Assembly (NCBI GenBank): GCA_002729235.1
Contig: PBTY01000053.1
Location: 1,436-37,408, forward strand
DNA: 35,973 bases
DNA from: Rickettsiales bacterium
GTDB taxonomy: Bacteria; Bacteroidota; Bacteroidia; Cytophagales; Cyclobacteriaceae
Direction of reading: 5' to 3'
The translations under genes were made by a program, and so were the position numbers. How positions within the stretch are numbered: position 1 is the first letter of the stretch; every line of letters begins with the position of its first letter. Shown here one piece after another: positions 1 to 35,973 of the stretch. The notes beneath the pieces are model-generated. The model was not told the DNA's origin. It worked only from the letters and a program-made list of their open reading frames with translations, and did not search any database.

Positions 1-2193
1 ACAGCTCGAATGGGACATACCTATCCTGGTGCAACGGCTCCATTTGGTATGGTTCAACTCAGCCCAGATACTGATACCATACCTTATGCGGTGAATGGCA
101 AGTACACTGGAGATGTATATAAATACTGTGCAGGTTATCAGTATGAAGACCAAACGGTTGTCGGTTTTAGTCATACCCACTTTAGTGGAACAGGTCATTC
201 TGATTTGGGTGATTTTTTGGTGATGCCTACTGTTGGAGTGCTTCAGTTAAATCCTGGAACAGCTAATAATCCTGAAAGTGGCTACAGATCTCGTTTTTCA
301 CATGATAAGGAAGATGCTGAGGCAGGTTATTATAAGGTTCTACTAGATGATCACGGTATTCAAGCAGAACTGACTGCCTCGACCAGAGTTGGTGTTCATC
401 GCTATACCTTTCCGGAAACAGATGAAGCCCATTTGATTCTGGACATGATGTATGGTATTTATAACTATGATGAGAAGACTACCTGGTCATTCATCCGCAT
501 GGAAAATGACACGCTGATCACTGGATACAAATCAACTAACGGATGGGCTCGTACTCGTACGATGTATTTTGCTATGTCTCTCAGTAAACCTGTGAAGTCT
601 TATGGTTTCAAGTCCTATGAAAAGCACCCTTACAAAGGTTTTTGGGGTCGATTTGATCAGGAGAATAACTTCCCAGAGGCAGCTAATGAAAAAATTAGAG
701 CGCACTTCGATTTTGATATGAAGGAAGGGGAGCAGCTCATTGTAAAGGTTGCATTGTCTCCAGTGAGTACAGAAGGAGCACTTAAAAACTTAAAAGCAGA
801 AGCAGGAGGTCTGGATTTTGATGCCATCAAACAGCAAACTCAAAATTCCTGGAGAAAGGAATTGAATAAGGTAGAGGTGAAGACTATCGATGAGCCTGAA
901 ATGACCAATTTCTATACGGCTATGTATCATGCATTTCTGGGACCAACAATTTATCAGGATGTGGATGGTCAATACAAAGGAATTGATCAGAACATCCATC
1001 AAGCGAATGGATTTACCAATTACACCAGCTTCTCACTCTGGGATACTTATCGAGCTTTACATCCATTATTCAATGTGTTGCAACCAGCTAGAAATCAGCA
1101 GATGATTCAATCCATGCTGGCTCATTACGATCAAAGTGTTCATAAAATGTTGCCCATCTGGTCGCATCATGCCAATGAAAACTGGTGCATGATTGGGTAT
1201 CATTCAGTGCCTGTGATTGCCGATGCGGTGATGAAAGGAAATGCTGATTTTGATATTGAGAAAGCCTTTGATGCCTGTGTGCAAACAGCTAACACCCGAT
1301 ACTTTGATGGAATAGGCGACTACATTGATATGGGCTATGTGCCAGAAGATAAGAGCCGCGCTTCTGTTTCTAAAACATTGGAATATGCTTATGACGATTG
1401 GTGCATTGCGCAGATGGCGAAGAAATTAGGTAAGCAGGAATTGTACGATGAGTTCATGAAGCGCTCAGAAAGCTACAAGCAAGTTTATGATTCAAAAACA
1501 GGCTTCATGCGTCCAAAACTATCTAATGGAGAATGGGTGGAAGAGTTTGATCCATTAGACACTCATTGGAAAGGATTTATAGAGGGGAATGCCTGGAATT
1601 ACAGTTTATATGTGCCGCAAGATCCTGCTTCTATGATAGACATGATGGGAGGAAAGAAGCAATTCACAGGACATTTGGATTCACTGTTTACAATGGAGCT
1701 TCCTGATAAGTATTTTGAACATACAGAAGATATTTCCAGAGATGGAATCATTGGTAACTATGTTCACGGAAATGAACCGTCACATCATGTAGTGTATTTG
1801 TTTGACTGGACAGATGAACCCTGGAGAGCTCAGAACAAGATTCGTATGATCTTGAAAGCCATGTACAAGCCAGCAGCCAATGGTTTGGGAGGAAATGATG
1901 ACTTTGGACAAATGAGTGCCTGGTATTTGTTTAGCTCATTGGGATTCTATCCAGTTGCGCCAGGTTCTGTTGATTATGCTCTGGGAAGCCCTGCTGTGGA
2001 GGAAGCTACTATTCACCTGGAGAATGGAAAGGACTTCAAGGTTGTTGCGAAAAACCAGGGTGATAAGAATGTGTACGTCAGTAAAGTGCTTTTGAATGGA
2101 AAGGAAGTGATGAGTAACTTCCTTACTCATGATGATTTAATGGCTGGAGGAGAGCTTGTTTTCTATATGTCCAATAAGCCTAAAAAGAAATAA
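1..2193 (+). CDS. GH92 family alpha-1,2-mannosidase (5'-truncated by window edge)
   Basis: Exo-acting, calcium-dependent alpha-mannosidase that would trim mannose from N-glycans or mannans, probably in the periplasm or at the surface. The reading frame is open from base 1, three codons ahead of the first visible ATG at 10, so the signal peptide and start lie outside the window. Counting from that ATG, motifs typical of GH92 are visible: GTGHSDLGDF near residues 60-69, HHANENW around Glu390, GNEPSHH around Glu589, and GGNDDFGQMSAW around 628-639, which carries acidic catalytic residues in this family. The 727 visible residues are nearly the full usual length. The GH32 gene follows after 16 bases on the same strand, so the two are likely co-transcribed as part of a polysaccharide-use locus. 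Family assignment is firm; the exact linkage specificity is inferred. Confidence 0.93.
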   Translation, partial: TARMGHTYPGATAPFGMVQLSPDTDTIPYAVNGKYTGDVYKYCAGYQYEDQTVVGFSHTHFSGTGHSDLGDFLVMPTVGVLQLNPGTANNPESGYRSRFSHDKEDAEAGYYKVLLDDHGIQAELTASTRVGVHRYTFPETDEAHLILDMMYGIYNYDEKTTWSFIRMENDTLITGYKSTNGWARTRTMYFAMSLSKPVKSYGFKSYEKHPYKGFWGRFDQENNFPEAANEKIRAHFDFDMKEGEQLIVKVALSPVSTEGALKNLKAEAGGLDFDAIKQQTQNSWRKELNKVEVKTIDEPEMTNFYTAMYHAFLGPTIYQDVDGQYKGIDQNIHQANGFTNYTSFSLWDTYRALHPLFNVLQPARNQQMIQSMLAHYDQSVHKMLPIWSHHANENWCMIGYHSVPVIADAVMKGNADFDIEKAFDACVQTANTRYFDGIGDYIDMGYVPEDKSRASVSKTLEYAYDDWCIAQMAKKLGKQELYDEFMKRSESYKQVYDSKTGFMRPKLSNGEWVEEFDPLDTHWKGFIEGNAWNYSLYVPQDPASMIDMMGGKKQFTGHLDSLFTMELPDKYFEHTEDISRDGIIGNYVHGNEPSHHVVYLFDWTDEPWRAQNKIRMILKAMYKPAANGLGGNDDFGQMSAWYLFSSLGFYPVAPGSVDYALGSPAVEEATIHLENGKDFKVVAKNQGDKNVYVSKVLLNGKEVMSNFLTHDDLMAGGELVFYMSNKPKKK

Positions 2194-2209
2194 GTTGTAA
2201 CTTCCTTAA

Positions 2210-3676
2210 ATGAGGAATCCAACACTAACCATTGGACTGGTATTGACCATCCTAATTGGTTGCACCCCAAAAACTCAAGAGTCTGTTGTTGAGCAGCCAT
2301 CTGATAGTCAATACCGGCCTGCATATCATTTTACTCCTGAATCAGGGTGGATGAATGACCCAAATGGCTTGGTTTATTATGATGGTGAATATCACTTGTT
2401 TTACCAGTACTATCCAGACAGCAATGTCTGGGGCCCTATGCATTGGGGACATGCCGTATCTACGGATTTGGTTCAATGGGAGCATCTTCCTATCGCTCTT
2501 TATCCAGATTCACTAGGATATATTTTTAGCGGGAGTGCTGCGATCGATTGGAAGAATACCACCGGGTTTGGTACAGAAGAAAACCCCGCCATGGTTGCTA
2601 TGTACACCTATCATGATCCGATTGGCGAGCGTAATGAAACTGTCGATTTTCAATACCAAGGTATCGCTTACAGTTTAGACAAAGGACGTACCTGGACGAA
2701 GTATAACGGAAATCCAGTGATTCCAAATCCCTGGATCAGAGATTTTAGAGACCCCAAAGTTTCATGGAATTCAGAAACCGAAGAATGGAATCTTATTCTT
2801 GCTGTAAAGGATCATGTCAATCTGTATACTTCTCCTGATCTGAAAGAATGGACAAAAGAAAGTGAGTTTGGCGCAGATCTAGGCGCTCATGGAGGAGTAT
2901 GGGAATGCCCAGATCTATTTAAGCTTACCGATCAGAATGGGGTTGCCAAGTGGGTGATGCTGGTGAGTATTAATCCCGGTGGACCTCAGGGTGGTTCAGC
3001 TACGCAATACTTTATAGGTGATTTTGACGGAAGTGTATTCACACCTATGGACTCAGTCATTAGATGGGTGGATTATGGTGCTGACAATTATGCTGGAGTT
3101 ACTTTTTCAGATGTACCTAAGGAGGATGGTAGACGCTTGTTTATTGGGTGGATGAGCAACTGGCAATATGCTCAGATAGTACCAACCTATGAATGGCGCA
3201 GCGCTATGACCATTCCGAGGGAATTAGTTCTCCAAAATACGGATGTTGGTTATTTACTCCGATCAATTCCGGTTATAGAAATGAAGTCTATATTCTCTGA
3301 GCAGACAGACTTAGCTAATGTTAGTGGCTCTTCTTTCAAATTAGAAGTAGACACTGATTCGGAGCAAGGAGGAATCACTTTATACAACGAAGTTGGTGAT
3401 AGCCTGTCAATCTTGTTTGATGAAAACTATTTATCAATTAATCGTGAGAATGCTGGGCTGGTGAACTTCAGTGAGGTATTTCCAGCAATTCATCGAGCTC
3501 CTTTAAATGGAATTGTGATTATTAGTCTAGATGTATATGTTGATAATTCTTCCGTTGAAGTATTTGTCAATAACGGAGATCTGGTAATGACCGATTTGTT
3601 CTTTTTTACTGAACCGATAAGTGGGGTAAAACCATCGGGAAGTACACTGGTACCGTACCTCCCGACCAAGAATTAA
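2210..3676 (+). CDS. GH32 fructan hydrolase (levanase/exo-inulinase type) lipoprotein
   Basis: Hydrolyses beta-fructosides such as levan, inulin or sucrose. The three GH32 signature motifs are all present: WMNDPNG at residues 47-53 with the nucleophile Asp50, FRDP at 179-182 with the transition-state stabiliser Asp181, and ECPD at 232-235 with the acid/base Glu232. The N-terminus is a lipoprotein signal with lipobox LIGC (Cys18), so the enzyme should be membrane anchored after export. At 488 residues it fits the family: a five-blade propeller followed by a beta-sandwich from roughly residue 350. It starts 16 bases after the GH92 stop and ends 10 bases before the convergent gene at 3686. Without a SusC/SusD pair in view the target polymer cannot be told. 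Confidence 0.93.
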   Translation: MRNPTLTIGLVLTILIGCTPKTQESVVEQPSDSQYRPAYHFTPESGWMNDPNGLVYYDGEYHLFYQYYPDSNVWGPMHWGHAVSTDLVQWEHLPIALYPDSLGYIFSGSAAIDWKNTTGFGTEENPAMVAMYTYHDPIGERNETVDFQYQGIAYSLDKGRTWTKYNGNPVIPNPWIRDFRDPKVSWNSETEEWNLILAVKDHVNLYTSPDLKEWTKESEFGADLGAHGGVWECPDLFKLTDQNGVAKWVMLVSINPGGPQGGSATQYFIGDFDGSVFTPMDSVIRWVDYGADNYAGVTFSDVPKEDGRRLFIGWMSNWQYAQIVPTYEWRSAMTIPRELVLQNTDVGYLLRSIPVIEMKSIFSEQTDLANVSGSSFKLEVDTDSEQGGITLYNEVGDSLSILFDENYLSINRENAGLVNFSEVFPAIHRAPLNGIVIISLDVYVDNSSVEVFVNNGDLVMTDLFFFTEPISGVKPSGSTLVPYLPTKN

Positions 3677-3685
3677 TTCGAATAA

Positions 3686-4918
3686 TTAAAGTCTGGTGTT
3701 CAGGACATTATTGAAAATAGAGCCGAAGGTGTAGCTCATTCCAACACCGAGATTCAATTTGCTGGTAGTAGCCAAAGCACGTTGCTGCAAGATGATGTCT
3801 TCTAGTGATGCTTCACCCTTAGGTAGGTTGATTTGGTCTCTGATCACCTGGAAATCTGCATTTACTCGCACCGAAAATCCTTTGAAGACACGAACCGATG
3901 CCCAGTTGTTGATAGATAATCGATTTTTGGAAGGATCATCCAGGAAATGAGATGCTCGAACACTTGAGAATATACTTCCCCAGTTTTTTCGGTATCTCAG
4001 GTTCATCGATACGGACTGAGTATAGTAATGATCTTTAATTACGTCAAAAATGGTAGTCTCAAGATATTTCTGAGTGTTATAGTTTAGTTGATAGGCAAAG
4101 GTGATTTCTCGCGTCAGCACCTCCTTGTAGTCAAATAAGGAATACTCAATGGCTGGAGCTACTGCAGATTTCAATTTGAAATTGTCTACCGAGTTGGTTC
4201 CAACATCTCCAAATACTCCTGCTGACCAATGATTGCCTAAACTTTTGACGATACTACCACCCAGAAATTTGCGATCTCTAATACTTGTGAAGGAGCTATT
4301 ATCTGATTCAGTAATTTTTAGCGTATTCTTATTATAGAAGCCATCTAGTCTTACCCGCCAATGTTCAGTCACTTTGTCTCCATCAAATCCAATGCTATAG
4401 TTAAACTCTTCACGGGTATCCTGATGCTCCATGTCCATGTTACCTCTAACTCCAAAAATCCAGTTGTTCCATGGATCTTCAATTTTTTCAGTGGTAGTTT
4501 CTGGCAACTCATGTAGCACCAATTCCAATTGGTCTGCCTGATCTGTATGTAATAGATAAGGAATGAACCCTTTCATTAGCGTCTCTTTCAATAAGTCTCG
4601 AATTTCATTGCCAGTAAGCGTTTTCGAGTAGTTAACGCTGAATTTATTATCAATACCCTCAAATCTCCCTTTTCCTGTGTACTCGATTTCATAGATCACT
4701 GTAGAAGGGTTTCCAGAAGTGTTAACCAGGACATAGATTTCGGCAAGGTCCTGATCTCTTACATGGTCCAGAAAAGTGATATTTTGACGCATATAATTAT
4801 CATCACATCCTCTACAATCAATTTGCGTCTTGATTGTCTTAGGAGTATCCGTAGCCTGACAAAAAACGGATGATGTACTGAAAACTAGAACTAGTAAGGT
4901 TAAATGGGTAAATTTCAT
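3686..4918 (-). CDS. Secreted protein with C-terminal beta-barrel-like region, function unknown
   Basis: A 410-residue protein with a clear Sec signal peptide (hydrophobic residues 5-20, ending FCQA). The N-terminal third has a CRGC pair near residues 35-38 and a short alpha/beta-looking stretch with YEIEY and FSVNYSKTL. The second half alternates polar and hydrophobic residues and ends in LGVGMSYTFGSIFNNVLNTRL-like strands, typical of outer-membrane barrels of Bacteroidota. I do not recognise a named family. It is convergent with the GH32 gene and has its own upstream region with a candidate promoter at 4947-4978, so it is probably monocistronic. An outer membrane location is inferred from strand pattern only. 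Confidence 0.75.
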   Translation of the reverse strand: MKFTHLTLLVLVFSTSSVFCQATDTPKTIKTQIDCRGCDDNYMRQNITFLDHVRDQDLAEIYVLVNTSGNPSTVIYEIEYTGKGRFEGIDNKFSVNYSKTLTGNEIRDLLKETLMKGFIPYLLHTDQADQLELVLHELPETTTEKIEDPWNNWIFGVRGNMDMEHQDTREEFNYSIGFDGDKVTEHWRVRLDGFYNKNTLKITESDNSSFTSIRDRKFLGGSIVKSLGNHWSAGVFGDVGTNSVDNFKLKSAVAPAIEYSLFDYKEVLTREITFAYQLNYNTQKYLETTIFDVIKDHYYTQSVSMNLRYRKNWGSIFSSVRASHFLDDPSKNRLSINNWASVRVFKGFSVRVNADFQVIRDQINLPKGEASLEDIILQQRALATTSKLNLGVGMSYTFGSIFNNVLNTRL

Positions 4919-4946
4919 TAATCGTAATTTTAACGTTAATTCATTG

Positions 4947-4978
4947 CAAATAAATTAACGAACGGCTCTTAACCCAAA
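4947..4978 (-). promoter_or_regulatory. Candidate Bacteroidota-type promoter for the barrel-like gene
   Basis: On the minus strand TTTG (4978-4975) is followed after 20 bases by TTTATTTG (4954-4947), close to the TTTG / TAnnTTTG consensus of Bacteroidota primary sigma factors with one mismatch in the -7 box. It lies about 30 bases ahead of the start codon at 4918. Short motif match only. Confidence 0.4.
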
Positions 4979-5025
4979 CAAAAATTAGTGAACAGGAATA
5001 TGTTAGTATGAACGGTAGAAATTGA

Positions 5026-5403
5026 TTATTCTTCAATGTAGAACTCGATCAAACTGTCAACATACACATTTTCCCAACCATCTGTAATGTCTTCAAAGGC
5101 TTCCTCCGGTATATTGGTTTGATTCACCTCCAATGATGTGCCTTTCTTGTGTGGGTGGAGTTTGATACTCACAGGAGATTCATGATCTTCTCCAAAATAC
5201 CAAACCTGATCAATTTGCTTCCCTTCATCAAAACGAACGTTTCTACCTATGATACTGTCATCCCAAAGAGAAAATTCAGTACCTTCTTTTTTCTCAAAAA
5301 CTGCCGGAGATCCAGTCCACAATTCTATACTAGGCCTAAAAGTTAATGCAGCATAAATTTCTTCAGGCTCAGCGGGGACGATGAAGTACTTCTTATAGTC
5401 CAT
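5026..5403 (-). CDS. SRPBCC (AHSA1-like) family protein
   Basis: A 125-residue single-domain protein of the START/Bet v1-like superfamily, closest in appearance to activator-of-Hsp90-ATPase homologues. Supporting features are the opening YKKYFIVPAEPEEIYAALT, the ELWTGSPAVFEKKEGTEFSLWDDSIIGRN-type central strand, and the helix near the C-terminus (GWENVYVDSLIEFY). Such domains bind hydrophobic ligands, but the ligand is unknown here. It begins 6 bases after the stop of the cyclase gene on the same strand, so the two form an operon. No signal peptide, so cytosolic. Family is confident, function is not. Confidence 0.85.
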   Translation of the reverse strand: MDYKKYFIVPAEPEEIYAALTFRPSIELWTGSPAVFEKKEGTEFSLWDDSIIGRNVRFDEGKQIDQVWYFGEDHESPVSIKLHPHKKGTSLEVNQTNIPEEAFEDITDGWENVYVDSLIEFYIEE

Positions 5404-5409
5404 GATGCT

Positions 5410-6093
5410 TTAATTAAAAATAGCGACTGCTCTAACAGGAGAGCCAGTGCCGCCTTTGATTTTTAAAGGTAGTCCGATAAACTGAAATGGTCCTTTGTTT
5501 ATTAACTGATGAAGGTTAATGAGGTTTTCGTAGTGTGTGAATCCCATTTCTCCACAGATGTGATGCACAGCCTGATTGGTTTTTCCTTTCACTCCGGGTG
5601 CCATAGACTCTACTCCAAAGGCAGCTATTTTTTGGACACCAAGCCAGATGGCTGCTTCTTCATCCAATCCTGGATTGTTTGGCCATTCCTCCGTATGGTA
5701 ATGTCTTCTATAATGATCGGTGTAGAGTAGGATGGTGTCTCCTTTTTCAATCTTTTGAGTATTCAGTGCTTTGATCAAGTCCTTTTTGGTAATCAATTCA
5801 CCAGGTGATTTCATCGATAAGTCCAGACAAAGTCCCCTGGTAATGAACATAGATAAGGGCATTCTATCGATCGTCACGTTCGAAAACTTCTTTCCCATAT
5901 GAGAAATGGAGTCTACATGTGTTCCGGTATGCTCACCAAGCTCCAACTTATTGACCGCAGGTGTATTCCATTTATCTTTAGGTTCATTGTTCCACTCTTC
6001 ATGAGTAGCATGTACGGAGACATTTACCTGTGGTTGTGTATGATGCACAGCCATTCCATCATAGATATCCTGACTTAGATCGATAATTTGCAT
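5410..6093 (-). CDS. Cyclase/kynurenine formamidase-like metal-dependent hydrolase
   Basis: Belongs to the Cyclase (PF04199) superfamily, which includes kynurenine formamidase. The metal-binding signature is clear: HTGTHVD at residues 55-61 followed by His65. The N-terminus MQIIDLSQDIYDGM is the usual family start, so the ATG at 6093 is preferred over the later Met14. The length of 227 residues is typical. A strong intrinsic terminator hairpin (6101-6129) ends only 8 bases before this start codon, leaving almost no leader; see findings. It is followed after 6 bases by the SRPBCC gene. No other kynurenine-pathway gene is visible, so the amide or ester substrate is unknown. Confidence 0.88.
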   Translation of the reverse strand: MQIIDLSQDIYDGMAVHHTQPQVNVSVHATHEEWNNEPKDKWNTPAVNKLELGEHTGTHVDSISHMGKKFSNVTIDRMPLSMFITRGLCLDLSMKSPGELITKKDLIKALNTQKIEKGDTILLYTDHYRRHYHTEEWPNNPGLDEEAAIWLGVQKIAAFGVESMAPGVKGKTNQAVHHICGEMGFTHYENLINLHQLINKGPFQFIGLPLKIKGGTGSPVRAVAIFN

Positions 6094-6100
6094 GGCAATA

Positions 6101-6129
6101 AAAAACCCTTCTTGCAGGCAAGAAGGGTT
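6101..6129 (-). terminator. Intrinsic terminator after the UPF0114 gene
   Basis: Perfect inverted repeat: AACCCTTCTTGC (6104-6115) and GCAAGAAGGGTT (6118-6129), with AAAAA at 6101-6105 giving a U-run on the minus strand. It sits 20 bases past the stop of the gene at 6149-6739 and directly ahead of the cyclase start codon. Confidence 0.85.
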
Positions 6130-6148
6130 GTATTAAATTTCTTATGAA

Positions 6149-6739
6149 TTAATGTCCTTCTTCTTCGTCATCTTCATCTGCGAACTTGATAGCAGCATGA
6201 TGTCCGTGTTTGTAGCTGTGAGTCGTTTTCTCAGTCAATGCCAGTAAGAATGCAGAGACAATGAAGACCATGTGGATAACAATCTCAATAACTACAGATT
6301 CTGTATCCTCTTTTACTCCAGCTTCTCTATAGTTAATGAAGGTTTTCAATAACTGAACCCCGGAGATAGATGCTAATGAAGTAGAAAGTTTGATTTTTAG
6401 TTGTCCCGCATCTAAATCTTCTAACCAAAGCGGTTTGTCTTCGTGAAGATCCACATCAATTCTACTAGTGAAAATGGAATATCCACCAATGGTAACCATA
6501 ACGACAAGGTTCATTACCATGGAAATATCTACCAGGGCCAGAATCGCAAGCATCATCTTGTTGTCATCAAATTCGAGCGTATTGTGGTAGAGGTGGAAGA
6601 GTTCCTGAAAAAATTTGAATAGGTAAAGAAAGGAAGCTAAAATTAATCCTGTATATAGAGGAGCTTGTACCCATCTACTCCAGAACATAAATCCTTCGAA
6701 GAAATTCTCAAACTTTTTTAGGCCTGAATCTTGTGCCAT
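6149..6739 (-). CDS. UPF0114/YqhA (TIGR00645) family membrane protein
   Basis: A 196-residue integral membrane protein with about four hydrophobic segments (near residues 25-45, 60-85, 118-135 and 150-168). The N-terminal KKFENFFEGFMFWSRWVQAPLYTGL and the central MNLVVMVTIGGYSIFTSRID are characteristic of the YqhA/UPF0114 family, whose function is not established. The C-terminal tail is rich in His, Asp and Glu (HGHHAAIKFADEDDEEEGH), which could bind metal, but that is only suggestive. It is followed by a strong terminator and appears to be transcribed alone. Confidence 0.87.
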   Translation of the reverse strand: MAQDSGLKKFENFFEGFMFWSRWVQAPLYTGLILASFLYLFKFFQELFHLYHNTLEFDDNKMMLAILALVDISMVMNLVVMVTIGGYSIFTSRIDVDLHEDKPLWLEDLDAGQLKIKLSTSLASISGVQLLKTFINYREAGVKEDTESVVIEIVIHMVFIVSAFLLALTEKTTHSYKHGHHAAIKFADEDDEEEGH

Positions 6740-6812
6740 GTTGCTTTATCTTAAGTTACTAAGCGAAATATACAATTTTCAATTTTGATTATGCGATCAA
6801 AAACGCTAAAAA

Positions 6813-7196
6813 TCAATTCTTGCTCGAAATTATTACAAAAGTACCGGATAGCATGTCATGTAATCCTTTTTTTTGCTGGTTAAGTTCTATGATGATAAAT
6901 CCAATAAAAAAAAGAAAGCCACTGATGATCTTGGTGGCGCTTCTCAGCAAGGATCGATAAATACTAATGTTTTCCATGGCTTGATTAGTAACCTTTATTT
7001 TAGCCATACGTTTTCCTACAGTGCCACCGTAAAATGATGTGGATAATACTTCATAAAAGAACGAAATGACGAAACAGGCTGCAAAAAGCAAGCGGTCAGA
7101 CACAATAATAAAGCTGAGCAGGTAAAACAATGGCAATAGAATGATCAAATCAATATTGTGTGCCATTATCCGTGTCCATAAACCAGCGTATGTCAT
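6813..7196 (-). CDS. RDD family membrane protein
   Basis: A 127-residue protein with the RDD-family layout: the opening GLWTRIMAHNIDLIILLPLFYLLSF contains the Arg and Asp positions that name the family, a second membrane segment lies near residues 34-50, then FYGGTVGKRMAKIKVTN, and a third segment at 88-106. Family members are small inner-membrane proteins, some reported as ion/proton antiporters, but the role here is unknown. It is divergent from the SRPBCC gene at 7251 with a 54-base shared upstream region. Confidence 0.85.
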   Translation of the reverse strand: MTYAGLWTRIMAHNIDLIILLPLFYLLSFIIVSDRLLFAACFVISFFYEVLSTSFYGGTVGKRMAKIKVTNQAMENISIYRSLLRSATKIISGFLFFIGFIIIELNQQKKGLHDMLSGTFVIISSKN

Positions 7197-7250
7197 ATTC
7201 GAATTTGTATTTTTCTACTATATTGATCAAAGAATAATTGGATTGCAACC

Positions 7251-8261
7251 ATGCGAGTAATAAAAATCGTAGTATTAATTGTATTTCTTTTAGTACTCGC
7301 CGTATTATCATTAATCTATTTCTTGCCAGACAAAGCACACATGGAACGTGAGATCGTGATCGATGCTCCTGCTAGTAAGGTATATCAAGATCTGATTTCT
7401 TTTCGCAATTTTAATAAATGGTCTCCTTGGGCCGCCAAGGATCCAAATGCTCAATACACGTACACCGGAGCCGACTTTGGGCCTGGTGCTGTAATCGCAT
7501 GGACTAGCGAGCATCCTGATCTAGGAGACGGATCTTTGGAGATTCTACTTACTGAAAAAAGTAAACGGGTTATCTGGGAAATGAAGTTTGATGGCTATGA
7601 GAGCACACCAACATCTTCCTTTTTATTAAATCCTGTAGAGGAAAGTAAGACAAAAGTAGTTTGGACCTATGATGAGGAAGGTATAAAAGGATTCTCTAAG
7701 ATATTTATGTTAGGAATAGATGGCTTCTTAGGTGGAGATTGGGAATCTGGACTTGCTATGCTCAAAGAGCGAGTGGAAAGTTTGCCAAACTTCAGTCTGA
7801 AGATATTTCCTGAAATGGTTCCCGGATTTCATTATTTGGGTATTAGGGACTCTAGTCTTAATGAACCTTCATTGGTAGATATGAAAATGACTTCTGACTA
7901 TGGAGAGATCAATGCATACATAAGAGCGTACGATTTAATTGTAACAGGTAAACCATTTGCGATGTACACAAAATCTAGCGATTTCAATATTGAATTCACA
8001 TGTGGTGTGCCCGTAATGGAAACAGATACGATCTATCATGACTTTTTACAACTAAACTATCAGGATAGTACACAATCCTTGGTGGGAGAATACTTCGGTT
8101 CTTATGATGGATTGGCCCAGGCTCATGAAGATATTATTAAGTTTGCCTCGTATTATGACTTTGAAATTATTGGATTGTCATGGGAAACGTACATTACTGG
8201 TTATGATTCGGAGCTGGATACCAACCAATGGCAGACCAATATTTACTACCCAGTGAAGTAA
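7251..8261 (+). CDS. Membrane-anchored SRPBCC domain fused to GyrI-like effector-binding domain
   Basis: Three parts are visible in 336 residues: one N-terminal membrane helix (about residues 5-25), a polyketide-cyclase/SRPBCC domain (about 30-178, opening EREIVIDAPASKVYQDL and with WSPWAAKDPNAQYTYTG), and a C-terminal AraC-effector-binding/GyrI-like domain (about 185-335, with FHYLGIRDSS and the paired strands ending GLSWETYITGYDSE). Both domains bind small hydrophobic or cationic molecules in other proteins. The arrangement recurs in Bacteroidota, but no function is known to me. It stands alone, divergent from the RDD gene. The next gene follows after a 302-base gap. Confidence 0.85.
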   Translation: MRVIKIVVLIVFLLVLAVLSLIYFLPDKAHMEREIVIDAPASKVYQDLISFRNFNKWSPWAAKDPNAQYTYTGADFGPGAVIAWTSEHPDLGDGSLEILLTEKSKRVIWEMKFDGYESTPTSSFLLNPVEESKTKVVWTYDEEGIKGFSKIFMLGIDGFLGGDWESGLAMLKERVESLPNFSLKIFPEMVPGFHYLGIRDSSLNEPSLVDMKMTSDYGEINAYIRAYDLIVTGKPFAMYTKSSDFNIEFTCGVPVMETDTIYHDFLQLNYQDSTQSLVGEYFGSYDGLAQAHEDIIKFASYYDFEIIGLSWETYITGYDSELDTNQWQTNIYYPVK

Positions 8262-8563
8262 ATATTGCCGAAAACCCAGATATCCATATTTTCTACTTTG
8301 TGTATCGCATTATTCGAAATTTCATACCTATTTTGTTGTAAATATTCGAATAGTTATAAAATCGGTAGAAAAACTTCAATAAATGAGGTGGTTGGAGGGC
8401 TAAATCAGTAATCTTTTCAATCGTACATCGATTTCATTGGATGATATGTAAAAAATTCCCGTTTACTTAATAAATCATCTAATAAAAGCATTAAATATTT
8501 GCGAATGTGATCAGTCATGCCCCACCTTTGTATCATAATTGATAACAAAACAAGAAAGCAATT
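8262..8563. other. 302-base intergenic region, AT-rich, carrying a promoter
   Basis: No open frame with coding character is seen on either strand. The only recognisable element is the candidate promoter near 8498-8530 for the following gene. The first 200 bases are AT-rich and contain no clear hairpin terminator for the upstream gene. Confidence 0.5.
8498..8530 (+). promoter_or_regulatory. Candidate promoter for the duplicated-domain secreted protein
   Basis: TTTG at 8498-8501 and CACCTTTG at 8523-8530, spaced by 21 bases, match the Bacteroidota TTTG / TAnnTTTG pattern with one mismatch in the -7 box. A start site about 6 bases further would leave a leader of roughly 28 bases before the ATG at 8564. 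Confidence 0.45.
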
Positions 8564-9148
8564 ATGAAACATTCGATCAAAAACTTACTGGCACTATTAA
8601 TAGTTTTTGGTGCTACTTCTTCAGCTTTCGCTGCAGATTCTGCTTACATGGTTACAGTTTGTAAAATTGTCGCGGAGCAGGAGAAAATGTACAGAGTTAT
8701 GTTCTACGCTCCAACTGAGGAGAGTGTATCCGTTCAGATTAAGAATAGCAATCAGCAAATCGTATATATAGAATCATTAAAGTCTTCTGAATTCGTAAAG
8801 AAATATGACTTGTCATATTTACCTAAAGGTACTTACGAATTGGAGGTAAAATCTGCTGGTTACGTATTCAAAGAAGAATTTGAACTTGGAAGCTTGAAAG
8901 ATTTCAACTTTGACTTCTCTCAACTTGCTGAGAAATCTGCTGTATCTCTAGTAGGTTCACAGGCACAGGGTAAAGACGTGACGCTTTACATTCTTGATGC
9001 AAATCAGGACGTAGTATACAAAGAAGGATTTGATGATACCAAGCAGGTACACAAGAAGTACAATCTTGAAAAACTTGGTAATCAGAAAGTTACCTTCCTA
9101 CTTTACCACGATGATCAATTGATCAGAAAAGAAGCATTCGACTTCTAA
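8564..9148 (+). CDS. Secreted protein with two tandem beta-sandwich-like repeats, function unknown
   Basis: A 194-residue protein with a Sec signal peptide (cleavage likely after SSAFA, about residue 23). The mature part is an imperfect duplication: EESVSVQIKNSNQQIVYIESLKSSE...KKYDLSYLPKGTYELEV resembles GKDVTLYILDANQDVVYKEGFDDTK...KKYNLEKLGNQKVTFLL. The pattern of a strand, a turn with N/D-Q, VVY, and a K-Y-[DN]-L segment is that of the small Ig-like fold found in T9SS-type C-terminal domains and DUF3244-like proteins. Here both copies are stand-alone, so it is probably periplasmic or surface exposed. It has its own promoter and a strong terminator, hence monocistronic. The two-repeat structure is seen directly; the fold is inferred. 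Confidence 0.8.
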   Translation: MKHSIKNLLALLIVFGATSSAFAADSAYMVTVCKIVAEQEKMYRVMFYAPTEESVSVQIKNSNQQIVYIESLKSSEFVKKYDLSYLPKGTYELEVKSAGYVFKEEFELGSLKDFNFDFSQLAEKSAVSLVGSQAQGKDVTLYILDANQDVVYKEGFDDTKQVHKKYNLEKLGNQKVTFLLYHDDQLIRKEAFDF

Positions 9149-9171
9149 TCAAAAAAATCTTACTCAAATTC

Positions 9172-9201
9172 AAAGGATGTCATTTTTGACATCCTTTTTT
9201 T
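9172..9201 (+). terminator. Intrinsic terminator of the duplicated-domain gene
   Basis: AAAGGATGTC (9172-9181) and GACATCCTTT (9188-9197) form a perfect 10-bp stem with a 6-base loop, followed by a T-run to 9201. It lies 23 bases past the stop codon. Confidence 0.93.
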
Positions 9202-9233
9202 GTTGTTTTAATTGAAACAATAATATAGTTTTG
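9202..9233 (+). promoter_or_regulatory. Probable promoter of the tRNA-Leu transcript
   Basis: TAGTTTTG at 9226-9233 is a full match to the TAnnTTTG -7 box, with GTTG at 9202-9205 (one mismatch to TTTG) 20 bases upstream. Transcription would begin near 9240 and run first through the two broken tRNA 5' halves (9275 and 9338) before reaching the intact tRNA at 9390. Confidence 0.6.
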
Positions 9234-9274
9234 CCCTCCGTTTGACAGCAATGTGTGCTCAACGAACCAAAAAT

Positions 9275-9314
9275 GCCTGAGTGGCGGACTTGTCCGCTGA
9301 TGAAACTGGGAGAC
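9275..9314 (+). pseudogene. tRNA-Leu 5'-half remnant, copy 1, with palindrome in the D region
   Basis: Begins GCCTGAGTGGCGGA, identical to the first 14 bases of the intact tRNA at 9390, and resumes as AACTGGGAGAC (tRNA: AACTGGTAGAC) after an insertion. The insertion completes a palindrome, GCGGAC (9284-9289) and GTCCGC (9292-9297). The copy stops at the end of the D arm; no anticodon stem follows. Confidence 0.8.
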
Positions 9315-9337
9315 AGTTTTTGATCAAGCATTAAAAA

Positions 9338-9377
9338 GCCTGAGTGGCGGTCCCGATAACTATCGGGAGGTAGACGC
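9338..9377 (+). pseudogene. tRNA-Leu 5'-half remnant, copy 2, with palindrome in the D region
   Basis: GCCTGAGTGGCGG matches the intact tRNA, then the palindrome TCCCGATAACTATCGGGA (9351-9368) replaces the AACT of the D loop, and GGTAGACGC resumes the tRNA sequence. It is truncated before the anticodon stem, 12 bases ahead of the intact gene. Confidence 0.85.
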
Positions 9378-9389
9378 TCAATGCAAGAA

Positions 9390-9471
9390 GCCTGAGTGGC
9401 GGAACTGGTAGACGCGCACGACTCAAACTCGTGTTCCGCAAGGAGTGCCGGTTCGATTCCGGCCTCAGGTA
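9390..9471 (+). tRNA. tRNA-Leu, anticodon CAA
   Basis: Cloverleaf read by eye. The acceptor stem is GCCTGAG (9390-9396) with CTCAGGT (9464-9470), including a G1-U72 wobble, and the discriminator is A9471 as expected for leucine tRNAs. The anticodon stem CACGA/TCGTG (9417-9421, 9429-9433) holds loop CTCAAAC with anticodon CAA at 9424-9426. A class II variable arm TTCC-GCAA-GGAG (9434-9445) and the T arm GCCGG-TTCGATT-CCGGC follow. CCA is not encoded, as is usual in Bacteroidota. It reads UUG codons. It lies in a transcript with remnants of itself on both sides. Confidence 0.96.
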
Positions 9472-9476
9472 CTTAG

Positions 9477-9507
9477 AAGGCCTTCTCATTTTGAGAAGGC
9501 CTTTTTT
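9477..9507 (+). terminator. Intrinsic terminator of the intact tRNA-Leu
   Basis: AAGGCCTTCTCA (9477-9488) and TGAGAAGGCCTT (9492-9503) form a perfect 12-bp stem with loop TTT, then a T-run. It starts 5 bases after the tRNA discriminator base. Confidence 0.93.
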
Positions 9508-9528
9508 GTTTAAGACTATAAAAAATCG

Positions 9529-9574
9529 AGGAGTGCCGGTCCGACCAAGCGTTGGCCCGGTCCTTCCTCAGGTA
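9529..9574 (+). pseudogene. tRNA-Leu 3'-half remnant, copy 1, with extended T arm
   Basis: GAGTGCCGGT matches the variable-arm end and T stem of the intact tRNA, and TCCTCAGGTA-like sequence matches its acceptor 3' strand. In between the T loop is replaced by an extra hairpin with arms CCAA (9545-9548) and TTGG (9552-9555). It is followed directly by its own terminator (9576-9609). Confidence 0.8.
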
Positions 9575-9575
9575 C

Positions 9576-9609
9576 AAAAACCTCATTCTGAAAAGAATGA
9601 GGTTTTTTG
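9576..9609 (+). terminator. Terminator after tRNA 3'-half copy 1
   Basis: AACCTCATTCT (9579-9589) and AGAATGAGGTT (9594-9604) form a perfect 11-bp stem capped by a GAAA tetraloop, with a T-run at 9603-9608. The sequence is unrelated to the terminator of the intact tRNA but holds the same position relative to the tRNA end. Confidence 0.88.
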
Positions 9610-9630
9610 TTTTTAGGGAGAAAAGAAAAT

Positions 9631-9692
9631 CAAGGAGTGCCGGTCCGACAGAACGTCTGCCCGGTCCTCCCGATTATTATCGGGATCAGGTA
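9631..9692 (+). pseudogene. tRNA-Leu 3'-half remnant, copy 2, with two inserted palindromes
   Basis: CAAGGAGTGCCGGT matches the intact tRNA variable and T arms, and TCAGGTACTTAG matches its 3' end and the bases beyond it. The T loop carries a hairpin with arms CAGA (9649-9652) and TCTG (9656-9659). The acceptor strand is interrupted by TCCCGAT/ATCGGGA (9668-9674, 9679-9685), the same palindrome family as in 5'-half copy 2. A decayed terminator-like hairpin follows at about 9697-9728. Confidence 0.82.
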
Positions 9693-9753
9693 CTTAGACC
9701 TCTTTTAATCTCAGATTATCAGTTTTTTGTTTTTTAGGACGTACCACAATAAA

Positions 9754-9775
9754 TGTGGTTTGATTTCTCTCGGTA
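9754..9775 (+). pseudogene. Heavily decayed tRNA 3'-half remnant, copy 3
   Basis: TGTGGTTTGATTTCTC at this site closely matches TGTGGTTTGATTCCTC in 3'-half copy 4 (11027-11042), which is itself a diverged T arm. On its own it would not be recognised as tRNA-derived. It lies just ahead of the REP-like doublet at 9789. Confidence 0.45.
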
Positions 9776-9788
9776 GCTAGAGAACTCA

Positions 9789-9866
9789 GCCATATTTGGT
9801 GTTGTCACCAAATATTTAGCACTGAACCAGGATGATTTGTTGGTGATAAAACCATCAAAAACCAGG
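9789..9866. repeat. REP-like palindrome doublet, copy A (second hairpin decayed)
   Basis: First hairpin: ATATTTGGTG and CACCAAATAT around loop TTGT. About 20 bases on, TTGTTGGTGATAA begins a second hairpin, whose right arm has decayed (ACCATCAA in place of CACCAACAA). The same two-part layout is better preserved in copy C at 10914. Confidence 0.75.
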
Positions 9867-9895
9867 GATACGAAATGCAGCGAGTTTTAGATTGG

Positions 9896-10522
9896 CTATT
9901 GTCTGCCAATATCAAATAACAAACTTGCACTTAGCCCTAGAGATTCGTTTGAGTAGTACTTTGGGTAAGGCGAGATGATCGCTAGGGTATAAATGCCCAA
10001 TAATCTGAATTCAATTTTCTCAGTTGGATACCCCAAACCGACAGACACATTTGAGTCTAACGAGAAGTCCCTCTCATATCTACCGACCTGTTTGAATCTT
10101 GAGGTAAGTCCTAATCCTGTAATTGGTCTAATTCTGCCCACAGTCCATGATCGGATAACCGAAACAGGGATTTCGACGTATTTCAATCTTATTTCTTCCT
10201 CGGTAGGATCGCAAACAGGACAGTAATAAAGGGCATCAAATTTCTGCTTCGATGCACCCAGGCCTGCTTGTAAATACATATTGTTGTTCCTAACATATTC
10301 AAATAGAATTCCTGATTTTGTTGTGTGAACTTTATCCTCTATTAGATGATATCCAGTATTATAACGAGAAGTTCTATTATGCTCAATAAAGTTGTCCTGA
10401 CCAAGAATTTGTTGAGAATGGGAGTAGTATGCACCAATTTTTAAAAAAGGCTCCATACGCTCCTGAGAATAGCCTTTAAAGAAGACCATGTGGATCAAAA
10501 TAAGTATTAGAAATCTTATCAT
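9896..10522 (-). CDS. Outer-membrane beta-barrel-like protein, function unknown
   Basis: A 208-residue protein with a signal peptide (MIRFLILILIHMVFFKGYSQ) and alternating strands typical of the small porin-like outer-membrane barrels of Bacteroidota: FLKIGAYYSHS, MYLQAGLGASKQKF, IRPITGLGLTSRF, VSVGLGYPTEKIEFRLLGIY and LGLSASLLFDIGRQ. Two cysteines (CPVC) lie near residue 106, just before the TEEEIRLKYVEIPVSV strand common to this fold. It sits between two REP-like elements (9789 and 10716) with no partner gene, so it is probably cargo of the tRNA-Leu hotspot. No specific ligand or role can be assigned. The family is inferred from strand pattern. Confidence 0.72.
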   Translation of the reverse strand: MIRFLILILIHMVFFKGYSQERMEPFLKIGAYYSHSQQILGQDNFIEHNRTSRYNTGYHLIEDKVHTTKSGILFEYVRNNNMYLQAGLGASKQKFDALYYCPVCDPTEEEIRLKYVEIPVSVIRSWTVGRIRPITGLGLTSRFKQVGRYERDFSLDSNVSVGLGYPTEKIEFRLLGIYTLAIISPYPKYYSNESLGLSASLLFDIGRQ

Positions 10523-10715
10523 AGGCTCAGTAAGATTAATGGTAGTATTTTAATCATAATGGATATAATTTATCAGGATATCCTAAAGTTATTGATTGTG
10601 CCTAACTTTTCCATGATCTAATTCTCGTTTATTGTAAGATTCGATATTTTCATAAAGAGGTTCAAGTATTCATTTTTTATAAAAGCACATTTCATCTTTC
10701 TCTGGCATATTTTCT
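10523..10715. other. 193-base AT-rich spacer within the hotspot
   Basis: No convincing coding frame. The last 40 bases (10676-10715) weakly resemble the sequence preceding REP-like copy D near 12980-13007, suggesting the ywbE-upstream duplication may extend slightly further left than the palindrome. Confidence 0.35.
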
Positions 10716-10743
10716 GCCATATTTGGTGTTATCACCAAATATT
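10716..10743. repeat. REP-like palindrome, copy B
   Basis: ATATTTGGTG and CACCAAATAT around loop TTAT (other copies TTGT), preceded by GCC. It is followed by about 84 bases of leader and then the truncated ywbE copy, the same arrangement as copy D before intact ywbE. Confidence 0.85.
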
Positions 10744-10826
10744 ACTCTCAAGTATGTCTGTGATATCATTCATTAATCCTTCAGAGAATTCCAATAACTT
10801 TAAACCCCAAGCATTAAACCTTAGCC

Positions 10827-10949
10827 ATGTCAAAGTCAGGTCAGAAGCGAAGTAATATCAAAATAGGAGCAGAAGTAGAGATTGTGGAGAAGCACAATCA
10901 GCGAACCGGAGAGCCCTTGCCATATTTGGTGTTGTCACCAAATATTTAA
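10827..10949 (+). pseudogene. Truncated duplicate of ywbE
   Basis: The first 29 codons are near-identical to intact ywbE at 13121: both contain GAEVEIVEKHNQRTGE, with differences at Pro2 to Ser and Glu12 to Lys and a few silent changes. At 10914 the match ends abruptly and the frame runs into the REP-like doublet, giving 11 unrelated residues and a stop at 10947. The upstream 80-odd bases are also shared with the intact gene (for example the ATAACTTTAAACCC stretch). At about 90% identity it is not a very recent tandem copy, or it came from a relative. A functional 40-residue product is unlikely. Confidence 0.88.
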
Positions 10950-10993
10950 CGCACAACCTAGCTTGTTGGTGATAACACCAACAAAGGCAAGGG
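10914..10993. repeat. REP-like inverted doublet, copy C, with outer arms (REPIN-like)
   Basis: Outer arms CCCTTGCC (10914-10921) and GGCAAGGG (10986-10993) enclose two hairpins: ATATTTGGTG/CACCAAATAT with loop TTGT, and TGTTGGTG/CACCAACA with loop ATAA. The second is an inverted relative of the first, since its core TTGGTGATAACACCAA is the reverse complement of TTGGTGTTATCACCAA found in copy B. The whole can fold as a three-way junction. It abuts the break in the ywbE copy, and a T-run (10998-11003) follows, so it may also terminate transcription. Confidence 0.82.
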
Positions 10994-11012
10994 AGGCTTT
11001 TTTGTTTTAGAT

Positions 11013-11077
11013 GTTCCGTAAAGAGTTGTGGTTTGATTCCTCCCGTACCGATCGCTATCGGGAATCGGGGTCAGGTA
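11013..11077 (+). pseudogene. tRNA-Leu 3'-half remnant, copy 4, with palindrome
   Basis: GTTCCGTAAAGAGT corresponds to the variable arm of the intact tRNA (GTTCCGCAAGGAGT), TGTGGTTTGATTCC to the T arm, and TCAGGTACTTAG to the 3' end and beyond. The acceptor strand is interrupted by a palindrome-bearing insert (CCGAT/ATCGG at 11048-11052 and 11057-11061). Its 3' flank matches that of 3'-half copy 2, so these two share ancestry. Confidence 0.8.
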
Positions 11078-11082
11078 CTTAG

Positions 11083-11116
11083 ACCCCTGTTAATCATCAG
11101 ATTATCAGGGGTTTTT
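11083..11116 (+). terminator. Terminator after tRNA 3'-half copy 4
   Basis: CCCCTG (11084-11089) pairs with CAGGGG (11106-11111) outside an inner stem TAATC/GATTA, followed by TTTTT. The same inner stem survives in the decayed version at 9706-9718. It insulates the AIPR gene from upstream transcription. Confidence 0.82.
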
Positions 11117-11168
11117 CGTTTTTGGGTGACAGGTTTTCTTGTTGCCTAAATATTTCTAGTTTTACTAG

Positions 11169-12893
11169 ATGGATTCCATCGCCCATTTTCTCAGAATTAA
11201 GAAATACCTATCTGATAAATATAAATCCCGTATTAATTCGGCTCTATTTAAAGGAACCGATTTAGATAAGGATAATCAATTTTATACCAGAGCTATGATT
11301 GCTCAATGCCTTGAGGGATTATGCCATCATAAAATTGATAATATTGAGGATCTAATCACTGATGACCAGCATGATAACGGCATAGACTTTGTCTATCGTG
11401 ACACTGAAAACTTTGTTTTGTACATAGGTCAATCTAAATGGTCTAAAGATGGAAATATTTCAATTGCTAAAAATGATTTTTTGAATTTCCAGAATGGTTT
11501 TCAGGATTTGATAAACCTCAACTTTGATAAGTTTAATGATGCTGTTAATCAAAAGGCTGAAATAATTACCGATTGCATTAGCTCTATCGATTATTCAATT
11601 GTAGGTCTTTATTGCTATGCTGGATATCATGACATCTCGGATGAGATCAAAAATCTTATAGATACTTCTTTGAAAAAACTCAATAGTATCAATTGGACAT
11701 TTGATATTAAGTGCGTTAATCAAAAATTTTTATACCAGTCAATCTTGCAGGTAGAGGATGGTTATTCAATTGACCTTAAGGAGACCAAACTCTATAACTA
11801 CGGATTACATAAACATCCTTTTACCGCTGTATATGGTGAAGTCGATGTGATTTCATTGGCTTTGCTCTGGGATAAATACGGCAAATCTATTTTGAATAAA
11901 AATTTAAGAAGATTCAAAGGGTCAACTTCCGTTAATCAGGGAATCAAACACACTTTATCAAGTGAACCTGATTACTTCTGGTATTACAATAATGGTATCA
12001 CTGTTCTTTGCAGCAAAATTAAGCGCTATCCTGAGTCAGCAGATAATACCTCAACTGGTAAATTTGATTTTTTGGGGAGTAGTGTTGTAAATGGAGGGCA
12101 GACGCTAGGAAGTATTGGCGAAGCATATAAACTCTATCCAGATGATATTATCGATTCAGGAGCAAGAGTTCAAATCAGGTTTATTGAATTGTCGGAAGAA
12201 TCTGAGTATATCAATAAAATCGCAAGATTTAACAATACCCAAAATAGAATAGAGAATAAGGATTTTGCTTCCTTGGATCCATTACAAGAAACATTGCGTA
12301 AGCAATATCTTTTAATGGGGATCCAGTACGTTTATAAAACTGGCGATGGTATTCTAGATCCAAATAAAGGGTTTAGTATCAATGAGGCTTTAGTGGCTAG
12401 AGCTTGTCTTACAAGTATTGAACATTGCGCTCAAATTACTCGTGAGGTAGGTTTTGTTTGGATTGATATTAGTAAACCACCTTACACAGCTTTATTTCAT
12501 CCAGATTTGGATCTCAAGTTGATGTGGAATTGTGTTAAGGTGGTTCGTTGTTGTGAATCTATTTTAAGACAACATGTTAGTGATAACTTTACTAACAAGA
12601 AATTAAGTTTAATATGTCAATCTGGTGAAAATTTCATAATGTATAAGGTATTGAATTATTTGAGTGTAAACACTTTATCTCAATCGGAGAATTACATGCC
12701 CAAAACAGCAGAATTGAAAAAGGAAATTGTACAGATAGTTAAGATAACCGAAGATATCCTAGAGAAGAATTTCTCAAGTGATCACATAACTAATGTTTTT
12801 AAGAGTGCTAAAAAATGTGATCGTATTTCGTCAGCAATTGACAATCAATTGGGCAGAGAGTATAATTTATTCAACCCTCTACCCAATAATTAG
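11169..12893 (+). CDS. AIPR-family abortive phage infection protein with PD-(D/E)XK-like N-terminus
   Basis: A 574-residue protein of the AIPR family (PF10592), linked to abortive infection against phage. Family hallmarks seen: WYYNNGITVLC at 271-281, VVNGGQT at 306-312, RFNNTQN at 353-359 followed by KDFASLDPLQ. The N-terminal 130 residues contain GID (Asp73) and GQSKW (Gln88, Lys90) with a helix carrying Glu49 before them, the spacing of a restriction-endonuclease-like nuclease core. That part is my inference. The gene is distinctly AT-rich: sampled 60-base lines have 20-37% GC against 42-45% in the decarboxylase nearby. A small inverted repeat CTAGT/ACTAG (11156-11168) touches the start codon. 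It stands alone between a tRNA remnant terminator and a gene scrap, as expected for hotspot cargo. Confidence 0.88.
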   Translation: MDSIAHFLRIKKYLSDKYKSRINSALFKGTDLDKDNQFYTRAMIAQCLEGLCHHKIDNIEDLITDDQHDNGIDFVYRDTENFVLYIGQSKWSKDGNISIAKNDFLNFQNGFQDLINLNFDKFNDAVNQKAEIITDCISSIDYSIVGLYCYAGYHDISDEIKNLIDTSLKKLNSINWTFDIKCVNQKFLYQSILQVEDGYSIDLKETKLYNYGLHKHPFTAVYGEVDVISLALLWDKYGKSILNKNLRRFKGSTSVNQGIKHTLSSEPDYFWYYNNGITVLCSKIKRYPESADNTSTGKFDFLGSSVVNGGQTLGSIGEAYKLYPDDIIDSGARVQIRFIELSEESEYINKIARFNNTQNRIENKDFASLDPLQETLRKQYLLMGIQYVYKTGDGILDPNKGFSINEALVARACLTSIEHCAQITREVGFVWIDISKPPYTALFHPDLDLKLMWNCVKVVRCCESILRQHVSDNFTNKKLSLICQSGENFIMYKVLNYLSVNTLSQSENYMPKTAELKKEIVQIVKITEDILEKNFSSDHITNVFKSAKKCDRISSAIDNQLGREYNLFNPLPNN

Positions 12894-12906
12894 GCTATTT
12901 ATTTAA

Positions 12907-13008
12907 TCAATCATCCACATTAAAATCAAACCATTTATTTAGCAATTCTTGTAGTTCCGATATTAGATGTTTTCGGCCTTCTTCACCTTTGTCATAAGGA
13001 TCTCTCTG
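12907..13008 (-). pseudogene. C-terminal fragment of an unidentified gene
   Basis: On the minus strand an open frame of 33 codons ending in TGA (12909-12907) reads RDPYDKGEEGRKHLISEL and then QELLNKWFDFNVDD, a composition typical of a real C-terminal helix. There is no start codon: in this frame the REP-like palindrome at 13008-13036 introduces a stop. This looks like the tail of a gene cut by the insertion or rearrangement that placed copy D here. I do not recognise the family. Confidence 0.5.
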
Positions 13009-13036
13009 CCATATTTGGTGTTGTCACCAAATATTC
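13008..13036. repeat. REP-like palindrome, copy D, upstream of intact ywbE
   Basis: ATATTTGGTG (13011-13020) and CACCAAATAT (13025-13034) around loop TTGT, preceded by GCC. It lies 84 bases ahead of the ywbE start, exactly as copy B lies ahead of the truncated ywbE copy. Confidence 0.88.
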
Positions 13037-13120
13037 ATCTCTAAGTATGAAAGTTGTAGCGCATACCACTCGTTCAAAGAATTACAATAACTTTAAACCC
13101 TAAAATATTAAACTTTAACC

Positions 13121-13324
13121 ATGCCCAAATCAGGTCAGAAGCGTAGTAACATTGAAATAGGAGCAGAAGTAGAGATTGTGGAGAAGCACAATCAGCGTAC
13201 CGGAGAACTAACGTCTGGTTTTGTGGAGAAAATCCTAACCAAATCTGCTACTCACCCTCATGGAATCAAAGTGCTTTTGGAAACTGGAGAAGTAGGACGA
13301 GTGAAGAACATTTTGGAGGACTAG
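13121..13324 (+). CDS. ywbE: YwbE family protein (DUF2196)
   Basis: A 67-residue protein matching the YwbE family from end to end: GAEVEIVEKHNQRTGELTSGFVEKILTKSA, then HPHGIKVLLETGEVGRVKNI. The fold is predicted to be a small beta-barrel, and its function is unknown. The start ATG is fixed by family alignment and by the truncated duplicate at 10827, which preserves the same ATG. The decarboxylase gene starts 116 bases downstream. Because it is the last gene before ordinary chromosomal genes, it marks the right edge of the tRNA-Leu hotspot. The upstream REP-like palindrome may affect its expression, but this is speculation. Confidence 0.92.
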   Translation: MPKSGQKRSNIEIGAEVEIVEKHNQRTGELTSGFVEKILTKSATHPHGIKVLLETGEVGRVKNILED

Positions 13325-13440
13325 CATCCGTTTTTTGTGATTTGGATATCCTCATCCAAATACGTACTTTCACGGCACAATTCTACAAGGACTTCCGCCC
13401 GAGGATCCTGCAAATCAACTGTTTAACTTATTGCATTGCC

Positions 13441-14664
13441 ATGAAAAAGTGGAAGAAGCTATCTCAGGAAGAGATTCAGCAGCGTGTGTTTTCTGCATTG
13501 TCAGAAAATGTGGACTATTATAATCAGAACATTCTAGGTGTGCCTGCCTCACATCTGGATGATCGTGTATTTTATCAAAATGCACCATTTCTGGAGGATG
13601 CGCCATTTCTAAGTACACTGATTCACAACCCCAATCATATCGGTTGCCATACGCTGGGTACTTCAGAAAGCTTCTTCAAGGGTACGCAGCAAATTGAAAA
13701 GGAAGTCATCGCTATCTGTGCCGAAGACATCCTGAAAGGGGAGGGTGAGTTTGATGGCTATGTGGCCTCTGGTGGTACAGAAGCTAATCTTCAGGCGGTT
13801 TGGATTTACCGCAACAACTTCATGCAAGAACTAGGTGGTTGCCTTGATGAGATCGCTTTGATAACTTCTGCTGATGCACATTATTCTTCTGCCAAAGCTT
13901 CCAATGTGTTGCAAATTGCTTTCTACAAAGTAGCTGTTGATGAGGAAGATCGATCTATCAGCAAATCATCTGTTCGGGAAACTGTACTTCAAGCGCAATC
14001 AGAGGGTAAGAAGTACTTCATCGTCATGGCGAACATGATGACCACCATGTTCGGTTCGGTGGATGATTTGGGTTGTTATACAGATATATTACAAGAGCTG
14101 AATGTTGAGTTCAAACTGCATGTGGATGGTGCTTATGGAGGATTCTTTTACCCCTTTGCCCGGCAAGAAAATAATATCAATTTCAGTAACCCACATGTCA
14201 ACTCAGTGACTCTGGATGCGCACAAAATGCTGCAGGCACCTTATGGAACTGGGATATTTCTCATTCGAAAAGGATGGATGCATTTCGCGAATACTGAAGA
14301 AGCCAGCTATGTTGAAGGGCAGGACTATACACTGATCGGCTCTCGATCAGGGGCCAATGCCATCGCGATTTGGATGATTTTGATGAATTATGGACCACAT
14401 GGATGGTTTGAAAAGACTTTGGTACTGAATCACAGAACCACCTGGCTTTGTGAACAGCTGACCAAAAGAGGAATTGAGTATTTCAGATATCCAGAAGCAA
14501 ACATCGTCACTATGAAAGCGAAGTATCTGAAATCTGAACTATGCAAAAAGTATGGACTCGTTCCTGATAATCATCAAAATCCAAAGTGGTTTAAGATTGT
14601 GCTAATGGATCACGTCACGGTGGAGAAATTGGAGAAATTCCTACAAGACTATGATAGCCACTAA
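13441..14664 (+). CDS. PLP-dependent group II amino-acid decarboxylase-like protein
   Basis: A pyridoxal-phosphate enzyme of the glutamate/tyrosine/aromatic amino-acid decarboxylase family. Visible cofactor residues are His147 in SADAHYSSAKAS (ring stacking), Asp229 in HVDGAYGG (pyridine nitrogen) and Lys262 in TLDAHKMLQAPYG (Schiff base). The open frame extends upstream to 13342, but that part (for example RTFTAQFYKDFRPR) has no family character, so I start at the ATG at 13441, giving 407 residues. The substrate cannot be read from sequence; Bacteroidota relatives are often labelled aspartate aminotransferase family or tyrosine decarboxylase. It is convergent with the MscS gene, with only 2 bases between stops. 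Confidence 0.88.
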   Translation: MKKWKKLSQEEIQQRVFSALSENVDYYNQNILGVPASHLDDRVFYQNAPFLEDAPFLSTLIHNPNHIGCHTLGTSESFFKGTQQIEKEVIAICAEDILKGEGEFDGYVASGGTEANLQAVWIYRNNFMQELGGCLDEIALITSADAHYSSAKASNVLQIAFYKVAVDEEDRSISKSSVRETVLQAQSEGKKYFIVMANMMTTMFGSVDDLGCYTDILQELNVEFKLHVDGAYGGFFYPFARQENNINFSNPHVNSVTLDAHKMLQAPYGTGIFLIRKGWMHFANTEEASYVEGQDYTLIGSRSGANAIAIWMILMNYGPHGWFEKTLVLNHRTTWLCEQLTKRGIEYFRYPEANIVTMKAKYLKSELCKKYGLVPDNHQNPKWFKIVLMDHVTVEKLEKFLQDYDSH

Positions 14665-14666
14665 GG

Positions 14667-15539
14667 CTATCTAAAGTCTTCTTCTTTCATGAGTCCTTCT
14701 TGCAAAAGCGTGGAAATCACGATCTCCGTCATTTCACTCTTGAAGGCAAACTCGCTACGGATATCCATAACGTATGCTTTCAGGCGCATTTTCAAATAGG
14801 ATCTTCGTTCCTTTACTTCGTTGAAGAACAAGACGGCAATCGGCTTGTTGAGGTAAACGAATCTGGATACCTGTGCCGCTTGAGTGGCAATTTCTCGCAC
14901 GCGTACCGTATCAATGCTAAGTGGCAAATAGATTTCTGCTACCACCTGGCAGTTCGCCTCTCCAGAGTTGGCATTGGAAACTGATCCGTTCATGATGGTG
15001 CTGTTTGGAATTGCTACCAACGAGTCATCAGCAGTAACGATTCTGGTGGACCTAAGACCAATTTCTGTCACCTCTCCATAGAATGATCCCACCTCTATTT
15101 TGTCTCCTACCTGGAAAGGTCTGTCAAACAAGATCATTACTCCTCCAAAGATGTTTTTCAGAATGTCCTGAGCGGCAAAACCAATGGCCACACCAACGGA
15201 TGCTGATAGTGCGAGTACCGTTGCCATCGGTGGCTGGAAAATCCCAGTGATTATGGTTACGATCACCAATATCCAACCCATAATACGGACTACTGGAATA
15301 ATTCCCTTGAGGGTAATCCGGTATTGTGTGCTTCGCTCAGCCAGTATCTGTAGGATATGACTGAAAAATCGAATCAGGATATAACCTGTTACGATCACTA
15401 CCAGCGACCAAAATAGTTTAGGAATAGAGAAGATTTCGCTCAGCTTCGGAGCTTCATTTTTGATGTCTTGCACGGCCTCTTGTGCATTCCCAGATAGGGA
15501 GAGCAACGTCAGTAAGCCGAATGTGATATATCTACTCAT
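14667..15539 (-). CDS. MscS-family mechanosensitive ion channel
   Basis: A 290-residue small-conductance mechanosensitive channel with an N-terminal signal-like segment (1-19), membrane helices near 41-60 and 83-102, and the conserved pore helix plus beta domain: PPMATVLALSASVGVAIGFA (103-122), AAQDILKNIFGGVMILFDRPFQVGD (122-146), and the GEVTEIGLRSTRI and IPNSTIMNGSVSN motifs. It releases solutes under osmotic downshock. Its ATG overlaps the stop of the 968-residue upstream gene by one base (TAATG), so the two are translationally coupled. The pairing suggests that the large protein works with or regulates the channel, which is inference. Confidence 0.93.
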   Translation of the reverse strand: MSRYITFGLLTLLSLSGNAQEAVQDIKNEAPKLSEIFSIPKLFWSLVVIVTGYILIRFFSHILQILAERSTQYRITLKGIIPVVRIMGWILVIVTIITGIFQPPMATVLALSASVGVAIGFAAQDILKNIFGGVMILFDRPFQVGDKIEVGSFYGEVTEIGLRSTRIVTADDSLVAIPNSTIMNGSVSNANSGEANCQVVAEIYLPLSIDTVRVREIATQAAQVSRFVYLNKPIAVLFFNEVKERRSYLKMRLKAYVMDIRSEFAFKSEMTEIVISTLLQEGLMKEEDFR

Positions 15540-18445
15540 TAATGAATCAAATTTTTAGCTTTCAACAAGCTGATGACACTTCTATACACTAGTGTATTCA
15601 CCAGGTATTGGTTGCCTTTCTTGACGAGGATGCCATCTTCCAACATCATAGAAAGTAATAAATAGGAGGCCTGTATCTTTTTACGCATTACTTCAGAAAA
15701 TTGCTCCACAGTCAGTCCGTCATGAAGTATAAGCGCATGCAAAGCTTGCGTTTTCTCCAGGTTCAAGATCTCCAGGAAGCTTAAGTCGGGTTTTTGGAAG
15801 GAATTGATCACAATTCGATCCTGGTCTACACTTTTAGTGGATAACAGCCAGAACATCAACGCCATGGTGATGTTGCTTTCTGAAAAATCGATTAGGTTTT
15901 TAAAGAATCTTCTGCGAAGAAACTCCTGTTGTTCTTCCTCAGAGAGTTTTGCAAATCGCTTGCTCTCCAGTTTGCTAACCTCAGGTTCAAAGTAAATTTT
16001 ATAACCACTAATCCGGTTTCTTTTTTGCACTATTTGGTTCAGATCTTCTTCAGAAGGATTTTTCAAGCCAATAGGATAGCTGAATATCTCATGAATGTGC
16101 AGAGTCTTCTTAAAAAACTCGAATGTATACACCGTACAGGTGGTCATCCAAAAGACATGCTGTGCTGTATTGCTAATCAATGTTAGCAAAGCTTTGATAA
16201 CCGTAAAGCCACCAGGTTTTCTTAAATAAAGGTTTTGAATGTCTTCGAGAAGAATGATTCGTTTTGGACCGTTCAGCAATTTGTTTTGTACCTCTTCATA
16301 GGTGGTAGGTTCTTCAGATGAGATAATCTTTTTCAAAATCTCATCAAACTGAGTTTGGTTATCTACAGCTGTTTGGCATTTGAATCGGGTGATAGGGTGC
16401 TTGAAAGTGGAGGTGTTCTGCACGTAGTTCATAAATGAAGTCATACCACTCCACTTCTCACTGTAAAGTATCACAGAGCCCATTTTGCCTTCTACCCATC
16501 TGGTATAAGCAGTACTTAATTGTTCCAGCTCCGCTTTTCTACCAACAAAAAGCTCCAGGTCTGTCAATGGTTCTGTTTTGTACAGGTTTCGATAAATCAC
16601 CGGCAATGCATCAATACGCTCTTCAGCACTAGCCAGGAAATCTGACACTGCTCTACTAGCTGTATCCTTTTTGGAAGTAAGGATAAACCGCTGGCGGAAT
16701 GAGCTGAGGAAGTTGTTGGCCTCCTTAAGTCTTTTCGTTACATAGGCCTTGCTTTCGTCAAAGTAAGTAGCTGCTTTGCTTTTGAGCTCCGTTCTATAAG
16801 CCTTCGTTTGTTGTATGGTTTTCGCTTTGGCAATACGAATTCGCATCTCACGAATGTTCTCATTAACCATCAAGGCTTCCAACTCGTCATTGTACTTATT
16901 GACTGCATTGGTAAGAGATGCCTGGGTATCGATGAATAGATTGGAGAGTGCCTGCTTGATTTCGTTCACACGATCTTCTGCTCGCTGTAGCGTTTCCATC
17001 GCTACTCTATTGGCCGATTCAGAATTTTGATGTTCTTCCAGCTGCTGAATAGCTGTTGATAGCCCGAACGTGATCATATGATCCAGGTCCCCACTAAGCG
17101 TGATTTGTTTGTTTAGTTGCGACAAGAAAGAACCCTTTATTCTATCCAACTCCCTGAACAAGGCTGGAGCTATTTCAAACTCAAGCAATTCATACAATGG
17201 AATGGTGGTAATGTCACTACTAGGAATTGGTTTTTGGTATTGCGTGGCTGTTTTGCATAATCGTAGATCAAAACTCATGGACTTCAATCCCTGCGTGATC
17301 GTGTTTTCCAATCGGGCAACCGCATTGATCGTATTCTTGCTGCTGAGTTTTTCTACCAGGGCAGGAATGGTGGATTCATCCAAACTCTTTTGAGCTTTGT
17401 AATTGGTTTTTTTTAGCGACTGGCTCAAGTCCTCCGTCTTGTCCAATAACTCCCTTGACTCGGAAATAAAATCCAAAATAACATTGAGGTCAGGGGAGAT
17501 CGTTTGCTCAAACGTTTTGGACTGAGACTCCTGATAGGTGTCAAGCGCTTCTTTACTTTGATCAGTCAGTTTTCGAAGTTCCAGATCACTTCGCCACTCT
17601 TCGTGCAAGAGTAAAAGAGAATTGTTCCAGCCCTTGTATTCTTTGCGCCATTTGGTATTGGACTCCTCTACGGCTTCAGATACTTCACTTGCACTAAAAT
17701 TACTCGCTTTTAACTCGAGTGTTCCTACCAATTCGGCTTCCTTACTTAATGCACTAAATGTTTGGTCTAGTTTGTCTAATAAATCCTTCTTTAGGTGATT
17801 TCTGGTCTTGGTAAATTCCTTTTGTAGCGTCTTAGGATCAAACAATGGAATCTTTTGATCCACACTGTCAATGAGTAGTTCCGTGTATGCTTTGGTTAGT
17901 TCAGCAAAGTATTCTGATCTGAGTGGAGTAATTCGCTCAACAAACTCTGCTCTAAGGTGTTTTTCTGCTAATCCTTTTAAAGGAACTTCATGTTTCCAAT
18001 ACGTTTTGCCTTTTTTGCTTTTGCGGAAAACATTAGCAATTTTTCTTGGTGAATCCGACATTCCGAAAGCGACATTCTTGAATGGCTTACGTATTTTGAT
18101 CAAGAAAGAATCACCAGGTTGTTTAGCAAAACGTTCTGGCTTTTGTTCCATAACGATAGATTCTGGAACCTGATCAAGGATTTCTTTCAAATGGGTATTG
18201 AACGATTCTGCAAACAGTTCAAAATCCTTTCCCTCTTCCTCATATACGGAATACTCAAGAATGCCATGAATGGCTTCAGCAATTTTGGCTGGCGTTTTCT
18301 CAGTAGCGAAAATTCCATCTATTTGATTACGCAGTTTTTCAAAGCGTAAATACTGTTCTCTGATTTCTGCTTTGTAGGAATTATACAATTCCTTAGAGAT
18401 CAAATCGGCGGTTTTTTCCTTTAACGAATCAATGTGTTGATACAT
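15539..18445 (-). CDS. Large coiled-coil protein with degenerate STAND/AAA-like NTPase and winged-helix C-terminus
   Basis: 968 residues with no signal peptide or membrane helix. Residues 1-625 are almost entirely charged and helical, resembling long coiled-coil or spectrin-like bundles. At 633 the motif FVGRKAELEQL, typical of STAND/AAA_16 NTPases, opens a second domain. The Walker A position (658-670, VILYSEKWSGMTS) lacks the usual glycines and has Met where the catalytic Lys should be. Walker B is well kept (RIILLED, 729-735), as is a sensor-like strand VFWMTTCT (764-771). Residues 900-960 look like a winged helix. The gene is coupled to MscS by a one-base overlap. It is likely a nucleotide-binding-deficient scaffold or sensor; I know no characterised homologue. 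Confidence 0.82.
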   Translation of the reverse strand: MYQHIDSLKEKTADLISKELYNSYKAEIREQYLRFEKLRNQIDGIFATEKTPAKIAEAIHGILEYSVYEEEGKDFELFAESFNTHLKEILDQVPESIVMEQKPERFAKQPGDSFLIKIRKPFKNVAFGMSDSPRKIANVFRKSKKGKTYWKHEVPLKGLAEKHLRAEFVERITPLRSEYFAELTKAYTELLIDSVDQKIPLFDPKTLQKEFTKTRNHLKKDLLDKLDQTFSALSKEAELVGTLELKASNFSASEVSEAVEESNTKWRKEYKGWNNSLLLLHEEWRSDLELRKLTDQSKEALDTYQESQSKTFEQTISPDLNVILDFISESRELLDKTEDLSQSLKKTNYKAQKSLDESTIPALVEKLSSKNTINAVARLENTITQGLKSMSFDLRLCKTATQYQKPIPSSDITTIPLYELLEFEIAPALFRELDRIKGSFLSQLNKQITLSGDLDHMITFGLSTAIQQLEEHQNSESANRVAMETLQRAEDRVNEIKQALSNLFIDTQASLTNAVNKYNDELEALMVNENIREMRIRIAKAKTIQQTKAYRTELKSKAATYFDESKAYVTKRLKEANNFLSSFRQRFILTSKKDTASRAVSDFLASAEERIDALPVIYRNLYKTEPLTDLELFVGRKAELEQLSTAYTRWVEGKMGSVILYSEKWSGMTSFMNYVQNTSTFKHPITRFKCQTAVDNQTQFDEILKKIISSEEPTTYEEVQNKLLNGPKRIILLEDIQNLYLRKPGGFTVIKALLTLISNTAQHVFWMTTCTVYTFEFFKKTLHIHEIFSYPIGLKNPSEEDLNQIVQKRNRISGYKIYFEPEVSKLESKRFAKLSEEEQQEFLRRRFFKNLIDFSESNITMALMFWLLSTKSVDQDRIVINSFQKPDLSFLEILNLEKTQALHALILHDGLTVEQFSEVMRKKIQASYLLLSMMLEDGILVKKGNQYLVNTLVYRSVISLLKAKNLIH

Positions 18446-18467
18446 TCACAAATAATTAGGCAATCAT

Positions 18468-18485
18468 CATACGAATAATCGTATG
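18468..18485. promoter_or_regulatory. Perfect palindrome in a divergent promoter region (candidate operator)
   Basis: CATACGA (18468-18474) and TCGTATG (18479-18485) around ATAA form a perfect 7-bp inverted repeat, 23 bases upstream of the MscS-operon start and 76 bases before the lipoprotein start. There is no T-run, so it is unlikely to be a terminator. It fits a dimeric repressor site, but no cognate regulator is visible. Confidence 0.4.
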
Positions 18486-18561
18486 AATAGTTAATTGTTA
18501 AAGTAATAAAATGTTTTTGCTCTTTTCGGTGTTATCTTTAAAGAACCATAAATTGATTCAT

Positions 18562-19053
18562 ATGCAAAGGGTATTTCAGCTGTTTTCTTTCGTATTCATT
18601 GTTGGCTTATTTAGTTGTCAGACGCAATCTGAGCCGGAATTGAGAGCTTCTACCTATCTTTTGCATCGGGCTAACTACAACCCGGTGAGAGGTGAAGTGA
18701 CTGTGACAGAAGTAGGACCAGGGATTCTGGAATTTAGAATTAATGTCGAAAATACAGTAGAAGGAGGTATACACCCGGCACATTTGCATTTTGGTGATGT
18801 TAGTCAAGTTGGTGAATTAGCTCTTCGTCTAAACGATGTAGATGGTGCTACTGGAGAAAGTGTGACCTTGGTAGAGCATGCGACCTTATCTGATGGTCGT
18901 GAGTTGACTTATGATTTGTTCCTCACATTAGATGGTAGTATCAAGATTCATATGAATGACAACTACTTCAAGCACATGGTGTTGTCATTTGGTAATGTGG
19001 GCAAGAATGAAGACTACCTCTTCGATGGAGTGGCTGTGTGTACTGGTCATTAA
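18562..19053 (+). CDS. CHRD-like domain lipoprotein
   Basis: The frame opens at 18511, but I start at the ATG at 18562 because a clean lipoprotein signal begins there (MQRVFQLFSFVFIVGLFSC, lipobox Cys19), giving 163 residues. The mature domain has paired beta strands with GGIHPAHLHFGD near residues 69-80, then ELALRLNDVDGATGESVT, features shared by CHRD domains and the Cu/Zn superoxide-dismutase-like fold. The metal ligands of a true SOD are not all present. It ends HMVLSFGNVGKNEDY and CTGH. Likely a periplasmic or outer-membrane lipoprotein of unknown role. It is divergent from the STAND-like/MscS operon, sharing the palindrome at 18468. Confidence 0.72.
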   Translation: MQRVFQLFSFVFIVGLFSCQTQSEPELRASTYLLHRANYNPVRGEVTVTEVGPGILEFRINVENTVEGGIHPAHLHFGDVSQVGELALRLNDVDGATGESVTLVEHATLSDGRELTYDLFLTLDGSIKIHMNDNYFKHMVLSFGNVGKNEDYLFDGVAVCTGH

Positions 19054-19175
19054 TTAATCAATCTCATTTTGTTTAAAACTCTAGAAGGGTAATGACAAGA
19101 CTCCTCTGAATTTTGATGGGCTCAGCATTTTGAGGTTCTTCCTGAATGTTCTTTGATTAATTTTTTGAACTGGGT

Positions 19176-19250
19176 AAAAAAAGATCCCTCGTAAGGGAAA
19201 AACGAGGGACCACAACCAGCTATGTCTATGACCCTTTCGGGCTAGATTCA
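19176..19250 (-). ncRNA. Candidate small RNA with its own promoter and terminator
   Basis: Between two protein genes the minus strand carries a promoter match (19255-19284), then about 75 bases with no coding frame, ending in an intrinsic terminator: ACGAGGGA (19202-19209) pairs with TCCCTCGT (19185-19192), followed by seven Us. In RNA orientation the body contains CTAGC and GCTGG, which can pair around a CCC-GAAA-GGG hairpin. The unit is compact and convincing as a transcript. I cannot link it to a named Rfam family. Alternatively the hairpin merely ends the operon at 19346-20421. Confidence 0.55.
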
Positions 19251-19254
19251 TGTA

Positions 19255-19284
19255 CAAAACTACCCGTTACCGCGACATGGCAAA
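19255..19284 (-). promoter_or_regulatory. Promoter ahead of the candidate small RNA
   Basis: TTTG (19284-19281), an 18-base spacer, and TAGTTTTG (19262-19255), a full match to the Bacteroidota TTTG / TAnnTTTG pattern. No protein start codon follows in a plausible place. Confidence 0.6.
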
Positions 19285-19345
19285 CTTTTGTTCGTTGAAC
19301 AGATGAAATTCATCGGTTAATATTTCAAATGACCTGTTTAAGCTG

Positions 19346-19642
19346 TTATGGTAGTTCCACCAACTGCTCTAAAGAGTAGGCTTTCGGCTTATCAGCAAAC
19401 AAAATTTTGGTTTTTGCCCATGTAGTTTTGAATAATTCTGAATCCCTGTAGTCATCAAGGTCTTGCTGAGAGTCCCAAATGCTCAATGTATAATAGGTAT
19501 TGGATTGATGGTGGTCTTTGTGAAGTGATAGGTAGTTGCACCCAGAGCGTGCTCTGATCTTTTCCTTACTTTCATCAAATACTTGTTCGAATTGAGTTGT
19601 TTTGTCTTCTCGAAAGACCATTCGTACGATTCTGGTAATCAT
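19346..19642 (-). CDS. Antibiotic biosynthesis monooxygenase (ABM)-fold protein
   Basis: A 98-residue dimeric ferredoxin-like ABM-domain protein: ITRIVRMVFREDKTTQFEQVFDESKEKIRA followed by GCNYLSLHKDHHQSNTYYTLSIWDSQQDLDDYRDSELF is the usual order of strand, helix, strand and the W-x-S/T-x-x-x-L-x-x-Y region. Members oxidise quinol-like substrates or degrade haem, though many small ones have no known activity. Its ATG overlaps the stop of the SAM hydrolase gene by 4 bases (ATGA), so the two are translationally coupled. No haem-ligand pattern of IsdG type is obvious. Confidence 0.82.
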   Translation of the reverse strand: MITRIVRMVFREDKTTQFEQVFDESKEKIRARSGCNYLSLHKDHHQSNTYYTLSIWDSQQDLDDYRDSELFKTTWAKTKILFADKPKAYSLEQLVELP

Positions 19643-20421
19643 AATTCGAAGTTGATTATCACGGGTGAGTCCAAAATAAGTCCTAGCAACTCTGAGGCAT
19701 TGCCTTTATTGATTCCTATTTGCAAATACCCATTGCTATTGAAGATGATGTAGAATTCACCAGATTCTACTTCCCCGAAGGATTTGTTGATTCTTCTTGA
19801 CTTTTCCCTGCCAAACCCGATCTCAAAAGGTTTATTACCATTTATTTTCATAATGGTTTCAAACTCTGATTGAACGATGTTGGTAATCAGGTTGCCATAG
19901 GAGTCCACTCGGATGATGTTTCCGGAGATTTCTCTTTTGGTGACTTTGAGCTGACGAGAATAAAGTACTTTCATCTCAGCGAGTGCTGGCCCCAGTTCAT
20001 GGATATTTTTTCCATTGGCCAATCCACTCACTATTGGCGCCATAATGTCTTTGGCACCGAAGGTCGTTTCTATTGGTTTTAGCGCATTGATATCAATGAT
20101 CGCAGAAGGTCTCTGGCTAGACAATAGGCTGAATAGACCACTGTCTGGCCCAACAAAGTAATGCTCTTCTAGTTTAATTGCAATGAATTTATTGGGCTCT
20201 CGAGAGTTGAGATCAATCGCACAAAGATGGACAGTGTTTGCAGGGAAGTCACGAAAGACATTTTTCAGGACATACGAAGCATGTGCTATATCCGACGGAT
20301 AGATCGAGTGACTGATGTCAATAATGTTGAGAGAAGGATTGCCTTTGAGTATGGCTGCCTTTACCGCCGCTACGTAGTGGTCCTCAGTACCAAAATCTGA
20401 CATAAATGTGACTAGCGCCAT
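19639..20421 (-). CDS. SAM hydroxide adenosyltransferase (DUF62 SAM hydrolase)
   Basis: Member of the fluorinase/chlorinase-like superfamily. The bacterial and archaeal DUF62 proteins split S-adenosylmethionine with hydroxide to adenosine and methionine. The N-terminal TFMSDFGTEDHYVAAVKAAIL (residues 5-25) carries the SAM-binding Asp, with ISHSI at 36-40, HLCAIDLNS at 65-73 and YFVGPDSGLFSLL at 88-100. The C-terminal beta-barrel domain follows from about 165 (GNIIRVDSYGNLITNI). The 260-residue length is typical. It is the first gene of a two-gene operon with the ABM protein and is divergent from phoH. A TATTTTTG box at 20454-20461 may be its -7 element. Confidence 0.9.
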   Translation of the reverse strand: MALVTFMSDFGTEDHYVAAVKAAILKGNPSLNIIDISHSIYPSDIAHASYVLKNVFRDFPANTVHLCAIDLNSREPNKFIAIKLEEHYFVGPDSGLFSLLSSQRPSAIIDINALKPIETTFGAKDIMAPIVSGLANGKNIHELGPALAEMKVLYSRQLKVTKREISGNIIRVDSYGNLITNIVQSEFETIMKINGNKPFEIGFGREKSRRINKSFGEVESGEFYIIFNSNGYLQIGINKGNASELLGLILDSPVIINFEL

Positions 20422-20510
20422 ACAAGCAACGGAAATATTTTTTTAACTTGAGACAAAAATATAAATTCTAAAAGCAAGAAAAATTAAACCCACATAAATC
20501 GAACATTCAT

Positions 20511-21473
20511 TTGTTAGAAAAGGTAATCACGCTCGAAAATATATCCCTTGTTGACTTCCTGGGAATCCAAAACCAGAACATTAAAGAAATAGCGTCTGCA
20601 TTTCCTGAGAGCAAAATTATTTCAAGAGGAAATGAGATCCGAATACAGGGGACGGCACCACAGATTCTTAAGATCAATGACATTTTAAATGACCTGCTGA
20701 ATCATTACAATAAGTATGGAAAGGTAACACATGAAAATGTTGTTTCTTATATCAATGATGAGCAACACAGTTCTACACACTCTGGAGCTGATGATGTGTT
20801 GGTATTTGGAACTCGTGGTTTCAAAATTTCTCCAAAAACCAAGAATCAGAAAGATCTGGTTCATGCGGTGGAGAAAAACGATTTGGTATTCGCCATAGGC
20901 CCAGCTGGAACTGGAAAAACATTTATCAGTGTCGCTCTGGCAGTGCGTGCATTGAAAAATAAAGACGTCAAGAAGATCATTATTACAAGGCCGGCAGTAG
21001 AAGCAGGCGAAAATCTGGGTTTCCTTCCTGGAGACCTAAAGGAAAAGATTGATCCTTATTTGCGGCCTATATACGATGCGCTCAATGACATGATTCCTTC
21101 TGAGAAGCTGAGATATTACCGTGAAAATGGAGTGATTGAGATAGCTCCTTTGGCTTATATGCGAGGTAGAACACTCAATAATGCATATATCTTGTTAGAC
21201 GAAGCTCAGAATACCACACCTATGCAGATCAAGATGTTTTTGACCCGTATGGGGCCTGATTCCAAAGTGATCATAACTGGGGACCGCTCACAGATAGATT
21301 TGCCTAGAAATCAAAAATCGGGCTTGGTAGAAGCTGTTCAGGTTTTGAAGGGTATCAAAGGAATTGGGTTTGTCACATTAGACGAGAAGGATGTCGTGAG
21401 ACATAAATTGGTGAAAGATATTGTAAGAGCTTACAATTCCCATCAAGATAAGGATGATCGTAGTAAAAGTTGA
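20511..21473 (+). CDS. PhoH family ATPase
   Basis: A 320-residue PhoH-like P-loop ATPase. The N-terminal 90 residues resemble a KH/jag-type RNA-binding module (ISRGNEIRIQGTAPQILKINDIL). Walker A GPAGTGKT lies at 130-137, Walker B and downstream LLDEAQNTTPMQIKMFLTRMG near 224-244, and ITGDRSQIDLP after it. The family is tied to phosphate starvation and RNA metabolism. The start is TTG at 20511 (read as Met), chosen because family members begin with an EKVITLENIS-like sequence and no ATG or GTG lies upstream in frame near it. It overlaps the GNAT gene by 20 bases. Confidence 0.93.
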   Translation: MLEKVITLENISLVDFLGIQNQNIKEIASAFPESKIISRGNEIRIQGTAPQILKINDILNDLLNHYNKYGKVTHENVVSYINDEQHSSTHSGADDVLVFGTRGFKISPKTKNQKDLVHAVEKNDLVFAIGPAGTGKTFISVALAVRALKNKDVKKIIITRPAVEAGENLGFLPGDLKEKIDPYLRPIYDALNDMIPSEKLRYYRENGVIEIAPLAYMRGRTLNNAYILLDEAQNTTPMQIKMFLTRMGPDSKVIITGDRSQIDLPRNQKSGLVEAVQVLKGIKGIGFVTLDEKDVVRHKLVKDIVRAYNSHQDKDDRSKS

Positions 21474-21885
21474 TACTGAGGAGTTACAAAAGAAGGCATT
21501 TGCAATACGCAATGAAGTCTTTGTGGTGGAACAAGGGGTTCCCGCAGAAGCAGAGATGGATGAGTATGAAAGTATGTGTACTCATTTTGTTGCATTGGAT
21601 GAATCTAACAATCCCGTAGGAGCAGCCAGATGGAGAAGGACCGATAAGGGAGTAAAACTCGAACGCTTTGCCGTAAAAAAGTCTTACAGAGGCAAAGGAG
21701 TGGGATCAAAACTAGTGGAGGCAGTTCTGAAGGATATCGAAGCAGAATGGGGGTCTGGGATCTACATTTATTTGCATTCTCAATTACCGGCAGTTCCATT
21801 ATATCTCAAGTATGGATTTGAGAAGGAGGGTGGTCAGTTTTCTGAGTGTGACATCCTTCATTACAAAATGCATCGCAAATCTTAG
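21454..21885 (+). CDS. GNAT family N-acetyltransferase
   Basis: A 143-residue GNAT-fold acetyltransferase of the ElaA/YjcF type. The opening KKAFAIRNEVFVVEQGVPAEAEMDEYE is characteristic, and the acetyl-CoA-binding motif RFAVKKSYRGKGVGSKLVEAVL lies at about 72-93. LYLKYGFEKEGGQFSECDILHYKM is the C-terminal signature. The acceptor substrate is unknown. Its start lies inside the phoH 3' end (20-base overlap), implying co-transcription and possibly coupled translation. The comEC gene follows 69 bases later on the same strand. Confidence 0.9.
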   Translation: MIVVKVDTEELQKKAFAIRNEVFVVEQGVPAEAEMDEYESMCTHFVALDESNNPVGAARWRRTDKGVKLERFAVKKSYRGKGVGSKLVEAVLKDIEAEWGSGIYIYLHSQLPAVPLYLKYGFEKEGGQFSECDILHYKMHRKS

Positions 21886-21954
21886 TGGAAACGTTGTATG
21901 TGTTTGGATAATTGGTGATATTCCTATCGCCAAAACTAATCTAAGCCTCCATAC

Positions 21955-24078
21955 ATGTTTAAATGGTCCGCCTTTCCATTTATCAGACTGTCCATGGCCC
22001 TTGCGACAGGAATTATCTGCTCTCAGGTCTTTCAAGACTGGCAATTCGTACCGTGGCACCTTTATGCCCTAATTGGTATAGTAGTCCTACTATCTGTACT
22101 CGCAATTAGGTTCTATTCAATTCGTGGTGCAGTTTTACTCACAATGATGTCCCTGGTAGGGTTCAGCTTGGGGTATTTACATATTGAATCTAAATACACT
22201 GATCACTACAGTCACATCACCAATCCTGATGGGTTAGTAGGGGTGGTGGTCTCTGATCAGACAGATCGCACCAACCATTTGAGATATCAGGTAGAGGTAC
22301 TCGAAGTACTACAAGGTGATTCATTGAATAAAGTCTCTGGCAAACTCTTTCTCTATGTGGAAAAAGGGGAAGATAATTCAACTTTGAACTATGGCGATGT
22401 TGTGACAGTTTCCAAAGGCTACTTCGAGATCCCTGAACCCAAAAATCCAAATGAATTTGACTATCGGAAATATTTGGAACGTCAGAATATTTATGCCCAT
22501 GCCTTTGTGGAGAGCCATGAAGTTAAGATTCTCGATCATTTAGCGTTGAATCCTGTTTTGTCATGGGCTTATACTATTCGAGGTACTTCTCAGTCAATAA
22601 TTGATGAACTGATTCGTAGCCCTCGTGAACGAGCAATTGTCTCAGCACTGATGCTTGGGATTAAAGATCATCTCGACAATGAATTGAAAACTGCATATTC
22701 TTCTGCCGGAGCAATTCATGTGTTGGCTGTATCTGGTTTGCATGTGGGAATAGTATTCATTTTACTCAACATTCTATTCAAACCCTGGAAAGAGCGAAGG
22801 ATTGGTAGGTACACCTTCATGGTGGTGGCAACGGCAGTTATCTGGATGTATGCGCTGATCACAGGGTTTTCACCTTCGGTTATGCGAGCGGCCACTATGT
22901 TTACGGTGATCATTTTGAGTGAAGGGTTTCAGAAGAAAGCCAACATCTACAACTCCCTTGGTATAGCAGCTTTCTTGCTGATCATTCTGGATCCATTCGT
23001 CATTTATGCGGTGGGTTTTCAATTGTCGTTTATTGCTGTCTTTGGCATTCTGATGATCTATCCTTTGATTTATCATAAAGTACATTTTCACAACAGAATA
23101 GGGAATTATGTTTGGTCTATCGTCTGTGTTTCGGTTGCGGCACAGATTTCCACTTTTCCACTTACACTTTATTATTTCAATCAATTTCCAACATACTTCC
23201 TTGTTTCAAACCTGGTGGTGATACCTGCCGCTTCAATCATGCTGTATGTTGGTTTGGTTGTCCTAATACTTGGGGCCATCCTACCTGCAGTGGCTGAGGT
23301 GATTGCTTTTATTTACGAGCTATTTATTTGGTGTGTCAATGAGATTGTTCTATCACTTCAGGTGCTGCCTTATCCCATTTTTGACTGGATTTATTTCGAT
23401 CAACTAGATGTGATATTCATCTACCTGATCATGCTAGGCCTGTACCAGGTGTTGATCACTTATGAATATAACCTACTGAAACTGACGGTTAGTTTTTGTA
23501 TTTTGTTTAGCTCCTGGTTGGTTTGGAAAGACTGGTCGAGGCATGGACAACAACAGGCAGTATTTTATGAGGTAGATGAAGTGGTAGCAATAGATGTCAT
23601 CGATGGCTTAAAGTCCACTTTATTGGTTGACACTTTTCCTCAGAGCATTCGTGAAGAGACCTACTATCAAATTGATCCCTTTCGGCTCGCTCAAGGATTG
23701 CCTAAGGTCGAGAAAAGTTGGCAGTTGATGAGCCAGTCTGAGTTGGCAGTTGGTTCGGAACAGTTTACAGCCATCGATATAAATGGTATCCGTATTTTAG
23801 TTGTTAATGATTTGTCAGACTTTAATTTTCTAGAATCGATTTCGGCTGACATTATTTATTTGACATCCATGTCTGATGAATTATTGAGTAACGTACAATG
23901 CAAGTTGGTAGTAATTGGAAATGGACTTAATTATTATGAGAGGAGGAAGGCCAAGGAAGTTTGTGAAGAAAAAGGATTGCCTTATCACTCGCTAAAGGAG
24001 GAGGGTTATCTACATATTAATTTGGAAAACCAATTGGTGTTAGCTGGTTCTGAATCCGACTTATCGCTACTTAAATAG
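21955..24078 (+). CDS. comEC: ComEC/Rec2 family DNA-uptake channel protein without metallo-beta-lactamase ligands
   Basis: A 707-residue polytopic membrane protein. An N-terminal DUF4131-like segment covers roughly 1-190, and the ComEC core (about 210-500) has ERAIVSALMLGIKDHLDNEL, then GAIHVLAVSGLHVGIVFILLN and TGFSPSVMRAATMF, diagnostic of the family. The channel takes single-stranded DNA into the cytosol during transformation. Many ComEC proteins end in a metallo-beta-lactamase domain with HxHxDH. Here the last 170 residues keep the beta strands (VVAIDVIDGLKSTLLVDTF, SADIIYLTS) but show no such motif, so nuclease activity is doubtful. The 3' end overlaps the convergent gene at 24071 by 8 bases. 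Confidence 0.9.
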   Translation: MFKWSAFPFIRLSMALATGIICSQVFQDWQFVPWHLYALIGIVVLLSVLAIRFYSIRGAVLLTMMSLVGFSLGYLHIESKYTDHYSHITNPDGLVGVVVSDQTDRTNHLRYQVEVLEVLQGDSLNKVSGKLFLYVEKGEDNSTLNYGDVVTVSKGYFEIPEPKNPNEFDYRKYLERQNIYAHAFVESHEVKILDHLALNPVLSWAYTIRGTSQSIIDELIRSPRERAIVSALMLGIKDHLDNELKTAYSSAGAIHVLAVSGLHVGIVFILLNILFKPWKERRIGRYTFMVVATAVIWMYALITGFSPSVMRAATMFTVIILSEGFQKKANIYNSLGIAAFLLIILDPFVIYAVGFQLSFIAVFGILMIYPLIYHKVHFHNRIGNYVWSIVCVSVAAQISTFPLTLYYFNQFPTYFLVSNLVVIPAASIMLYVGLVVLILGAILPAVAEVIAFIYELFIWCVNEIVLSLQVLPYPIFDWIYFDQLDVIFIYLIMLGLYQVLITYEYNLLKLTVSFCILFSSWLVWKDWSRHGQQQAVFYEVDEVVAIDVIDGLKSTLLVDTFPQSIREETYYQIDPFRLAQGLPKVEKSWQLMSQSELAVGSEQFTAIDINGIRILVVNDLSDFNFLESISADIIYLTSMSDELLSNVQCKLVVIGNGLNYYERRKAKEVCEEKGLPYHSLKEEGYLHINLENQLVLAGSESDLSLLK

Positions 24079-24472
24079 TTTTGAGCCAGGTCTTGGCTTC
24101 ATCCACATTATTGAAGTGCTGTGATTGAAGCCCAAGTTGATTTTTTCGTTCTTCGATACTTTTGATAGACATTTTATTCAGAATGTTATCACTCACAATC
24201 ACGGCACTAGCCTTGTATCCGTTTTTAGATGCTTTTTCATACCATGTGGTTGCCAGCCATTCTTGATTCTCCTGACTCACTACTTTAGAATTTCTGTTAT
24301 CCACCAGAAGTTTACCAGATTTGTTTTGGATCAACAGGTCTAGCGCAAAGTTGCATGCTTCCTGAAAGTCTTTAGGAATTGAAAACCCGTTCCAGACTAT
24401 TTGAACTGCATTGATGTCCGCTAAATAGTCAATTTTACAGTGCTTTTTGTCGTAGATAAATTCTGAGTTCAT
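24071..24472 (-). CDS. SpoIIAA-like (STAS/SEC14-type) protein
   Basis: A 133-residue soluble protein whose pattern CKIDYLADINAVQIVWNGFSIPKDFQEACNFALDLLIQNKSGKLLVDNRNSKVVSQENQEWL is that of small SpoIIAA-like STAS proteins common in Bacteroidota: the central LLVDNRN strand and the helix before it are typical. No phosphorylatable Ser/Thr of anti-anti-sigma type can be assigned with confidence. It is convergent with comEC (8-base overlap of 3' ends) and divergent from recQ. Family assignment is moderate and the role unknown. Confidence 0.72.
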   Translation of the reverse strand: MNSEFIYDKKHCKIDYLADINAVQIVWNGFSIPKDFQEACNFALDLLIQNKSGKLLVDNRNSKVVSQENQEWLATTWYEKASKNGYKASAVIVSDNILNKMSIKSIEERKNQLGLQSQHFNNVDEAKTWLKTI

Positions 24473-24616
24473 GAATTTTGGGGTTGAGTATGGGATTTTT
24501 AGGAATGACAGTTCATTCTATTTGAGCGTTAAAATAATTCAACTTATCTTCAATCCGTCAGATTTTATTTTAAAATGATGATCGAGATCTTAGAGACCGT
24601 TAACCGCCTATAGCAC

Positions 24617-26515
24617 TTGAGTACACCTCTTCAAATATTACATCAGTATTGGGGATATTCAGAATTCAGACCACTTCAATCGGAGATCATTGGTGCTGTA
24701 CTGGATAAACAACCTACTCTTGCATTGCTACCAACAGGAGGAGGCAAGTCTATCTGTTTCCAGGTGCCAGCAATGTGTGTGGAAGGTATTTGCATTGTCG
24801 TGTCACCACTTATCGCTTTGATGAAAGATCAGGTAATGCAGCTACAAAAGCGTAACATCAAAGCTGTGGCCATCTATTCGGGGATGAGCAAAAAGGAGAT
24901 TGATATTGCATTAGATAATTGCATCTATGGTCAGATCAAGTTTCTTTATGTATCTCCCGAACGATTGAAAACAGAGTTGGTTCGAGAAAGAGCCAAACAG
25001 ATGGATATTAATTTGCTGGCAATAGATGAAGCACATTGTATTTCACAGTGGGGGTATGATTTCCGGCCTCCATATCTGGAAATAGCTGATTTTATTGAGG
25101 AAATAAAGCCCCCGAGGCTTGTGGCATTGACTGCATCTGCAACTCGGGAAGTGAAATTTGATATTCTGGAAAAGCTGAAGGTGGAAGATGCCAGGGTTTT
25201 TCAGAAGAGCTTTGCCAGACCGAATCTTTCTTATTCTGTCTTTGAATTGGAAGACAAAGAGCAGAAAATTCTGGAGATCTTAAATAAGGTACAAGGAAGT
25301 AGTGTGATTTATGTAAGAAGTCGTAAGCAAACACGTGAAATAGCTGAATTCCTACATTACAATCAAATATCTACAGATTACTATCATGCAGGCATTCCTG
25401 GCTCGGTGAGATCTGCCAAGCAGGATAAGTGGATCGAGGGTAAGACGCGAGTCATGGTCTCTACCAATGCCTTTGGAATGGGCATCGATAAGGCTGACGT
25501 ACGTACTGTGATTCACTACGATTTGCCGGATTCGTTGGAGGCGTATTACCAGGAGGCTGGTAGAGCGGGGAGGGATGAGAAGAAAGCTTTTGCAATCCAA
25601 CTCTTCTCAAAAACAGATATAGAAAACTTAAAGTCCAGAACGGAGCAAGCTGCGGTTTCTGTTGAATACATTAAGAGAGTCTATCAAGCTTTGGCCAATT
25701 ATTTCAAGCTGGCAGTAGGAAGCAATGCCTTGACCAGTTTTGAGTTTGACTATCAGGAATTTGCCAGAAACTTCGACTTACCATTGGCGGAAACGTTTCA
25801 CGCACTCAACAAACTGGCGGATGAAGGATTGATAGCGTTAAATGAACCTTTTAAAGAAACTTCTAAGCTGATCTTCAACCTGGAGCAACCAGAAATCTAT
25901 AAGTTTCAGGTTGCCAATAAGGCTATGGACCCTGTAATTAAGGTGTTGATGAGATTGTATGGAGGTAATTTGTTTAATGATTTTGTGACCATCAAAGAAA
26001 AAGACATTGCTTCGTTACTTGGTGAGTCCATTGAAAAAGCAATCAACCAATTGAAATACCTGCATCAAGCAGAAGTAGTGACTTATCAAAAGGCAAGTGA
26101 TATCCCGAGGATCACCTTCCTCACACCAAGATTTGATGCTAATAATTTGCCGCTCGATCAAAAAAGAATCAAATGGCGACGTGAAGTAACCTTAGCAAAG
26201 GCTGAAGCGGTGGTATCCTATGTTGGGGATGATAAAAAATGCCGATCTAGAGTGATTCAGAGATATTTCGATGAAGTGAGCTATGAAGATTGTGGGGTTT
26301 GTGATGTTTGTATCTCTAAGACTAAATACACCAACTCCATTCCTCTGAAAGCTATTTTAGAATTCATTCAAACAGGTGCCAAATCAGAACATGACCTTAA
26401 AGCTCACTTTGATACCATTGATTTTGATGACCTGGTTGCAGGGATCAGAACCTTGATGGATCAGCGAAAAGTGTATTTTACTAAAAGTGAATTATTTGCT
26501 ATTTCTCCTGAGTAG
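24617..26515 (+). CDS. recQ: RecQ family ATP-dependent DNA helicase
   Basis: A 632-residue superfamily 2 helicase. The RecQ motif 0 YWGYSEFRPLQ (11-21), Walker A PTGGGKS (39-45), DEAHCISQWGYDFRP (137-151), the TASATREV motif and the motif VI QEAGRAGRDE are all present. The RQC zinc site has four cysteines at 542, 559, 562 and 565. There is no HRDC domain at the C-terminus, as in other short Bacteroidota RecQ paralogues. The start is TTG at 24617: a stop codon (TAG at 24611) lies two codons upstream in frame and no ATG or GTG precedes the conserved motif 0. The 3' end overlaps the convergent HNH-like gene by 17 bases. Confidence 0.94.
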   Translation: MSTPLQILHQYWGYSEFRPLQSEIIGAVLDKQPTLALLPTGGGKSICFQVPAMCVEGICIVVSPLIALMKDQVMQLQKRNIKAVAIYSGMSKKEIDIALDNCIYGQIKFLYVSPERLKTELVRERAKQMDINLLAIDEAHCISQWGYDFRPPYLEIADFIEEIKPPRLVALTASATREVKFDILEKLKVEDARVFQKSFARPNLSYSVFELEDKEQKILEILNKVQGSSVIYVRSRKQTREIAEFLHYNQISTDYYHAGIPGSVRSAKQDKWIEGKTRVMVSTNAFGMGIDKADVRTVIHYDLPDSLEAYYQEAGRAGRDEKKAFAIQLFSKTDIENLKSRTEQAAVSVEYIKRVYQALANYFKLAVGSNALTSFEFDYQEFARNFDLPLAETFHALNKLADEGLIALNEPFKETSKLIFNLEQPEIYKFQVANKAMDPVIKVLMRLYGGNLFNDFVTIKEKDIASLLGESIEKAINQLKYLHQAEVVTYQKASDIPRITFLTPRFDANNLPLDQKRIKWRREVTLAKAEAVVSYVGDDKKCRSRVIQRYFDEVSYEDCGVCDVCISKTKYTNSIPLKAILEFIQTGAKSEHDLKAHFDTIDFDDLVAGIRTLMDQRKVYFTKSELFAISPE

Positions 26516-27083
26516 ATTTCCCAGGCGTATTCCCGGCAGGCTTTACATGCTTCCACGAATCTCCACGTTTGATGCTAAAAATTGTTCCCACGGATACACC
26601 AAACTGTTTAGCGATGATTTTTACTCGAGTTTTTCGGTTAGGGTCAGCCATCATTTTTTTGATGATTGCCACTTGAGTTCTACTTAGCTTGTTGTTAGGA
26701 GTGAATTCTTTGTCATAAGTGTAAGCCGACTTGTGGAACTTACTCATATGGTTTTTGAACTCCTCTTTGTCCACCCACTTCAGGTTTTTCGCTGCAGGAT
26801 TTCCCTTGTTTTCATCCAAAAAGATGATATGGTCCCGGTCTTCAGGATTGGGCACAAAAAGTTCTGCAACTACTTTGTGGACATAAATCAAGGTATTCTT
26901 ACCATCCTTTTTTCGAGTAGGGATGGCACGATAGCCCATGTTTTTATAGTGCTTAAGTAGCTTGGGAGGATTAAAATAGAGTGATTTTACTTCACCTAGA
27001 TTGCTAACCAGAAATTTATTTCTGATATCCTCATTTTCCCATGTTTTCCATTCTTCCATAGAAAAGTTAGGCGGTGTGTTCAA
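26499..27083 (-). CDS. NUMOD4/HNH-like protein with C-terminal helix-turn-helix
   Basis: 194 residues with the modular layout of phage-type HNH homing endonucleases. Residues 10-60 fit NUMOD4 (EEWKTWENEDIRNKFLVSNLGEVKSL), residues 65-105 resemble the HNH_3 core (VHKVVAELFVPNP, then DHIIFLDENKGN and KNLKWV, with His69, His85, Asn95 and Asn100), and 133-180 form a helix-turn-helix (VKIIAKQFGVSVGTIFSIKRGDSW). The core deviates from the usual vDH-x-DG-N pattern, so nuclease activity is uncertain. It may be a domesticated DNA-binding protein. It stands between recQ and pgk, opposite in direction to recQ and overlapping its 3' end. Confidence 0.78.
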   Translation of the reverse strand: MNTPPNFSMEEWKTWENEDIRNKFLVSNLGEVKSLYFNPPKLLKHYKNMGYRAIPTRKKDGKNTLIYVHKVVAELFVPNPEDRDHIIFLDENKGNPAAKNLKWVDKEEFKNHMSKFHKSAYTYDKEFTPNNKLSRTQVAIIKKMMADPNRKTRVKIIAKQFGVSVGTIFSIKRGDSWKHVKPAGNTPGKSTQEK

Positions 27084-27120
27084 TTCAAAAATACGCTAAA
27101 TTTTTGATAATCAAAGACAT

Positions 27121-27152
27121 AAAAAAAGAGCAGACGCTATATTCTGCTCTTT
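27121..27152 (-). terminator. Intrinsic terminator after pgk
   Basis: AAAGAGCAGA (27125-27134) and TCTGCTCTTT (27143-27152) form a perfect 10-bp stem with an 8-base loop. The A-run 27121-27127 supplies Us on the minus strand. It lies 24 bases past the pgk stop and ahead of the HNH-like gene start. Confidence 0.85.
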
Positions 27153-27175
27153 TAATGTTGTTTTTTTATTAAGAA

Positions 27176-28378
27176 TTAGTCTTCTGTCTCTTCTAATGCC
27201 GCAACACCTGGAAGAACTTTGCCTTCCATATACTCTAGCAGTGCACCACCACCAGTACTCACATAAGATACCTTGTCTCCGAAGCCCAGGTTATTGATAG
27301 CAGAGGCAGAGTCACCGCCACCTATCAAAGAGAACCCACCGTTTTCCGTTGCTTTTACTACAGATTTGGCAATTGACTCAGTTCCTACAGCGAAAGCAGG
27401 GAATTCAAAAACACCCATTGGTCCATTCCAAAGTATTGTTTTAGACTTTTCAACGGTCTCAGCGAATAACTTCACAGTCTCTGGTCCAATATCAAGTCCT
27501 TGCCAGTCATCTGGAATCTCACCAGCCTTTACCGTTTGCTTATTGGCATCCTTATTAAAGTCGTCAGCGATAACTGTATCCACAGGAAGGATAAGGTTTA
27601 CACCTTTTTCTTTCGCCTTGGCTCTCAACTCCTTAGTCAATGGCATTTTGTCTTCCTCAAGAAGAGATTGACCAATGTTGCCACCTTCAGCTTTAGAGAA
27701 TGTGTATGACATTCCTCCTCCGATAATCAGGTTGTCGGCTACATCCATTAGACGCTCAATGATCAAGATCTTATCAGATACTTTAGCTCCACCCATGATA
27801 GCGGTGAAAGGTCTCTGTGGCTCACCTAAAACTTTCTTGGCATTTTCAAGCTCTTGTTGCATTACATAACCGCAGCATTTGTCAGCGAATGACTTGGCCA
27901 CAATCGTGGTAGATGCGTGTGCTCTGTGAGCTGTTCCGAAAGCATCATTTACATAGATGTCTCCAAGTTTAGCCAATTTGGAAGCAAATTCCTCATCACC
28001 TTTTTCTTCTTCTTTGTAGAACCTCACATTCTCCAATAGAAGTACCTGACCAGCTCCAAGGTTTTTACTTTTATCTATCGCCTCATCACCAATACAGTCA
28101 TTGGCAAATTGTACGGTAACGCCTAGTTTTTCACTTAGATCTGGGATGATGTGCTTTAAAGAAAACTTCTCCTCTGGACCAGTTTTAGGACGACCCAAAT
28201 GGCTCATCAAAATGGCACTTCCTCCTTCATCTATAATTTTTTTAATCGTTGGGATAGCTGCTTTTAGACGCGTATCATCTGTTACGTTGAAATCTCCATC
28301 CAAAGGCACATTAAAATCCACTCGGATCAATGCTTTTCTGTTTCTAAAATTAAAATCATCTATGGTTCTCATATCCAC
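27176..28378 (-). CDS. pgk: Phosphoglycerate kinase
   Basis: Glycolytic enzyme converting 1,3-bisphosphoglycerate and ADP to 3-phosphoglycerate and ATP, cytosolic. At 400 residues it is of standard length. Substrate-binding RVDFNVP (19-25) and HLGRPK (60-65), the hinge-region [22 protein letters not shown], and the nucleotide-binding GGGDSASAI near the C-terminus are all present. The start could be Met1 or Met3 (MRTIDDF); the latter is the commoner family start. It is preceded on the same strand by the Sua5 gene with a 59-base gap, and followed by a strong terminator. Confidence 0.97.
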
Positions 28379-28437
28379 TCAGTTTAGTAGTGCTAAATTG
28401 TCCTATATGTCAATAAAAGCAAAGGTTTATTGTGATA

Positions 28438-29397
28438 TTATCTTGATGCTGCGCGTTTTAACCTATCGTTAATTGCTGCACCTAATCCTTCTTCAGGGAA
28501 TTTTTCAGTAAGGATTAAATCTATGTTCTTTTGGTCCATTATACGCAGGGCACTGAAAAGGTTTCGCGCTGCTTCACTCAAATCTTTGGAGGGAGACAAT
28601 ACGATTTGCTTCTCCTCTGATATTTCATTGAATTTCTTATGGAAGCTAATAATTCCAAAATTCTGGTTCTTAAATCGTTCTATCAGCATATCCAGTTTCC
28701 CAATGATCACTCGTTTGGAGGGTGCATAATGAGATTTTAACATGCCAGGAGCCATTGGGTCGGAGGAGTGATTGATTTTTAGTTTCACCTTACCTACTAC
28801 CGCTTCGATATCTTCAATCTTTTTCCCTCCAAGACGATATATAATCGGTTTCTCTTGCTCATCAAACCCTATGATCGTTGATTCAATTCCTATAGAGCAT
28901 TGTCCTCCATCAAGTATATATGGAATTTTTGTCCCCAATTGATCTTCTACATGTTGAGCAGAAGTAGGCGAGACATACCCAAATGGATTGGCACTAGGTG
29001 CCGCCAATGGGAAGTCTAATTGCTTCAAAAGCGCTGTGGTCAATGGATGATTCGGCATTCGCACAGCTACTGCTGGCAGACCTGAGGTCAACAAGTCAGG
29101 AATATGCCCTTGTTTTTCCAATAAAATAGTAAGTGGACCAGGCCAAAAAGCGTCGGCTAATTTTAGGGCTACTTCTGGAATTCGCTTGACGTAGCTTTTG
29201 ACTTTGTCAAGGGAGTCCGTATGAGCAATAAGCGGATCAAATTTGGGCCGTCTCTTCACTTTGAAGATCTCCAGAATGGCATCATCATTTAACGCATTAC
29301 CCGCGAGTCCATAAACTGTTTCCGTGGGTATAGCCACGAGCTTACCATTCCTAAGTAGCTCAGCTGCTGCATCTATATCTGTTCCAATAACCGCCAT
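28438..29397 (-). CDS. L-threonylcarbamoyladenylate synthase (Sua5/YrdC type)
   Basis: Makes threonylcarbamoyl-AMP from threonine, bicarbonate and ATP, the first step of t6A37 modification in tRNAs that read ANN codons. The YrdC domain occupies about 1-200, with PTETVYGLAGNA at 24-35, KVKRRPKFDPLIAH at 46-59, and the conserved APSANPFGYVSPTSAQHV and ILDGGQCSIGIESTII stretches. The extra C-terminal Sua5 domain (about 215-319, from APGMLKSHYAP) identifies the longer Sua5 form rather than TsaC. It is upstream of pgk on the same strand, possibly co-transcribed. Confidence 0.95.
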   Translation of the reverse strand: MAVIGTDIDAAAELLRNGKLVAIPTETVYGLAGNALNDDAILEIFKVKRRPKFDPLIAHTDSLDKVKSYVKRIPEVALKLADAFWPGPLTILLEKQGHIPDLLTSGLPAVAVRMPNHPLTTALLKQLDFPLAAPSANPFGYVSPTSAQHVEDQLGTKIPYILDGGQCSIGIESTIIGFDEQEKPIIYRLGGKKIEDIEAVVGKVKLKINHSSDPMAPGMLKSHYAPSKRVIIGKLDMLIERFKNQNFGIISFHKKFNEISEEKQIVLSPSKDLSEAARNLFSALRIMDQKNIDLILTEKFPEEGLGAAINDRLKRAASR

Positions 29398-29477
29398 TTC
29401 AGTAAATACTCCGCAATTATCTTAAAAAAAATTGGAATCACTCATATATTTACGATCTAAACCCATGCAGAAAATTT

Positions 29478-29636
29478 ATGAGTAAAAGTACTAGAAACGC
29501 CCTTCGTTTAATCTCCATTGTACTCGTGTTGGCTATGGTATTGATGGAACTTGGCCTCATACCTAATCTTCTTAACTATAAGTTCTGGTTTATGGTGGCG
29601 GCATATGCGCTCGCATTGGTTACTTATCGTTATTGA
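29478..29636 (+). CDS. Small two-helix membrane protein
   Basis: A 52-residue open frame with ATG at 29478 and TGA at 29634-29636. The basic N-terminus (MSKSTRNALR) is followed by two hydrophobic segments, LISIVLVLAMVLMELGLI (11-28) and FWFMVAAYALALVTYRY (36-52), separated by PNLLNYK. It is divergent from the Sua5 gene and overlaps the 3' end of the convergent T9SS gene by 7 bases. The composition is that of a genuine small inner-membrane protein of the kind common in Bacteroidota. No family function is known to me. Confidence 0.7.
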   Translation: MSKSTRNALRLISIVLVLAMVLMELGLIPNLLNYKFWFMVAAYALALVTYRY

Positions 29637-32452
29637 GGTAGCCTGATCAGACGTTCGGTATACTTCTCGCCTTTGTAATAGATGACGGCAAAATAGATTC
29701 CAGGTTTAACAGGTACACCAGCATTGTTTTTGCCATCCCAGGTGATTTGGTTTTTACCAGCATATTGTGGTGCGAAGAGCAAGGTTCTAACGAGTTTACC
29801 TGAGTCATCAAATAATCCAATAGCGACTTCCTGATCTTCTGGAAGGTTATAAGCTATGGATATTTGCTCCATGAAAGGGTTCGGATAGGCCGAGGTTTTA
29901 AATTCTGGGTTAACCTCATCAGTAGGTGTAAATAATTTTGCATCAGTCAGGTAGGATTCGAAAGTCCCACTTCCATGAGTGGCTATCACCAGGCGTCCAT
30001 CTATCGTGCGATAATCCATCATAGTGACAACTGCGTGACCTATTTCCTCTGGATCGTTTTGTTCCCATATTGTATTCTCTCCTTGTGCTTGGTTTGTTGA
30101 ATACAAACCTATGCTTGTGCCTACGTAATAGGTAAATCCAGCTGTTGTCGGCACTATTTCTACCCATCTCACACTGGGTCCATTACCTCGTCCATCTGGA
30201 AACTCTTCCAGGTTTCCACTAATGTCATAAAAGCTTAAACCACCATCAAAGCTCTCGAAAATGGAGGAGACATTGTAATTGGAAAATACCATGACAATGT
30301 GTTGGCTATTTTCAGGATTAATGCCAATGGATGCTACATGACCTCCTCGTGGAAGTGTCAAACTATCTCTATGGAATACAGTGGTTAAAGCCTTGTCATC
30401 CGAGGCATCATTAATTCTCATCAGGCCAGGTTGTGCTCCAGAAATACCAGCATAAACTATGTCTGATTGCACACCAACACTTATGCAGGAGTAAAATCCA
30501 TCATTAATTATAGTTGTTTCTAATTTGTCCCATCCAATTGGAGTAGGAGATTGTACACCTCCGGGAATTTGAGCAAGGTTGTTATTTCTCCAGATCACAT
30601 TGCCTCCAAGTAAAAACATGCGATTTTCATTCTTAGGGTCTAGTTCGTAGGGGTTAATAAAAAGGTATGGCACGCCATCATTTCCACCACCAACTGGATC
30701 TACTCGTGCAAAACTTGTCAGTTTGTAATTATCATTGAGAGTAGTCCGATAAATCTGACTGTTTTGGAATGAGACATATCGATAGTCAGATTCACCTGAA
30801 ATTGCGGAATAACCACCATCTCCACCAAGTATTCGGTTCCATGGTGGATTTTCACCTACGGAGTTTCTAAACCAGCTTCCATTGTCTTGCATACCACCAA
30901 TCATTTCATTGGATCGGGAATTCTTTCTTTGTGAGATGCTGTAGAACTGTGAGGTCACGTAGCCATTATTCAGACTGGTCCAGGATACCGTTTCTGCCAG
31001 GTTATTAGTTGTTTTGATGAGCCCGCCATCGGAGCAGGAGATCATGATGTTAGGGTTGGATGGAGTGAAAAGCACTAAATGCTGGTCCGCATGATGATCT
31101 TCATATTGAGAAGCATCATTTTCAGGACTATATCCGCCTATCCAGTCGATATTGTTGTTGGTTGAGAAACCATCAGTGGACCGGTATAGATTTGTTCCTC
31201 CTACGTAGACCACCTGGTCGTTGTTTGGGTGGACAGCCACCATCATATTATAACCTCCTTGCGTATCAAAATCGCCATAGGTGCCCCCTAATTTAGGAAT
31301 GACGGAAGGCGCATTGCGCCAAGTGCCATCTATTGTATTGGCGATTATTCTGTTTACTGTAAACTTTAAAAAGGATTGCTGTGGTCCATCAGACAGAAAA
31401 TAGACTTCACTTCCACTTGAGTTACTATTGATTACAGTTCGATGGTGTTGTGATGGTAGGAGACCTGGTGTTATTTCTTTCCAGTTTATTCCGTTGACGC
31501 TATAGTAGTATCCTGCTCTCGAATAGCGTGTATCATTCTTGCAAACCCCACTTCTATTGGCAGCAGAAACACTGCTGAGTGATGCAAAGAAAATCCCAGA
31601 TGATGTACGATGGATCTCTGTGTAAAAAGGAGCGTCTGCGCAATTCAAGTCTTCAACGCCCAGGTTGATTAATGGCTCTCCCAATACAGTAGACCAGGCT
31701 TCTCCACCATCTGTGGAGCGAACCACTCCACCAAAAGTAGCAGCCAGGATTACAGATTGATCCAAATTTTCAGGATCTAAAGCGATTCGCCACACGTACT
31801 GAAACATGCTGGTAAAATTGTCAGGGGAGGCATTGTCGATGGTAGATTCAAGGATGGACCAGGTCTCTCCATTGTCAGTTGTTTTATAAATTCCACTTCC
31901 TCTGTAAGGAGAGACCAAACTTCTTGCACTGTTTCCAAGTAATTCTCCGGTACCGAAATACCAGGTGTCTTGCATTCCGCTACGAGTATCCTGTGCGAGT
32001 GTTGTTACTGAGTTGCGAATGTTAGGAGTGGAGGATCTGGTCCAGCTGACACCTGAGTTGGTTGTTTTCCATATGTTTCCCGAAACACCGCCGGCTAACA
32101 AAGTTTTTTCATCTCGGATGTCAAAAGCGGCAGCCCTGGTACGGCCTCCAATATTGTAAGGACCTGCCTTTCTGAATGTTGTTTGGGTGGTTCTTAACTG
32201 ATTAGTATCATCGGATTTGTTGGGTAATGTTTTTGCGAAAGAGAGTTCCGCCTTTCGGTTGACTGAAATAACTCCGGTTTTAGGGTCAGCCAGAAGTTGA
32301 TGTTCGTAGTTATGTCGAGCGTTTGGATCTTCCTGGGTACCAATTGAGCCTTGTTCACCAGGGGTAGAAATAGAATAATCCGGGTACCAATCAGGTACAC
32401 GGATTATCAAAAATGTTGTGAGAATTAGGAGATAACCGGTGAGTTTTGTCAC
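29630..32452 (-). CDS. T9SS type A exported BNR/sortilin-like beta-propeller protein
   Basis: A 940-residue exported protein with an N-terminal signal/anchor (about 4-22). Repeated BNR/sortilin-like motifs run through most of the length: SGNIWKTTNSGVSWT, GSGIYKTTDNGETWS, GGVVRSTDGGEAWS, LYRSTDGFS, and ESFDGGLSFYD late on, indicating one or two large beta-propellers like those of VPS10/glycosidase-type proteins. The last 85 residues (TSAYPNPFMEQISIAYNLP, then GKLVRTLL and GIYFAVIYYKG) form a type A T9SS sorting domain with FlgD-like character, so the protein should cross the outer membrane and be attached at the surface. It overlaps the 124-residue gene upstream by 4 bases. A binding or hydrolytic role is unknown. 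Confidence 0.9.
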   Translation of the reverse strand: MTKLTGYLLILTTFLIIRVPDWYPDYSISTPGEQGSIGTQEDPNARHNYEHQLLADPKTGVISVNRKAELSFAKTLPNKSDDTNQLRTTQTTFRKAGPYNIGGRTRAAAFDIRDEKTLLAGGVSGNIWKTTNSGVSWTRSSTPNIRNSVTTLAQDTRSGMQDTWYFGTGELLGNSARSLVSPYRGSGIYKTTDNGETWSILESTIDNASPDNFTSMFQYVWRIALDPENLDQSVILAATFGGVVRSTDGGEAWSTVLGEPLINLGVEDLNCADAPFYTEIHRTSSGIFFASLSSVSAANRSGVCKNDTRYSRAGYYYSVNGINWKEITPGLLPSQHHRTVINSNSSGSEVYFLSDGPQQSFLKFTVNRIIANTIDGTWRNAPSVIPKLGGTYGDFDTQGGYNMMVAVHPNNDQVVYVGGTNLYRSTDGFSTNNNIDWIGGYSPENDASQYEDHHADQHLVLFTPSNPNIMISCSDGGLIKTTNNLAETVSWTSLNNGYVTSQFYSISQRKNSRSNEMIGGMQDNGSWFRNSVGENPPWNRILGGDGGYSAISGESDYRYVSFQNSQIYRTTLNDNYKLTSFARVDPVGGGNDGVPYLFINPYELDPKNENRMFLLGGNVIWRNNNLAQIPGGVQSPTPIGWDKLETTIINDGFYSCISVGVQSDIVYAGISGAQPGLMRINDASDDKALTTVFHRDSLTLPRGGHVASIGINPENSQHIVMVFSNYNVSSIFESFDGGLSFYDISGNLEEFPDGRGNGPSVRWVEIVPTTAGFTYYVGTSIGLYSTNQAQGENTIWEQNDPEEIGHAVVTMMDYRTIDGRLVIATHGSGTFESYLTDAKLFTPTDEVNPEFKTSAYPNPFMEQISIAYNLPEDQEVAIGLFDDSGKLVRTLLFAPQYAGKNQITWDGKNNAGVPVKPGIYFAVIYYKGEKYTERLIRLPQ

Positions 32453-32823
32453 TCAATTACCGTATTAACCTTATTCAATTTGCCTTCATCGAGGGGTGCT
32501 GTTACCACACCTTCCCCATCGTTATTCATATCTCCCTTGAACGCATAGATGTAATAGGAGACAGGCTTAAGGTCCTTAAATGTAACTCGTCCTTTATCAT
32601 CAGTTGTAGCTTTAGCCACTGCGTTTTCCCCCGCTCGGTAGTCCTCTTCAGTTTCGAAAATGGATACTGTTGCTCCTTCTGTGGGATTACCCAACCCATC
32701 AATAACTGTGATTCTTAACTTGGTAGGTAAAAATTGATCATTAGCACTCTTAAAAGAGAATAATCCAGCTAAAAGAATAGCTGAAATTAAGAATAGGATG
32801 TATTTCATAGTTTTCATTTTCAA
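32449..32823 (-). CDS. Exported single Ig-like (carboxypeptidase-regulatory-type) domain protein
   Basis: 124 residues: a signal peptide (MKYILFLISAILLAGLFSF, probably from Met6 or Met1) and one transthyretin-like beta-sandwich, LRITVIDGLGNPTEGATVSIFETEEDYRAGENAVAKATTDDKGRVTFKDLKPVSYYIYAFKG, the pattern of carboxypeptidase-regulatory and Cna-B domains. NNDGEG near the end resembles a calcium-binding loop. It overlaps the downstream propeller gene by 4 bases (ATGA), so the two are translationally coupled and likely act together at the cell surface or in the periplasm. Confidence 0.85.
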   Translation of the reverse strand: MKMKTMKYILFLISAILLAGLFSFKSANDQFLPTKLRITVIDGLGNPTEGATVSIFETEEDYRAGENAVAKATTDDKGRVTFKDLKPVSYYIYAFKGDMNNDGEGVVTAPLDEGKLNKVNTVIE

Positions 32824-32829
32824 TCTTTA

Positions 32830-33420
32830 TTACGTACTAAACAAAAAATCGGCCAACTTTTCAAAGTCTTCCGCTTCTGTATATTTTCTGTCTCGATAAT
32901 TATTAACGATATACCGAATGTATGTTGGACGATCATCAATAGATATATGTTCAATCAGAATATTACCATACTGTTGGTCAATCAATTTTTCAGTGGTACC
33001 AGCACTTATTTTCGGTTTGTAATAATATCTAGCTAAAGTTTCTATCTGGTTATTTCTGGCAGTAACCGTCACATCACTATTCGTTCTTCGGTAATCGAGT
33101 TGGTTTGTTTTTTCACTCAACCAATCGAAAAAGAACACAAAATCATCCTTTCCAATCCGGTCATTATAGCTCACGGCAAAGCCATTGGAAATATTGGATT
33201 GTAGTAAATGGACATCTGGGTCACCTATTACCTCCTGTTTTTTAAGTTCGTAAGAACTATAAACGGATTTTAGGAGATCGACTCTTTTGAATGATTTGAC
33301 CCATCTGCTGTAGTCTTCTTGAAATGACTCACTTCTTTTTATAGGTTCATGAACCAGAATCTCATTTTTACCTGACTTCTGAGGGAAAAGTTGTTCTACT
33401 ATTTGATCAAAAAACGCCAT
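32830..33420 (-). CDS. Conserved-looking protein of unknown function
   Basis: A 196-residue soluble protein without signal peptide or membrane segment. It has a charged N-terminal half (VHEPIKRSESFQEDYSRWVKSFKRVDLLKSVYSSYELKKQ) and a second half with strands (NGFAVSYND, FVFFFDWLSEKT, ILIEHISIDDRPTYIRYIVNNY). I do not recognise the family. Its ATG directly abuts the stop of the upstream gliding-type gene (33421) and its stop lies 6 bases before the next start, so it is firmly inside the operon. Because it is predicted cytosolic among exported proteins, a regulatory or chaperone role is conceivable, but that is speculation. Confidence 0.8.
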   Translation of the reverse strand: MAFFDQIVEQLFPQKSGKNEILVHEPIKRSESFQEDYSRWVKSFKRVDLLKSVYSSYELKKQEVIGDPDVHLLQSNISNGFAVSYNDRIGKDDFVFFFDWLSEKTNQLDYRRTNSDVTVTARNNQIETLARYYYKPKISAGTTEKLIDQQYGNILIEHISIDDRPTYIRYIVNNYRDRKYTEAEDFEKLADFLFST

Positions 33421-35973
33421 CTATTTAATAACGGTCACAGAGCCATACTGTTCGAGTGTAGCTCCAGGTCTAACGCTACTTGTAAACTGCATTCGGTAAG
33501 CATAAGTGCCCTGAGGAACGTATCCACCACTGAAAGTACCATCCCATCTAAAGTTTTTATCCTCAGAATAGTATACCAAATCACCCCATCGATTGAATAC
33601 AAAGACTTTAAACTGGTCTACAAATTCATTGGGGTAGGCGAACCATTCTTCATTTTGACCATTGCCATTAGGGCTGAAGGCGTTCGGTACGAAGATCGTT
33701 TCATAACATTCGGCTGAAACTATCAAGGCCACCGTGTCAGTTTGAATACAGTTTGGTGGAGCCACATCTTGTACTTCCACGAAATAGACACCACTATCCA
33801 GATCATTGATGTTGAATGTACTGGTAGAGAGTATTTCTGTAGAATTATAAACTGAGTTTCCTACCTGATCGAATACGTTGATTGTTACCGAATTTGGAAT
33901 GTTCAGGCTGAATGTCAGTTGAATATCGCTGGTGCGTACACAATCATTTAGTCCTACGGCTTCTACCTCGAAACCAGCATTGTCTTCCAATTGGACCGTT
34001 TGTGTTCTGGTACAACCTGTTACAGAGTTAGTAATGGATGCGGTGTAACTACCTGCTGCTAAGCCTGTAAACTCAGGCGTAACTCCAGGTCCATCGAATG
34101 TAAATGGTCCTGCGCTTGCTGGTCCAGATAAGGAATACGAGAAGCTTCCAGCGTCATCAATCTGTAGCGCGAAAGCCCCATTTGCCTGACTACACTCCGG
34201 ATTGGTAATATTGGCTTGGGTGGCTGATGGTGCTGGCGTAATGGTAATATTGATTGTATCTCGGTAGACACATCCAGTAAAGTCATTAACGACCTCTATT
34301 GCATATTCAAAATCACCAGATGTATTGGTGTTGACCAATTGCGTCCGAGCATTTCCTACTTCGATCCCATCTCTAGTCCAGGTGTAGGCAGGCCCAGGAT
34401 CATTAGAATCTAAAACAAGTGAATCAAACTGGCATATACTTACATCAGGGCCTAAGTCAATAAAGGATTCATCGTCTCCAATAAAAACTGTAAGTGTATC
34501 AGAACTACATCCACTATCATTAATGATGGCTACGTCTACAACGGCTGGTTCACTAAAAGTTACTTGTCTTGTGGTGTCCCCTGTAGACCAGTAATAACTT
34601 AAGTCAGGACGATCCACATTCCATGCGGATAAAGTGACCGAGCCACCACATAAAGAAGTGTCATTTGGTACCATTGGGAGTTCAGGTATTGAGAAAACAG
34701 TTATGGTATCAGTTAAAACGCTATCCAGATCACATCGATTGCTGAGTGTTAAGGTAACAATGTATGTGCTGTCAATGGAATAAACATGTGATGTGTCAGC
34801 ACCAAGCATTGGTCCAACTGGGGGGCTTCCATCTCCAAAGTCCCAGGTGTAATACTCAATACTTGGATCACGACCAGTTCCAGAAAAGAATGTCTCTTGT
34901 CCGGCACAAGCAACTGTGGTGTTGATAGAAGGTAGAGAGGATGGGTCAGAAACTTGTTGTGTGAAGTTTGGAAGGCCTAACCTGGATAAACGGCCAGCAA
35001 GGTCTTGGCCGGATTCAGAAAAGCTGGCAGCCAAATCATCTCCTGATGGATTGGTAATGGTCGCCAATTGTGTATTTCCATCTATAGCAATATAAATAAT
35101 TCCATCAGGCCCGGTTTGCATAGCTCCATAGTTACTTAGAGCTACAGGATAGCCGTCAAATTTAGTAGCCATTATATCTGTGGCTGGATTGTCACTGTTG
35201 ATGCTATCTAGATCGTATTGAATTACTTTACTCGTAGCTCCAGAGGTAGTTACATATAATCTGGAGAGGTCGGTTGAGAATTCAAGACCGTAAATTTGAG
35301 ATCCCGCTTCTTCAACATCAATCAATCTGGAATTGGATACAGCCCCTGTAGTAAGATCATAATCTAACAAATCAATGTAATTGGTGGCTCCAGGGATTAC
35401 TACAGCTACATAATTGCCTCCTGGTGCAAACCTCATATAACCTGTTGCTCGAGGTTCTTCTTCAAAAATGTGTTCCTCACCAGCTGATGAATGAATGGGG
35501 CCTACCACTCCATTCGGGTTTACCTGATAGGATCTGAAGTTATTATTACCATATTCGTGTGCCAGTAGGTATGGTGTTCCTGTGAAGCCACTTGCTGTCA
35601 CTCTCTCCGTACTGCATTCAATAATGGATACATTTTTAATCAACACTTGCCCTCTTGCTGTGTCTTTCTTCATGTCTACGATTGACATTTTCAAATTGAA
35701 AGTAAAGTCACCATAAACTTCCTCTGTGGTGAAAATGTAAAACATGGTGTTGTCATCTGGGAAAGGAAGGATGATGGACGACTGTGCAGCAGTGCTATCC
35801 CCACCGATGTTTGTTCCATTGGCCATGATGTCATGGTCTTTGTTCCAGACGGTAGATCCATTGGTATAGAATAAAAGTTCTCCATTGGAGCCCGACATGG
35901 TCGCACAACCTTCAGGGGAGAACATCTGATTGGCATCGACAAGTGCCTGCGGGGGAGTGAAATTGAAATCCAG
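33421..35973 (-). CDS. PKD-domain protein with gliding-motility (T9SS type B) C-terminal domain, 5'-truncated
   Basis: The frame stays open through the window end: 16 codons upstream of the ATG at 35925 read DFNFTPPQALVDANQMF, matching the usual start of this family's mature domain, so the true start lies outside. A beta-propeller-like region with WNKDHDIM and IYIAIDG motifs spans about the first 320 residues. A PKD domain follows (YYTWDFGDGSPPVGP, THVYSIDSTYIVTLTLSN), then several Ig/SprB-like repeats. The last 95 residues (FVPNAFSPNGNGQNEEWFAYP, then FNRWGDLVYYSEDKNFRWDGTFSGG) form the CHU_C gliding-motility-associated domain, a type B T9SS signal. Surface-located; possibly an adhesin. First visible gene of a four-gene operon. 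Confidence 0.93.
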   Translation of the reverse strand: MDFNFTPPQALVDANQMFSPEGCATMSGSNGELLFYTNGSTVWNKDHDIMANGTNIGGDSTAAQSSIILPFPDDNTMFYIFTTEEVYGDFTFNLKMSIVDMKKDTARGQVLIKNVSIIECSTERVTASGFTGTPYLLAHEYGNNNFRSYQVNPNGVVGPIHSSAGEEHIFEEEPRATGYMRFAPGGNYVAVVIPGATNYIDLLDYDLTTGAVSNSRLIDVEEAGSQIYGLEFSTDLSRLYVTTSGATSKVIQYDLDSINSDNPATDIMATKFDGYPVALSNYGAMQTGPDGIIYIAIDGNTQLATITNPSGDDLAASFSESGQDLAGRLSRLGLPNFTQQVSDPSSLPSINTTVACAGQETFFSGTGRDPSIEYYTWDFGDGSPPVGPMLGADTSHVYSIDSTYIVTLTLSNRCDLDSVLTDTITVFSIPELPMVPNDTSLCGGSVTLSAWNVDRPDLSYYWSTGDTTRQVTFSEPAVVDVAIINDSGCSSDTLTVFIGDDESFIDLGPDVSICQFDSLVLDSNDPGPAYTWTRDGIEVGNARTQLVNTNTSGDFEYAIEVVNDFTGCVYRDTINITITPAPSATQANITNPECSQANGAFALQIDDAGSFSYSLSGPASAGPFTFDGPGVTPEFTGLAAGSYTASITNSVTGCTRTQTVQLEDNAGFEVEAVGLNDCVRTSDIQLTFSLNIPNSVTINVFDQVGNSVYNSTEILSTSTFNINDLDSGVYFVEVQDVAPPNCIQTDTVALIVSAECYETIFVPNAFSPNGNGQNEEWFAYPNEFVDQFKVFVFNRWGDLVYYSEDKNFRWDGTFSGGYVPQGTYAYRMQFTSSVRPGATLEQYGSVTVIK

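What the first reader, a model, noticed from the sequence alone, without database searches (positions are those of the whole stretch)
9275..11077. Nested broken halves of one tRNA-Leu on both sides of the intact gene
Two copies of the tRNA 5' half (both ending at the D arm) lie upstream, and four copies of the 3' half (most beginning at the variable arm) lie downstream. All are in the same orientation and in an order like Russian dolls: 5'-5'-[intact]-3'-3'-3'-...-3'. Ordinary integration at a tRNA 3' end leaves only displaced 3' pieces. Having 5' pieces on the other side suggests that elements repeatedly landed in the anticodon region and brought a replacement tRNA, or that the gene was split and rebuilt by recombination.
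Basis: partly seen in the sequence, partly recalled or inferred. Interest (0 to 1): 0.75.

Follow-up and report, generated by a model that had tools for sequence, protein, structure and literature searches.

The report
Hairpin-capped tRNA halves flanking tRNA genes
In this marine bacterium and scattered relatives, many tRNA genes are flanked by partial copies of themselves, front parts before and back parts behind, and many of these copies carry a short self-complementary insert in a loop, sometimes in long tandem arrays; this looks like an undescribed way for tiny mobile palindromes and tRNA duplications to shape genomes.

Summary
In detail: two 5' partial copies of tRNA-Leu(CAA) lie upstream of the intact gene, three 3' partial copies and one weaker one downstream, all in one orientation. 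It is not specific to this tRNA. Among 108 tRNAs of three same-genus genomes, self-copies lie upstream of 17 of 108 and downstream of 26 of 107 (control 0.5%). All 23 upstream hits keep the 5' end and carry an insert, 21 in the D-loop region; 25 of 34 downstream hits keep the 3' end. Inserts are largely short palindromes. One, TCCCGATARCTATCGGGA, is at 7 places in the window's genome, all in tRNA copies (two judged by eye), and recurs beside tRNAs across Bacteroidota. In UKL13-3, 39 of its 59 copies lie in tRNA halves, arrayed up to 13-fold. Copies match their tRNA from nt 1 while the leader is at background in 52 of 67 loci. No integrase was found among the proteins tested. Best reading: partial duplications of tRNA ends, kept when a loop is filled by a mobile palindrome. 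The mechanism is inferred.

The parts
9275..9314 (+). 5' copy (a) of tRNA-Leu, starts at tRNA nt 1, non-P insert in the D loop (about 9288-9303), directly behind the native leader
   Evidence: local alignment score 33.0; orthologous copy in G002
9338..9380 (+). 5' copy (b), starts at nt 1, D-loop tip replaced by palindrome P (9351-9368)
   Evidence: score 37.9; P located
9390..9472 (+). intact tRNA-Leu, anticodon CAA
   Evidence: ARAGORN, Rfam RF00005 54.6 bits
9477..9503 (+). terminator-like hairpin of the intact gene
9522..9575 (+). 3' copy (a): T arm with hairpin insert in the T loop plus acceptor 3' strand, followed by its own terminator-like hairpin (9576-9607)
   Evidence: score 39.0; fold z -6.8 for 9520-9612
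9631..9693 (+). 3' copy (b): T-loop hairpin with a different stem, plus a P-like palindrome at 9668-9685
   Evidence: found in two pieces, scores 31.5 and 18.2
9750..9772 (+). possible further, decayed 3' copy resembling copy (d)
   Evidence: score 30.1 against copy (d), 0 of 300 shuffles; not found against the tRNA itself
11012..11078 (+). 3' copy (d) with a P-like palindrome with one mismatch (11046-11063), followed by a terminator-like hairpin
   Evidence: score 32.5

Best explanation
The pieces are partial duplicates of one end of the tRNA gene. A duplication takes in the 5' end (copy lands upstream) or the 3' end, often with trailer and terminator (copy lands downstream), leaving one full gene. 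A free tRNA half beside its own gene probably interferes with folding or processing of the real tRNA, so it persists mainly when a loop is filled by a short palindrome. The fillers are several unrelated families of small mobile palindromes that often settle at tips of stem-loops. Capped units can then multiply in tandem, and older ones decay. Shown: copies, direction, caps, several cap families, arrays, presence/absence between species, P at the tip of a ribozyme helix. Inferred: duplication as origin, harm from uncapped halves, mobility of the palindromes.
For: Directional excess of self-copies: 17/108 upstream, 26/107 downstream, control 0.5%. Inserts of 5 nt or more in 23 of 23 upstream hits (22 distinct copies), 21 of them after nt 12-19; first inserts range from nt 7 to 29 while copies still begin at nt 1-3. 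At least three cap families recur: P; B (CGGTTCGCCGNNGC) in Arg, Ser, Phe, Met and Val copies but also inside a Y1-transposase ORF and elsewhere; C-type CCTGCC..GGCAGG. In the window's genome 7 of 7 P places (up to 1 mismatch) are in tRNA copies, two of them (Cys, Asp) judged by eye. In UKL13-3, 39 of 59, with arrays of 11, 13, 7 and 7, and one P at the apex of the first hairpin of RNase P RNA. A P variant tips a tRNA-Asn terminator (by eye). Filled and empty sites at tRNA-Gly in four genomes. Of 24 downstream 3' copies, 9 have trailers like the gene's own (above the null's 99th percentile), hence recent: 8 of these 9 are capped, against 5 of the other 15. In a second set, 9 of 11 copies (5 of 7 loci) with trailers at least 19/20 identical are capped; 5 of the 9 are one array. 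Caps raise the predicted native acceptor stem (0.27 vs 0.07; higher in 47 of 61 loci).
Against: Leader DNA is at background in 52 of 67 capped 5' copies although tRNA nt 1-13 match at 659/676 (about 5 nt per locus are forced by the search pattern, and at least 5 of the first 8 were required); duplication followed by neutral decay does not predict such a step at nt 1. Most recent copies are already capped, which would also fit one coupled reaction. Uncapped recent copies exist (L197 Val, L172 Pro; G005 Asn). Even capped copies are predicted to disturb the tRNA (0.27 vs 0.88 without a copy; equilibrium folding, doubtful multiloop energies). In UKL13-3, 19 P places are neither in tRNA copies nor in RNase P RNA, several without an evident stem. 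Co-occurrence of 5' and 3' copies is above chance.
Confidence: 0.45

Rival explanations
1. Selected RNA module: the capped 5' half is transcribed in the leader, keeps the acceptor strand so that it can compete for the tRNA's 3' strand, and works as a folding switch or decoy; capped 3' halves do the same downstream.
For: nt 1-13 match at 659/676 and the nine bases behind the cap at 439/468 in 52 loci whose leader is at background. In seven aligned Asn loci the copy is unchanged while the spacer varies, and in one (L196) the copy follows a change in the gene's anticodon stem. Predicted pairing of copy strand with acceptor 3' strand 0.53.
Against: Patchy, and present or absent between species of one genus. 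70 of 104 tRNAs have no copy at the threshold used. Some copies have decayed. Part of the match is forced by the pattern, wholly so for the first 33 nt. No expression data.
Confidence: 0.22
2. One coupled reaction: an enzyme acting on single-stranded hairpins (for example a Y1/HUH transposase) copies a tRNA arm and places a palindrome in its loop in one event.
For: Recent copies are mostly capped already. Y1_Tnp matches in 12 of 12 genomes tested. YTC lies next to P in 14 of 26 and 10 of 24 distinct contexts (tRNA contexts included).
Against: Several unrelated cap families. The REP tags GTAG and CGTC lie next to P in 0 of 134 distinct contexts. Y1_Tnp also rings in 5 of 14 control genomes. No element with defined ends was found.
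Confidence: 0.18
3. Serial integration of mobile elements into tRNA-Leu, each leaving displaced fragments and bringing a replacement.
For: Different, partly defence-like cargo downstream in different species.
Against: No integrase among the proteins tested. 5' fragments upstream. Copies at many tRNAs, tens to hundreds of bp from the gene. Unequal numbers of 5' and 3' copies.
Confidence: 0.05

Closest known systems
REP elements and RAYT transposases (GTAG- and CGTC-tagged REPs)
   Same: Short dispersed palindromes, some thought to be moved by Y1-type transposases (PMC3733652, passages read)
   Different: Neither tag beside P in any of 134 distinct contexts; few copies (7 places in 6.5 Mb); concentrated in tRNA copies
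Rickettsia palindromic elements (RPE)
   Same: Several palindrome families that enter sites where they are tolerated (PMC3767692 and PMC10969869, passages read)
[quoted passage not shown]
   Same: Partial tRNA genes beside canonical ones (PMC9897764, abstract and outline read)
   Different: Both ends copied, each on its own side; loops capped; tandem arrays; no integrase seen
Mobile GC clusters and palindromes of organelle DNA (yeast, Volvox; search listing and recall)
   Same: Small palindromic elements
   Different: Organelle genomes; no tie to tRNA halves seen in the listing

Membership tests
tRNA-integrated mobile element | recombinase gene with the island | tested here: inconclusive
   No integrase family among 10 proteins given to Pfam from around this tRNA in 5 genomes; not all ORFs were tested, and PADLOC (8 proteins) is not made for integrases
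tRNA-integrated mobile element | displaced 3' end only, none upstream | tested here: not met
   5' copies upstream here and of 17 of 108 tRNAs
GTAG or CGTC REP | tag at the hairpin base | tested here: not met
   0 of 134 distinct P contexts; tested for P only, not for the other caps
GTAG or CGTC REP | Y1 transposase in the genome | tested here: met
   12 of 12 genomes; not specific, 5 of 14 controls
Rickettsia palindromic elements | length about 100-150 bp | tested here: not met
   P is 18 nt, B about 16, other inserts up to 30
tandem partial tRNA duplication | flanking DNA duplicated with the tRNA part | tested here: inconclusive
   leader above the null's 95th percentile in 20 of 67 loci; trailer above the null's 99th percentile in 9 of 24 3' copies, at least 19/20 identical in 11 of 20 of a second set

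The most novel reading that the evidence does not exclude
Hairpin-capped tRNA halves are a recurrent, selected RNA module of some Bacteroidota: co-transcribed front or back halves of the same tRNA, kept identical from nt 1 through the D arm, whose cap prevents tRNA folding and which tune or protect tRNA maturation; tandem arrays are dosage variants.
Probability: 0.2. Interest if true: 0.88.

Novelty: new variant of a known kind. Interest (0 to 1): 0.7.

Why it matters
It links two things studied apart, tiny palindromic elements and tRNA gene fragments, in one repeated anatomy found in many Bacteroidota lineages. It shows where such palindromes can live (loops of tRNA copies, a terminator, an RNase P RNA helix), warns annotators that such halves need not be scars of integrated islands, and offers natural arrays (up to 13 units) to test whether tRNA halves beside a tRNA gene affect its folding and supply.

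Tried and rejected
Rejected or weakened: a tRNA-Leu-specific integration history; one split tRNA per event; GTAG or CGTC REP for P; a fixed-length target duplication as cause of the boundary at nt 1 (first inserts after nt 7 to 29, yet copies start at nt 1-3); gene conversion alone (should not give a sharp step at nt 1; inference). An origin by reverse transcription of tRNA was not tested; some tRNA genes here encode CCA (Val in G000), the window's tRNA-Leu does not. Led nowhere: a pattern with wrong spacing; a generic D-arm-insert pattern, 6 of 198 genomes, not above the reversed-pattern control (15 genomes by my count of the table), so the feature is patchy; the exact P pattern in 2 of 291 genomes of the order. 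Literature searches listed no paper that describes this; only open-access papers are held and listings were cut.

Rows dropped: one search kept, per locus, the copy nearest the tRNA and required at least 5 of the first 8 nt to match; 69 loci, 67 used; one search used outermost copies, also 67. One search read 80 of the 90 stretches. The tRNA clusters on contigs C37, C110 and C112 were left out of the 108-tRNA survey. One search used 104 of 108 tRNAs (flank-length filter).

Full report
What is there. The intact tRNA-Leu(CAA) lies at 9390-9472. Upstream are two copies of its 5' part (9275-9314, 9338-9380); downstream are three copies of its 3' part (9522-9575, 9631-9693, 11012-11078) and one weak further copy (about 9750-9772). 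All point the same way. The best score on each side exceeds the maximum of 1000 shuffles. Each clear copy has an insert: palindrome P (TCCCGATAACTATCGGGA) replaces the D-loop tip of the second 5' copy, the first 5' copy has another D-loop insert, P-like palindromes sit in two 3' copies, and the T loops of the copies at 9522 and 9631 hold hairpins with the same frame but different, matching stems.

The same locus in relatives. Two 5' copies and at least one 3' copy are shared with G002. G005 has one 5' copy, G004 one 3' copy; G001 has the tRNA at a contig end and two 3' copies at the end of another contig; G003 shows none at this tRNA. Downstream cargo differs. In G000 (AIPR/AbiU-like ORF) and G004 (AbiEi_2 and zeta-toxin-like ORFs) it lies before a pyridoxal-decarboxylase gene; in G002 a 500-aa ORF without a family lies before a gene that I take for the same one from position and size only. 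In G005 a zeta-toxin-like ORF follows the tRNA. No integrase was found among the proteins tested.

Not a matter of one tRNA. Searching P led to other tRNA genes of the genus with the same anatomy: Gly, Cys, His, Asp, Ser, Ala, Thr, Val, Met and Arg (by eye). A survey that does not use P, of 108 tRNAs in G000, G002 and G005 with intact tRNAs masked, found self-copies (score at least 30) upstream of 17 of 108 and downstream of 26 of 107; flanks of other tRNAs gave 0.5%. All 23 upstream hits (score at least 28; 22 distinct) start at nt 1-3 and carry an insert of 5 nt or more, 21 of them after nt 12-19; 25 of 34 downstream hits keep the 3' end. Caps come in families: P; B (CGGTTCGCCGNNGC, 27 places in five of six genomes, 13 of them by eye in tRNA copies, 9 of these with an intact tRNA in the fetched stretch, one inside a Y1-transposase ORF); C (CCTGCC..GGCAGG); and others.

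Spread. The pattern D-stem + P + GG gave 90 stretches in a collection of 84,980 species genomes; one title says Chlorobiota, two say only 'bacterium', the others name Bacteroidota or groups within it. In the first 80 loci, 84 of 107 matches have a tRNA downstream on the same strand, 69 of them within 250 nt, mostly with 8 of 8 identical first bases; several of the other 23 lie near the end of the fetched stretch, and some have no tRNA nearby. It is patchy: 2 of 291 genomes of the order carry the exact pattern. UKL13-3 has 59 P places: 11 in an array before tRNA-Asn, 7 before tRNA-Leu(TAG), 13 behind tRNA-Leu(TAA), 7 behind tRNA-Thr(GGT) and 1 before tRNA-Thr(TGT), so 39 of 59 in tRNA copies; one caps the first hairpin (helix P3, name from recall) of RNase P RNA; 19 are elsewhere.

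Boundary. Aligning each P-capped 5' copy with its gene, identity is 93-100% from nt 1 to the cap and 88-100% for the nine bases behind it; in the leader it is 0.30-0.52 up to position -5 and 0.56-0.78 in the last four bases. In 52 of 67 loci the leader is at or below 0.52 (the 99th percentile of the null) while nt 1-13 match at 659 of 676. A gapped test on outermost copies finds leader similarity above the null's 95th percentile in 20 of 67. In the Marinoscillum set the start at nt 1-3 holds for first inserts after nt 7 to 29. So either the tRNA part is kept after an older duplication, or copies are made from nt 1.

Age and capping. 3' copies whose trailer resembles the gene's own should be recent. 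Of 24 in the Marinoscillum set, 9 do (null 99th percentile), and 8 of these 9 are capped; of the other 15, 5 are (by strict identity: 5 of 5). In a second set 9 of 11 copies, or 5 of 7 loci, are capped. At tRNA-Gly, G002 and G005 have the empty site and G000 and G004 the filled one, with 56 nt added in G000. In seven aligned Asn loci the spacer has diverged and the copy has not, but the pattern demands most of that match.

Mechanism. I favour partial duplication of tRNA ends plus capping by mobile palindromes, with uncapped copies lost (0.45). Shown: copies, direction, caps, families, arrays, presence/absence, P at the tip of an RNase P RNA helix and of a terminator. Inferred: mobility, harm from uncapped halves, duplication as origin. 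Folding favours it weakly: the native acceptor stem has mean probability 0.88 without a copy, 0.27 with a capped one and 0.07 with an uncapped one, higher capped than uncapped in 47 of 61 loci. The same numbers suggest that capped copies are not harmless, or that the model overstates the competing pairing. A selected RNA module (0.22) or a coupled enzymatic reaction (0.18) remain open.

Compared with the known. It does not look like an integrase scar; P is not a GTAG or CGTC REP (0 of 134 contexts), and the caps are too short for RPEs. Searches of open-access papers listed no description.

Noticed in passing
window 9789-9868 and 10919-10994: Two-hairpin elements as direct repeats flank the small ORF 9896-10522; a similar pair lies downstream of the same tRNA in G002 (L002 about 1362-1430).
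   Followed up: no
window 11169-12893: AIPR family ORF (AbiU-like in PADLOC), part of a place with different, partly defence-like genes in each species.
   Followed up: partly
L297:1501-1514: Palindrome B lies inside a Y1-transposase ORF of the window's own genome and apparently interrupts it.
   Followed up: partly
L280:502-519: Palindrome P forms the apex of the first hairpin of the RNase P RNA gene in UKL13-3.
   Followed up: yes
L270:410-1220: Thirteen 63-bp capped 3' halves follow tRNA-Leu(TAA), with no terminator noticed by eye before a lipoprotein-like ORF.
   Followed up: partly
G000 contigs C37, C110, C112: Short contigs of the window's genome carry dense tRNA clusters, perhaps a mobile element.
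   Followed up: no
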